64,000 nucleotides of DNA from Callorhinus ursinus (taxonomy: Eukaryota; Chordata; Mammalia; Carnivora; Otariidae). The notes beneath the pieces were generated by a model that saw nothing but the letters and a program-made list of their open reading frames with translations, was not told where the DNA came from and searched no databases. The DNA is taken from positions 7,924,450-7,988,449 of the forward strand of contig NW_020313057.1 of the NCBI RefSeq assembly GCF_003265705.1, given 5' to 3'. The position numbers and the translations under genes were made by a program. Positions 1 to 64,000 of the stretch are shown piece after piece. The first letter of the stretch is position 1. Each line of letters starts with the position of its first letter.

Positions 1-1003
1 TTTTCTCTTCGTTTCTTTTGATATTTTCTACCATTGCCTTAAACCAAAGATTATATTTTCTTCAGTTATATGTTATTAATTATTAAATTAAAGACAGAAT
101 ATTTCTATGACCATAAATATAAAGAATTTGAGAGGTTTGTTGGAATTAATCCACTTCCTATCATTCTGTAACAACATAAGAATCAAAGTTTACAATTAGA
201 GTAATAGGTCACAGTTTACGCTACTTCTCCTTTTTTCCTGAATAATTTTTCATAGTATCCTATTACACTACCAAAATTTTCTCTGTGTGAACAAAACATT
301 TTTTTGGTTACAAATTATAAACAAAAGTTTCCCCACTTACAATGTCTTGCTAATCCATTTGTGCTATCAGTGTTCATGAAGTAAAACTGTTATATTTGTA
401 TTTATTATTAGATTCTGTAAAGAGGCACTATTATCTTTTCTTTTTCAAAATTATCTATCTTAACTATTATAACAGAAAAAGTAATCTAGCATTACAATAT
501 AGAGATGCTTAAATAAATATGAAGTAATTTTATACATATTAAAAAATAAAGAATTCTTAAAGTCACATAGAAATATTAAGCAAATTAATGTTTGGGAAAA
601 TTTTAAAGAATACATAATTTGAAATTAATGAAGAAATAAGCATATGCCAAGGACTTAATTCAGAATATCAAGATACACTAAACCTGTACAGGTTAATCTC
701 TGATTGATTTTTCTATGTACATGGTTAACATGCAGACTAATGTAAATTCACATCATAACCTGGAGCAGGGGAGAATCATATGCAATATTCCTTAGATTTT
801 TAAAATTAATTTGGGTATGCTTCATATTTCCTTGGAACATAAACATATGCTATTAGATTGGTAGTGTTGCTACAGCTTTACTATTTTAAGTAATCAGATT
901 TCATTTAAGATAAAAATTTTAAACCAGTTACGTTGTGTGGCATGCCACACAGGGTTGTCAAGTTGTCTCTTCCTTCAAACAGTGACACACAGTATCTGTT
1001 TTT
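1..1003. other. AT-rich unique DNA, no gene seen
   Basis: Strongly AT-rich sequence with frequent stops in all frames. I recognise no repeat family, exon or RNA gene here. Confidence 0.6.
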
Positions 1004-1016
1004 CTATAGTTAATAT

Positions 1017-1211
1017 ATTTTTTAAAGATTTTATTTATGTATTTGACAGAGAGAGACACAGCGAGAGAGGGAACACAAGCAGGGAGAGTGGGAGAGGGAG
1101 AAGCAGGCTTCCCGCTGAGCAGGGAGCCCGATGTGGGGCTCGATCCAAGGACCATGGGATCATGACCTGAGCCGAAGGTACACGCTTAATGACTGAGCCA
1201 CCCAGGCGCCC
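1017..1211 (-). mobile_element. CAN-SINE (SINEC), full length
   Basis: Read on the minus strand it has the tRNA-derived head with A-box (TGGCTCAGTCA) and B-box (GGATCGAGCCCC), a CT-rich body and an AAATAAAATCTTT tail. It is flanked by the 13-bp direct repeat CTATAGTTAATAT at 1004-1016 and 1212-1224, a target-site duplication that fixes both ends. The perfect duplication suggests a fairly young insertion. Confidence 0.93.
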
Positions 1212-1224
1212 CTATAGTTAATAT

Positions 1225-3029
1225 TTTGCCAAAAGAAGAAAACATTTGACACATCAGAATCTCTGAAAAATCACTGTGTCTATTCACAAACATAAACACT
1301 CTATTTTAGGTAAGGTCATGAAGCATACTTGTGGATCCTTGGGTAGAAGTATGTCTTTCTTATGCAGGTGCAAATATATCTGGACTGATGATCATATTGG
1401 GGGAAGATAAAATTGAAGACTAAGTCACAAATATAGGCTTTTTGTGATTTATTATTATCAATGGTTAGAGAAAATTTCCACATACTTAGGTCACATTTAC
1501 TTCATTTCAATTAAATTTAAAAGCTATACTAAACACTGTTGTTTTGAAAGTCAATGTGCTAGGCACGATAGAGAACCAAAAGTTAGCGTCTGTCCTCTGG
1601 GAGTTTATATTTTTTACTTCCAATTACAGAAGAAACCAGAGGTTGATAAAAGCCAGGAAAAAGGTACAAAGGGCTTTCTGAGGTACAAAGTAGACTTTCT
1701 GAGAAGGAAGTGAATGTATCTGTAATGACACTGGAAAAGTAATTTAGAACTGTATTTGGAAAGGTGTTGCTAAAATTTGGAAGGAATTTATAGACGAATT
1801 CAATAGTTTGAAGGATTTATTAAACAATGTTTGAGCTAAGAATTGACACCATATGTTCCTGATTAAATTTCAATATTCAATCTCAATGGTTTTAATGTTA
1901 CTAATTTCTGTCCCTGAGGAGTTTTAGCAGAATGGTATTCAATGCCTTTGATTCCAGACCTATAAAATTCATAGCGAAAGTATGCTATATTATGAACTGA
2001 AACGTTAACAATAGGAAACATTCATTTAAGCTGAATGGAAAAAATGTCAAATACATTTTTTGGTCCAGTGGCTACACTAATAATAACAGATAATCAGTGA
2101 GTACAACAGCAAGGATTAAAAAAAAAAAAATCACACAAGGTCTGTAATCTTTTATCTAAGATATAAACCCAGCTTTTCAGTCTCTTATAACCTAAGACCA
2201 TCCCATTGAACTCACAGTTGAGTGTCATTTCTGCTTCTATCAGTGATTTTCATACTACACTGAAATAAATCCTGCAAATATCTAGAACTCATTTTGTTAT
2301 CCATGAACTAGAAACTCCCAGGCAAAATTTCATCTTTACTTAGAAGTTTGTAATGAAATGCAATGTGATTATTAGTATCAATTATAGTGTTGGCACCTGA
2401 GTGATTTTCTGCATCACGTATGTGTACTTTGAACAATGTTTTTCCATAGCATACTGATTCCTCACAATATAATTTAACTCTCATGTAAAAAGGGTTTAAT
2501 TGTCAAATTATCTTGGGAAATTTAACATTAAATACAATTTTTAACTTGGCAATCAAAATCAGTTATTGCCCACTATAAATTTTCAATAAGGGATAAATAG
2601 ATATAACATTTTACTAACGTATTTAATCTCATGATTTGTTTCTGCATATGTAAAATGTACAAATATTCACCAGAAACCTTTTCAACCTAATGTCACATAC
2701 AGGTAAAGAGAAGTCTGTTATATGTTCCTAAGAATTCAGTGGTATTAAATTTTTATTTTTACCAAGCCCTACCCTAAGCTGGCTCTGTTTTGTCTAAGCT
2801 AAAATAGTCTTTAAAGGAAGCATGTAGCTACAACTTAGGGCAGATACAGAGCTTGTGACCAAAATGAGGGCCAGTGAAAGGCAACGATCCAACCTCACGA
2901 TTTTACTTTCTGGTTTCCCATCTCTCCTCCTCAGAAAATTCAGTAAAGGAAAGATATTATCCTCCTTTTATGCTACTGGTTAAAAATATATTGGTGTATG
3001 TTACCAGTTTCCCATACTGGCTTTGCATT
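1225..3029. other. Unique AT-rich DNA
   Basis: No recognisable gene or repeat. Short chance ORFs (for example 1444-1713) show no codon structure or protein family that I know. A 13-base A-run lies near 2119. Confidence 0.5.
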
Positions 3030-3215
3030 TGGATCTGTTGGAGAGTTTCAAAAATTCCAGTACCCAGGCCCCACCCATGCCAAATATTCTGTCAGCATCT
3101 CTGGTCATGGGCTCTAGGCTTGCCTTTTTTTTTAAATATTTTTTTCACCTCTTCTCTCTTTAAGTCAATCAAGTGATAAAAATGTCCAGCCAGGGGTTCA
3201 GAAGTACTGGGGTCA
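3030..3215. mobile_element. MER5A-like hAT DNA transposon relic
   Basis: The stretch 'cccaggccccaccc' near 3064, followed by 'tcagcatctctgg' and ending with 'ccagccaggggttcagaagt', resembles the MER5A/MER5B non-autonomous hAT-Charlie family. The copy is diverged and carries an extra T-rich stretch near 3125. The family call is from memory of the consensus and was not aligned. Confidence 0.55.
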
Positions 3216-3605
3216 AAGTACCTCGCAACAGAGTGAAAAAGGGACTCTTCTAGGCTTGTTGTGTTAATCAGCAGCTTTCCAGTAAGACATATGTATGAAA
3301 GAAACTCCTTCCACTGAGGGTCTTTCTGGCCGGAACCCTAATCACAATCATGTATCTTTGACATGCTTGGGCTATATGATCTTATATGTAAGGCAAGTTA
3401 AAGGGAAATGGGCATAGGCATACAGAATTTTGTACTACAGAAATGCTGTCTTTTACACATGAAGGACTATGTTCAGTGGTTAAAAGCCAAGGTCGTTAGG
3501 TCAACTGGACACTTGACGTGTTATTACCATGAAAAAATTCCTACTCCATGTTTTTTTTTTTTTTTTTTTGCTTGTTTGTTCCCTCTTTAAAGGAAGCCGA
3601 AAGCA

Positions 3606-3790
3606 GGGGCGCCTGGGTGGCTCAGTCAGTTAAACATTTGCCTTGGGCTCAGGTCATGATCTCGGGGTCCTGGGATCGAGTCCCATGTGGGTCTCCCTGC
3701 TCAGTGGGGGAGTCTGCTTTTTCCCTTTCACTCTCCCTCTGTTCTCTCTCTCTTTCTCAAATAAATAAATAAAATCTTTAAAAAATAAAT
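3606..3790 (+). mobile_element. CAN-SINE, full length
   Basis: GGGGCGCCTGGGTGGCTCAG head, a B-box-like GGATCGAGTCCC, CT-rich body, and an AAATAAATAAATAAAATCTTT tail. The flanking direct repeat GAAGCCGAAAGCA (3593-3605) and GAAGCTGAAAGCA (3791-3803) is a 13-bp target duplication with one mismatch. Confidence 0.93.
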
Positions 3791-3803
3791 GAAGCTGAAA
3801 GCA

Positions 3804-5030
3804 GCACTTAGAGATGATTTTTCATATGAAGCATCTAGTAAACAGTACATCTTAGTTGTTTTAATCATCTTCACATTAGCAAATAAATATAGCTACATGC
3901 AGAGCTTCAAGCATGATTTTCTTCCAAACAAAGTGGAAAGTCATCAGGGTCTTATACAAAACTGCCTCCTCTCTGCGTTTGTTCCACGATAATGGTTACT
4001 CTCCAGAACAGATGAGAAGAGGATTCTAAGATCGAGCCTCAGGCAACCTTTCTGATTTTTCATTACAATCCAAAAGAAAAAAAAAATCAAGACCATGTAA
4101 TATTGAACTATCATCATGCCTGGAACATCGAATGCCCATCCCTCCTCTGGCTCATACCCGTTTCTCTGTCCATCCACATCTACCTGTGTGGATCCTAGTG
4201 ATTGTTCAACATCCCCATGAATTTCCAGCTTCCTTCAGGAAGACATTCCCCTGCCCACACTACAATGTCCACCCTCTAGCTCTTGTAGCACTTGGATTGT
4301 GTTTATACTATCTCTCAAATCAGTTCATAATAGAAAATGTAAGCAATATGCAAGAGAATAGACAAGACTCTTTCCCAGTCTGACTGAAAGAAAAGGTTAT
4401 CTAGACATATTCTTAGAATATTCAAGCCTTGTTTCAATCAAAACCCATAACAATATCCCAAGTCAGAGATGTATAAATTATGTGAATGGTATTTCTCCCC
4501 TTTCAGAATGGGAATAGCTCTTGCCGATATATTAGGGCAGAAATAGTCAAGAAGAATTTAAATAAATTATTCAAAATTGAGTAGGAAATAGTGTAGGGAC
4601 CCCATTTTGGATGCCAATAAGTCATTATCAAAGTTGGATGAAAAGGAAGGAGTTTAGAAAATTTAAAAATATTTTCGAGCGCTCTGCCCTTAAGGATTTC
4701 CCAAACACCAATGATGAGAGTATCTAGAGAGTTCTGATGGGATCACAGCAGCCCTGATGGAACTGAGACTAATGTTGCTGCTTCCCGGGGACAATAATGG
4801 GTGTGGTGTCTTTGGCTGCAAATTTTTTGTTATCCATACAAATTTCTACTCTCCCCATATGACTTTTAATCCATTGTTCATTATAAGAACCTGGCAGAGA
4901 CTGACTGTATGAACTTTATAAGCTACATTTAATTATGTTCTACTAGAAAGCTGGGATAGTTATATCGCAGTAACAATAAGTGGATTCACAGGTATTCTTT
5001 TGGGGGGCCAGCCCTAAACAAAAGTGTCAT
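3804..5030. other. Unique DNA between a SINE and the L1 cluster
   Basis: No recognisable exon or repeat. ORFs of 77-83 codons at 3944-4383 overlap on opposite strands and look like chance. Confidence 0.5.
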
Positions 5031-5042
5031 GTCAGCTTTCTT
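5031..5042. repeat. L1 target-site duplication, copy 1 of 3
   Basis: GTCAGCTTTCTT. The same 12-mer recurs at 5306-5317 and 12441-12452. The last copy is followed by AACATAATG, so the original site read TTTCTT/AA, close to the L1 endonuclease preference TTTT/AA for a minus-strand insertion. Confidence 0.9.
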
Positions 5043-5305
5043 TTTTTTAATGTAATTTAATTTTATTATGTTATGTTAATCACCATATATTACATCATTA
5101 GTTTTTGATGTAGTGTTCCCTGATTCATTGTTTTCGTATAACACCCAGTGCTCCATGCAGAACGTGCCCTCCTTAATACCCACCACCAGGCCAACCCCTT
5201 CCCCCACACCCCTCCCCTCTAGAACCCTCAGTTTGTTTCTCAGAGTCCATAGTCTCTCATGGTTCATCTCCTGCTCCGATTTCCCCCCTTCATTTTTCCC
5301 TTCCT
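5043..5305 (-). mobile_element. 5'-truncated L1, 3' end only
   Basis: About 260 bp of L1 3' UTR with a T-rich (poly-A on the minus strand) left end. It matches the equivalent part of the neighbouring full-length L1 ('cacccagtgctccatgcagaa', 'ctctagaaccctcagtttg') with scattered differences. Both flanks carry the 12-mer GTCAGCTTTCTT, so it is a separate insertion and not simply a duplicated tail. Confidence 0.88.
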
Positions 5306-5317
5306 GTCAGCTTTCTT
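5306..5317. repeat. L1 target-site duplication, copy 2 of 3
   Basis: GTCAGCTTTCTT lies exactly between the truncated L1 and the poly-T start of the full-length L1, so it serves as a boundary for both insertions. Confidence 0.9.
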
Positions 5318-5769
5318 TTTTTTTTTTATTTTTTTATTGTTATGTTAATCACCATATATTACATAATTTGTTTTGGTGTAGTGTTCCATGATTCATTGTT
5401 TGTTCATAACACCCAGTGCTCCATGCAGAATGTGCCCTCTTTAATACCCATCACCAGGCTAACCCATCCCCCTACCCTCCTCCCCTCTAGAAACCTCAGT
5501 TTGTTTTTCAGAGTCCAACATCTCTCATGGTTCGTCTCCCCCTCTGACTTACACCCCTTCATTCTTCCTCTCCTGCTATCTTCTTCTTTTTCTTTTTTCT
5601 TAAAATATGTTGCCTTATTTGTTTCAGATCTGAGATTCAACAGTCTTACACAATTCACAGCGCTCACCGTAGCACATATCTTCCCCAATGTCTATCACCC
5701 AGCCACCCCCTCCCTTCCACCCCCGACCACTCCAGCAACCCTCAGTTTGTTCCTGAGATTAAGAATTCC
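5318..5769 (-). other. L1 3' UTR and poly-A tail
   Basis: Non-coding segment downstream of the ORF2 stop. It starts on the plus strand with a long T-run (the poly-A tail), then holds the G-rich (minus strand) 3' UTR. The same region appears in the truncated copies at 5043-5305, 28275-28463, 43918-44362 and 48569-48804. Confidence 0.85.
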
Positions 5770-8700
5770 TCATATCAGTGAGGTCATATGATACATGTCT
5801 TTCTCTGATTGACTTATTTCACTCAGCATAACACCCTCCAGTTCCATCCACCTCGTTGCAAATGGCAAGATCTCATTCCTTTTGATGGCTGCATAACATT
5901 CCATTGTGTATATATACCACCTCTTCTTTATCCATTCATCTGTCGATGGACATGTTGGCTCTTTCCACAGTTTGGCTATCGTGGACATTGCTGCTATAAA
6001 CATTGGGGTGCACGTACCCATTCGGGTCCCTACATTTGTATCTTTGGGGTAAATACCCAGTAGTGCAATTGCTGGATCGAACGGTAGCTCTAATTTCAAC
6101 TGTTTGAGGAACCTCCATACTGTTTTCCAGAGGGGTTGCACCAGCTTGCATTCCCACCAACAGTGTAGGAGGGTTCCCCTTTCTCCACATCCCCGCCAAC
6201 ATCTGTCGTTCCCTGACTTGTTAATTTTAGCCATTCTGACGGGTGTGAGGTGGTATCTCATTGAGGTTTTGATTTGGATTTCCCTGATGCCGAGCGATGT
6301 TGAGCACTTTTTCATGTGCCTGTTGGCCATTTGGATGTCTTCTTTGGAAAAATGTCTGTTCATGTCTTCTGCCCATTTCTTGATTGGATTATTTGTTCTT
6401 TGGGTGTTGAGTTTGATAAGTTCTTTATAGATTTTGGATACTAGCCCTTTTTCTGAAATGTCATTTGCAAATATTTTCTCCCATTCTGTCGGTTGTCTTT
6501 TGGTTTTGTGGACTGTTTCTTTTGCTGTGCAAAAGCTTTTAATCCTGATGAAATCCCAATAGTTCATTTTTGCCCTGGCTTCCCATGCCTTTGGTGATGT
6601 TTCTAGGAAGAACTTGCTGCGGCTGAGGTCGAAGAGGTTGCTACCTGTGTTCTCCTTTAGGATTTTGATGGACTCCTGTCTCACGTTTAGGTCTTTCAAC
6701 CATTTGGAGTCTATTTTTGTGTGTGGTGTAAGGAAATGGTCCAGTTTCATTCTTCTGCATGTGGCTGTCCAGTTTTCCCTACACCATTTGTTGAAGAGAC
6801 TGTCTTTTTTCCATTGGACATTCTTTCCTGCTTTGTCAAAGATAAGTTGACCATACAGTTGAGGGTCCATTTCTGGGCTCTCGATTCTGTTCCATTGATC
6901 TATGTGTCTGTTTTTGTGCCAGTACCATACTGTCTTGATGATGACAGCTTTGTAATAGAGCTGGAAGTCCGGAATTGTGATGCCGCCAGCTTTGCTTTTC
7001 TTTTTCAACATTCCTCTGGCTATTCGGGGTCTCTTTTGGTTCCATACAAATTTTAGGATTATTTGTTCCATTTCTTTGAAAAAAGTGGATGGTATTTTGA
7101 TGGGGATTGCATTGAATGTGTAGATTGCTCTAGGTAGCATTGACATCTTCACAATGTTGGTTCTCCCAATCCATGAGCATGGAACGTTTTTCCATTTCTT
7201 TGTGTCTTCTTCAATTTCTTTCCTGAGTATTTTATAGTTTTCTGAGTACAGATCCTTTGCCTCTTTGGTTAAATTTATTCCTAGGTATCTTAAGGTTTTG
7301 GGTGCAATTGTGAATGGGATCGACTCATTGATTTGTCTCTCTTCTGTCTTGTTCTTGGTGTATAGGAATGCCACTGATTTCTGTGCATTGATTTTATAGC
7401 CTGCTACTTGACTGAATTCCTGTATGAGTTCTAGCAGTTTTGGGGTGGAGTATTTTGGGTTTTCCACATAAAGTATCATATCATCTGCAAAGAGTGAGAG
7501 TTTGACTTCCTCCTTGCTGATTTGGATGCCTTTGATTTCTTTTTGTTGTCTGATTGCTGTGGCTAGGACTTCTAATACTATGTTGAATAGTAGTGGTGAG
7601 AGTGGACATCCCTGCCGCGTTCCTGACCTTAGGGGAAAAGCTCTCAGCTTTTCCCCATTGAGAATGATATTCGCTGTAGGTTTTTCGTAGATGGCTTTTA
7701 TCATATTGAGGTATGTACCCTCTATCCCAATGCTCTGAAGAGTTTTGATCAAGAAAGGATGCTGTACTTTGTCAAATGCTTTTTCTGCATCTATTGAGAG
7801 GATCATATGATTCTTGTTCTTTCTTTTGTTAATGTATTGTATCACGTTGATTGATTTGCGGATGTTGAACCAGCCTTGCAGCCCAGGGATAAATCCCACT
7901 TGGTCGTGGTGAATAATCCTTTTAATGTACTGTTGGATCCTATTGGCTAGTATTTTGGTGAGAATTTTTGCATCTATGTTCATCAAGGATATTGGTCTGT
8001 AATTCTCCTTTTTGATGGGATCTTTGTCTGGTTTTGGGATCAATGTAATGGTGGCCTCATAAAATGAATTTGGAAGTTTTCCTTCCATTTCTATTTTCTG
8101 GAACAGTTTCAGGAGAATAGGTATTAATTCTTCTTTAAATGTCTGATAGAATTCCCCTGGGAAGCCATCTGGCCCTGGGCTTTTGTTTGTTGGGAGATTT
8201 TTGATGACTGCTTCAATTTCCTTAGTGGTTAGAGGTCTGTTCAGGTTTTCTATTTCTTCCTGGTTCAGTTTTGGTAGTTGATACATCTCTAGGAATGCAC
8301 CCATTTCTTCCAGGTTATCTAATTTGCTGGCATAGAGTTGCTCATAATATGTTCTTATAATGGTTTGTATTTCTTTGGTGTTGGTTGTGATCTCTCCTCT
8401 TTCATTCATGATTTTGTGGATTTGGGTCATTTCTCTTTTCTTTTTGATCAGTCTGGCCAGGGGTTTATCAATCTTGTTAATTCTTTCCAAGAACCATCTC
8501 CTAGTTTCGTTGATCTGTTCTACTGTTCTTTTGGTTTCTAGTTCATTGATTTCTGCTCTGCTCTTTATTTTTTCTCTTCTCCTGCTGGGTTTAGGCTTTA
8601 TTTGCTGTTCTTTCTCCAGCTCCTTTAGATGTAGGGTTAGGTTGTGTATTTGAGACCTTTCTTGTTTCTTGAGAAAGGCTTGTATTGCTATATACTTTCC

Positions 8701-9584
8701 TCTCAGGAGTGCCTTTGCTGTATCCCAAAGATTTTGAGCTGTTGTGTTTTCATTTTCATTGGTTTCCATGAATTTTTTATTTCTTCTTTAATTTTCTGGT
8801 TGACCCATTCATTCTTTAGTAGGATGCTCTTTAGCCTCCATGTATTTGAGTTCCTTCCGACTTTCCTCTTGTGATTGAGTTCTAGTTTCAAGCCATTGTG
8901 GTCTGAAAACATGCAGGGAATAATCCCAAACTTTTGGTACCGGTTGAGACCTGATTTGTGACCTAGGATGTGATCAATTCTGGAGAATGTTCCATGGGCA
9001 CTAGAGAAGAATGTGTATTTCGTTGCTTTGGGATGGAATGTTCTGAATATGTCTGTGAAGTCCATTTGGTCCAGTGTGTCATTTAAAGTCTTTATTTCCT
9101 TGTTGATCTTTTGCTTAGATGATCTGTCCATTTCAGTCAGGGGGGTGTTAACGTCCCCCACTATTATTGTATTGTTGTCAATGTGTTTCTTTGCTTTTGT
9201 TATTAATTGCCCTATATAATTGGCTGCTCCCATGTTCGGGGCATAGATATTTACAATTGTTAGATCTTCTTGTTGGATAGACCCTTTAAGTAGGATATAG
9301 TGTCCTTCCTCATCTCTTATTACAGTCTTTGTTTTAACATCTAGTTTGTCTGATATAAGGATTGCCACCCCAGCTTTCTTTTGGTGTCCATTAGCATGGT
9401 AAATGGCTTTCCACCCCCTCACTTTCAATGTGGGGGTTTCTTTGGGTCTAAAATGAGTCTCCTGCAAACAGCATATGGATGGGTCTTGTTTTTTAATCCA
9501 ATCTGATAGCCTGTGTCTTTTGATTGGGGCATTGAGCCCATTTACATTCAGGGTAACTATTGAAAGGTATGAATTTAGTGCCAT
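5770..9584 (-). pseudogene. L1 ORF2 (endonuclease / reverse transcriptase), one frameshift
   Basis: ORF2p nicks target DNA and reverse-transcribes L1, SINE and cellular RNAs at the nick. The first 270 or so codons (from 9584) form the APE-like endonuclease. Visible landmarks are N in NVNGLN, E in CLQETH, Y in IVNIYAPN, D and N in GDVNTPL, D in SRIDHIL and H in SDHNGLKLEL. A 1-nt loss near 8772-8780 shifts the frame. The following 999 codons hold the reverse transcriptase with the catalytic FADD at 7480-7491 and a C-terminal Cys-rich motif ([14 protein letters not shown]), ending MYHMTSLI. Total length is about 1271 codons, close to the usual ORF2p length of about 1275. The GDVN motif is normally GDFN. 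Apart from the frameshift no stop interrupts it. Confidence 0.94.
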
Positions 9585-9665
9585 TGTATTGCCTGTAAAG
9601 TGACTGTTACTGTATGTTGTCTGTGTTCCTTTCTGATCTTTGCTGCTTTTAGGCTCTGTCTTTGC
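9585..9665 (-). other. L1 inter-ORF spacer
   Basis: 81 nt between the ORF1 stop and the ORF2 start. This is typical for mammalian L1, in which ORF2 is translated by an unconventional mechanism from the same RNA. Confidence 0.8.
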
Positions 9666-10563
9666 TTAGAGGACCCCTTTCAATATTTCTTGGAGGGCTG
9701 GTTTCGTGTTTGCAAATTCCTTTATTTTTTGTTTGTCCTGGAAGCTTTTTATCTCTCCTTCTATTTTCAATGACAGCCTAGCTGGATATAGTATTCTTGG
9801 CTGCATATTTTTCTCGTTTAGTGCTCTGAAGATATCTTGCCAGTCCTTTCTGGCCTGCCAGGTCTCTGTGGATAGGTCTGTTGCCAATCTAATATTTTTA
9901 CCATGGTAGGTTACATATCTCTTGTCCCGAGCTGCTTTCAGGATTTTCTCTTTGTCTCTGAGACTCGTAAGTTTTACTATTAGATGTCGGGGTGTTGTCC
10001 TATTTTTATTGATTTTGAGAGGGGTTCTCTGTCCCTCCTGGATTTTGATGCCTGTTTCCTTCCTCACATTAAGGAAGTTCTCTGCTATTACTTGCTCCAA
10101 TATACCTTCTGCCCCTCTCTCTCTTTCTTCTTCTTCTGGGATCCCAATTACTCTAATGTTGTTTCGTCTTATCGAATCACTTATCTCTCGAATTCTGCCC
10201 TCGTGATCCTGTAGTTGTTTCTCCCTCTTTTTCTCAGCCTCTTTACTTTCCATCATTTGGTCTTCTATATCACTGATTCTCTCTTCCGCCTCATTTATCC
10301 TAGCAGTTAGTGCCCCCATTTTTGATTGCACCTCATCAATAGCCTTTTTGAAATTCGACTTGGTTAGATTTTAGTTCTTTTATTTCTCCAGAAAGGGTTT
10401 CTTTAATAACTTCCACGCTTTTTTCAAGCCCAGCTAGTATCTTTAAAGTCATGATTCTGAACTCTAGGTCCGACATCATACTAATGTCCGTATTGAGTAG
10501 GTCCCTGGCTGACGGTACTACCTCTTGTTCTTTTTGCTGAGGTGATTTTTTTCATCTTGTCAT
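9666..10563 (-). pseudogene. L1 ORF1 (RNA-binding chaperone), stop plus frameshift
   Basis: ORF1p coats L1 RNA as a coiled-coil trimer. The start is ATG at 10561-10563, by analogy with carnivore ORF1. Codon 4 is TGA where I expect CGA (a CpG transition). A 5-base A-run (10345-10349 on the plus strand) holds one base too many and shifts the frame. Downstream, 221 codons from 10331 are open. They contain the end of the coiled coil (INEAEERISDIEDQM), the RRM-like region (RRNNIRVIGIPE) and the C-terminal domain (PRHLIVKLTSLRDKEKILKAA; ARLSLKIEGEIKSFQD), ending at 9666. Total is about 298 codons, near the expected length. Two lesions make full-length protein unlikely. Confidence 0.9.
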
Positions 10564-10765
10564 TTTGTCCAGAGGAGAATAGATGAATGAGAGAACAAAA
10601 TGCTACAACGTCCCCAGCAAATATACTGTATACAAATCAGAAAAGACCTGAAACCAGGGGAAAAGAAAGGGAAAGAAGGAAACAAGAAAGAGGAAAAAAA
10701 GAAGAAAAAGAAAAAGAAAAAAGAAAAAAGATAAAAACAAAAACAGAACAATACAAAAAAAGCAG

Positions 10766-11222
10766 AATGTGATCAAATATGATCAGGCTAATGTATAGAT
10801 CAGTGCCACACACTAGATTTTGGGCGTATTTTGGTCTGTTAGAAAAAAGTGCCTCCTAAAATTTTAAAGGAAGAAAGACATATATGTACAAAATAAGGGT
10901 TGATACAATGAAGGGATAGAAGATGACTGTAAAGATGAAAATTATGAAAGATTTTATAAAAGGACTTGATAAGATAAGAAGTTGTTTGAAAAAAGAAATA
11001 AGATTTAAAAAAAAAAAGAAAAAAAGGGAGATAATGTGATCAGGCAGGAGACTAGAACAGAACCATACACTAGTGAATTAGGGTATATTTTGATCTGTTA
11101 GAAGAAACTGTATCTCAAAATTTTAAAGAGAGAACAATTTATATACATATGCCAAAAATAAGGGTAACTACTATGAAGGGATAAAATATGACTCTAAAAA
11201 TGAAAAATAAAAAATGTTTTTG
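10766..11222. repeat. Tandem repeats of about 266 bp in the L1 5' UTR
   Basis: AATGTGATCA at 10766 and 11033 starts two imperfect copies. Shared landmarks follow at matching spacing: CACACTAG/TACACTAG, GGTCTGTTAGAA/GATCTGTTAGAA, AAAATTTTAAAG, AAATAAGGGT, ATGAAGGGATA and GACTGTAAA/GACTCTAAA. A purine-rich tract precedes each copy. The second copy runs into the N gap, so further copies may be hidden there. Confidence 0.75.
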
Positions 11223-11322
11223 NNNNNNNNNNNNNNNNNNNNNNNNNNNNNNNNNNNNNNNNNNNNNNNNNNNNNNNNNNNNNNNNNNNNNNNNNNNNNN
11301 NNNNNNNNNNNNNNNNNNNNNN
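11223..11322. other. Assembly gap (100 N)
   Basis: Exactly 100 Ns, the usual placeholder for a gap of unknown size. It lies inside the L1 5' UTR, next to the tandem repeats and A-runs, which probably caused the break. Confidence 0.98.
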
Positions 11323-12420
11323 AAAAAAAAAAACAGTTAACAAAAATTAACTTTGATGAACTAATGAATCATGGTAAAAAAAAGCCATGAATTCTATGTG
11401 CAGTATTCCCCTAGCGCTGGAGTTCTCCCGTTCTCCTTGATCGGTAAACTTGGTCTTGGCTTGCTGGCTGTTCGTGCTGATCTTCTGGGGGAGGGGCCTG
11501 TTGCTGTGGTTTCCAAATGTCTTTGCCGGAGGCTGAATTGCCCCGCCCTTGTCGGTCCGGGCTAAGGAAGCTGCTCCGGTTTGCTCTCAGGAGCTTTTGT
11601 TCCCTGCAAGCTCTCCGTACAGCCTTGGAGGAGCAGGGTGAAAATGGTGGCCTCCCAATCTCTGCCAGGAGGAGCCGAGAACTCGGGGCCCCGCTCCTCA
11701 GTGTGCCCCCAGAGAAAAGCAGTCACTCCCATGTCCCCGGTCTCCGGCCGCTCTCCGTGCTCACCCAGCCTGTGACCGAGCGTTTGTATCTTTGGCACCC
11801 GACCCCGTGTGGAGTCTCCAAACCCAGCAGATCCCTGCGGTGCGTTCCCGCGCCGCTCCTTCCGGGGGAGGAAGGGGAGTGTCCCCGGATCTGCCGCTTG
11901 TTGGGTCCCTGCTGGAGGAGCAGTGGCCCGACTGGGCCGCGGGTCACAGTTTATGGCCACCCCGAGCTGAGAGCCCGCGCCTCGGCTCCGTCTCTGCAGC
12001 CGGCTTCCCCGCTCCGATACCTGGGAGCTCTGGCGCACTCAGGCTCCCCCGGTCTTTCTGTGACCCCGAGGGTCCTGAGATCACACTGTCCCACGAGGGT
12101 TCCACCCCCCGCTTAGCCACTGGAGTGACGTCCCTCCACGGAGCCAACTTCTAAAAGGTCCGATTTTGTGCTCCGCGGCTCTAGCACTTGCCAGAAGCGG
12201 CCGACGGAGGCCCCTCCCCCGCCGTCTATCCTCCCGAATATGGCCTCGGATTCACTTCTCCGCACGTCCTACCTTCCAGAAAGTGGTCACTTCTCTGTTC
12301 AGAGAGTTGTTGCTACTCTCCTCTTCGATCTCCTGTTGAGTTCATAGGTGTTCAGAATGGTTTGATCCCTATTCAGCTGAATTCCTGGGACCAGACGAAA
12401 TCTAGGTCTCCTACTCCTCC

Positions 12421-12428
12421 GCCATCTT
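12421..12428 (-). promoter_or_regulatory. YY1-type site at the L1 5' end
   Basis: GCCATCTT on the plus strand is AAGATGGC in the L1 direction, about a dozen bases from the element start. YY1 binding to this motif sets accurate L1 initiation in human L1. The presence of the motif is seen; its function here is inferred. Confidence 0.65.
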
Positions 12429-12440
12429 GCTCCCCCCCCC

Positions 12441-12452
12441 GTCAGCTTTCTT
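12441..12452. repeat. L1 target-site duplication, copy 3 of 3
   Basis: GTCAGCTTTCTT directly follows the C-run (the L1 5' G-run) and is followed by AACATAATG, the undisturbed flank of the original site. Confidence 0.9.
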
Positions 12453-13298
12453 AACATAATGCAGTGATACCACCTTTAACTGAAATTCGTATTATTAGAG
12501 TCACAAAAGCGTTAGATTGCAAAGCTGGGTCATTGTCTCCAGGAGCTACCCTTGTAATGCCTGCACAGGGGAAATACACAGGAATGATATGATTCTTGGG
12601 AAAACCACCAGAAAGAAACATGTTCATGGGTAATACATATCAGAGAAAGGGCAGAGAGAATGTATGATCATTAGGCTGGTAACTCTACAGGTAAGGACTA
12701 GGTGTGAACTAATTCTGTATATCAATACACACAGAAATTGGTCATGATTTTCCTTCTTTCGTGCTTTAAACTCATCACAAGTATTTTTTTTAACGATAAC
12801 CAAGATTGCTTCTGTCCTTTAAATTCTAAGGTATGTGAAATTCAATATTTCTGTGAAATCTAAAGACGCTTTCATTTATTTGCAGTCAAGATCATTCTAA
12901 TAAAAAAAAAAAGAGATACGTTTATCAAGTTAAAGCAGTAAGTAGTAATGTAGTGGCCAAGTAGTAAATATTTTAATTGTTCTTCCTTGATATACTTAGG
13001 GGAGACATTAGACGTGACCTTGGGATTATGAAATAGTCCAGATTCAAAGGCAAAGTTGAATCTTTTTTTATGAAGTTGTACTAGGAAACAGGGTTTTAAT
13101 TACCTCTTTTTTCCATGTTCATTCCATTTTGTTAGATTCTTACAGAGAGAAGCATCTATAAAAATATCACCCAGTAGCCTACTCCATCACATATGATTCA
13201 TGAATACCACTTTAGTTTTGCCCAGATAGTGTCTTTTCCTTAACTAACTCTGGAGAATTACAATGACAACTCTGTAACCAGGACTTTAAAAAGAAAAA
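12453..13298. other. Unique DNA, no gene seen
   Basis: No recognisable repeat or exon. An 11-base A-run lies near 12902. Confidence 0.5.
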
Positions 13299-13867
<569 letters not shown>

Positions 13868-13939
13868 GAGTGCCAAAGGCATCAGGCGATGTTGAAGAAA
13901 TGCAAAAACTTTAAACTGGTTGCTAATTAATCTGTTTTA

Positions 13940-13967
13940 CTATATATATATATATATATATATATAA
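13940..13967. repeat. (TA)n microsatellite
   Basis: About 14 uninterrupted TA units in AT-rich DNA. Confidence 0.9.
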
Positions 13968-14603
13968 ATGTCTGCAGAGAGCATAATCTTGGGCAATCTG
14001 GATAGCCTAAGAGGAAAGAGCTACTATTTCTTATATTGACATGTTTTTACTTTTAATTTCTATATGGATCATTTTCCATATAGAAATGGGGAGAACATCT
14101 GAATGCAAGATTTTTGCACCTATGTCAGTTGAACGAAGCCAGGCTTTTTTTCCCCATGATGGACTGGCACATTTAGTCACTTATATCCGTGTAAACTTTT
14201 TCCCTCCACAGTGGGACTCTCAGTCTCCCCTTCATTTCTAACTGTTGCTATTTATATACCATATTACATTCTCTAATTTCCTTTTATCTTTTCTTTATTT
14301 TGCAGTGTCTCAGTACGTGTCTCTTTAAGACAAGTTAATTTAGCCAATTACTCCAGTTTTGTTGAAGATAAAATCTTTAATTTATCCAGGCCTCCTTTAT
14401 TCTTTCTAGGATACTCTTTTCATTAATTTCATGAAGCATTCTAATTTTCCGGTTTAGGGAAAAGCTAATTTCCCCACATACATGCACACACACAAGCTCA
14501 GATGCAAACCAATATATAAGGATATTGCCAAAACTGATTTTTCCCCTCCTTTTTCTAGATAATCTTTTTTTTCTTTTGCATTTTCAAGGTATTTGAAATA
14601 GTA

Positions 14604-14636
14604 ATAGATTTCTCTATTTCAAATAGAGAAATCTAT
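14604..14636. repeat. Perfect inverted repeat, 16-bp arms, 1-nt loop
   Basis: ATAGATTTCTCTATTT, then C, then AAATAGAGAAATCTAT. The left arm ends in CTATTTC and the upstream stretch 14592-14600 (TTTGAAATA) can also pair with it, giving nested alternatives. This could form a cruciform. It looks like a fold-back duplication. Confidence 0.9.
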
Positions 14637-16862
14637 ATTTATTATGTATTACGTTATCCTTAAACTGTTTTAATTCATTAATATTTTAGCAACATGCAGT
14701 TTAATCTCCTCTCTTGAGAAAATATTTTGACAGAATAGAGGATAAGGACCCAGGATGCCTGGAAGAATGTATGGGGAATTGTTGGGAAAGACCAAAAGTG
14801 CAAGACCCAATGGCTTGAGGCATTTGAAAATAAAAGTGCCTTTCTTTTTTCGTTTGTCCATTTATGAACACATTGCACGTACTAGTTACTGTTTTAGGCA
14901 TAAGGGCAGATGAAAGATGCCATCCCTGATTTTCAAGTTGGGGGAGGGAGAGAGGAAATATATAAAATGTTGTGATACGTGCTAAATGAATACAGATAAG
15001 AAAGTAATCAGCTCAATCTGGGGCAAGTTCCAAAAAGGAGGGATGTTGTGAGGGAGGGTTTGAAGATGAGAGGAACAGCTTGAAAGTGCCCATTGGATTG
15101 ATTTTACACTTGTGATGCATCATCTAAGGAAATCGTTAATATAGACATTTCCTGTATAATTCGACTGGTCTACACGTCCTTATTCTTATATGTATATGAA
15201 CTATTTCTGCTTCTAATTCAGACGACCTGGAAGACATTGCATCTGTTTCAGATACTAGGTAATGTGCTCCTAAGTATGCACCACCTGCTGCTTTCATGTG
15301 TAAATAGGTTTGTTGTTCATACTTCTGTAAACACAGCAGGAAAGTGATACACCCAAAATATCACTATATTGATTCAGATCAGAAGGAGATCGTGACTACA
15401 GAAAGTGAATTAAAAATGACTGAATATTTCAATATTTGATTATTAAAAAAATCTGTGGGTTACAGTATTTGTACACCTTCTCCAACTCCCTTGCTTGCCT
15501 CTCTCCTCACTCAGGTGCATTTGTTCCCCTTCCTTCTCAGAGCCCTGTGCTTGAATGTCCCAATAAATTGTCAGCACTTTTTTCCCCTGGCTGAGGCTCT
15601 ATTTTCTAGAATGCCAAGGTCAACACTGGGTGCATCAGGATGGGACTTTGGAGTTAGGTTACTCAGCTCTCTGAAAACAAAAACTGCTGACATTAAGTGG
15701 TATCATAATTACCTAAGGATCCACCTGTGGGTAATCATGATGTGCAGGTGGAGGGCAAGGGAAGTTAATGACTTGGGCTGCCATGTTACTTATTATGATT
15801 GTGATGCGAAGAAATTATGTCAACAATACGACCTTAAATATTAGATTAAGCGTCAGAGAAGAGACTTCCCAATTGAATACATGCTCAGAAAGCCAGAGGA
15901 CACTAAATTTAATGGCTTGGTAGGTAGTTTTTCTATGAGAAAGTTGGGACATTGAAGAGCAGGACACTGAGACATGGGATGGAGCAATGGGTGGATGGAC
16001 CTAACAGCAGAGAACCCCAAATTTCAGCCCTACTCAGTTGTCATAGGATAGACTTCAGTCTCCTCTCACCTGGAGGCAGTGTCAGGATCTTACATACAAC
16101 AGGTGTGGTAAGAAGATACTTAGTCCTCTTGAGATATGCTCTCAACACGCATGTTGCCTACAGGCCATACCCAAAGTCAGGGCTCAGCATGGCCTCAAAA
16201 GGGGAAATCAAAGCTTTCCTCCATGTAGAAATAACTTCTATTGGAAAAGTAATGGCAATGCCTACCTATGTGAGAGCAAGAAACCAGAAATTATGTATGA
16301 GTTTGGGTCTCGGGTCTGGATCCTAAGACTGGATGGATAGGCTCAGAATCTCACGAATCAGGATTTAATATTGTAGAAAGGACAGGAGTTGGCCCTAATA
16401 AATTGTTTTGTTAACTCCCAGAAGTCTGGTCTTATGATGGCCAGAAGTAAGCAAAGTGAAGTACAAGAATGTCCTTGGCAAAATGTTAGAGAATCAGAAA
16501 GTTCTAGCATACGAGGATGTTATAATGACCCTTTTTAATGTATAGCTCAAGAACTCACCACTTGACCAAGTTCCCCAGGAGCAAATAAAGGAATCTTCTG
16601 TCCACTGATGTGTAAAAATATGTACTCTTGGCAGTGGGGGTATGTACCAGAGTCTTTGATAGTTTGGTAGTGACTGTCCTCTCCAGGGTAAGGTTTTTGG
16701 TAGGGAAGTCAGCCATTGACCTGACCTCTACTCTCTCTAGGAAAGGTGGGATTCTGGAGTGGAGCAATGAATCATCAGCACCCAGATGGATCTCATTATC
16801 ACAATAAGTAGTAGGGCCAAAGTGGCAAACAGGGCCTTGGCCCACAAAGATCTCCCAGGGCA

Positions 16863-17062
16863 GGGGCGCCTGAGTAGCTCAGTCGGTTAAGCGTCTGACT
16901 CTTGGTTTCCACTACAGGTCATGACCTCAGAGTCGTGAGATTGAGCCCCATGTCTGGCTCTGCACTGGGCATGGAACCTGCTTAAGATCTTAAGATTCTC
17001 CTGCTCCTTCTGGCCCCCCAACTCTTAAAAAGCAAAAACAAAACAAACAAACAAAAAAAAAC
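16863..17062 (+). mobile_element. CAN-SINE
   Basis: GGGGCGCCTGAGTAGCTCAGTCGG head, B-box region AGATTGAGCCCC, a degraded CT body and an AAACAAACAAAC tail in place of the usual AAATAAAT. No clear target duplication. It is more diverged than the copies near 1 and 63.4 kb. Confidence 0.85.
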
Positions 17063-20000
17063 CCCTCATGGCAGCTAATAGTGGTCTTCTCGTGGAAGTG
17101 ACTGATAAACAGCCAAACAGGATGCTATATGCTTTATATAATCAGAAAAAAAAAAAATCAAGAGCAGCTTGGCGGAAGGCTAATGACAACGTGATGAAAA
17201 GCCATAGGTTTTTACCCACTTTTCCAAACAGGAGCTGTGCCAGATACCCAGGTGCACTGATGGAAGGGGAGGCTGGGCTACTTTGAACAATGACCTTGAG
17301 CAGGTCACCTTGCTGCAATTCCATAGCAAGTATTTGTGGAAAATATTCCTCCAGGTGTTCCTCTGAAGAATCATAGGGCTATTTGCCAAGATCACTGTGT
17401 ACTGGTGAACAGGAAATATTCAGATTTTTAAAGGAATGCTAGGTATGGATTCTAGATGACATTGATACCCAGAAACTTGTAACGCCACCATGGTTCACCA
17501 GTAAGAATGGGGGTGAAGATCAAGTGATAAATGTAGTTCTGGCTCGAGGTCATTTCACAGGTCTGTGGGCTTACCTTGTGGTTCCTTCCCCAGTGAGCCA
17601 ATGCGTTGGAAGGACACAGATGGCTGTGAGAAGTCTGCATGGACACTCTGTGGGATGAAACCTTGTAGACTTTCTCATTTTCCCTTCCCTGTCTCTTTTT
17701 TCTCATGGTCAACAACTTATTATGCTGATATCCCTTTCCATTTCTACACTTGCCTGCAGTGTCCCAACAGACAACATGATATTTGGTTGCCTGAGAAGTT
17801 GACAAAGGAGCGGAATGACACATCAGTGTGAGCAAGTTAGCTCATCATAGGGTAAATTTGGACAGTGAGAAAAGTGGAAGACCATAGGAAATTGAATAGA
17901 AAAATTTCCACTCCTTTCCTCCTCCATGAGGTGTCTTATGTGATTTCTCCTTGCACACCTTTCAGAAGAAAGTCCTACCTACCAACCCTTGTGAATAGCC
18001 AAGTTGTATCTGTTCATGGCTTATGTTGAAGGAGCTGCCATCATAAGTAGTGAATGGCACTCCATTATCCTTAACTCACCTCCACCTTTCTCCTCTCCCC
18101 CTCCAGCTGAGCTTGGACTTTCCAAATACCATCAACACTTTGATCTGTGCCTTAGGCTCTAGTATAAAAGACAGTATTAAGACATTGCATGAGTATTTAA
18201 AGAAGAATTAACCAAACCACTTTTTGGCCAATCAGGTATTTTTTTTAATGTGTTTTGCTTTGTTTTGGTTTGGTTTGGTTTGGTTTGTTTTGTTTTGTTT
18301 TATTTTGTTTTGTTTTGTTTTTTATTATTTCACATGTTCTGTTGGGTCAAAGTTACTGAGCATGAAAAATATAGATTCAGCCTTTTTTTCCAGCTTGACA
18401 CAGATTATATTATAATTAGCCAGTGTGGACAAAACATAATAAAAATCTGTATTAGAATGTCATTCACTTGGTCTGGCCTGTCATTCACTTCTTCTGGAGA
18501 TCTTGTAGATTGGCAGGTTGACCCAGAATGTACACACTTACCTCCTCCTCCTCTGTCACTTTCTCTTTTGAATTTCAGTCAGTTCTGACCAAGCATGATA
18601 TCAATTTCTTCCTCTTCCAGCAATGCCATTTCCTCTCTCCTGGCTCAGTTACTGTCTGCATTATCAGGTAACCTGAGATAGTAAAAAATTAGCTCACTCA
18701 TACTTCATACACAAAGTGATTTGTGTGCTAGGTTTAAAAAGGGCAGGTGAGCTGACAGAGACGTCAGGTTGGGGGACGCATGTTGGTGGTGACTGTGCCT
18801 GGCCAGCCATGTTAGTGACAACCCGGAGAGAGCTAGTGAGGGAGACGGGCACTTTTCTGAAGACCATCGCACCATTCTGCTGCTTCAGAGTGGCCCGCCA
18901 TAATCCTCACTGGTACTCTTTGTTCTCAGTTCTCCTTGCAAACTGACTAGGGAGCAGGAGGCTAGAATAACCCAAGGTCGTAATACCTTCCAGGACCAGA
19001 GATATAGTGCGGGGTAGAGAGCTAGGTGATGGACGAACTTACAGCAAAAAATAAATGAGGGGAAGAACGACTTCAAAATCAGTCTGTGGCAGAGGAAATG
19101 CTATTCAACAAATCTCATTTTCTTTCTTTGAAGGAACACAGCTGGACATGCCTGTGCTTTCCTAGCTTTAGGTGATGGAGTTCTGTTCATGTGGGAGAAA
19201 GTGATGTATGCCCCTTCTGGCCAGAACCCTAAAATCTTCCACACAGCATGACATCAAAGCCCTCAGGGCTCTATGGGATGGCATCCTTCCCCACAACAAA
19301 CATGCATTAGACTGTCTCAGAGCCAAAAACAGCTCTCTACTGGGTGAATCTACTAAGATCTGCGGATTGTCGATTGTAGCAGCTGGCCTATCCTGTGTGA
19401 CATAGCATCCTGAGCCTATTCTTTCTCATAAATATTTGGACCGAAAGTGAGCATTAGTTTCACTCTAAAGGTAGGAATTAGAGCAAAAGAGATACCAAAT
19501 TCACAAAACCTAGAGAATTGTACAGAAAAGGATTTCTCTCTTTATGCCAGTAATCCATTGTGGTTAGTACTCTCTTAAAGTCAAAGAGAATAAACATGCT
19601 TATTTCTTTTCATAGAAAATGAAGAGTCCTGAATCCACTCCATAAAAGTTGATTCTGGTGACTGAAATGGATGTACTAAACTCAGACTCTTAAAAATGTG
19701 ACATATGAGGATCATTTTTCCAAAGAAAGTGTCATCACTGGGGGCTTACATATAGAGAACTATTTACATGCTCCATTTTCTTATCACCAATTATTTTATT
19801 AATTATTATATACTAATAAGCATAAACATAAATGAGTAGGGATTTCAAATGGGACCCATTAACTACCTCTGGATTGATTATGCAATGTCATTTTACAATA
19901 TGCACATTATACATGATCAAATATTTCTTTTTGCAATTTTATGTTAATTATTAAACTTAGAATTAACCATTGTGAATAATTATTAACATATTCTATTCAT

Positions 20001-22123
20001 TGCTACTATCATTCATATTTTTATAACAGGGACTACATTCCAGAAAGGAAAACCTCATTACATTCAAATATCATTTGTATGCTTTGGGCTTTAACCATTT
20101 AAAATATCAGAGAAATAACTAACATATTCAAGGGCAATTTTAACACTGCCCTAATGAAAATAATGAGAAAAACAAAATTCCCATTATTTTTTCTGACTCT
20201 ATCTTTGTGTTATTTTCAGATATTACTTTATCAATATAGACATTATAAAAATAAACACAGTGATTAACTATTCTTTAGTAAATGATGTTGAACAATAATT
20301 TACGATAATATATGTAATAAGGAAGTTTTGTTGGATTGTCATTCTATGATTTGTTCCGTCAGAGAAAATGTTACTCTAATTTTTTTTTCTGAACAATAAG
20401 ACAAAATTGTCCAGTGCAGAGAAAGACAAAGGGTTATTAGAGAACACGAGTATATCTTGTTGGAGTTCACTGAAGCCAGGAAAATGAGCAGAGTTCAGCT
20501 CATGCCTTATGAAGCATATAGGTTGAAGAGAAAAAAGAGATAGTTTGGAAAGTATTTTGATACAGAAAATATTTGGAAACAAAAAGCCAATTTGGAAACA
20601 AAATAGCTCTCAGCATTGTTCATATAGAAAACAGGTATCCCTAGACATAATTATGATCAGTGAAAAGAAGTTATAGATGGGAACTTTTGGACTTCATATA
20701 AAGGAAAAAACAAAACAATATGTCTTCAATGGGATGAGATGCCACTTGAGAGAGCAAGTTGCATTTCACTGCAGGTAATTAAGGAGATCACAATTTGTGA
20801 CGGGTGTTGTGGAAACACAGATACGTGTGCAGGTTGCATGCAAAAGTGGACTGACTACCTGACCACTAGGGTCCCTTCTACTTCTTATATTCTATGGTTT
20901 TAAAAGTCAGAACATCTACATTTTGCTTTTGATTACATAGAATGAATATTAAGTGTTTTCATTGTATTTAGCACTGAATTGGCCAGAGGTGGAAATCTTA
21001 TCAAGTACTTACAGACTTGTTACCAGATTTCAGAATGGTTGGCACTAAGATACATGATGTGTAATGTTTATTAAAAAATAATAAAAGATAAACTATTTCT
21101 TACATTACAATGCTGAAAATGAAAAATAAATATTTTTGGTTCTAGTCCAAGAAAAAGATACATGATGCATGGTGGAGCAGATTGAGCATCTGACATACCA
21201 CTTAGAAATCAATAAACAGTAAGTCATATAGTGAGCTTTGCTCCAGTAGAAACTGACCATTCAGTTATGCATGGATTCTTCTTTATTCTCAGCAACACAG
21301 GAAGTACCATGAAATCTTGGTTCTCTGTACTTTTCTACACAGTAATAGCAGAGAACCAGAGGAATGGGGGTGTGCTTCAGGGAAGGAGTGATTGTCCAAG
21401 TTCTGGGATTGACAGTCTTCCGTTGTCAGCCTCTTGTGGGATGGCTTGTCCATATTCACTTTTTGATGGAGGTGGGGTTATGAAGGGACAGTCATGTTGG
21501 CCTTTTATTTCCACAGTACCTCCTGGGGATCAGCTAAAGCCAGGGTTTCTCAAGCTTGGCACTCTTCACATTGTGGGCTGGATAATACTTTTTCAGGGGC
21601 TGTCCTGTGCAGTATAGAATATTTACTATCATTTCTGTCCTCTGCCCACGCCTTTAGCAATCCCTCACCTCACAGTCCATCGTGAAAATAAAAATGTCTC
21701 CAGCATTACCAAATGTCCTTATGAAGGCAAAATTGCCACAAGATGAGAACCACTTGGCTAAAGTTGTCAGGTCTGCAATGTCTCCCAGTTATCAATCCTT
21801 CCCTCAACCTTGCCTCGAGGTATTGATTCCAGAGAAACTCCACAATAAATACCTCTAACATGATAGCCTGTCACAGATTCTCAGAAAAAAAGAAAATGCG
21901 ATTTAAAACCAAAATTGACTGGAGTCACTAGGTTTTTTTAAAAGTTGTCACAACTGAACAAATCTACTTTCAGCTTCTTGCAGAAGCTGTTAAAAGAGGC
22001 AGAGTCAAACCTGGAGTAAGTGGGCAATGCTTTAGCCAATTACCTTACGGGATTTCTAGATCCCTAAAGAGAGGAGAGTGAAATCTGGGGGTAGGCAAAA
22101 GTGCTCTGCACAATTTAAGAAGC
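17063..22123. other. 5-kb unique stretch, no gene recognised
   Basis: The longest tract without a recognisable transposon. It includes a (TTTTG)n stretch near 18256-18325 and a very AT-rich part from 19600 to 20400. ORFs here (17452-17835, 21231-21617) are short, overlap others and show no motif. Diverged ancient repeats could be present that I cannot recognise. Confidence 0.45.
18256..18325. repeat. (TTTTG)n / (TTGG)n simple repeat
   Basis: Interrupted runs of TTTTG and TTTGG units, then a T-rich tail. Confidence 0.85.
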
Positions 22124-22134
22124 GGGGAGGTTAA

Positions 22135-22351
22135 GGGCACCTGGGCAGCTCAGTTGGTTGGGCATCTGACTCTTAGACTTTTGATTTCGGCTCAGGTCAT
22201 GATCTCAGGGTCCTGGGATAGAGCCCCCCGTTGGGCTCTGTGCTCAGCGGGGAGTCGCTTGAGGAGTGTCTCTCTCCCACTCCCTCTGTCCCTCCCCCAA
22301 CCCCGCACTCTCTTTCTTTCTAAAATAAATAAATAAATCTCTTTAAAAAGG
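22135..22351 (+). mobile_element. CAN-SINE
   Basis: GGGCACCTGGGCAGCTCAGTTGG head and an AAATAAATAAATAAATCTCTTT tail. It is flanked by GGGGAGGTTAA at 22124-22134 and 22352-22362 (11-bp target duplication). The head differs from the main type, so this is probably an older subfamily. Confidence 0.9.
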
Positions 22352-22362
22352 GGGGAGGTTAA

Positions 22363-24489
22363 AAATTATTTTTAGGTCACACAGAGACAATAGTCTAGTC
22401 AGGAGAAATATGGCAATGGGAAAGATTGGGAGAGTCTGAGGCCTGCGGAAAATTTTGTGTAAGTATGAATCAAGGGGAAAAGTCGATTAGTTTATTGGTG
22501 TTATCATGACACAATGCACCTTTCTCTCCTCCAACGTTCAGTAGAATCTGCTACTCCCACAAGTTCACATTTTTGTTCCAAGTTTGTTAATGTAGGCTTA
22601 GGGAAAAAAGGAATTAAAAATGTGTGTATATATATATATTTACCTTATTAGTAATACCTCATAAAATGTTGCTCTATTGCTGGTGCAAAATGACTTTCAA
22701 ATATTTCTAGCCTCAGATCATAACTTTCCTGCAGTTGCCAGTTACTGGCCGTAAGGTATATTTTCATGTAGTTAGTTACCTGCTTTGTCTTTTATCTCTA
22801 GCCAAACCCTCCTTCTTTAATCACTGTGGTTTTATGTGTGGGGTAGACTGTCATTGGGGTTCTTCTTTTTTTTAATTTTTATTTCTTAATTGGAGGAGGT
22901 GTGGGTTAGAGATGGGATTACTCTTCTCTGAACTTCTTCCAAACCATCTGGGGCTTAGAGCCCCCAAATTGAATTCAGCATCCAGGTGTGATATTCTCAG
23001 TATTTTGGAAAGCGTGTCCGTCTGTAATGAGATGAGGCATGTCTTCATTTCTGTCACTTAATAGAACTTCTGTGGATAAATATCACTAGACTGCAGCATG
23101 CTTAACTGTTGTCACCTTTACTCTTAATGTAGTTTTGAGTCCAAAAGTGGATATGAGCCAGCTGATATGTCTATTAATCTTAAACAGTTCTTTTGTAAAG
23201 GTTCTCTTTTTTCTGTTCAACAGTACAGTTATCTATTGTTGTGTGAAAAACTACCCCACATCTGAGTGCCATAAAGGATCATTTTGCCCATGATTTGTGG
23301 GGTCAGAATCTGAGGAGAGCTTGGTTGGGTGGGTTATCACCAATCCATGTCGCGTGAGCTGGGGCAGGCGGTGCTGGACAATCCATTTTGAAGATGGTAG
23401 GACACCAACGTGCTCCTTGGTCCATCTCTCTCTTTCTTGTGATTTTTATTCCCTAACCCTCTCCAAATGGCTTAGTTTTCTCAGTCTCACTTCCAGGAAG
23501 GGGTTGGATAACTTTAGCTAGTAGCAATTCTAAACGACTCCAGGGAAAAACTGAGTTAGATGTCCACCCTCGGAGTCAACAGAGTGTGGTCAGGGAGACA
23601 GGAGCCCCAAGAATGCAGCAAAGCCCATGTTGACCTCATCACTGGAAGAGAGCAGTAAATTCTTGGGAAGGGGAAGAGCATTATGCCTCTAATGTGCGGC
23701 CTTTATAAACTGAAAATTCAGTGTTTTTAAAACAAACAGAATTAACCCAATTATATTCTACACAAGTGGCAGTAACAGAAAGGGGATATAAAATTATACA
23801 TATAGGTGACCAAGAAAGTTATATATATACATATATAAGAGTGAATGTTCCTCATCTGCATGAAGTGCTGTCAGAATAATATTTTTGCTTCATTTGAGCA
23901 CCAGTCACCTTAAACTTTTTCTGTAGACCTCGTTCTGCTCACTTCCCACCTGGTCACTTCCTATGCACTTACTTTCCAAATCTAACCCCTTATATTGTAA
24001 GGAGGATGGAGTTCTATAGCCCTCAGTAATGAAAGTCAGGATCTTAGGCCCTAAAACATGGGGATCTATAACTGAGCTACACATAAAGCAAAGGGGCGCA
24101 AGATACTGCTGTGTGTTCAAGACAGAAACAAAAAATTCTTCCCATCTGGGGAAACTGCAAAGAAACTTGTGATCTGCCTGAGGCTATGGATAGAAAGGGA
24201 CACCCTTGAAAACTGGGAAACCCAAGCTGGTACTGTAACCAGTTATAGGTCCAAATTCACATTATACATGTGTAAGTACATCAGACTGATAAATTAATTT
24301 AAGAACTGGTCAGAGAGGTTTACATTTCCTAGTGCCACAGACAAGGTGAATCAATGGCATCTATTATACATCATACAGGACGGCATTTTTAGGGATGGCA
24401 GTAGAATCAAATACTGAGAACATGTGGCTTTAATAACTAAAAATAGTAAAGAAACTTAAAAGACTTGACCTGTTTGAAGGGTGTGCTCC
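22363..24489. other. Mostly unique DNA
   Basis: Contains a short TA run near 22624-22640 and a region at 23224-23520 that resembles an ancient interspersed repeat. Nothing coding recognised. Confidence 0.45.
23224..23520. repeat. Possible ancient interspersed repeat, family not named
   Basis: It begins 'acagttatctattgttgtgt', followed by 'gtggggtcagaatctgagga'. This resembles a common old mammalian repeat that opens with 'ttatctattgctgtgtaaca'. I cannot assign the family from memory. A RepeatMasker run would settle it. Confidence 0.4.
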
Positions 24490-24615
24490 AAGGGATCGAG
24501 CCCCATGTCAGGCTCCCCAGAGGAGTCTGCTTGTCCCTCTCTCCCTGCCCCTACTCTTGTTCTCTCTCTGTCTCTTTCTCTCAAATAAATAAATATTTTT
24601 TAAAAAAGAAAATAT
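24490..24615 (+). mobile_element. 5'-truncated CAN-SINE
   Basis: Only the B-box side (GGATCGAGCCCCATG), the CT-rich body and the AAATAAATAAATATTTTT tail remain. The A-box head is missing. No target duplication seen. Confidence 0.8.
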
Positions 24616-24838
24616 GTCAGTTGATTAAGAACTTTCTCATTCCTTTATACAGCTCAGCTCCAGGTTTCTCAACGGTGTGCCTGTAACATTGTTGTAACAT
24701 TGTTTATTCATTTAGACTTCCTTTTTTGGCCATTGCATGTGATTTATAGAGTTATTTATTTTCTTAAACTGTTTCACATTTGTATCTCCTTTTTTCTGCA
24801 GAGATAACACTGGTCCTAACACAACCAATACATTTACC

Positions 24839-24964
24839 ATTTATTTGCACAGTACTGTAACACACAAAATCTGGGGGATTTCTATTTCCCAAACATTGTC
24901 AAATAGACGTCTACCAAAAAAGAAAATTATGAGGTTTACTTGTAGTATACTTTTGTCCCCAAAA
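24839..24964 (+). repeat. Source of a local inverted duplication
   Basis: This 126-bp unique stretch reappears in reverse complement at 25906-26030 with roughly 90% identity by eye and a 2-nt deletion. Markers are TTTATTTGCACAGTACTGTA here against CAGTACTGTGCAAATAAAT-type sequence there, plus TTGACAATGTTTGGGAA. Confidence 0.88.
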
Positions 24965-25519
24965 TATATCCCACTGAGGGTATTCAGAGGGAGTAATGTG
25001 GTCAAAGTTACCTAGATTTCTGTGTTTTCTGTGTTGCTATGTTATCAATTTGATATAGAGTTAGTAGTTTGTCTAGGCACTCAATTTTAAGTTTTTTTTA
25101 AACCATCACACAAGTAAAATTTAATATTTGAAATGGAAAATATTTTAAAAGTGAAACTTTAAAAAGCAATATGTTTGGAGAACTCATTCTCTTCCCTATC
25201 CCAAATTTTTGCAAAGCGTATATATACATATATATATCCCTTACTTACTTAAATGCTACCTTACTATATGTGTGTATATATACCAAATATACATATGGAT
25301 ATGTATGTGTATGTGCATGTGTAAACATATGCATATATAGATCTCTATTGTTTTAGATATTTTAATAATGTCACCATGAACTGTCTTGTGTGATTTTTTT
25401 TCCAAATCATTGGAGGTACATTTTTATAACAGACTCCTAAAAGTGATATTTCTCCTTCAATGGATGAATTTCTCTAATAAAATGATTTTAAAGAAGACTA
25501 TGCACAGGAAAGATAGCAT

Positions 25520-25725
25520 GACAATTAATAGCATGGGTTCTAGTCCCAGGTCTGTCACTATTAACTATGACATTGGAGAAAATTACCTTGAAATCAGGTT
25601 TTTCTGTCAAAAGAGGAAAACAAAATATATTTCATTAGGGTGGTCATAAAAATTAAGGCAAATTGTGTACATAAACATAAACCTCCTAATGCAATGTCTG
25701 TCATTTAGTAGATGCTTAAATTGAA
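25520..25725 (+). repeat. MIR SINE relic
   Basis: 'agcatgggttctagtcccaggtctgtcac', then the decayed 'gacattgga..aattacc' and 'tcatttagtagatgctta' follow the MIR order of landmarks. It is ancient and diverged, with no tail. Confidence 0.65.
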
Positions 25726-25743
25726 CTCCAAAGTAACAAATTT

Positions 25744-26044
25744 GGGGGGCTGGATGGCTCAGTCAGTTAAGCATCTGTCTTTGGCTCAGGTCATGATCTC
25801 AGGGTCCTGGGATCAAGCCCTGCATCAGGCTCCCTGCTCAGAGGGGAGCCTGCTTCTCCCTCTGCCTGCCGCTCCTTTGGCTTATGCTCTATCTCTTTCT
25901 GTCCCTTTTGGGGACAAAAGTACTACAAGTAAACCTCATAATTTTATTTTTTGGTAGACTTCTATTTGACAATGTTTGGGAAGTAGAAATCCCCCAAATT
26001 TTGAGTGTCTATAGGACTGTGCAAATAAATAAAATCTTTCTAAG
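25744..26044 (+). mobile_element. CAN-SINE interrupted by an inverted local duplicate
   Basis: The SINE head and body run 25744-25905, ending in the CT-rich TCTCTTTCTGTC. The normal tail AAATAAATAAAATCTTTCT resumes at about 26023. Between them, 25906-26030 is a reverse-complement copy of 24839-24964. The whole composite is flanked by one target duplication, AAAGTAACAAATTT (25730-25743) and AAAGTAATAAATTT (26045-26058). The extra block is therefore inside a single insertion. Confidence 0.9.
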
Positions 26045-26058
26045 AAAGTAATAAATTT

Positions 26059-26334
26059 AGCTTTATTAATTTCTCTCATGTAAACTTATATCCTGAGTGA
26101 ATCATGTCATTCTGACAAAACACGATAATTACAGGTTTATAATGAAGCAAGTGTTTTTATATGACTATCTAGTTTCCAGGATGTTCTATAATCAGTAAAA
26201 AATATAGCAAAAATACTGAACATGTGTTTAAGAAAAAGAAAATAATAAATAATTTAACTGTATCCACTTCAAAAAAACTGCTTTCAATTCAATATTGTTG
26301 ATAAAATTCTAGTTAATAAAATTCATACTTACAA
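26059..26334. other. Unique AT-rich DNA
   Basis: No recognisable feature. Confidence 0.5.
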
Positions 26335-26545
26335 CAGGGGCCTGTAAATTTTGGCCCTGGGTCAACTCTGGCAAATAAAGTTTTATTGGGACATAGATAT
26401 GTCCATTCATTTACGTATAGTCCAAGACTGCTTTCACTCCACAAGGACAAAGTTAAGTAACTGTAATACAGACTACATGTCCTACAAAGCCCAACATATT
26501 AAGATCTAGCTTTTTACATAAAAAGTTTGCCAACTCCTGCTTTAG
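26335..26545 (+). mobile_element. hAT-Charlie non-autonomous DNA transposon relic (MER1-like)
   Basis: 'ggcaaataaagttttattgg', 'cattcatttacgtat', 'gactgctttca' and 'aaaagtttgccaactcctg' follow the order of a well-known old mammalian hAT repeat. I believe it is the MER1 group, but the exact name is from memory. Confidence 0.65.
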
Positions 26546-27285
26546 AATTATAATACAGTGCTACACAATTTTTGTTAATATTTCAAGAATATTTCTTAAT
26601 TTCTACCACCTGAACACTGCTTCAAATTATCCATTACTTGTCTCAGCATGGAATCACATCATTTATTTAGCCTCTCCTCTTTGTTAAATATTTGGTTGTT
26701 TTCATATCTTGAGTTGTACAAAATAGTGAGCCTCTTAAGTCTTATAGGACCCCTTGCTATCCATTTGAAATACCTATACATGTTTCTATCTTTCTATATT
26801 GTTTGCTATGGAAAGAAAATATATACATATGCATTCCATAGGGAAAATTTCTGGGTCAAAAGTGTGTGATCATTTTCATGTGTCTTGATCTCTTGATCTA
26901 TTTTGCTCTGTAAAAAGGTTTAAATTAACTTCCAGTGCTAGCAGAAGGTTTTGGAACTCAGATCCCTAGAATTAGATAGTATTATGTTTTAAATTTCTAT
27001 TAAATGAGCTAAAATTAAACCTAAGTACTTAGTCACTTTACATATATTTGATTAATAAAAGTCTTAAAATTTTTTCATCTATTTCCTTAATGTCTACATT
27101 CACTGATGTGTTAATAGTCCAGTCACATACTTTGTTAGGTTTTGTAGACTTTTGTTTTCCTCTGTGAATTTGTACAACTTCAGGCTAACGAAATAGGAAT
27201 CAAAACGGGGAAGGTCTGCCCTAATCCAGCATCGATATGAGAGTCAGTTTGGATATTGGAAACTAGGGAACACTAATCCAAATCA
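26546..27285. other. Unique AT-rich DNA
   Basis: No gene or repeat recognised. Confidence 0.5.
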
Positions 27286-27402
27286 ACTCAATATTTATTA
27301 AATGTATTCTGTCTCAGAAATTGTGCTAGGCACTGGGATAAAAGAATGAGCCAGACTCATCCTTGTACTCCAGGAGTTAAATTCTCTGATAATTTAGGAA
27401 CT
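27286..27402 (-). repeat. L2 LINE 3'-end relic
   Basis: 'tatttattaaatgtattctgt..attgtgctaggcactggga' is the reverse complement of the L2 3' end. Ancient and diverged. Confidence 0.65.
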
Positions 27403-27418
27403 AATAATGAGATATCAA

Positions 27419-27618
27419 TGGGGCACCTGGACGGCTCAGTTGGTTAAGCTTCCAACTCTTGATTTCGGCTCCGGTCTTGATCTTGAGGTTATGGGATTGA
27501 GTCCCTCACTGGGCTCTGTGCTCAGCGGGGAGTCTGCTTGGAATTCTCTCTCCCTCTCCCTCTACCCCTCTCCCCTACTCGCGCTCTCTAAATAAATAAA
27601 TAAATAAATAAAATCTTA
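27419..27618 (+). mobile_element. CAN-SINE
   Basis: GGGGCACCTGGACGGCTCAGTTGG head and an (AAAT)n AAAATCTT tail. The target duplication is AATAATGAGATATCAA (27403-27418) and AATAATGATATATCAA (27619-27634), 16 bp with one mismatch. Confidence 0.93.
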
Positions 27619-27634
27619 AATAATGATATATCAA

Positions 27635-28256
27635 GATTTTGGAAATTCTAAGGTGGAAGTACACTTCATAGGTACCATGTTACCTTTGTTGTTCTCTCTC
27701 TCGATCATCCTTAACATTACTTTTGCTCACAAATGATTTTCTTAGTGTTTTGAAATATTTATATGATATTTAGTAGATTATAAGGTAATAACTATATATT
27801 ATTTAACATTGGAACTCAAGAGAATATTTTTCATCCTGTCTGGAAGTGGGGGAAAGACTTGGTTTAGACAGTTGGAAATATTGGCAATGTGCCCAAGCCA
27901 AAATACTGCAAATGAAAAATTAGGTAAGTTTTTAGCTTTTCCTATATAAAATCCACACTACCTTGGGAATAATTTGTTTTTCGTCATTACCTGTTACCTC
28001 TTCATGTACTTGGGTATTGCTTCAAATTTTAAGTGTCCACAGTGAGTTACTAGTGACTAAGCCTGTCTTTGAAATTCATTCCGGCCACCAGGAATGTTAT
28101 TTGACACCATTCGATGGTGTGTAGAGCTGCCCCTGCAAGCTTACAAAAGCTGATGATGGCCATCTCTTTGCATCCATGCATTCAGTAGTGTCATGTTGGT
28201 AACTTGAAATAAACCATAGTGGGAGTGTATACACCATGGGAATAGGCAAATGCTCT
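27635..28256. other. Unique DNA
   Basis: Nothing recognised. Confidence 0.5.
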
Positions 28257-28274
28257 AAATCAGGCTGCCTTCCC

Positions 28275-28463
28275 TTCAAACTGAGGGTTCTAGAGCAGAG
28301 GGGGCTGGGAGGATGGGTTAGCATGGTGATGGGTATTAAGGAGGGCACGTATTGAATGGGGCACTGGGTGTTATACGCAAACAATGACTCATGGAACACT
28401 ACATCAAAAATGAATGATGTAATGTATGGTGATTAACATAACATAATAAAATAAAATTTTAAA
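28275..28463 (+). mobile_element. 5'-truncated L1, 3' UTR only
   Basis: It matches the L1 3' UTR ('aaactgagggttctagag', 'gggcactgggtgttata') with an A-rich tail. Target duplication: AAATCAGGCTGCCTTCCC (28257-28274) and AAATCAGGCTACCTTCCC (28464-28481), 18 bp with one mismatch. That defines a 189-bp insertion. Confidence 0.93.
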
Positions 28464-28864
28464 AAATCAGGCTACCTTCCCACTCCCACACGGGGAATGA
28501 ATTGTTAAGCATTTATAAGCATGCTGCTTCTCCTAATCTGACATTTCTAATCAGTCCCTTGTAAAAACTCGTAATTTCTCTCTAAATTACATGAGAATTG
28601 TTCTCTCAACCCAAACTAGCATCCATTATAAACCTGGAATCAGCAACACACTATATTTCCCTGTAAACACCCACAAGCCAACTTGTAGATGGTAATAATC
28701 ATAAGCGTAATGAGGAAGGAAGCTATGATGCCGTCAGAGAGAGGGAGCGAAAGGAAATCTCCTGACAACTATATATAACTAAACTGTGTACACATCAGCT
28801 TAGAATACCCTCAATCTTGATGTACGGTCATCAGTTCCTAAATTATCAGATAATTTATTCCTAT

Positions 28865-28945
28865 GATGGAGTTTCCTGTATCCCAGGGCTTAGGACAATA
28901 TCTGCCAGAGTAGGCTTAATAAATGTGGACTTGATTTGAATTAAG
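28865..28945 (+). repeat. L2 LINE 3'-end scrap
   Basis: 'ctgtatcccagggcttagga..aggcttaataaatgt' follows the sense strand of the L2 3' end. Confidence 0.55.
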
Positions 28946-29007
28946 GTTTTCCCCAACTCTATCACCTAAAATGATTTTAATGCAGATTAAGTAAGACTTC
29001 CCTTACT

Positions 29008-29059
29008 ATATGCAACCTCACATTCTATTTTTCAGAATATAGAATGTGAGGTTGCATAT
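29008..29059. repeat. Perfect inverted repeat, 21-bp arms, 10-nt loop
   Basis: Left arm 29008-29028 contains TGCAACCTCACATTCTAT; right arm 29039-29059 is its exact reverse complement; the loop is TTTTCAGAAT. Two perfect 21-bp arms are far beyond chance in a 64-kb window. Confidence 0.95.
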
Positions 29060-29756
29060 CAGGTGTGTCTTTATGTTTTTAACTACTAAGATATTAATAA
29101 AATTTTCATATTTCATAATTTTCATATTATGCCACTTAAATTTTTTTTAATTTTCAGGTATGGTATGACCAACACAAAATTAATCTATCCAAGGATATTT
29201 TGTTCTGACATGTTTAAGTAACAGTGTAGTGAATTCCTGGCTTTAGCTACTATTGTGTAACTATAAAAATACCCAATTTAAAAAATCAGGTAGAAGTGAA
29301 TCACTTCTCCCTTTCACTTTCTCTTTTTCTCTTTTACTTGTGTTTTAACAAAATGGGTATAACATTTTCTTCATTATTAATCAGCGTCCATTTTTAAACT
29401 TTTTAAAACGTAGTGAGTCATACAAAGAATGAAATAGAACAGGTATTCTCACAGTTGGCAAAAATTTGTATCCTGACAAAACTTTAGTCAGGCTCCAAGA
29501 ACTTCACCTATACAGCCTCTGCATACTCCCTTGTAAAATCTAGTTTTAGCAAGAATCTAAATTCTAAATCCAGTTCTATACGAGGTCTCTTCTCCCCTGC
29601 TGTGATAATGCCAAGTAAAATCTGTTTTTACCACTTTCCTACCTAGCTTTGGTTTTTCTTTGACACAGGCACCTTTAGTATTATTGCATATATTCATTCA
29701 CAGTAATACTCCCCTACTTATTTCCTTCATGATACTCTTCAACATATATAATTTTC

Positions 29757-29931
29757 AGGCGCCTGGGTGGCTCCCTTGGTTAAACGGCTGCCTTCAGCTC
29801 AGGCCATGATCCTGGAGTCCCAGGATCGAGTCCCACATCGGGCTCCCTGCTCAGCGGGGAGTCTGCTTCTCCCTCTGACCCTCTTCCCTCTCGCGCTCTC
29901 TATCTCTCTCTCAAATAAATAAATAAAATCA
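29757..29931 (+). mobile_element. CAN-SINE
   Basis: AGGCGCCTGGGTGGCTCCCTTGG head, GGATCGAGTCCC B-box, CT-rich body and an AAATAAATAAAATC tail. Target duplication: AACATATATAATTTTC (29741-29756) and AACATACATAATTTTC (29932-29947), 16 bp with one mismatch. Confidence 0.93.
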
Positions 29932-30308
29932 AACATACATAATTTTCTTGTTAGTTTATTTAATTATGTGTTTTTATTTTCCTACCACACCAAAAAGTGC
30001 AGACCTGGGCTGTTTGGATCATACTCGTATTCTCTCTTTGGCGTCTGTCCTGCACTGGGCACATGGGGGTTGGGGGAGAGGTATTTGTTATAGCATCACA
30101 TTCTGCCTTATTTGTACCTTGTTAGTACCACTGGAATTCGTTTATCCCTTTTGTTTCTGGCTCCACTGTCATCCTTCCAGAATGTCACTTCTTGCCAGAA
30201 CATGGCAATAGAATCTTCCCAAGTTAGCCTCTCTAGCAGTCTGTCCCTCCAAATCATCCCCTCTCTGTTTGCCTCCAGAGAGCAGGCGCTGACGCACATA
30301 TTTTAATA

Positions 30309-31340
30309 CTCTGCATCAGATGGGTAGTCTTTTATTTTCATTTGTGATTTGCTTTATTTGAGTCTTCTTTTTTCTTAGATACTTTACTAAAGGTTTGTCA
30401 ATTTTGCTGGTCTTTGAGAAAACAAATCCTGGTTTCACTGATTTTTTTTTCTACTTTCTGTTCTCTATTTATGTTTATTTATGCTCTCATCTTTATTATT
30501 TTCTTTCTTATGTTAATTTTGGTTTCATTTATTTTCTTCTTGTCTAGTTTCTTGCAGTGTAGGGCTAGAATATTTTTGAAATCTTTCTTCTTTCTTAATA
30601 TACATATTTATTGTTATATACTTCCTTCTTAGTATTGCTTTTGCTGCATCCCATAAGTTTGGGTTTATTGTGTGTTCATTTTCATTGTTTTCTCAAGCTA
30701 TTTTCCAACTCCCTTTTTGATTTCTTTTTTGGCCCACTAGTTGTTCAAGAGTGTGTTGTTTAATTTCCACATATTTTTGAATTTTCTAGCTTTCTTTCTG
30801 CTACTGATATCTAGCCCCATTCTTTTCTGGTTGGAAAACATTTGGGATGATTTCCATCTTTTTACATTTCTTAGACTTATATTCTGACCTAACATGTTAT
30901 CTATCTTGGAGAATGTTCCTTGTGCACTCATGAAGGAAGTATATTCTGCTGCTGGATGGAATATTCCATTAGGTCCATTTGGTCTATAGTGGTTGAGTCC
31001 TCTGTTTCCTTCACTGATGTCCTGTCTGGATGTTCTAAACATTATTGTAGGTTGGATGTTGAAATCTTCTGCTACTATTGTGTTGCTTGTTTCTTTCTCT
31101 GACAGTTTTGTCAATGTTTGCCTCATATATTTAGGTGCTGATGTTGGGTACAGATATATTTATAATTGTTATATCTTCCTGGTGAATGGACCCTTCTTTC
31201 CTCTTTGTAGGATGTCCTTATTTGTTTCTTTGGACAGTTTTTGACTTGAAGCCTAACATCTGCTATAAATATTGCCACCCCTGCTCCCTTTTAGTTGCCA
31301 TTTGCATGGAGTATCTTTTTCCATTTCTTCATTTTCAGCC
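30309..31340 (-). mobile_element. Ancient L1 (L1M type), downstream segment
   Basis: The minus strand encodes decayed ORF2. A 129-codon stretch at 30737-31126 shows endonuclease relics (IVAEDFNIQ in place of GDFN; GTFSKIDNMLG in place of FSRIDHILG). Other frames carry adjacent pieces. It is more diverged than the two young L1s and interrupted by a SINE at 31358. Confidence 0.85.
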
Positions 31341-31357
31341 TAAAGGTATCTTTAATT

Positions 31358-31603
31358 TTTTTTTTAAAAAGATTTATTTACTTTAGAGAGAGGGAGACAG
31401 AGCCCATGATCAGGGGGTGGGGCAGAGGGAAAAGAGAGAGAGAACATCCTCAAGCAGATTCCCCACTGAACCTGGAGCCCAAGGCAGGGCTTAATCCCAT
31501 GACCCTGAGATCATGACCTGAACTGAAACCAAGAGTTCAGTTCAAGAGTTCAGTTCTCGGTTCAGATCTCAAACCAAGATCGACTGAGCCACCTGGGCAC
31601 CCC
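31358..31603 (-). mobile_element. CAN-SINE inserted in the ancient L1
   Basis: GGGGTGCCCAGGTGGCTCAGTCGATC head on the minus strand and a T-rich plus-strand start. Near the head a motif around GAGTTCAGTTC is repeated (31530-31575), making it longer than usual. Target duplication: TAAAGGTATCTTTAATT (31341-31357) and TAAATGTGTCTTTAATT (31604-31620), both within L1 sequence. Confidence 0.92.
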
Positions 31604-31620
31604 TAAATGTGTCTTTAATT

Positions 31621-32517
31621 CTAAGGTGAGTTTCTCCTTGGCAGCATACAGTGGATCTTGTTTTCTGTTGTTATTGTTTTAATCCATTCAGTTATTTTAT
31701 GTCTTTTGAAGAATTAAGCCTGTTACATTTAAAGTAATTATTGATAGGGGAAAATTTACTATTGTTGTTTTGCTAAGTGTTTTCTGTCAGTTTCAGAGCC
31801 CATTTGTTCCTCTTTCTCTTGCTAGAGTCCTTTGTGCTTCATTGATTTTCTTGTAGTAACACACTTTGATTCCTTTCTCATTTTCTTGTGTATGATCTGT
31901 AGCTATTTTCTTTGTGAATACCATGAGGCTTCCATTAAACAACTGATCGTCATCACAATCTATTTAAGCTGATAACAATTTAAGTTTAATCACACACAAA
32001 AACTATAGTTTTACTTCTCCCCCTTCCACTTATGTTATTGATGTTACACATGACACCTTTTTATGGCATTATCCATAGACATATTTTTATTGCTTTGGTT
32101 ATTTTTATACTTTTGCCTTTTACCTTCTATGCCAGAATTAAAAGTACAAATTATATGCACCATTGTCACAGTATTCCCCCAGGCACCTGGTGTCCACTGG
32201 GTTGTGTCAGTCCTCTGAAACAGTGAAGACAAAAGCTAATCCCTTGGACAGACCCTAAAAATTCAGAATGTTGGAGGTATTGTCCTGGAAGTTTTCTCCA
32301 AATGATATAACACTGTTTCCTGGGGAGAGAATACAGAGAGAGAATACCCCAATTTTTTTAACCAGCATCCATATGGCTGGTCACAAAATTGGGGTGAGTT
32401 TTCTGTTTTGTTTTGTTTTGTTTTTTAATAAAAGAAATTGATCAGTGTATTGTTGAAATTGGTTTCTCCATGGGAGGAAGGAGCTTCTTGTTCTGTCATC
32501 TTGTTGATCACATCCTA
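31621..32517 (-). mobile_element. Ancient L1 (L1M type), upstream segment
   Basis: Continues the element of 30309-31340 past the SINE. On the minus strand this is the region around the ORF2 start and upstream ('attaagcctgttacatttaa', 'taagctgataacaatttaag'), ending near 'tctgtcatcttgttgatcac', which resembles an L1 5' end. No ORF of note remains. Confidence 0.7.
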
Positions 32518-33694
32518 AAGGAATTAATTGATATGAGGCTGTCATTGATGTTTGGCACTTTTTATTGGGAGTTTAAAGGAAAATGAAACAACTATGATGT
32601 AGGCAATGAGATTTAAAGTAAAAAGAGGAGAATCCAAAGAATCTGTAAATCTGCCAACTCTAAATGATCCTACAAATACATGGAGTTGAGTATTTGACTT
32701 TAAAACCATCCTTCACCGATGTCTATAGAAAGTCTATGTCAGGGTTGTTTCATTATTGTTGTTGTTATGTTGTTGTTTGTTTCCCCTCACAAAGCAAAAT
32801 TAAATAGGACTGCTGTTAGGGTATGTAGAAACTGAAATGTTACCAATTTCAAGACTACAGAATTTTGTTGCTGATAGTTTGGGTTTGGGTATCTTGACAT
32901 TGGTTTTCTCATGGGAAATACTAGCTCTCAGATTAGACAGTGAAAACACACAGGAGATCACCCCCCTTAATTGCAAATAGAAACTTCCATTCATTCCAAT
33001 GTGCTTCACAACCAGAGTTCCCAGAAGGAGACCTTTCTTCAAATTTCCTGCTGAAAACAATTAAAGTCTATATTCCAGGAAAAGAGAGTTAATAATATCT
33101 CAGCAACCAAACTCTCTTTCCTTGTAGGAAAAGAAAAAGCACCAGGAAGATTGCATGGTAGAAAGAATAGAAATAAACAAATGAGGTACCCCACTATGGG
33201 AGGCTATTCAGCTGAGCAATGAGTGAATCCTTCTCTGAGAAGTGTCTGCTTGATTCTTTGGGGTCCCCGTAGCCTCTGACCCAGATCCTCAGAAGTGAGC
33301 AAGATGGTCTGTTAATGTATGGAGTCTGCTAGAATAGACACACCTCATTAGAGAAGGAAACACAAGGCTAAATTGCAAGGGAACATCATGTTCAGAGAGA
33401 GATCTGCTCTAATAGCAAAACTCTTAGACTACTCTAGCTAAAGAATCTTGGAAATATCTAGTACTATCTCCTTATTCCAAAGATGAAAAAATTGAGTTCC
33501 AGAACCATAGGGGATCCCCAAAAAGGATCATGCCTTTTACATTTTTTTAATACTACACAAGCATAGACAATTAACTTTTCCTTGCCTATGAGTTTGGTGT
33601 GTATCCACCTTAAATGCATTGCAGCAATATAGCCACCCAAAAGTATATCAACATTGTTGAGTTTATGGTCAAAACAAAAATACGGACACGACCT
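32518..33694. other. Unique DNA
   Basis: No gene or clear repeat recognised. Confidence 0.5.
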
Positions 33695-34050
33695 TGCTTG
33701 AGCAGCTCATTTAAACTTTCTGAAAGTTAACTTCCTCATCTGCAAAATAGAAATATAAGAATACCTATCTTGGGGCGCCTGGGTGGCTCAGTTGGTTAAG
33801 CATCTGACTTTGATTTCAGCTCAGGTCACAATCTCAGGGTTGTGAGATCAAGCCTCATGTTGGGCTCACGTTCCATGCTCAGTGCAGAGTCTGCTTATAC
33901 CTCTCCCTCTGCTCCTCCCCCACCTCAAATAAATAAATAAATAAATAATAAGTAAATAAATAAATAAAATCTTCAAAAACAAATAAAAATACCAATCTTG
34001 AAGAACTATTATAAGATTACAAAGAAAATATGAGAAAATGTAATATAAAT
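33695..34050 (+). repeat. MIR relic split by a SINE
   Basis: 'ctttctgaaagttaacttcctcatctgcaaaat' before the SINE and 'gaagaactattataagattac' after it are the two halves of a MIR, rejoined through the SINE target duplication at 33760-33772 and 33988-34000. Confidence 0.65.
33773..33987 (+). mobile_element. CAN-SINE inserted in a MIR
   Basis: GGGCGCCTGGGTGGCTCAGTTGG head and an expanded (AAAT)n tail. Target duplication: AATACCTATCTTG (33760-33772) and AATACCAATCTTG (33988-34000). Confidence 0.92.
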
Positions 34051-34299
34051 CAGTTGCTACAATCCAAACATTAATGATTACTATTACCATGAAATATATT
34101 AGCTGGTAGGTATGTGAACACTTAAAAGAATTCACGAGAATCGTGGCATTTTATTGCTAGAAGTTATTTTGGGAACTATTTAGTCCCTTCACCTGTTAGA
34201 TGTGAAACAAATGACTTCCAAAAATATGGAATGCCTCAACCACAGCCATGCGGTCGGTGAATGAAAGGTCTATACTCAGCATTTGATTTAGATTCACTC

Positions 34300-34480
34300 T
34301 GCGCAGTCTCTTCCTTTACATGTGTTACCTCTTTTAATACCCACAGCATTTCTCTCAGACGAGTGAATTAGGATTGTTCTTATTTTACAGATGATACATG
34401 GAAGGCATGGAGAGGTTGAAAAACATTCTTGTGGCTCCGGAGTTAGGAGAGGAGCTGAGATTCAAACTTGGCAGGCTGCG
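34300..34480 (-). repeat. MIR relic
   Basis: 'ttacctcttttaatacccacagc', 'ttattttacagatgatacatgga' and 'gagctgagattcaaactt' follow the antisense MIR consensus in order. Confidence 0.7.
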
Positions 34481-37400
34481 TGAGGTCTCCCAAATCTCTG
34501 CTCCTCATCTTTTCATCAGCCCACAAGACTCAGGGCCTGTGGACTCTTTTGTACTTGGGAATCAGCCCTCAGATGCCACCCGGTTGCATAGAGTTGTGTT
34601 TCCTTGTTTCCTTTAAAAGCACGCAAGCAAACTCATGACTCTTGGAGACCACTGCATCTCTGAGGTTGCTGGGTACCTTACAATTGTGTTCTCCTCATTT
34701 TCTCTTTAACTTTAAATTCTTTTGAGGTACAAGCCCGTTTTCCCCGATTTTACAATCTCCTTTGCTCCCAACCACAGAAGAATGGGATTGTAGATTGTAG
34801 TCTTCCAGTTACACTTTTGTTGTCTCAGTATCTTCCCAGTTGCTAGGGTTTCGCTCCTATTCTTTCCATTGAATTGATAGGAATCACGTTCCAATAAAGG
34901 AGTGACAAAATCGGCTAGTTTCAAGTGCTCTAAACCTTTTCCAGCTTGGAAAAAGAGACCCCACAGAGGGCTGCCTCAAATGAGGGCTTTCCTGGAGAAT
35001 GTTCCAATGTTATATTTGACAAGCACGCCACTTGACAATGCAGGGGCCTGCATATGTGGTGCCACTCTTCTTAACCTCTCCTCGCTGGACCAAAGCCCTG
35101 AGCACAACCTTCTCTTTGGTGTGGAAAGAGGCTCCAGAGACAGACAACAGTAGCTGCTTTCTGGATTCTGATGAGTATCAGTAACGAACAGCAGGATCAA
35201 AAGTAGATAGACGGAGAATTATCAGAGCAGGAGTGTAGGAACTATACCTGAGCTCTGGCATTCCCTTATCAAATAATCATACATAATTAAATTGAGAAAG
35301 AGAAAATGCCCCTAAAGAAAAAAAAAAAAAAGCAAAAAAAGTATTATTTTGGAGACTGGTAGAATGTAAGAACGCCAGCTATTCATGCCATCCCCAGAAG
35401 CTCAGACAGAGCTAAATTATGTTTCAGATTAATGTATCGGTCAGTTCAAAGGTTAGACAAACAGCTGTTTCTCAAGGAGGCACACTACAAAGCTTAACTG
35501 TTCATTGGAAGGTCTGCAACAGTCTGGGTGGATTCCCAAAGGAGTCACTGTTATTTGTTTCTGATTGGGAGATACCCCAAAGTGACTCTGTGCTACTGAT
35601 GACCTCTATCGCTAGGGCATGAGGGTGAAACCCTGGAGCCGGTGCGATTTTACCAGTCTCTGGGAAAAAAAGAGAGAAGAAGAAGAAAAAAACCCACCCA
35701 CACATAATAACATGTCTTTAGTGACTCAAAGATTAACCACAGCTCTGCAGCCTGGATGGGGGAAGAATGCTGGAGAGTCAAGAGGTCCACTCGCTCATTG
35801 CTGCAAAAATGTAAAATAACTAAAAATAGTAAACTATTCAAAAATGTGGTTTAGAGTAGTCAGGTTTGATTTGATGCAAAACTATGTAACTAGTAGTAAA
35901 ACAAAAAAAGGCATGGAATATATTACATTTTTTTCAATAGTTACCATCATTCCCTTAATGAGTTTAAGATACTTGAGTTGAGTAACTCTTCGTATGAAAC
36001 AGCCAATCGTAAATGGAAAATGAAATAAAGCTCTAAGAGAAAGACACACAGAAGAGGGAACACGTTAAATTAGAGTCACAGACTGGGATTAATAAATATT
36101 TGAAAGTGATTATATTGAAAGTAAAAAGTATTAAACTTCAGGTATCAGAAAAGTAAAGAGGTAACTTCTAAAGGTGTCCGGAGAGATGTTTAGGGATTCC
36201 TCCACAGTGATTACAAGTGTCTTCCAAGAACATGATTTGACATTTTTTTCTCCTCAGTTTTTCATTATTTACTCACTGCAAGACACTCACCAGTAGTTAT
36301 TAGTTTATCTTTATGTCACTTTATTGTAAGAAGTTCCAAGGTCTTTTTGGACTTTGTATAGTACATAAGTTCTGGGTTGTTTTGAGGTTAATGAAAATCT
36401 GCAAAAAATTTATTCAATTCCCACAAAGTCATTTAACATTCAAAACTAAAATCAACTAAATCAAAATGAAATTCTTGAGAGCTTATTAGAAACAGAGCAC
36501 CTTGAGATTTAGGGGAATAAAGGAAAAAAATTTTTTAATGAGAAGATGGGACCTCTACCTAGAAAAAGCTCAGCCTAAAACTGCCCTGGGAGGCAGGGGT
36601 CTGTACCTCAGCTATTTATTTATTCTTGTGTCAGATATGTATTCAGTAGGGTACTCATTCATTTATTCCACAAATATTTCCACCTTCTGTCTTACAATGA
36701 GAATGTCAGAATTTATCCTTAGCAGTTATGAAATAATTATATAATTCTTGACTGGTATCAGCGTGAAGACAATTAAGATGGCAGAAGAAGCAATTCTGGA
36801 GGAATGATTGGCACTTGGGGAGAATTTGGAACAGGTAAGGGAACTGCTTGGTTAAGAATACCTCAGATTGAGTTTATGTAGATGAGAGAACAGCAGTGCT
36901 CTGACAGAAATCAGGATGTGCGGCAGGAGACCAGCCTGATGGAATAAAAGTACTGAATTACACGCATTACGTTCCAGCATCATTTTTCACTGGGCAGATA
37001 AAGACAAGAAATCTGGAACTGAGAAAGCCAAAAGACATACAGCCAGGGTGAGCCATACATCACGCCCTAAGTTCATGACTTAAGAGCATTAACAAGAGGT
37101 CAATAAAATGGTTTTTGTTTTTTGTTTTTGTTTTTTTAAATGGTTTTTGAACAAGAAGAATGTCCCCAGTGAATTTCAAAAGCTTACATTGGCAATGAAA
37201 TGGGTTCATTTTATCAGCTGTACCTTCAAGTCTGTGTGTAAAGAAAGCCTATGATTGAGATTATCTGGGTCTGAGAATTGTCCCAGTGGAAGATGAACAG
37301 ATTGTCTTGGCCAGTGTGTAAGCCAGGGCTGTGGGGAGGTTGACACCAGGTGGCACAAGGCAGGAAGGAAGAAAACCAAAATCAGAATATCCTAGATGCA

Positions 37401-38037
37401 TTCATTGGGACCATGTGACTCAAGAGGCCAATCAGGAGGAAGAGCAGGTTCAGCGGGACTAGGAGAAGAAATAAACGAGAAAGGAGTACAAAATAGCATG
37501 ATGGAAAAGACACCTGTGGGCCCTCAGCCACTCTCAGCCATAGTTCCACCATCTGCATGCAGAATAAGGTTTCTCTACAGATCACATGAGATATTTTATG
37601 TAAGCCCATTATATATCTATTACATAATAATAGATATATAATAATGAGAAAATTATATATTATAATGACTGTATATGTTATATAGTATGTATATATGTTT
37701 CTTTCATTATTCTACTTTTAGTATGATGCATTAAAAATACTGTGTGCTTAGTACATATTGTTGAAATCAGTTGAATTTATAAATTGTATCTGGAGTGGGG
37801 GAACATTGTATTTTGAGATCTTGTGATATAATTACACATTTGACTTAATTTCATGAGCCCTATTCTGTCTATAAGTGCCTGGTGTCCAAGGAAAATAATG
37901 TCACTGGGGTGGAAGACTGAGCTCGAGCATTCAGAAAGTTCATCAGAAATACTGTTCAGGGATATAAGAGAGAGCAAAATATGAATCATCAGATGCTGAA
38001 TTAAGGTGAGGGGAGGCTGACAGAGGTAATGATCTCA
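34481..38037. other. 3.5-kb unique stretch
   Basis: No gene recognised. It holds A-runs near 35320 and 35690, a palindrome at 37608-37642 in an AT-rich patch, and only short ORFs (for example 36502-36744) without known motifs. Confidence 0.45.
37608..37642. repeat. AT-rich inverted repeat, 15-bp arms
   Basis: ATTATATATCTATTA (37608-37622), a CATAA loop, and TAATAGATATATAAT (37628-37642). The AT-rich composition makes this weaker evidence than the mixed-sequence palindromes. Confidence 0.85.
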
Positions 38038-38169
38038 CTTTTTTTTTTTTTAGTAGGCTCCATACCCAATATGGAGCTGAATGCAGGGCTTGAACTCAAG
38101 ACCCTGATGTCAAGAATTGAGCTGAGATCAAGAGCCAGTGCTCAACTGACTGAACCACCCAGGTGCCCC
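38038..38169 (-). mobile_element. Short CAN-SINE variant without CT-rich body
   Basis: On the minus strand it runs from the GGGGCACCTGGGTGGTTCAGTC head through 'gagccagtgctca'-type sequence directly to 'ccatattgggtatggagcc' and a poly-A. The CT-rich body and AAATAAAATCTTT tail are absent. It resembles the copy at 44366-44489, so this looks like a distinct older SINEC subfamily rather than truncation. Confidence 0.8.
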
Positions 38170-38227
38170 ATTTACTTTTAACTCTGAACCTCGCAAGCAC
38201 ACAGGAGTGTGCCCTATTCATCTTTTT

Positions 38228-38452
38228 TAATGATTTGTTTATTTATTTTAAAGAGAGAGAGAGAGAGTGGGGAGGGGGGAGCAGAGGGAAAGGGAGAGAG
38301 AAACCCAAGCAGACTCCATGCTGAACATGGAGCCAAATGCAGGGCTCAATGCAGGGCTCAATGCAGGGCTCAGTCTCATGACCCTGAGATCATTACCTGA
38401 GCCAAAACCAAGAGTCAGACTATTAACTGTCTGGGCCATCCAGGCGCCCCCC
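38228..38452 (-). mobile_element. CAN-SINE with internal 12-bp triplication
   Basis: A minus-strand SINE with the head ending at the C-run 38445-38453 and a T-rich start. AATGCAGGGCTC is repeated three times in tandem at 38336-38371. The flanks ATTCATC and ATTCATT suggest a target duplication. Confidence 0.88.
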
Positions 38453-38621
38453 CCATTCATTTTTATATCCATAGTGTCTGGGGGGGGAGGGGAGTCTTTC
38501 ACACTGGTATCGTAATTAAATTAGAAAAGCGATGAAGTATAATTTGGTGGTGTATTTCAAATAAGGAGACATATGGTTATGGAAGAAGTACTAGAGAACC
38601 AAGAGCAAGCTCTCTCCTTAA

Positions 38622-38775
38622 GGCATTCATTCATTCACAGATATTTATGGAATATCTAATATGTGCTGCACCCTTTTTTAGGGCACCATGGATATGAAAA
38701 AGAATAAGACTGACAAACTTCCTGCTATCACAGGGTTTAATTTGATCAGAGACATACAGTATACAAAAATTTGAA
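38622..38775 (-). repeat. L2 LINE 3'-end relic
   Basis: 'cattcattcattcacagatatttatgga', 'aatatgtgctgcaccc' and 'gacaaacttcctgctatcac' follow the antisense L2 3' end. Confidence 0.65.
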
Positions 38776-39011
38776 GAAAATAAGGAAAGGCGAAGTCTTC
38801 ATGGTGAAGATTGTAGAGAAAACTCAATCATTTGAGAACAGTCAAGTTTAAGAAAGGATGAGAAGGTGGTATAAGAATACAGCAGAAGAAGATTAAGAAA
38901 AACAGGCTTTGACAGCGATGATGCTCTACTAGTTTCAAGGGGCATAATCCCTTAGTCTCGCGTTACATCAACTAACTGATATGGACAAACAGAAATGGAT
39001 TGATCAATAAT

Positions 39012-39160
39012 TCTCAATCTTCTAAGAGCCTTAAAACATGCACATTCCAATACCGATCCCAGAAATAGGGATTCACTAGAGTTGAACAGTAGAGGATGAA
39101 CACGCCTGGTGATTCTCAGCAGTTAGTTCCCAGACCTCACTTTGAGAAATGAGAATTCTA
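39012..39160. mobile_element. Possible MER5-like DNA transposon relic
   Basis: 'cgcctggtgattctcagcagttagttccca' then 'ctcactttgagaaa' resembles the end of MER5A. Diverged; moderate to low confidence. Confidence 0.45.
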
Positions 39161-39318
39161 CTGAATTTTTAAGTAGCTAGTTAGAACAGATTCATGTAAT
39201 GGATAGAATACTCGGGATGAGGGAAATCGAGGTGATGGACTTTAGTGCTAGAAATTAGCACTTGCTGGTCTGAAAGGATGCATGTTTCAAAGTGGATTTA
39301 AAAGTTCCCCGTAAAAAA

Positions 39319-40021
39319 TAAAGAGGCTGAGAAAAAGAGAGAGAAACAACTACAGGATTACGAGGGCAGAATTCGAGAGATAAGTGATACGATAATACGA
39401 AACAACATTAGAGTAATTGGGATCCCAGAAGAAGAAGAAAGAGAGAGAGGGGCAGAAGGGATATTGGAGCAAATAATAGCAGAGAACTTCCCTAATGTGA
39501 GGAAGGAAACAGGCATCAAAATCCAGGAGGCACAGAGTACCCCTCTCAAAATCAATAAAAATAGGTCAATTTTTTGACCTATTGGTACTGGTTGAGACCT
39601 GATTTGTGACCTAGGATGTGATCAATTCTGGAGAATGTTCCATGGGCACATGGAACATTATTACTATTATTACTATAGTTTTACTATTAGATGTCCCCGA
39701 CATCTAATAGTAAAACTTACGAGTCTCAGAGACAAAGAGAAAATCCTGAAAGCAGCACGGGAGAAGAGATATGTAACCTACAATGGTGGAAATATTAGAT
39801 TGGCAACAGACCTATCCACAGAGACCTGGCAAGCCAGAAAGGACTGGCAGGATATCTTCAGAGCACTAAACGAGAAAAATATGCAGCCAAGAATACTATA
39901 TCCAGCTAGGCTGTCATTGAAAATAGAAGGAGAGATAAAAAGCTTCCAGGACAAACAAAAACTAAAGGAATTTGCAAACACGAGACCAGCCCTCCAAGAA
40001 GTATTGAAAGGGGTCCTCTAA
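39319..40021 (+). pseudogene. L1 ORF1, truncated and rearranged
   Basis: Encodes parts of the ORF1p coiled coil and RNA-binding domains. Before the break it has the NNIRVIGIPEEEERERG motif. After it, from about 39699, it resumes with PRHLIVKLTSLRDKEKILKAA and ends ALQEVLKGVL with TAA at 40019-40021. The N-terminal third is absent and the insert at 39567-39698 destroys the join. Not translatable as a functional chaperone. Confidence 0.88.
39560..39717. repeat. Cluster of three fold-back hairpins inside L1 ORF1
   Basis: Three perfect inverted repeats lie end to end: 10-bp arms at 39560-39569 and 39574-39583; 8-bp arms at 39637-39644 and 39649-39656; 19-bp arms at 39677-39695 and 39699-39717 with a CCC loop. 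Between the first two, about 39583-39648 is an inverted piece of L1 ORF2 (the endonuclease region, matching the plus strand at 8935-9001). Confidence 0.92.
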
Positions 40022-40102
40022 GCAAAGAGAGAGCCTAAGAGCAGCATAGATCAGAAAGAAACACAGACAATATACAGAAACAGTCACTTTACAGGCAATA
40101 CA

Positions 40103-43100
40103 ATGGCACTAAATTCATATCTTTCAATAGTTACCCTGAATGTAAATGGGCTCAATGCCCCAATCAAAAGACACAGGCTATCAGATTGGATTAAAAAACA
40201 AGACCCATCGATATGCTGTCTGCAAGAGACTCATTTTAGACCCAAAGACACCCCCAGATTGAAAGTGAGGAGGTGGAAAACCATTTACCATGCTAATGGA
40301 CACCAAAAGAAAGCTGGGGTGGCAATCCTTATATCAGACAAACTAGATTTTAAAACAAAGACTGTAATAAGAGATGAGGAAGGACACTATATCCTACTTA
40401 AAGGGTCTATCCAACAAGAAGATCTAACAATTGTAAATATCTATGCCCCGAACATGGGAGCAGCCAATTATATAAGGCAATTAATAACAAAAGCAAAGAA
40501 ACACATTGACAGCAAGACAATAATAGTGGGGGACTTTAACACCCCCCTGACTGAAATGGACAGATCATCTAAGCAAAAGATCAACAAGGAAATAAAGACT
40601 TTAAATGACACACTGGACCAAATGGACTTCACAGACATATTCAGAACATTCCATCCCAAAGCAACGGAATACACATTCTTCTCTAGTGCCCATGGAACAT
40701 TCTCCAGAATTGATCACATCCTAGGTCACAAATAGGTATCAACCAGTACCAAAAGACTGGGATTATTCCCTGCATATTTTCAGACCACAATGCTATGAAA
40801 CTAGAACTCAATCACAAGAGGAAAGTCGGAAAGAACTCAAAGACTTGGAGGCGAAAGAGCATCCTACTAAAGAATGAATGGGTCAACCAGGAAATTAAAT
40901 AAGAATTTAAAAAATTCATGAAAACCAATGAAAATGAAAACACAACTGTTCAAAATCTTTGGGATACAGCAAAGGCAGTCCTGAGAGGAAAGTATATAGC
41001 AATACAAGCCTTTCTCAAGAAACAAGAAAGGTCTCAAATACACAACCTAACCCTACATCTAAAGGAGCTGGAGAAAGAACAGCAAATAAAGCCTAAACCC
41101 AGCAGGAGAAGAGAAAAAATAAAGATCAGAGCAGAAATCAATGAAATAGAAACCAAAAGAACAGTAGAACAGATCAACGAAACTAGGAGATGGTTCTTGG
41201 AAAGAATTAACAAGATTGATAAACCCCTGGCCAGACTGATCAAAAAGAAAAGAGAAATGACCCAAATCCACAAAATCATGAATGAAAGAGGAGAGATCAC
41301 AACCAACACCAAAGAAATACAAACCATTATAAGAACATATTATGAGCAACTCTATGCCAGCAAATTAGATAACCTGGAAGAAATGGGTGCATTCCTAGAG
41401 ATGTATCAACTACCAAAATTGAACCAGGAAGAAATAGAAAACCTGAACAGACCTCTAACCACTAAGGAAATTGAAGCAGTCATCAAAATTCTCCCAACAA
41501 ACAAAAGCCCAGGGCCAGATGGCTTCCCAGGGGAATTCTACTAAACATTTAAAGAAGAATTAATACCTATTCTCTTGAAACTGTTACAAAATATAGAAAT
41601 GGAAGGAAAATGTCCAAACTCATTTTATGAGGCCACCATTACCTTGATCCCAAAACCAGAAAAAGACCCCATCAAAAAGGAGAATTACAGACCGATATCC
41701 TTGATGAACATGGATGCAAAAATTCTCACCAAAATACTAGCCAATAGGATCCAACAGTATATTAAAAGGATTATTCACCATGACCAAGTGGATTTATCCC
41801 TGGGCTGTAAGGCTGGTTCAACATCCGCAAATCAATCAATGTGATACAATACATTAACAAAAGAAAGAACAAGAATCATATGATCCTCTCAATAGATGCA
41901 GAAAAAGCATTTGACAAAGTACAGCATCCTTTCTTGATCAAAACTCTTCAGAGTATAGGGATAGAGGGTACATACCTCAATATCATAAAAGCCATCTATG
42001 AAAAACCTTCAGCGAGTATCATTCTCAATGGGGAAAAGCTGAGAGCTTTTCCCCTAAGGTCAGGAACACGGCAGGGATGTCCACTATCACCACTGCTATT
42101 CAACATAGTATTAGAAGTCCTAGCCACAGGAATCAGACAACAAAAAGAAATCAAAGGCATCAAAATCAGCAAGGAGGAAGTCAAACTCTCACTCTTTGCA
42201 GATGATATGATACGGTATGTGGAAAACCCAAAAGACTCCACCCCAAAACTGCTAGAACTCATACAAGATTTCAGTAAAGTAGCAGGATATAAAATCAAAG
42301 CACAGAAATCAGTGGCATTCCTATACACCACCAAGACAGAAGAGAGACAAATCGAGGAGTCGATCTCATTTACAATTGCACCCAAAACCATAAAATACCT
42401 AGGAATGAAATTAACCAAAGAGGCAAAGGATCTGTACTCAGAAAACTATAAAATACTCAGGAAAGAAATTGAAGAAGACACAAAGAAATGGAAAAACATT
42501 CCATGCTCATGGATTGGAAGAACAAACATTGTGAAGATGTCAACGCTTCCTACAGAAATCTACACATTTAATGCAATCCCCATCAAAATACCATCCACCT
42601 TTTTCAAAGAAATGGAACAAATAATCCTAAAATTTGTATGGAACCAGAAGAGACCCCGAATAGCCAGAGGAATATTGAAAAAGAAAAGCAAAGCTGGCGG
42701 CATCACAATTCCGGACTTCCAGCTCTATTACAAAGCTGTCATCATCAAGACAGTATGGTACTGGCACAAAAACAGACACATCGATCAATGGAACAGAATC
42801 GAGAGCCCAGAAATGGACCCTCAATTCTATGGTCAACTCATCTTTGACAAAGCAGGAAAGAATGTCCAGTGGAAAAAAGACAGTCTCTTCAACAAATGGT
42901 GTTGGGAAAATTGGACAGCCACATGCAGAAGAATGAAACTGGACCATTTCCTTACACCACACACAAAAATAGACTCCAAATGGTTGAAAGACCTAAACGT
43001 GAGACAGGAGTCCATCAAAATCCTAAAGGAGAACACAGGTAGCAACCTCTTCGACCTCAGCCACAGCAAGTTCTTCCTAGAAACATCACCAAAGGCAAGG

Positions 43101-43917
43101 GAAGCAAGGGCAAAAATGAACTATTGGGATTTTATCAAGATAAAAAGCTTTTGCACAGCAAAAGAAACAGTCCACAAAACCAAAAGACAACCGACAGAAT
43201 GGGAGAAAATATTTGCAAATGACATTTCAGAAAAAGGGCTAGTATCCAAAATCTATAAAGAACTTATCGAACTCAACACCCAAAGAACAAATACTCCAAA
43301 CAAGAAATGGGCAGACAACCTGAACAGAGATTTCTCCAAAGAAGACATCCAAATGGCCAACAGACACATGAAAAAGTGCTCCACATCGCTCGGCATCAGG
43401 GAAATCCAAATCAAAACCTCAATGAGATACCACCTCACGCCAGTCAGAATGGCTAAAATTAACAAGTCAGGAAACAATAGATGTTGGCGAGGATGCGGAG
43501 AAAGGGGAACCCTCCTACACTGTTAATGGGAATGCAAGCTGGCGCAACCCCTCTGGAAAACAGTATGGAGGTTCCTCAAACAGTTGAAAATAGAGCTACC
43601 ATACGATCCAGCAATTGCACTACTGGGTATTTACCCCAAAGATACAAATGTAGGGATCCGAAGGGGTACGTGCACCCCAATGTTTATAGCAGCAATGTCC
43701 ACAATAGCCAAACTGTGGAAAGAGCCAAGAGGTTGGTCCATCGACAGATGAATGGATAAAGAAGAGGTGGTATATATACACAATGGAATATTATGCAGCC
43801 ATCAAAAGGAATGAGATCTTGCCATTTGCAACGACGTGGATGGAAGTGGAGGGTGTTATGCTTAGTGAAATAAGTCAATCAGAGAAAAACATGTATCATA
43901 TGACCTCACTGATATGA
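40103..43917 (+). pseudogene. L1 ORF2, multiply disabled
   Basis: Starts MALNSYLSIVTLNVNGLN. Endonuclease landmarks CLQETH, IVNIYAPN, GDFNTPL and SRIDHIL are present up to 40735, where loss of one base creates a TAG. Further lesions are a TAA at 40900, a TAA at 41542-41544, a frameshift near 41790, a TAA at 43524-43526 and indels near 43730. The reverse transcriptase keeps FADD (42195-42206) followed by MIRYVENP, where the first copy has MILYVENP. The end MYHMTSLI and TGA lie at 43891-43917. Here the endonuclease motif is the usual GDFN. Confidence 0.93.
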
Positions 43918-44365
43918 GGAATCCTTAATCTCAGGAAACAAACTGAGGGTTGCTGGAGTGGGGGTGGGGTGGGAGGGATGGGGTGGCTGGGTTATAGACA
44001 TTGGGGAGGGTATGTGCTATGGTGAGCGCTGTGAATTGTGGAAGACTGTTGAATCACAGATCTGTACTTCTGAAACAAATAATGCAACATATGTTAAGAA
44101 AAAAGAAAAAGAAGAAGATAGCAGGAGGGGAAGAATGAAGGGGAGTAAGTTGGAGGGGGAGACGAACCATGAGAGACGATGGACTCTGAAAAACAAACTG
44201 AGGGTTCTAGAGGGGAGGCGGGTGGGGGGATGGGTTAGCCTGGTGATGGGTATTAAAGAGGGCACGTTCTGCGTAGAGCACTGGGTGTTATGCACAAACA
44301 ATGAATCATGGAACACTACATCAACTAATGATGTCATGTATGGTGATTAACATAACAAAAAAATT

Positions 44366-44489
44366 TTTTAAAAAGATTTATTCATTTTTTTTTTTATTTA
44401 AGTCATCTCTGTACCCAATGTGGGGCTCGAACTCATGACCCTGAGATCAAGAGCCACATACTCCACCGACTGAGCCAGCCAGGCGCCCC
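44366..44489 (-). mobile_element. Short CAN-SINE variant abutting the L1 tail
   Basis: The minus-strand head GGGGCGCCTGGCTGGCTCAGTCGG leads to 'gagttcgagccccacattggg', then directly to a poly-A, without the CT-rich body. It is the same layout as 38038-38169. It was probably inserted into the A-rich L1 tail. Confidence 0.82.
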
Positions 44490-45136
44490 AGGCTCTTAAA
44501 GATATTAATGATTAACTGACAGAGGCACAGGATCAAACAACATGATGCCTTCAGTAGGGAGTCCAGACTGTCTGCTCATTTTCATTGAACATGTTGATAC
44601 GTTTCAGAAATCTTGATAGTCTTCCAAACTATGCCCCATGTTTCTTTCATGAATCTTAATAAAAATAAAAACATTGTGTTCTTGTCTCCCTGGGGATTTG
44701 ACCAGATTCTTCAGAAGGATACTCATGATTCAGTGTTTGGAAAGTACGTGAGTGAAAAGGAAAATGAAGGGAAAAAATTGAGGCAGAGATTGTGTGGTAT
44801 CATGCTGTTGCTTTTTTTGGACCAACTTTGGCTTTCCAATTCTGTAGGACTGTGGCCTGTCCCCAGTGGGGTAGACCAAGTGAGGGCGGTGTTCAGCTTA
44901 GGAGCTATTAAGATGTTGGACATCATTGACAGAACCACTCAGACTGAGGAAGGTATGTACGGTGTTGAGAATTAATCAGTCTGGCAGTAATTTCTATGTT
45001 TTAATATTCAGGTAGGCAATGATCTAGCAGAAAATGGCTTTTAGTATGACACAAAAGTCAAAGAGAAAGCAATTATCACAATCATGGAACAGGTGTTTGG
45101 ACATGGTCAAAGATGTGAAGGCCAGTGCATGCTCTT
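44490..45136. other. Unique DNA
   Basis: A 120-codon ORF at 44613-44975 overlaps an antisense ORF and matches nothing I know. Confidence 0.5.
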
Positions 45137-45145
45137 TGCTCTGCC

Positions 45146-45343
45146 ACTTTTTTAAAAAAAAAGATTTTATTTATTTATTTGCGAGAGAGAGAGTGGGGGG
45201 GTGGGAGAGAGGGGAGAGGGAGAGAAAAACGCAGACTCCCTGCTGAGCAAGGAGCCAGGTGCAGGACTCGATCCCAGGACCCTAGGATCATGACCTGAGC
45301 TGAAGGCAGACACTTAACCAACTGAGCCACCCAGGTGCCCCTA
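45146..45343 (-). mobile_element. CAN-SINE, full length
   Basis: Minus-strand head GGGGCACCTGGGTGGCTCAGTTGG, B-box GGATCGAGTCC, body and AAATAAATAAAATCTTT tail. Flanked by TGCTCTGCC at 45137-45145 and 45344-45352. Confidence 0.92.
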
Positions 45344-45649
45344 TGCTCTGCCCCCTCTTGAACAACTTATTGCTATAGGACATCATGGGAAAAAAATTAA
45401 AATATGATCAAACTATCTACATTGTAGGTTGAAAGGAAATATTTTCAAAACTCTACTTAACATATATGCTGTAGCTGATTCCATAATTTATTTAGGGACT
45501 TCTCAAATGACTTATTTAGTTAATGCTATTTATGAAGTAAGTCGGATTTTTATTTAGTTGTTACATTATTTACTGGCTAAGAGTATATCCCCCAGTTATA
45601 TTATAATCCCCCCGAACTTTCAGCTTCATGCTCAGGAGACCCTTAGTGA

Positions 45650-45717
45650 ATATATTTCCCACTGAAGAAACGGGCATGAGAACATATATTTCCCACTAAT
45701 TTATCGGGCATGAGAAC
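45650..45717. repeat. 34-bp tandem duplication
   Basis: Two units of 34 bp. Both begin ATATATTTCCCACT and end CGGGCATGAGAAC, differing only in the middle six or so bases. Confidence 0.92.
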
Positions 45718-47063
45718 AGGTTTTGACTGGAGAGCTCTGTGATTAACACAGCAGGGGCAACATCACGATACTCTTCATAAGGCAGTGGCCTTAATCGCAG
45801 TCTAAATCAGGAAGGCTTGATCCACACGGGTGTGTAAGGTACATGGGAGGAAAAGGTGCACTGTGGGCAAAACTTTTATGGTTGACAGTGCATTACTTTC
45901 TTTCTCTTACCAGTTCTTGTCAGTTCATTGTTTCTCTCTCAGCCCTTTCTGCTCACGGTTGCCAGAGAAAGGGTACTAGTTCTTGCTTTGAAGGGAACAG
46001 AAGAGTGCACACGTTCTGAGGGTCAACTGTGGAAAATGGCACCAGCAGTGTATCCTGCTGACTGTCACTCTGTTCTCAGCAGCTCCTCCCTTCCAAATCC
46101 TGGGGATTAACACTGGGGTTATTTGCTCTTCATGTCAAGCCAGCCCAGAAGAATGGGCACGGCCAGTCAGTGGGATAAAACCAGCAAATGGGGACAAAGA
46201 CCCAACTTCCTCATCCTCACCAATAGCAATGAGGACCTTGTAAGTTTGATTTCAAAACACTGGAGGATTCCACCTTCGTATGTATAAAAAGAGTAGGAAG
46301 AATACCCAAGTAACTCAGACATGGAAGGCAGCCGCCACGTGATTTGCAGAAGTTCACAAATGGGAGTCAGGATCACAACCAGAATTGAAGTAAGTTCAGA
46401 AAAAAATGTTATTCCTGACTTCAACCCTAAACATGAAACCGTGAACTGTCAGAGGAGAATTAGCAACGTATTCGGTAATTAGATAAATTTTTTAACTCTT
46501 GACAGGGCATAGGAAAGACAGGTTGCTTTATCTTAATGTGGTTCTTATTTTATTTTTAAATAACCAGATAACTCAGTGGGGCAATTAACATTCTGAAACA
46601 ACAAATGATCGTATTACTGCCAGGTCCTGACTTACTGTAAAGTCTCCAAGGTAAAAAGGCTTTGAGCCCATAGTGAAACTCCATCCTCTTGTACTTAGGT
46701 AGGGCTCCTCAGAAGGTAGTATGTCTGGTGCCCCGCTGTTTGGAAATGACCCCAAGGCAGAAGTGGAAGATGAAGTTACAGCAGGAGAGACTGAGAATCT
46801 CAGAGGATTTGCTCTGTGATGCAGGGACTCTGGCCTGTGAGTGACAATTTCCAAAGAAGGTTTAACTGGAGGTATTGAAGGGTTGTGACTGTTTAGGTCT
46901 TTTACCCTGAGACAGTGATGGTGGCTGGTGGTCTCTGCATTTACTGTGTTGATTCTGGATGGCAACCCTGGAAAATTTTAGAAACAGGGAAATATCATAT
47001 GGAGTCTTGAAAGACATAACTCAGACATGCAAAATACATTTTCTCAAACATTCTTTTTTCCCC

Positions 47064-47067
<4 letters not shown>

Positions 47068-47146
<79 letters not shown>

Positions 47147-47147
47147 C
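47068..47147. repeat. Compound (CT)n(AC)n microsatellite
   Basis: (CT) about 14 units, a short AA interruption, then (CA) about 23 units. A likely polymorphic marker. Confidence 0.95.
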
Positions 47148-48568
47148 TTCTCTCCCCCTGGGGAAAAATCATGCATTGCATAGAATAGAACTGAATCTCC
47201 CACATGTTTCCCTCAAATAGGTTTTCCATAGTTATCATATGAGAGAAATACAATACAATATACAAGAGAAATATTATGGAATGGTGACTTTTCTAGTCAC
47301 TTAAGTTGTTTTTTTCTCTGAATCAAGGAGTTATAATAAAAAAAGACTCCAAAGCCAGTGGTATGTCCATGTTGCAAGTTATCATTTAGAGACTTAATAC
47401 CGCCAAATGATTCTAAGCTTTAACATCGTGGACATTAAGTCTCGGTGCACCATTGCATTTATAATGAAAATACTCACTTGCAGTTGTGAAAAGCTTAAAA
47501 TAAATTCTGAGTCAGGCCTGCATTAGAGAAGCTGCCCTCTGGCTGCCTGAAGAGGCAATGGGGAGGGTGCAGGGAGAGGTGACTTTGCACACTTACCCTG
47601 GCCTTATGGGCTCTCCTCTAAGCGAACCCTCCACTGTGACACAGGATGAGAACTTGGCCTTGGAGCCGAATGAGGCCCTGAAATCTGATCAGCTAAAAGC
47701 CAGTCTGCAGGAAGCTGTCATCACCTCACAGAGTTTGCAAAACTTAAAAGGGAACCACTTTCACTTTCAGGGTTCTTATAGACTATCAGCTATTTCTCAT
47801 ACCGAAGCATTCATGGCAGCTTCACCCTTGGATAAATTTGTGTTGTTTAGGGTCTTTTGTGGGTTTTTTTGTTTGTTTGTTTTGCCTTGCCCCAGCCTTC
47901 ATCCTTAATATCTCTACAAACCTCTGTGTTGTGTATCCTGGGCACCCGGAGGCTGGAAAGTTTCATCAGTGAAGATAAGATCTCCTGTGTGTACTTTCAT
48001 TCTAGCTATCTTTCCCTTTTTTACTAATTCTCCTCACTCCTGCTGCTGATTTACAATGCCAAAGCTGCGCCCTTATTTTTGCCGGATTCACAGAAGCACT
48101 TGGCTTTGAGGTGAGTGCTGGTGATGCGCTTGTGAATCACTTTGTAAATGTGTGCATGCACTTAGCTTAGCATATGGAAGGAATACCTTCTTTGTAGAGA
48201 CTCCATTGAGTCAGGATTTCCCAAAGAGCCATCTGCACCTGAGGACAACAAACCTTTATTCCATAATGATCACACTTTCTGACATAATTTCTTCTTTTAG
48301 GAGGATTTATTTTGAGCCAGACAAGAATTGGCTTTGTCTGTACTGAGAAAAGTTGCTGAGAAAGAAGTTGAAATGCTATGAATATTGATTTCAGTATGGC
48401 CCTTTTAAATGCCAAATTTAAAAAAATGGTTTCATCAATATAATATTCTTTCTTCTTGTTGCAATGTAAACTTGAACTGTGGAGAATATTTATACCAAAC
48501 CCTTAAAGAAGATATCACTTTCCAAATACACAGAAAGGAGACTTGTGAGGGAGTTTAAAAAGCATTGG

Positions 48569-48804
48569 TTGCCCCCCCTCTGCCGAACCAAGAGAGGCTA
48601 TGGACTCCAGAAACAAACTAAGGGTATTAGAGGGGAGGGGGTCTGGGGTGGGAGGATGGGTTAGCCTGGTGATGGGTATTAAGGAGGGTACCTATTGAAT
48701 GGAGCACTGGGGGTTATATGCAAACAATGACTCATGGAACAGTGCATCAAAAACTAATGATGTACTGTATGGTGACACATAACATAATAAAAATAAAATA
48801 AAAT
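48569..48804 (+). mobile_element. 5'-truncated L1, 3' UTR only
   Basis: L1 3' UTR ('gatgggttagcctggtgatg', 'actcatggaacagtgcatca') with an AAATAAAATAAAATAA tail. Flanked by the 12-bp duplication AAAAAGCATTGG at 48557-48568 and 48805-48816. Confidence 0.93.
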
Positions 48805-48816
48805 AAAAAGCATTGG

Positions 48817-49329
48817 CTCTTACTTTGACTGTTTTTAAATAGTTACTACATATGAGACCAGTGTGGGATAAGTGAGTCCTTCCTTGACTTGGAACTCTTT
48901 CATGATTGGTATGAGATTTAAATAAAATGCTGGTTGTGGAACACCAAACGTGGAGCCTGGAATATTAGATGCTCAACACATGCAGAGTGTGACCTTGACT
49001 GGTTTGAGGCCCCAGACACAAGGAACATATAATTGAGATTATGACCATAAAGTAGGCCTTAAACACTAGAGATAGAGCGAGCAAATATGAAAAGTGTAAT
49101 CCACTTAGTTTAATAACTAATTGTCCTGAATGTATTTTTCTTCTGATGGCACTATTTCCCCAGCTCACTTAGAAAGCAGAGGTGCTACAATGATATGAAT
49201 CTTCAAATGTGGGTCTTGAAAAGGAAGAAAAAGGCAGAGAAGGAGAAGAAGGAGGAGAGGGAAGGGAAAGAGTAGAAGAGTCATTACTTACGTATTATGT
49301 TATGCACTGAAAATGGGAAGTACTACCGC
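48817..49329. other. Unique DNA with a purine tract
   Basis: A purine-rich GAAGAAGGAG tract lies near 49220-49275. Nothing else recognised. Confidence 0.5.
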
Positions 49330-49535
49330 ATAGTAGTTTAAAGAAAGGGGGAGCAAGATGCCTGGATTCAAGCCCTGCACCAGTCTGTAATGGCTTTGTG
49401 ACCTCAGGCAGGTGAGTCAGTGCCTCAAGCCAGTTTCCTCTTCTTTGCAAAATGAGGGTAACAATTGCACCTTCCTCCTGGAGTTGCAGTGAGGATCAAA
49501 GGAGATAACAAGTCCAGTGCATTTAAGCAGCACCC
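49330..49535 (+). repeat. MIR relic
   Basis: 'gcctggattcaagccctgca', 'tgtgacctcaggcaggtgagtca' and 'cagtttcctcttctttgcaaaatg' follow the sense MIR consensus closely. Confidence 0.8.
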
Positions 49536-49904
49536 GTTCTCTTTGTAAATCACAAAGATGAACTATTGATATATATTTCTTCTGGAGCTTATAACAACCC
49601 TTAAAGGTTTGATCCTTTATCCACTTTTATCCTATTTTTCCAAAGATAAGTACATTTTTCAATGTGGGAGTGCTGATTCCAAGGCCATGCTCCTACCTCT
49701 GTGCCTTCCTACTTTATGGCAAGCTACAGGGAATCTCTGAATGGCCCACAAACTACTACCTTCTAATATTTTGATTTTATTAGCAACATGTATATATTTT
49801 GAGTTCTCAAAGTTATTAATGTACTGGTTTAGGACATATGTAATTTACAGATAGAATTTTGATGTCAAACACACTACAAAAAAAAAAGAAAAAGAAAAGA
49901 AAAC

Positions 49905-51587
49905 TATAGAGCAGTTCCTCTGATGAAGACTGGTGTAAAAAACCTCAATAAAATACTAGCAAACGAAATTCAATAGCATATAAAGGATCATACATCAGGA
50001 CAAAGTGGGATTTATTTCTGGAAGGATGGCTCAACACATGAAAATCTATCAATATAATACACCACGTGATCATCTCAATAGATGTAGAAAAAGCATTTGA
50101 TAAAATCAAACACATTTTCATGATAAAAACAGTCAACAAAACAAAAAATAGAAGGAAAGCATCTCAAATAATAAAGCCCCTATATGAAAATTCCACAGCT
50201 AGCATTATACTCCATGGTAAAAACTAAAAGCTTTAACTCTAAGATCAGGAATAAGACAAGAATATCCACTCTTGCCACTTATTTTCAACATAATATTGGA
50301 CGTCTGACCCAGAACAATTAGACAAAAAAGAGAAAGGTATCCAAATTGAAAGGAAGAGATAAAATTATCTCTGTTTATAGATGACATGATTCTTATATGT
50401 AGAAAACTCTAAAAAATCTACCAAAAAAAAACTGTTAGAACTAATAAATTAGAAAAGTTGCAGTATACAAAATCAATACACCAAATCAGTTGCATTTCTC
50501 TACACTAACAATTAACAATCTGAAAAGGAAATTTTAAAAAATAACATTGAAAATAATAAAATATTTAGGAATAAACTTAACCAAGCAGGTGGAAAACTTG
50601 CACACTGAAAATCACAAAACACTATTGAAAGAAACTGCAGAAGACACAAATAAATGGAAAGACATCCTGTGTTCATGGATAGGAAGACTGAATCTTGTTA
50701 AAGTATCCATACTACCCCAAAGTGACCTACAGATTCAGTGTAATCCCTATCAAAATCACAATGGCACTTTTTTTTGGCAGAAAAAGAAAAATCCTAAATT
50801 CATATGGAATCTTAAGGAACCTCAATAATCAAAAAATCTAGAGAAAGAACAGATCTTGAAGCCTCATATGTCCTGATTTCCAATCATGTTAAAGAGCTAC
50901 CAGAATCAAAACAGTATGGTACTAGCATAAAGACAGACATATAGACTAATGTGACGGGAGAGCCCAGAAATAAACTCACACATATACAATCAACTGATCT
51001 TCCAGAAGGTTGCCAAGAATACACAATGAAGAAAGGACCATCTCTTCCACAAATGGCACTGGGAAACTGGATGTCGACTTGTAAAGAATGAATTGGACTC
51101 AACACCACATACAAAAATTATCTCCAAAGGGATTAAAGACTTAAATGTAAGACCTATGCTATCAAAATACTGGAAGAAAACATAAGAGAAAAGCTTCATA
51201 TGTTGGATTTGGTAATGATTTCTTGGATCTGACCTAAAAACACAGGTAATAAAAATGGAAGTAAATAAATGAGATGATGTCAAACTCAAAACCTGCTCAT
51301 TATAGAACACAATCGACAGAGCGAAAAGGCAGCCTACAGAATGGGAGAAAATATTTGTAAATCAAATAAAAGATTAACTTCAGAATCTCCACAAGAAAAT
51401 AATAACCCAATTAAAAAACAGGCAAAAACTTATAGATATTTCTTCAAAGAAGATATAGAGTGGCCAAAAAGCATCTGAAAAGATACTTACCATCATAAAT
51501 CATTAGAGAGATGTAAATCAAAACCACAATGAAGCATCACCTCACCTCCTTAAGGATAGCCACTGTCAAAAAACAAAATGACAACAA

Positions 51588-51652
<65 letters not shown>

Positions 51653-51656
51653 GAAA

Positions 51657-51705
<49 letters not shown>

Positions 51706-52395
51706 ATAAAATAACAAGTGTTGGTGAGGATATAGAACCCTTGTATACTATTAGTAAGATTGCAAAGTGTGCAACTGCTATGGAAAACAATATGGAGTTT
51801 CCTCCAAAATTAAAAATAAAATAGCCATATGATTCAGCAATCTCTTTTGAGGAATTAAAGCGGAATCTCAAAGAGACACTTACACATCCATGTTCCTTGC
51901 TGTATTAGTCAAAATACCCGAAGGTGAATGGAACACAAAAGTCCATCAACAGATGAATGGATAAACAAAATGTGGTATATGCATACAATGAAATGTTATT
52001 CAGCCTTAAAAAAGAAATCCTGTCACAGGCTACAATACAGATGAACTGTGAGGACATTATGCTAAGTGAAATAAGCCAGTCATAAAAAGACAAATACTGT
52101 GTGGTCCCACTTACATGTGCTATCTAAAATAGTCAAATTCATAGAAACAGAAAGTAAAATGGTGGTTGCCAAGGGGTAGGAGGAAAAGGAAATGGGGAGT
52201 TGTTCAATGGTTATAGAGTTTCAGTATTGCAACATGAAAAGTTCTAGAGTTCTGTTGCACAATGTGAATATAACTAATACTAACACTACTGAACTCTACA
52301 CTTAAAAATGATAAATTTTACATTATGTGTTTTTTATGTTATGTACGACCTTAAGATGGTAAACTTTGTTATGTGTTTTTATCACAATTAAAGGT
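49905..52395 (+). mobile_element. Old L1 3' half (L1MA/L1MB age)
   Basis: Decayed ORF2 from the RT region ('ctcaatagatgtagaaaaagcatttga' at 50073, a degenerate 'gatgacatgattcttatatg' at the FADD position near 50380) through the C-terminus ('gtccatcaacagatgaatgg') to a 3' UTR ending near 'tatcacaattaaaggtaaaa'. Many frame breaks; the longest ORF left is 93 codons. A GAAA microsatellite expanded inside it. It is much more diverged from the two young L1s than they are from each other. Confidence 0.85.
51588..51707. repeat. (GAAA)n microsatellite
   Basis: About 120 bp of GAAA units with a GAGAAAGAAG interruption near 51651-51662. It is inside the old L1, probably grown from an A-rich stretch. 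Confidence 0.95.
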
Positions 52396-53629
52396 AAAAA
52401 TTCATTCATTCATTAATATAAGGAATACTGAAGACAAATGTGGTAGGGGGAAAGGATTAGTTTGGCTACTGCTCATTGAAAGCAGGTCTACAAAAAATAG
52501 TTTCAAAATTAATATTGAAAAAATATTTTTAGTTGAGTTCCATCCCACTGGACATTTATCAAACACTTTTATGGTACAGTAGAACACCTCTGATGGACCT
52601 TTAATAAATATTTCCGTAGATAAATCTTCAAAATATATATCTTAAAGTGATGATTTCTCACCCTTACGAATCATAGGAAAATTTCTCCATAGTAACATCT
52701 ACTTTGTTGGCATTTCCCCCACCTTCCAAAGAGGTTGTTAGCCCTTTGGATAATTTTCAGAATTACGCTGATTTCATTTGGGAGAAAGCTATTTTGAATC
52801 CATGAATTAATTCAAGTAGGGGGAAGTCTACACGTTGTATCCCTTGGGAAAACGGAATTGTTTGATGCTTGGCAAAAGGAAGACCACGGGGAGGGGCAAA
52901 AGAATAAGCAGACATGAAAAGTCAAAGATGGGAAGAGAAATAGGGAACGAGTATGAAATTAAGAAGAGGTGACATTTATAAAAGAGGAGCGTAGAGGGTG
53001 GAATAAGTTTAAGTTAGAGAAAAATCACCTAGGAGTTGAATATCAGGCAATAGAGAGGACATTCACACTCTTTTAAAAGCGAACTCCATTGAGTTGAACT
53101 GGAAACAGAAAATTAACACATTTAGAGACTCTGAGGTGCTTCTTGTAGTTCCTGTAGATTCGGTTCGCTGTGACCTAAAATAGTGTTTGCCGGGGGTCTT
53201 CACGAATGGAGAGATGAAGAAAGTCAAGCTACTTATAGAGAAGTAAATATAATGTCAATTATTTCAGTTAGCAAAACATGGTTTTTAAATATGAAAATAT
53301 AGAAATAAAGACTAAGGGATAACATATCTCTTGCAGGATTTACGTATATGGTTAAGACGATTCAAAAAGCGCCTACAGAGAATTCTCTCCATGCCTCAAG
53401 CTGTAGGAGACTTTTGGAGGGACGCGTAAAGGGCATATATGATCCTTGCCTGCTAAAACTCACAACCTCCCTCAGAAGAGTAAGGACTTACATGCATGAA
53501 AAGCCTTGAGATCCATTCACCAAAGTTATTTATGAGCGCCTCAACCATGACGTAAAAAGTGTGGGCAACCAAGAAGGGGAGGCTAAATCCAGGAGCAGTG
53601 ATGGGTGAAGACCGAGACTGAATGTTATT
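52396..53629. other. Unique DNA
   Basis: No gene or repeat recognised. Confidence 0.5.
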
Positions 53630-53644
53630 AAGAATTGGAAAAGA

Positions 53645-53834
53645 GGGGCGCCTGGGTGGCACAGTCGATTAAGCATTCGACTCTTGGTTTCTGCTCAGGT
53701 CGTGATCTCAGGGTCATGAGACTGAACCCTGCATGGGGCTCCACAGTTAGTAGGGGGTCTGCTGGAGAGTCTCTCTTCCTCTCCCCTACCCCTCTCCCCC
53801 CTAAATTAAATAAATAAATCTTAAAAAAAAAAAA
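53645..53834 (+). mobile_element. CAN-SINE, full length
   Basis: GGGGCGCCTGGGTGGCACAGTCG head, CT body and AAATAAATAAATCTT plus poly-A tail. Target duplication: AAGAATTGGAAAAGA (53630-53644) and AAGAAGTGGATAAGA (53835-53849), two mismatches in 15. Confidence 0.9.
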
Positions 53835-53849
53835 AAAGAAGTGGATAAG

Positions 53850-54615
53850 AGAAGAGAAAGGGGACCCTGGGAAGGGGACATGATGTACAATGGTTTGGCA
53901 GGCTATTCACATTTTTCTGAGTAAAGGAAACGTTGGCAGGGACAAAGAAGAGGAAATCGGACCTCTGGGCTAAATCACAAATGGCATAGAATGGGTCTCA
54001 AAGGTAGAATGCCTAAGGATGGAGATACAGGAGCTGAGGATAACTGAAGCTTTTCATCTGGAAGATGCAGGCTAAGATGCTCAGTGGACACACCGAAATC
54101 ATTGAAAAAGAAAAAAAAGAGAGATTGGTTATAATGGTAGGTGACAAATCCATAAAGCACTTTTTTTCCTAGGCTATATTTGACCAACTTCTACAACTTT
54201 AGAGTATAGTTTCTCTCCCTCTCTCTCTCTGCCCCCCTTCTTCTGTTCTGCCACAAGAGAGAGGCGAAGGGACTTTAGTAAGAATTCAAGTTGCTTTTTA
54301 AAATAATCTTTGTTTGAGGCCTGAGTTGTCCATGCAGACTCTTAGGCTTTTTCCAGGAACCTTCTGGGAAGTTGAGGCGTGTACCTGGTCTTTGAACTCT
54401 GAGCTAGTCAGGGGTGCTCCCTTCTTTGCAAGGCTAGGAAAATCCAACACAAGGCAGAAGTATTCCAGGAAAAAATTTCTTTAGACTGTGAACACAACCT
54501 CATGGAAAGATCTGTAGTAAAAGAAAGAAATCACAAAAATATAGAAAAAAAAAGAAAAATTCTTAGATGAAGAGGTGAGAAGGAAAATGAGTAACATTTT
54601 TGGTCGTATTTTCAT
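53850..54615. other. Unique DNA
   Basis: Nothing recognised. Confidence 0.5.
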
Positions 54616-54629
54616 AAATATTTGACCAA

Positions 54630-54829
54630 GGGGCGCCTGGATGGCTCAGTCAGTTAAGTGGCTGCCTTCTGCTCACGTCATGATCCCAGGGTCCTGGGAT
54701 CGAGCCCCGCATCGGGCTCCCTGCTCAGCGGGAAGCCAGCTTCTCCCTCTACCTGCCACTTCCCCTGCTTGTGCTCTCTCTCTCTCTCTCTTTCTCTGTC
54801 AAATAAATAAATAAAATAAAATAAAAAAG
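54630..54829 (+). mobile_element. CAN-SINE, full length, young type
   Basis: GGGGCGCCTGGATGGCTCAGTCAG head, GGGATCGAGCCCCGCATCGG B-box region, CT-rich body and tail. Target duplication: AAATATTTGACCAA (54616-54629) and AAATATTTGAACAA (54830-54843). Confidence 0.93.
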
Positions 54830-54843
54830 AAATATTTGAACAA

Positions 54844-55559
54844 AACCATTAAATATTTGTTGAGCATCTGTATTTGAGGTGTTAAATTATTTTGTTCATT
54901 TGTATAACTATCAGATTTACTCTTTCTCTGAATGTGTCTAGAAGACATTCTTTCCAACCCTCACCTCTGCCCTCACTTTCTCTCTTTGCCCTGAGCAAAA
55001 TAACACATCTACTTGTCAACGCTGGTTTTCTTTGGACACGTAATACACCATGGTTTGCTTAAGTAGCCAACAGGAATTTCCTGACAGGACTTCAGCCTTG
55101 CTGCATCATGGACACATCTGACAGTGGAACCACATTGTGCCACAGTTTGGTTATAAAAAGCTGATATGGTTATGGTTATAGATATAGATGGTAGAGCTAG
55201 GACCAACTTTTGGCATATCTACACATAACACAAGGGGCTATTTGGCACAGATCAACATTCTTTTTTTTTTTTTCCTTCCTACTTTTCCTTGCTACTCATA
55301 GGGGTATGTGTTAAAGTTGACCAGGGGAATGTGATCCGGGCAAAGGATTAGAAGAGAAGGTCTCCAGAGGCTCAAGGAACAACATTTCCAAAGTTTAATT
55401 TTTTCCAATTACTTAAATAACTAAATTATCACTTAAGGCTCCCTACTTATGTATAAGGAACTATCACTGAAGAAAAAATATCTTGCAGTGTTAAATAATG
55501 AAAGTCTGACTAGATTGAGGCAAAAATAATCTGCACAATATCTATATGATTAGGAAAGA
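54844..55559. other. Unique DNA
   Basis: Nothing recognised apart from a T-run near 55261. Confidence 0.5.
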
Positions 55560-55860
55560 TTGCCAACAGATTCGTTCATTTATTCCACTAACATTGAGAG
55601 CAAATCTACTATTTATCCAGGCACTGCTCGAGGCATCAGCTGAAGAATGCTGTCCTCATGGGGTTTGCAATCTAGTGCCAAGAGACATATAACTTTTGAA
55701 AAATAGTAAAAACATACCCAGTAATTATATGGTAAAGGCTTTCAACAAAAATGGAGAAGAGAATAAGCAAGCTGGGAAGGGGGTCATTTTAAAGAAGGTG
55801 TCAGGAAAAGCTTCCTTTAGGAGACAACAGGCAAATGAAGAAGCTGATGGAGGTGAACTC
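55560..55860 (-). repeat. L2 LINE 3'-end relic
   Basis: 'tcgttcatttattccact', 'tccaggcactgctcgaggca', 'ctgtcctcatggggtttgca' and 'gtcaggaaaagcttcctttaggaga' follow the antisense L2 3' end over about 300 bp. Confidence 0.75.
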
Positions 55861-55928
55861 ATGTTTATAAGCCACACTCACATAATATATTGTCACTGTT
55901 TCATTGGGTCATCAAACCAGGAGTCCCA

Positions 55929-56142
55929 CGGCGCCTGGGTAGCTCAGTCGGTTAAGCATCTGACTCTTGATTTCAGCTCAGGTCATTATCTCAGGGTCGT
56001 GAGCTTGAGCCCCACGTCAGGCTCTGCACTCAGTGGGGAGTCTGCTTGAAATTCTGTCTCTCTCTCCCTTTGCCCTCCCTGCCTACACTCTCTCTCTCTC
56101 TCTCTCTCAAATAATAAACAAATCTTAAAAAAAAAAACAACA
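55929..56142 (+). mobile_element. CAN-SINE, full length
   Basis: GGCGCCTGGGTAGCTCAGTCGG head, CT-rich body and A-rich tail. Target duplication: AAACCAGGAGTCCCA (55914-55928) and AAACCATGGGTCCCA (56143-56157), two mismatches in 15. Confidence 0.92.
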
Positions 56143-56249
56143 AAACCATGGGTCCCATAATGGATTCTGTCCCAGGCTAATTCTTGTACAAAATGTATGG
56201 CATAATAGGTGATCTGTTAGTAGCCTTTGATTTCACTGTGGAATACATC

Positions 56250-56400
56250 AATGGCCAATTTATCTAATCTTTTGCCTCAGTTTCCTCACTTTAAAACAAG
56301 GGGAAAGATACTACCTAGCTCATTGGACTGTGTAAAGATAATTTTGTTACATACAAAGGGCTTAGGACAATAATAATAATACATTATTATTGCTATTTTT
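56250..56400 (+). repeat. MIR relic
   Basis: 'tttgcctcagtttcctcactttaaaacaagggg', 'acctagctcattgga' and 'aagggcttaggacaataata' follow the 3' half of the MIR. Confidence 0.7.
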
Positions 56401-57881
56401 TTATTAACAAAAGAATCAACTAGGAAAAGCTAAAACATCTCATAGCATACACTTTCTGTTGAAGGTATGATAAACTTTTTGGAGATATAAATGAAGAGTT
56501 GTTAATTTGTTATAAAGTTACAAATGTTTGACCCTTTTCCATTATATACAGTTTAATGTCTGGGTTTGGATTTATGAAATGGATAAAGTAAAGGTCATAA
56601 GAATTTTTGGGAGTGGGATGGAGTCTTAAACATCAGCGTCATGCTATGAACCAAGTATTGCTTGGGGCAAAGATTTTATTCCTTATTCCTAATTTAATCA
56701 TCTTGGACAGTCCAATTTTTTTTTTAACTTGGCGTAGTTAACTATTTTTAATCAGCACAGAACAACATCAAATTCTATATATGACATACGAATTTGGGGA
56801 AGAAGGGAATCATTGAACTAGTACACACTGACATACAGGGAATAAATTGAAGGAAACCAGGTTCAAATTTCCAGTTACCTAGTATATTTACAAAGTGGAA
56901 TGTGACAAAAATCCTACTGTTACTCCCAATACTCCGAAAAACCAAATGAGATATCTTTAACAGAATTATTGCCTTGTCTGATGGGCTGTGCGTCCACAAG
57001 AAAAGAATCCCAAAGTTAAAAGGGTACTAGTGGTTACTGAGTGATGCAAGTCTAGATTGGTCTAGCAACAAAACTGTTATCTTCCACATGACAGTTTTCT
57101 CCTAGCAGCCAATACCAAGGTCCCCTGTCCCCACTGTATTTTTTAAAGATTCAGTAAAGTTGAGGTATCCAAAACTAGAATAAGGGGATGCTTATTTTCA
57201 ACTATTTGAAGAGCATAGATAGTTGTTCCCTAAACAAACAAAAAGGCTTAAGTGTATTTTCAACAACTGGAGCCAAAGGAGGGACAATGCATGTCTTTAC
57301 TTCTCCCCAGTGCCCTTTCTGCCACATTCTAAGTCCATTTGTACCACAGTAGCAACATTCTTTTTTTCCCCCATATAATCAAACATTTAGCCTCACAGGG
57401 TTATTAATCACACTTTGCACTTAGACGGCCTGAGTTTGAAAGGACATTGCTTAGAATTCTATAAACAGTCATTAATCCTTAAAAAAAAAAAAACAGAAAG
57501 TTATGTGTTTCGTAATCATTTTACTCAAATTATGGAGTGTATAGAACTATGGAATTACCAAAGGCTCGCCAGTTTTCATAGGATCCATGGTCTTTAATTG
57601 TTTTCTAGATGTGAAAATAGTGGTAGGTTTGATACAGTGAAATTGTTGAAAGATCCTAGCCACTTTGCCTAAGGCCAGACATCCTTTAGTCTTCTTTTTT
57701 TAACTGTTGCTTGAAGGTCATTTTTTCTCTGACACTGGAGTACGTCCTTGAGGTGCCCTATTGCCCTCTGTTGAGTTGCTTGCCCTTACCAGTATCCACA
57801 TACATGATTCCCTTTGCTTCCGTAATTAAGTTTTTTCAAAATGAGGGCATAAGACCTAACAACATTATTTGTTTTGCTTGT
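56401..57881. other. Unique DNA
   Basis: No gene or repeat recognised; short T- and A-runs only. Confidence 0.5.
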
Positions 57882-57893
57882 TATTGCTTTTCT

Positions 57894-58095
57894 TTTTTCT
57901 TTTTTTTTTTTTAAGATTTTATTTATTTGACAGAGAGAGACACAGCGAGAGGGAAACAAGCAGGGGGAGTGGAAGAGGGAGAAGCAGACTCCCCGCGGAG
58001 CAGGGAGCCCCATGTGGCTCCATCCCAGGATCCCGGGACCATGACCCGAGCCAAAGGTTGATACTTAATGACTAAGCTACCCAGGCACCCCTCAC
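57894..58095 (-). mobile_element. CAN-SINE, full length
   Basis: Minus-strand SINE with the head ending CCCAGGCACCCC near 58091 and an AAGATTTTATTTATTTGACAG tail junction. Flanked by TATTGCTTTTCT at 57882-57893 and 58096-58107. Confidence 0.93.
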
Positions 58096-58146
58096 TATTG
58101 CTTTTCTAATCCCTAGCATGATGCTCATAGTAAATCATGTATGTTT

Positions 58147-58350
58147 TTTTTTTTAAGATTTTTATCCATTTATTTGAGAGCGAGAAAGAGAGAGAGTGTG
58201 TGTGTGAATGAACAGAAGGGATGGGCAGAGGGAGAAGCAGACTCTCTGCTGAGCAGGGAGCCTGATACAGGGCTTGATCCCAGGACCCTGAGATCATGAC
58301 CTGAGCCGAAAGCAGCCGCTTAACCAAGTGAGCCACCCAGGCGCCCCACA
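58147..58350 (-). mobile_element. CAN-SINE, full length
   Basis: A second SINE in the same orientation only 50 bp from the previous one. A GTGTGTGTGTG run sits in the body. ATGTATGTTT at 58137-58146 recurs after the element (58353 on), giving a short target duplication. Confidence 0.91.
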
Positions 58351-58399
58351 CAATGTATGTTTATTTTTGAGTGATGAATGTAATACGGCTCTGAAGTTC

Positions 58400-58478
58400 C
58401 AAGTAAAATTCAGCCTCTATTATGAACTCACTGTGTGACCTTAGGCAAATTCATTGAACTTCCTAGTGCTCAGAATCT
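58400..58478 (+). repeat. MIR scrap
   Basis: 'gaactcactgtgtgaccttaggcaaattcattgaacttc' is the MIR core in sense orientation. Confidence 0.7.
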
Positions 58479-58539
58479 TTTTTCCTTTTTTTTTTTTTTT
58501 TGCAGAAATAATAATGCTAACAGTTTAGGAGCAATTTTT

Positions 58540-58762
58540 GATGTATCAAAAGTTGTTACAAGCAATGTATTAGCTCATTAAATCATATAAAAATCCTATG
58601 AAGTAGATATTCATTATCTTGAATGCATAGTTGAAAGAATTAAGGCCCAGAGGGATTAAATGACCTGTGTTATTAGTAAAGCTATCAAGGACAGAATTGG
58701 GAATTTGAATCCAGGCATTTAGTCTCAAGGGCCCAGGCTCTTAGTCATGCACTATGTGCGCC
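58540..58762 (-). repeat. MIR relic
   Basis: 'gcaatgtattagctcattaaatcata', 'ttaaggcccagagggattaaatga', 'gaatttgaatccaggcattt' and 'gcccaggctcttagtcatgcac' follow the antisense MIR over almost its full length. Confidence 0.78.
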
Positions 58763-59544
58763 CTAGAGCCCCTTAGATGATTTCTCAGTTTTGTTCCAAA
58801 ATCAATGTTGAATAATAGTGGGGAAAAAAAAAAGAAAAACTTTTCCATTGATTGTATCTGGATACAAAACCGACCTCAACATTTTCTTTCTTTTATAGCT
58901 ATTAACTCTTTAGTTGATTGATACATAACATTCCTATTTGTAAAAGAGTCCTATACTAACATTTACCTTGTGCTTATCTAGTAATTTAAATAAATTAGTG
59001 TCCATAATGTGCCAGCATCTAACAAATGAAATTATTTAAGTGTTGGGGTAATAAAAACAATAGATATGCTCATGTGACTTGATTTAAATAAAACAGTGAA
59101 AAATACCAAAATTTGCTTTTCTCAAGTAGCCTGTAATTGGGAAGATAACAGTGCTCGTTTTAAGCCAGAATTGTTCAAAGATCTACAAAGAGAGTAGATC
59201 TTAAACATTCTCCTCCCAAGAAACACAAATTGCAACTGTGTGAGGTGATAGATTTTAACTAAACTTATCGTGGTGATCATTTTGCAATATGTGCATATAT
59301 AGAGAGGGAGAGAGAGATGCCAAGTTTTTATATAGCACACCTTAAACTAATACAGTGTTATATGTCCATTTTATCTAAGACTGGAAAAGATCTACAGTGG
59401 CTGAGTTATTTGGAAAGTTATGTTTCCCTGTTGTTTGGGGGCAACACTTTGTCCCAAGGCAATAGCTTAGTCTGGGTTGAAACACAGACACCTCTAGCAG
59501 GAATTAAAAGAAAAGCAACTCTGTTTTATTCAATTAGGCAGGTA
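58763..59544. other. Unique AT-rich DNA
   Basis: Nothing recognised. Confidence 0.5.
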
Positions 59545-59665
59545 ATAATACCCCTAGTTTACAGATGAGGCAACAGAGGCCTGTGTGCCCATGGTTACAT
59601 CGCGGAGCCAGGATTTGGGAAGATGGATCCGATTCAAACCCTCAGCGCTCCTCATGGCTACATTA
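59545..59665 (-). repeat. MIR relic
   Basis: 'tttacagatgaggcaacagagg' then 'gagccaggatttgg' and 'gattcaaaccc' match the antisense MIR. Confidence 0.68.
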
Positions 59666-61876
59666 CTTGCTATTGGAAAAGCAGAGATTTAGATAACATT
59701 TGCACTTCTCTACCGGGCTCACACTGCTTGACCTAGCTTCTGTTCATGGCACTCAACTCCAGGATGTTCATTAATTCACTCAACACATTATTTATGACGT
59801 GCCCGACTGAGAGAGATCTACTGCATGGACATCACAGTCTCTGGAATTAATTTTAAGCGTACCAAGGAAAATTACTTTTGTTTCACTGCTTTCCAAGAAT
59901 AGAGATTTACCAGTAAAATTTTAATTTTGTAGCATTACCGTTTACCCTTCCCCCCCCAAAATTAACAGACCTGGTTGAATAAACTTTGTTTTCAGACAAA
60001 CCAGATAGAAAGAAGAAAAGCTTTGTGACATGGGCACTCAGCCAGTCTTGAGGAATGAACACAGCATTTTCAGAGTCTTTGGAATATTAAGAACAGGTCA
60101 TAAGTAAAAGAAAATAGGAAATAAGGACCGGAGGTTGGGAAGCCTGGAGTCAGTTCAGACTGTCTGAATCACTTATGTTGTGGTGGTGATTTGAGCTGAC
60201 AAAATGTTATTGGAGGGATCACTCTCCTCAACACTGTTTGCTTTGGGAAGTCAGGCAGAGATTTATTATGGCTGAAAGCCTTTACAGCTGTCGGATGTAA
60301 GTGCTGGGTTAAGAGAGTTGAAAATATCAGCTGAAATTAATAGCATGAGTTGTGATTTTGAATATCTGCAACAGTTGCAATGGGAAAAAAAAAAAAAAAG
60401 AAGAAGAAAAAAAGAAAGCCAGAGACCACAGTTTTATTCTACATCTATGATTGCCTCTGGTGCAAAAAAAAAAAAAGTCATGACATGTGATACATGGAAA
60501 GGGGGCAATTTTATATCCACTGAATATAACCCAGATATCTGAAATGCTGACATACAGCCCTGACAATTAATGGGATGGCATTTTGATGTAAGTAAAGATG
60601 TTAGACTCAATGGCTAGGATGGTAGAAGAAAGGAAGCATCGGAAGTGATGTCTTTCGAAAGAATGTTAGTCCTGAGGAGTATCAACACCACAATGCGTGA
60701 GTAAAGATGGCAAGAAAAATACATTTGGAAGATGAAGATAAATTGATGAAAGGTGGATAGATCACACTGATAGGCATGTTAAAAAGGTAATCCTTATTTT
60801 TATATCTATATCTCTCTATTCTTCTATCTGTCTTGGAAAATGTAGGCTCAATCAAATGTGAAGGAAAGATTTCAGGTTTTGTTTCCAATGCTGGGTCTAC
60901 AGGCACAGTGGTACACATCTTAAACAGATTTTGTGATGGAGAATGACCCATAGCTAATATTTATGAAACTCTAAGTATGGGAATTCATATTAGAGAGCGG
61001 ATTCTGACCTTGCTTGGCAAGGAATCCCTTTCTTGAGAAGCACGTCATTGGTTCATTTCCTCTGAACGCACTCTGAGAAATACTATTTCGGAGTGGAATG
61101 TGTATGTTGAGCAGGTCTTCTATTGCTTGTCCTCGGTAATTATACTTACTGGGTACATAACTCAGAATCTGGATACAAAATAGTGTTGAGTGAATTAATA
61201 CATCTAATAAATGAGTCACATCTATGTTCCTGTCACCTTAAGGGTCGTACAACCTGTTCTCCACTAAAGGATGTATCTGTTCGAATGTAAAGAAATACCA
61301 ACATGTCCTGTAGACTCCAGTATGTTAATTGTAATAGTGACATGCTGATGCCAATGACCCAGACTGCTGTATTGTGATGTCGCCTGGTGTGTTATAAATG
61401 TGTTTAAAATATGCAGGGAGGGAATGATGCACATTTTGGCTAGGCATCTGATTTCACCAAGTTACTAATGTTTTTATTAAAATAGGACTGTCAGAGGATA
61501 ATGAGATATTCCCTCTCTATTCTGCCTTTATCTCCTGCTTCCCTTGGTTACCCTTGTCATTTTATCACTTTCAGGATTTTCATTCAGTTCAGAAATGAAG
61601 TAATGACATAAAGTGCAGATGAAAATTTCCCTGCAAGAAGCAGAATCATTAACATGACTGATTAATAATAAATAATAATTTTAAAAAACGAGAGGCCTAT
61701 CCCTCCACTTCCATTGCTTCACCTGTGGCTTCTGTGGTCTTAGGATAAAGCCACTGTCTGCTTCTTTTTTCTCTGGTCTCTCTAGTCTTACCCACGACCT
61801 CCCTCACTATATTCCACCCAATCTTTGTTGACACTCTTTGCATTTCAGCGAGAGTACCCCCTCGTCTTTCTTTTAC
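59666..61876. other. Unique DNA
   Basis: No gene or clear repeat. Poly-A tracts near 60385 and 60465 generate lysine-rich chance ORFs. Confidence 0.5.
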
Positions 61877-62078
61877 TTTTTTTTTAAGATTTTATTTATT
61901 TATTTGAGAGAGAGAGAGAATGAGAGATAGAGAGCACGAGAGGGAGGAAAGTCAGAGGGAGAAGCAGACTCCCCACTGAGGAGGGAGTCCGATGCAGGAC
62001 TCGATCCTGGGACTCCAGGATCATGACCTGAGCCGAAGGCAGTCACTTAACCAACTGAGCCACCCAAGCACCCCCCCT
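61877..62078 (-). mobile_element. CAN-SINE, full length
   Basis: Minus-strand SINE with head CCACCCAAGCACCCCC at the right end, B-box GGATCGAGTCC and AAATAAATAAAATCTT tail. The CTTTCTT-like flanks are too simple to prove a target duplication. Confidence 0.9.
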
Positions 62079-62377
62079 TTCTTGACCACTCCATGTCATT
62101 TGCACACACAGTTATTATGACCAAAATGGCCCTTATTCACCCAAACAACAGCTTCCAACACCTTGCCAACAACCTTCACCCTCCTATTATGTAGAAGAGG
62201 TGACACCAAGTGGCAAATGCCGAGCCAGGGCGCTGGACTTGAAGATGAAAGCAGAATAAGGTTCTACCCATGACTTAGTGTGTGGCAAGGGAGCAAGGTC
62301 TTGAGTCTAACAAATGACCATTTGCTCCAGTACAGTGTGGCCTGTGTGCTATATTCCAGACACTTTATGTAGCACAG

Positions 62378-62759
62378 TGTTATAGCGGAGTTATCCCTCC
62401 CCTCAAATTCCTATGTGAAGTCCTAACTCCCAGGACCTCAGAAGGTGACTGTATTTGGAGATAAGGCCTTGGAAGAGGTAAATAAGGTAAAATGAGGTCA
62501 TATGGGTGGACCCTAATCCAATATGACCAGTGTCCTCGTAACAAGACATTAGGACACAGGCAAGAGGAAACAGGAACACCGCGTGGAGACACAGGGAGAA
62601 GGCGGCCTTCTACAAGCCAAGGAGAGAGACCACCGAAGAAAGAACCCTGTCCACACCTTGATCTTGGACTTCCAGCCTCCAGAGGGTGAGAAAATAAATG
62701 TCTGTGATTTGAACCCCCCAAGGGACTTGATTATGGCAGTCCTGGCAAACTAATACACA
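62378..62759 (+). mobile_element. MaLR-type solo LTR (MLT1-like)
   Basis: An old ERVL-MaLR long terminal repeat, starting TG and ending CA. Landmarks in order: 'gtgactgtatttggagataa', 'aaatgaggtcatatgggtgg', 'aatccaatatgaccagtgtc', 'gacttccagcctccagagg', 'gagaaaataaatgt' (polyadenylation signal) and 'ggcaaactaatacaca'. No internal retroviral region follows, so it is solitary and encodes nothing. Confidence 0.82.
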
Positions 62760-63406
62760 AAAGGTGTCCTTATTTAGTAGGATGCTCCAATTTAAGTTTT
62801 TTCTGCCCTCCCCTAAGGAAAGCAAAGTTCTCTATTCCACACCCCAGTCATGAGTGTTTACTCCACCCTGTTCTAAAGCGATAGTGATAAATATTTCCAT
62901 GCAGGATATTTTTCACTCTGGAGACACTATAATTGGTTCTAAAGAGAAGTACTTTCCAGACTAAGGGCTGCTGCCTTAATATGTGCCATATGAGAATGTA
63001 AGGCATAAAGCATGAAATACTTTAAAAATTACATAGGATTGAGAGGCAAGTGCAATGCAGTAGAATTTGGAGTAACTTACTGGGCGGGTATCCATTTGGT
63101 GCAAAGCACTGAGTATACAGAGGTACTGTGTGAAATAGAAAGGTAAATATGGCATCATTCCAGCCATGCAAAGTTCACCGTCTCACATGGGAAAAGAAAC
63201 GTGTGACAGTTGTCTTTTGGACAATTGGGGGGTCATCTCATTCAAGTAGGGACACTTCAATCTGCCTGAAATGGATCTTAATTTTTCAGCCAGAGAGGAC
63301 TCTGTTTTCTAAATTCTTTACTATAAGATTGAATAGGAAACTCCCCCCCAACACTTTTTTAGTGTCAAATAATGGAAACCACCTTGTTTCAAATATGGGA
63401 GTAAAA
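62760..63406. other. Unique DNA
   Basis: Nothing recognised. Confidence 0.5.
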
Positions 63407-63422
63407 TGTGCTAGATTTTTAT

Positions 63423-63628
63423 TTTATTTTTTTTAAAGATTTTATTTATTTAATTGACAGAGAGAGAGAGAGACAGAGAGAGAGGGAACACAAGCAGGGG
63501 GAGTGGGAGAGGGAGAAGCAGGCTTCCTGCTGAGCAGGGAGCCCGATGCGGGGCTCGATCCCAGGACTCCAGGATCATGACCTGAGCCGAAGGCAGTCGC
63601 TTAACCAACTGAGCCATCCAGGTGCCCC
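63423..63628 (-). mobile_element. CAN-SINE, full length, young type
   Basis: Minus-strand SINE with an intact head, a 'gagtgggagagggagaagcagg' body and AAATAAATAAAATCTTT tail. Flanked by the perfect 16-bp duplication TGTGCTAGATTTTTAT at 63407-63422 and 63629-63644. The perfect duplication suggests a recent insertion. Confidence 0.95.
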
Positions 63629-63644
63629 TGTGCTAGATTTTTAT

Positions 63645-64000
63645 AGAACACTGCCTTTGAAAATTGAGATACTCTGGGAAGCTGGTAGCTTTAAAGATTT
63701 TTCTTAGTATTTATAATATACTGAATGCTACTCAAAATCCCTGAGATACATTTCCATTTAATATTCCCAACATCTGAAGAATTTGCTTCTGTTGACTCCT
63801 GCATTACAGATAAAGAAAGAGAGATTCGGGGGGGTGGGTAGCTTGTCAAAGATCACAAAACTTCTAAGTAGTGTAGAAAGGCATCAACACTAACGGGTAG
63901 GAAGAGCTCGTAGGTATCATGTATTACTACCACATTCATTTTTATAATTTGTAACTCAAATAAGTCCTTTTCCCAAACTAAGGTGGCTAAGGAACCAAGG
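63645..64000. other. Unique DNA to window end
   Basis: Nothing recognised; a G-run lies near 63829. Confidence 0.5.

What the first reader, a model, noticed from the sequence alone, without database searches (positions are those of the whole stretch)
25744..26058. A SINE whose tail contains an inverted copy of DNA from about 1 kb upstream
25906-26030 is the reverse complement of 24839-24964 (roughly 90% identical by eye). It sits between the CT-rich body and the AAATAAAT tail of one CAN-SINE. The whole composite is bracketed by a single target duplication (25730-25743 and 26045-26058). The source ends in AAATAAAT, the same motif as the SINE tail. This fits a reverse transcriptase that began on the SINE tail, switched to nearby genomic sequence through AAATAAAT, and returned to the SINE RNA. 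A later replication template switch is the alternative.
Basis: partly seen in the sequence, partly recalled or inferred. Interest (0 to 1): 0.78.

Follow-up and report, generated by a model that had tools for sequence, protein, structure and literature searches.

The report
Local inverted copy inside SINE tail
A common carnivore-type mobile element carries, at the start of its AAAT tail, an upside-down copy of 126 bases that lie about 1 kb upstream; it looks like an ordinary local DNA copying error guided by a short matching motif, and nothing shows that it happened while the element was inserting.

Summary
Window 25906-26030 is the reverse complement of 24839-24964: 8 substitutions and two small indels over 127 columns, 92%. 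It splits a Can-SINE-like body (25744-25903) from its AAATAAATAAAATCTTT tail; a 13/14 target duplication brackets the whole. The block was found at these two places only in the 2.67-Gb genome, so a repeat family is very unlikely.

The reverse-transcriptase story is not supported over a DNA-level event. A SINE's target duplication brackets later insertions too (nested example L043). Divergences do not date the block: 8/122 for the SINE against 8/124 over two branches, P=0.12. One junction has AAATAAAT, the other two extra bases; no clear inner duplication. A second genome-unique inverted copy of similar size and distance lies about 30 kb away, its presumed copy in non-SINE DNA without target duplication.

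Best reading: microhomology-guided template switching or break repair at a SINE tail, more likely after insertion than during it. A switch during reverse transcription is not excluded. No relative's genome was held, so the decisive orthologue test could not be run.

The parts
24839..24964 (+). Presumed source of the copied block; begins with ATTTATTT (= AAATAAAT on the - strand)
   Evidence: alignment; one of two places genome-wide
25730..25743 (+). 5' copy of the SINE target-site duplication, AAAGTAACAAATTT
25744..25903 (+). Can-SINE-like body (tRNA-like head to CT-rich end ...TTTCTGTC)
   Evidence: 40 scored relatives genome-wide, 84-93% identical besides itself; the family name is by recall and by PMC6230240/PMC9599045
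25904..25905 (+). CC at the body-side junction, matching neither source nor usual SINE end (filler, or SINE end)
25906..26030 (-). Inverted copy of 24839-24964; its last 8 nt (26023-26030) are shared with the SINE tail
26023..26044 (+). SINE tail AAATAAATAAAATCTTTCTAAG
   Evidence: sequence; compared with other tails
26045..26058 (+). 3' copy of the target-site duplication, AAAGTAATAAATTT

Best explanation
A Can-SINE inserted in the ordinary way at 25730-25743. Separately, and more likely later, DNA synthesis through the SINE (during replication or repair of a break at the start of the AAAT tail) switched to the inverted sequence about 1 kb upstream, copied about 118-126 nt, and returned by the 8-nt AAATAAAT match to the SINE tail; the other junction was joined with at most two extra bases. 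Shown: an inverted local copy, the microhomology at one junction and none at the other, no clear duplication around the block, two genomic places only. Inferred: the enzyme, the direction of synthesis, which copy is the source, and the later timing.
For: Block found at two places genome-wide. AAATAAAT shared at the tail side; CC and no match at the body side; no direct repeat longer than the CT-type heptamer TCTTTCT between the sequences flanking the block. No SINE sequence lost between CTGTC and the tail beyond normal tail variation. A second local inverted pair about 30 kb upstream (123 bp, 88%, about 1.77 kb between arms) is also genome-unique; the flanks of its presumed copy share only 4 nt and it has no A-tail. 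Of 15 low-copy inverted pairs kept in 264 kb, 5 have separated arms and 10 are hairpins, as expected where local template switching is common. The MMBIR paper describes insertions that are nearby, inverted and flanked by microhomology (PMC8421209, passages). Point estimate of age: SINE 6.6% from consensus on one branch, block pair about 3.2% per branch.
Against: Equal age is not rejected (P=0.12), and some of the SINE's 8 differences may be inherited from its own sub-lineage (L029 shares the TT change). The block sits exactly at the body/tail boundary of a retroelement. Local-switch studies seen here search much shorter ranges (templates within 100 bp in PMC8421209). Only one other strong long-arm case was found in 264 kb, so the background rate is weakly known, and which of its arms is the copy is inferred.
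Confidence: 0.66

Rival explanations
1. Switch during target-primed reverse transcription: the reverse transcriptase copied the SINE tail, the cDNA end (ATTTATTT) paired with the - strand of the source about 1 kb upstream, copied it, and then resumed on the SINE RNA.
For: Block lies between body and tail inside one target duplication; the 8-nt match is at the tail side, where the enzyme would leave; ages compatible; LINE-type reverse transcriptases do switch templates to RNAs (PMC4476161 and PMC13174262, passages).
Against: Needs two switches and a return to the same SINE RNA point without a match. The switches in the passages seen are to RNAs, not to local genomic DNA and back. In the 264-kb sample 1 of 72 SINE places is of this kind; pattern searches for exact CTCTCTGTC...AAATAAATAAAATC with an insert showed no second locally templated case among the rows listed (31 of 31; only the listed parts of 117 and 523; rows show at most 80 nt, and only five candidates were fetched).
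Confidence: 0.24
2. Switch during second-strand synthesis or gap closure of the SINE insertion, by a host DNA polymerase: same time as insertion but not the reverse transcriptase.
For: Rightward top-strand synthesis has the source about 1 kb behind it and the 8-nt match at the return point (geometry).
Against: No evidence specific to it; indistinguishable here from a later replication switch.
Confidence: 0.08
3. The block is an interspersed repeat or an independently retrotransposed piece nested in the tail.
For: Nested pieces in SINE tails do occur: a truncated L1-like piece in L043 and an antisense U2 fragment in L045.
Against: Only two genomic places; no duplication of its own around the block as in L045 (12 nt).
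Confidence: 0.02

Closest known systems
Short-range template-switch mutations, four-point model (PMC7954356, passages seen)
   Same: Inverted copy of nearby sequence inserted in place, describable by four points; return to the original strand
   Different: Source is about 0.94 kb away from the insert; the model in the passages seen assumes local events within one replication fork
MMBIR-linked templated insertions (PMC8421209, passages seen)
   Same: Nearby, inverted, microhomology at a junction
   Different: That survey looked for templates within 100 bp and short inserts; here microhomology is clear at one junction only
Templated sequence insertions at breaks, class 2 TSIP (PMC5110952, passages seen)
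   Same: Patch with microhomology or extra bases and no duplication of its own
   Different: Those are templated from distant regions and thought to come from RNA; this one is local and inverted
LINE-mediated chimeras by template switching, such as U6/L1 (PMC4476161, PMC13174262, passages seen)
   Same: Foreign sequence joined to a retroelement inside one target duplication
   Different: Partner there is an RNA fused to the 5' end; here a local genomic block between body and tail, with both SINE parts kept

Membership tests
Can-SINE insertion | tRNA-like body, CT-rich stretch, AAATAAAT tail with TCTTT | tested here: met
   defining parts as in PMC9599045 (passages)
Can-SINE insertion | target-site duplication | tested here: met
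   13/14
Local inverted templated insertion (template switch / MMBIR-like) | inverted copy of nearby sequence | tested here: met
   92% over 127 columns, 942 bp between arms
Local inverted templated insertion (template switch / MMBIR-like) | microhomology at junctions | tested here: inconclusive
   8 nt at the tail side, none clear at the body side where CC is extra
Local inverted templated insertion (template switch / MMBIR-like) | arises after, and independently of, the SINE insertion | tested here: inconclusive
   divergence comparison P=0.12; no relatives held
Reverse-transcriptase template-switch chimera | all parts arrive in one insertion event | not testable with these tools
   G000 has no relatives in the collection
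Interspersed repeat family | many genomic copies of the block | tested here: not met
   2 places, both in this window
Independent retrotransposed piece nested in the tail | target duplication of its own | tested here: not met
   longest shared word between the two flanks is TCTTTCT, CT-type SINE sequence not abutting the block on both sides

The most novel reading that the evidence does not exclude
During a SINE insertion the reverse transcriptase left the SINE RNA at AAATAAAT, copied 126 nt of genomic DNA about 1 kb from the target, and returned to the same RNA point: a two-switch insertion using local genomic DNA as template.
Probability: 0.2. Interest if true: 0.6.

Novelty: new member of a known kind. 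Interest (0 to 1): 0.22.

Why it matters
If it had arisen during insertion, it would show a reverse transcriptase using nearby genomic DNA as a detour template, which the passages read here do not describe. As it stands it is one more local inverted templated insertion, placed so that it can be mistaken for an insertion product. It is a useful caution: a SINE's target duplication says nothing about when an internal block arrived.

Tried and rejected
Repeat family: rejected (two places). Independently retrotransposed nested piece: no duplication of its own. Dating by divergence: tried, inconclusive. The consensus came from 20 copies that I chose out of 40 scored matches (of 999 first-look candidates), leaving out near-identical twins on neighbouring contigs and the weakest rows; the first 6 columns and CpG-prone columns were left out of the count.

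Search for sister cases: patterns with exact CTCTCTGTC and AAATAAATAAAATC. The feature itself does not match them (its body ends CTTTCTGTC), so they sample only part of the family, and and one search listed only the first of their 117 and 523 places. Five candidates were fetched: L043 is a nested L1-like piece (L1 by likeness and recall), L045 a U2 fragment, L044, L046 and L047 are not SINE composites (by eye). Wider pattern, denominator pattern and the 576-bp source search never got an answer. The second inverted pair (L022) was first thought to support a retrotransposition link because one arm follows an L1-like 3' end; I dropped that, since the other arm, which I take for the copy, has neither tail nor duplication. 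One search printed 12 local pairs; some are multi-copy L1-type repeats and were not counted as evidence.

Full report
What is there. The alignment of 24839-24964 with the reverse complement of 25906-26030 has 8 substitutions and two small indels in 127 columns, 92%. The best score among 195 random inverted neighbour pairs was 16.5, against 101 here. The inverted copy lies inside a Can-SINE-like element: body 25744-25903, two bases CC, the copy, then the tail AAATAAATAAAATCTTTCTAAG (26023-26044), of which the first 8 bases are shared with the copy. AAAGTAACAAATTT and AAAGTAATAAATTT flank the whole. The family name comes from recall and from papers on Can-SINEs (PMC6230240, search listing with start of abstract; PMC9599045, passages).

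Is it a repeat? The window lies in genome G000, contig C180. A whole-genome search with the block found two places, both in this window. The tool warns that it skips very common words, so this shows rarity rather than proves uniqueness. A 264-kb neighbourhood (plus the window) holds 72 SINE-like places; of 64 with a located tail motif only the feature has non-SINE sequence between body and tail.

Junctions. On the tail side source and SINE share AAATAAAT. On the body side the source continues ...GGGATATA|TTTTGGGG and the composite reads ...CTGTC CC TTTTGGGG, with no clear match. The two flanks of the block share no word longer than TCTTTCT, which is CT-type SINE sequence, so the block has no target duplication of its own. 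Other copies run from the CT-rich end straight into AAATAAAT, so nothing of the SINE is missing beyond normal tail variation: this is a pure insertion at the start of the tail.

Timing. The outer target duplication cannot date the block. L043 shows this: an L1-like piece sits inside a SINE tail, and the SINE's own duplication (11 nt, AAGTAGAATTG) lies outside it, with a short inner repeat CAAAT. The SINE body differs from the majority of 20 selected genome copies at 8 of 122 non-CpG sites (6.6%; those 20 copies average 3.9%, range 0-7.7%); the block pair differs at 8 of 124 sites over two branches. If the two have one age, a SINE count this high or higher has P=0.12, or 0.083 if one block change at a CpG is left out. 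The point estimate makes the SINE older, but equal age is not rejected, and some SINE differences may be inherited (one of the 20, L029, shares the TT change). The target duplication differs at 1 of 14.

Background. A sensitive scan of the 264 kb kept 15 inverted pairs of low copy number: 5 with separated arms and 10 hairpins; before the copy filter there were 65 raw pairs against 14 in a reversed control. One of the five, L022 (C180:7916843-7916965 with 7918731-7918848), about 30 kb from the feature, is 123 bp, 88%, and had two places genome-wide. Its second arm, which I take for the copy, has no A-tail, and its flanks share only 4 nt; its first arm follows an L1-like 3' end. So a similar inverted copy arose here without marks of retrotransposition, but this is one case. 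The other three separated pairs are weak: 73%, 71%, and 24 bp of AT-rich sequence.

Sister cases. Pattern searches for SINEs with an insert between CTCTCTGTC and AAATAAATAAAATC gave 117, 523 and 31 places; the first two lists were cut short, and the feature itself does not match the pattern. Among the rows shown, by eye, I saw no second locally templated block. L045 has an antisense U2 5' fragment in the tail (Rfam U2, E=5e-06, below the gathering score) between copies of GTCAAATAAATA: a nested insertion with its own duplication, unlike the feature.

Mechanism. For DNA synthesis running rightward, the polymerase leaves the SINE at CTGTC, copies the block, and returns to the tail by the AAATAAAT match: one match-guided return explains why the SINE resumes exactly. 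For reverse transcription (leftward), the match is at the exit and the return to the same RNA point is without a match. Neither is proved. I put 0.66 on DNA-level switching or repair, mostly after insertion, 0.24 on reverse transcription, 0.08 on second-strand synthesis at insertion, 0.02 on a repeat or nested piece.

Literature. Seen as passages only: PMC7954356, PMC8421209, PMC5110952, PMC4476161, PMC13174262, PMC9599045. Literature searches showed no paper whose title or abstract start describes a SINE with a locally templated inverted block in its tail; that is a limited search of one open-access library.

Noticed in passing
L022:2394-2516 and C180:7918731-7918848 (about 30 kb upstream of the feature): Second genome-unique local inverted duplication, 123 bp, 88%, about 1.77 kb between arms; one arm follows an L1-like 3' end.
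   Followed up: partly
window 29008-29059 and 39677-39717: Near-perfect hairpins with arms of about 20 bp, the kind of mark short-range template switching leaves.
   Followed up: no
window 14056-14087 and 14604-14636: Two more short hairpins about 550 bp apart.
   Followed up: no
L045 (C7:110947900-110948450): A Can-SINE tail holds an antisense U2 snRNA 5' fragment between two copies of GTCAAATAAATA.
   Followed up: partly
L043 (C51:48824200-48824950): A Can-SINE tail holds a truncated L1-like 3' piece with a short inner repeat CAAAT; the SINE's own duplication brackets both.
   Followed up: partly
G000 assembly: Many SINE matches come in near-identical pairs at similar positions of neighbouring contigs (for example C149/C150, C131/C132), as if part of the genome is held as two haplotypes; the feature's contig C180 showed no twin of the block.
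   Followed up: no
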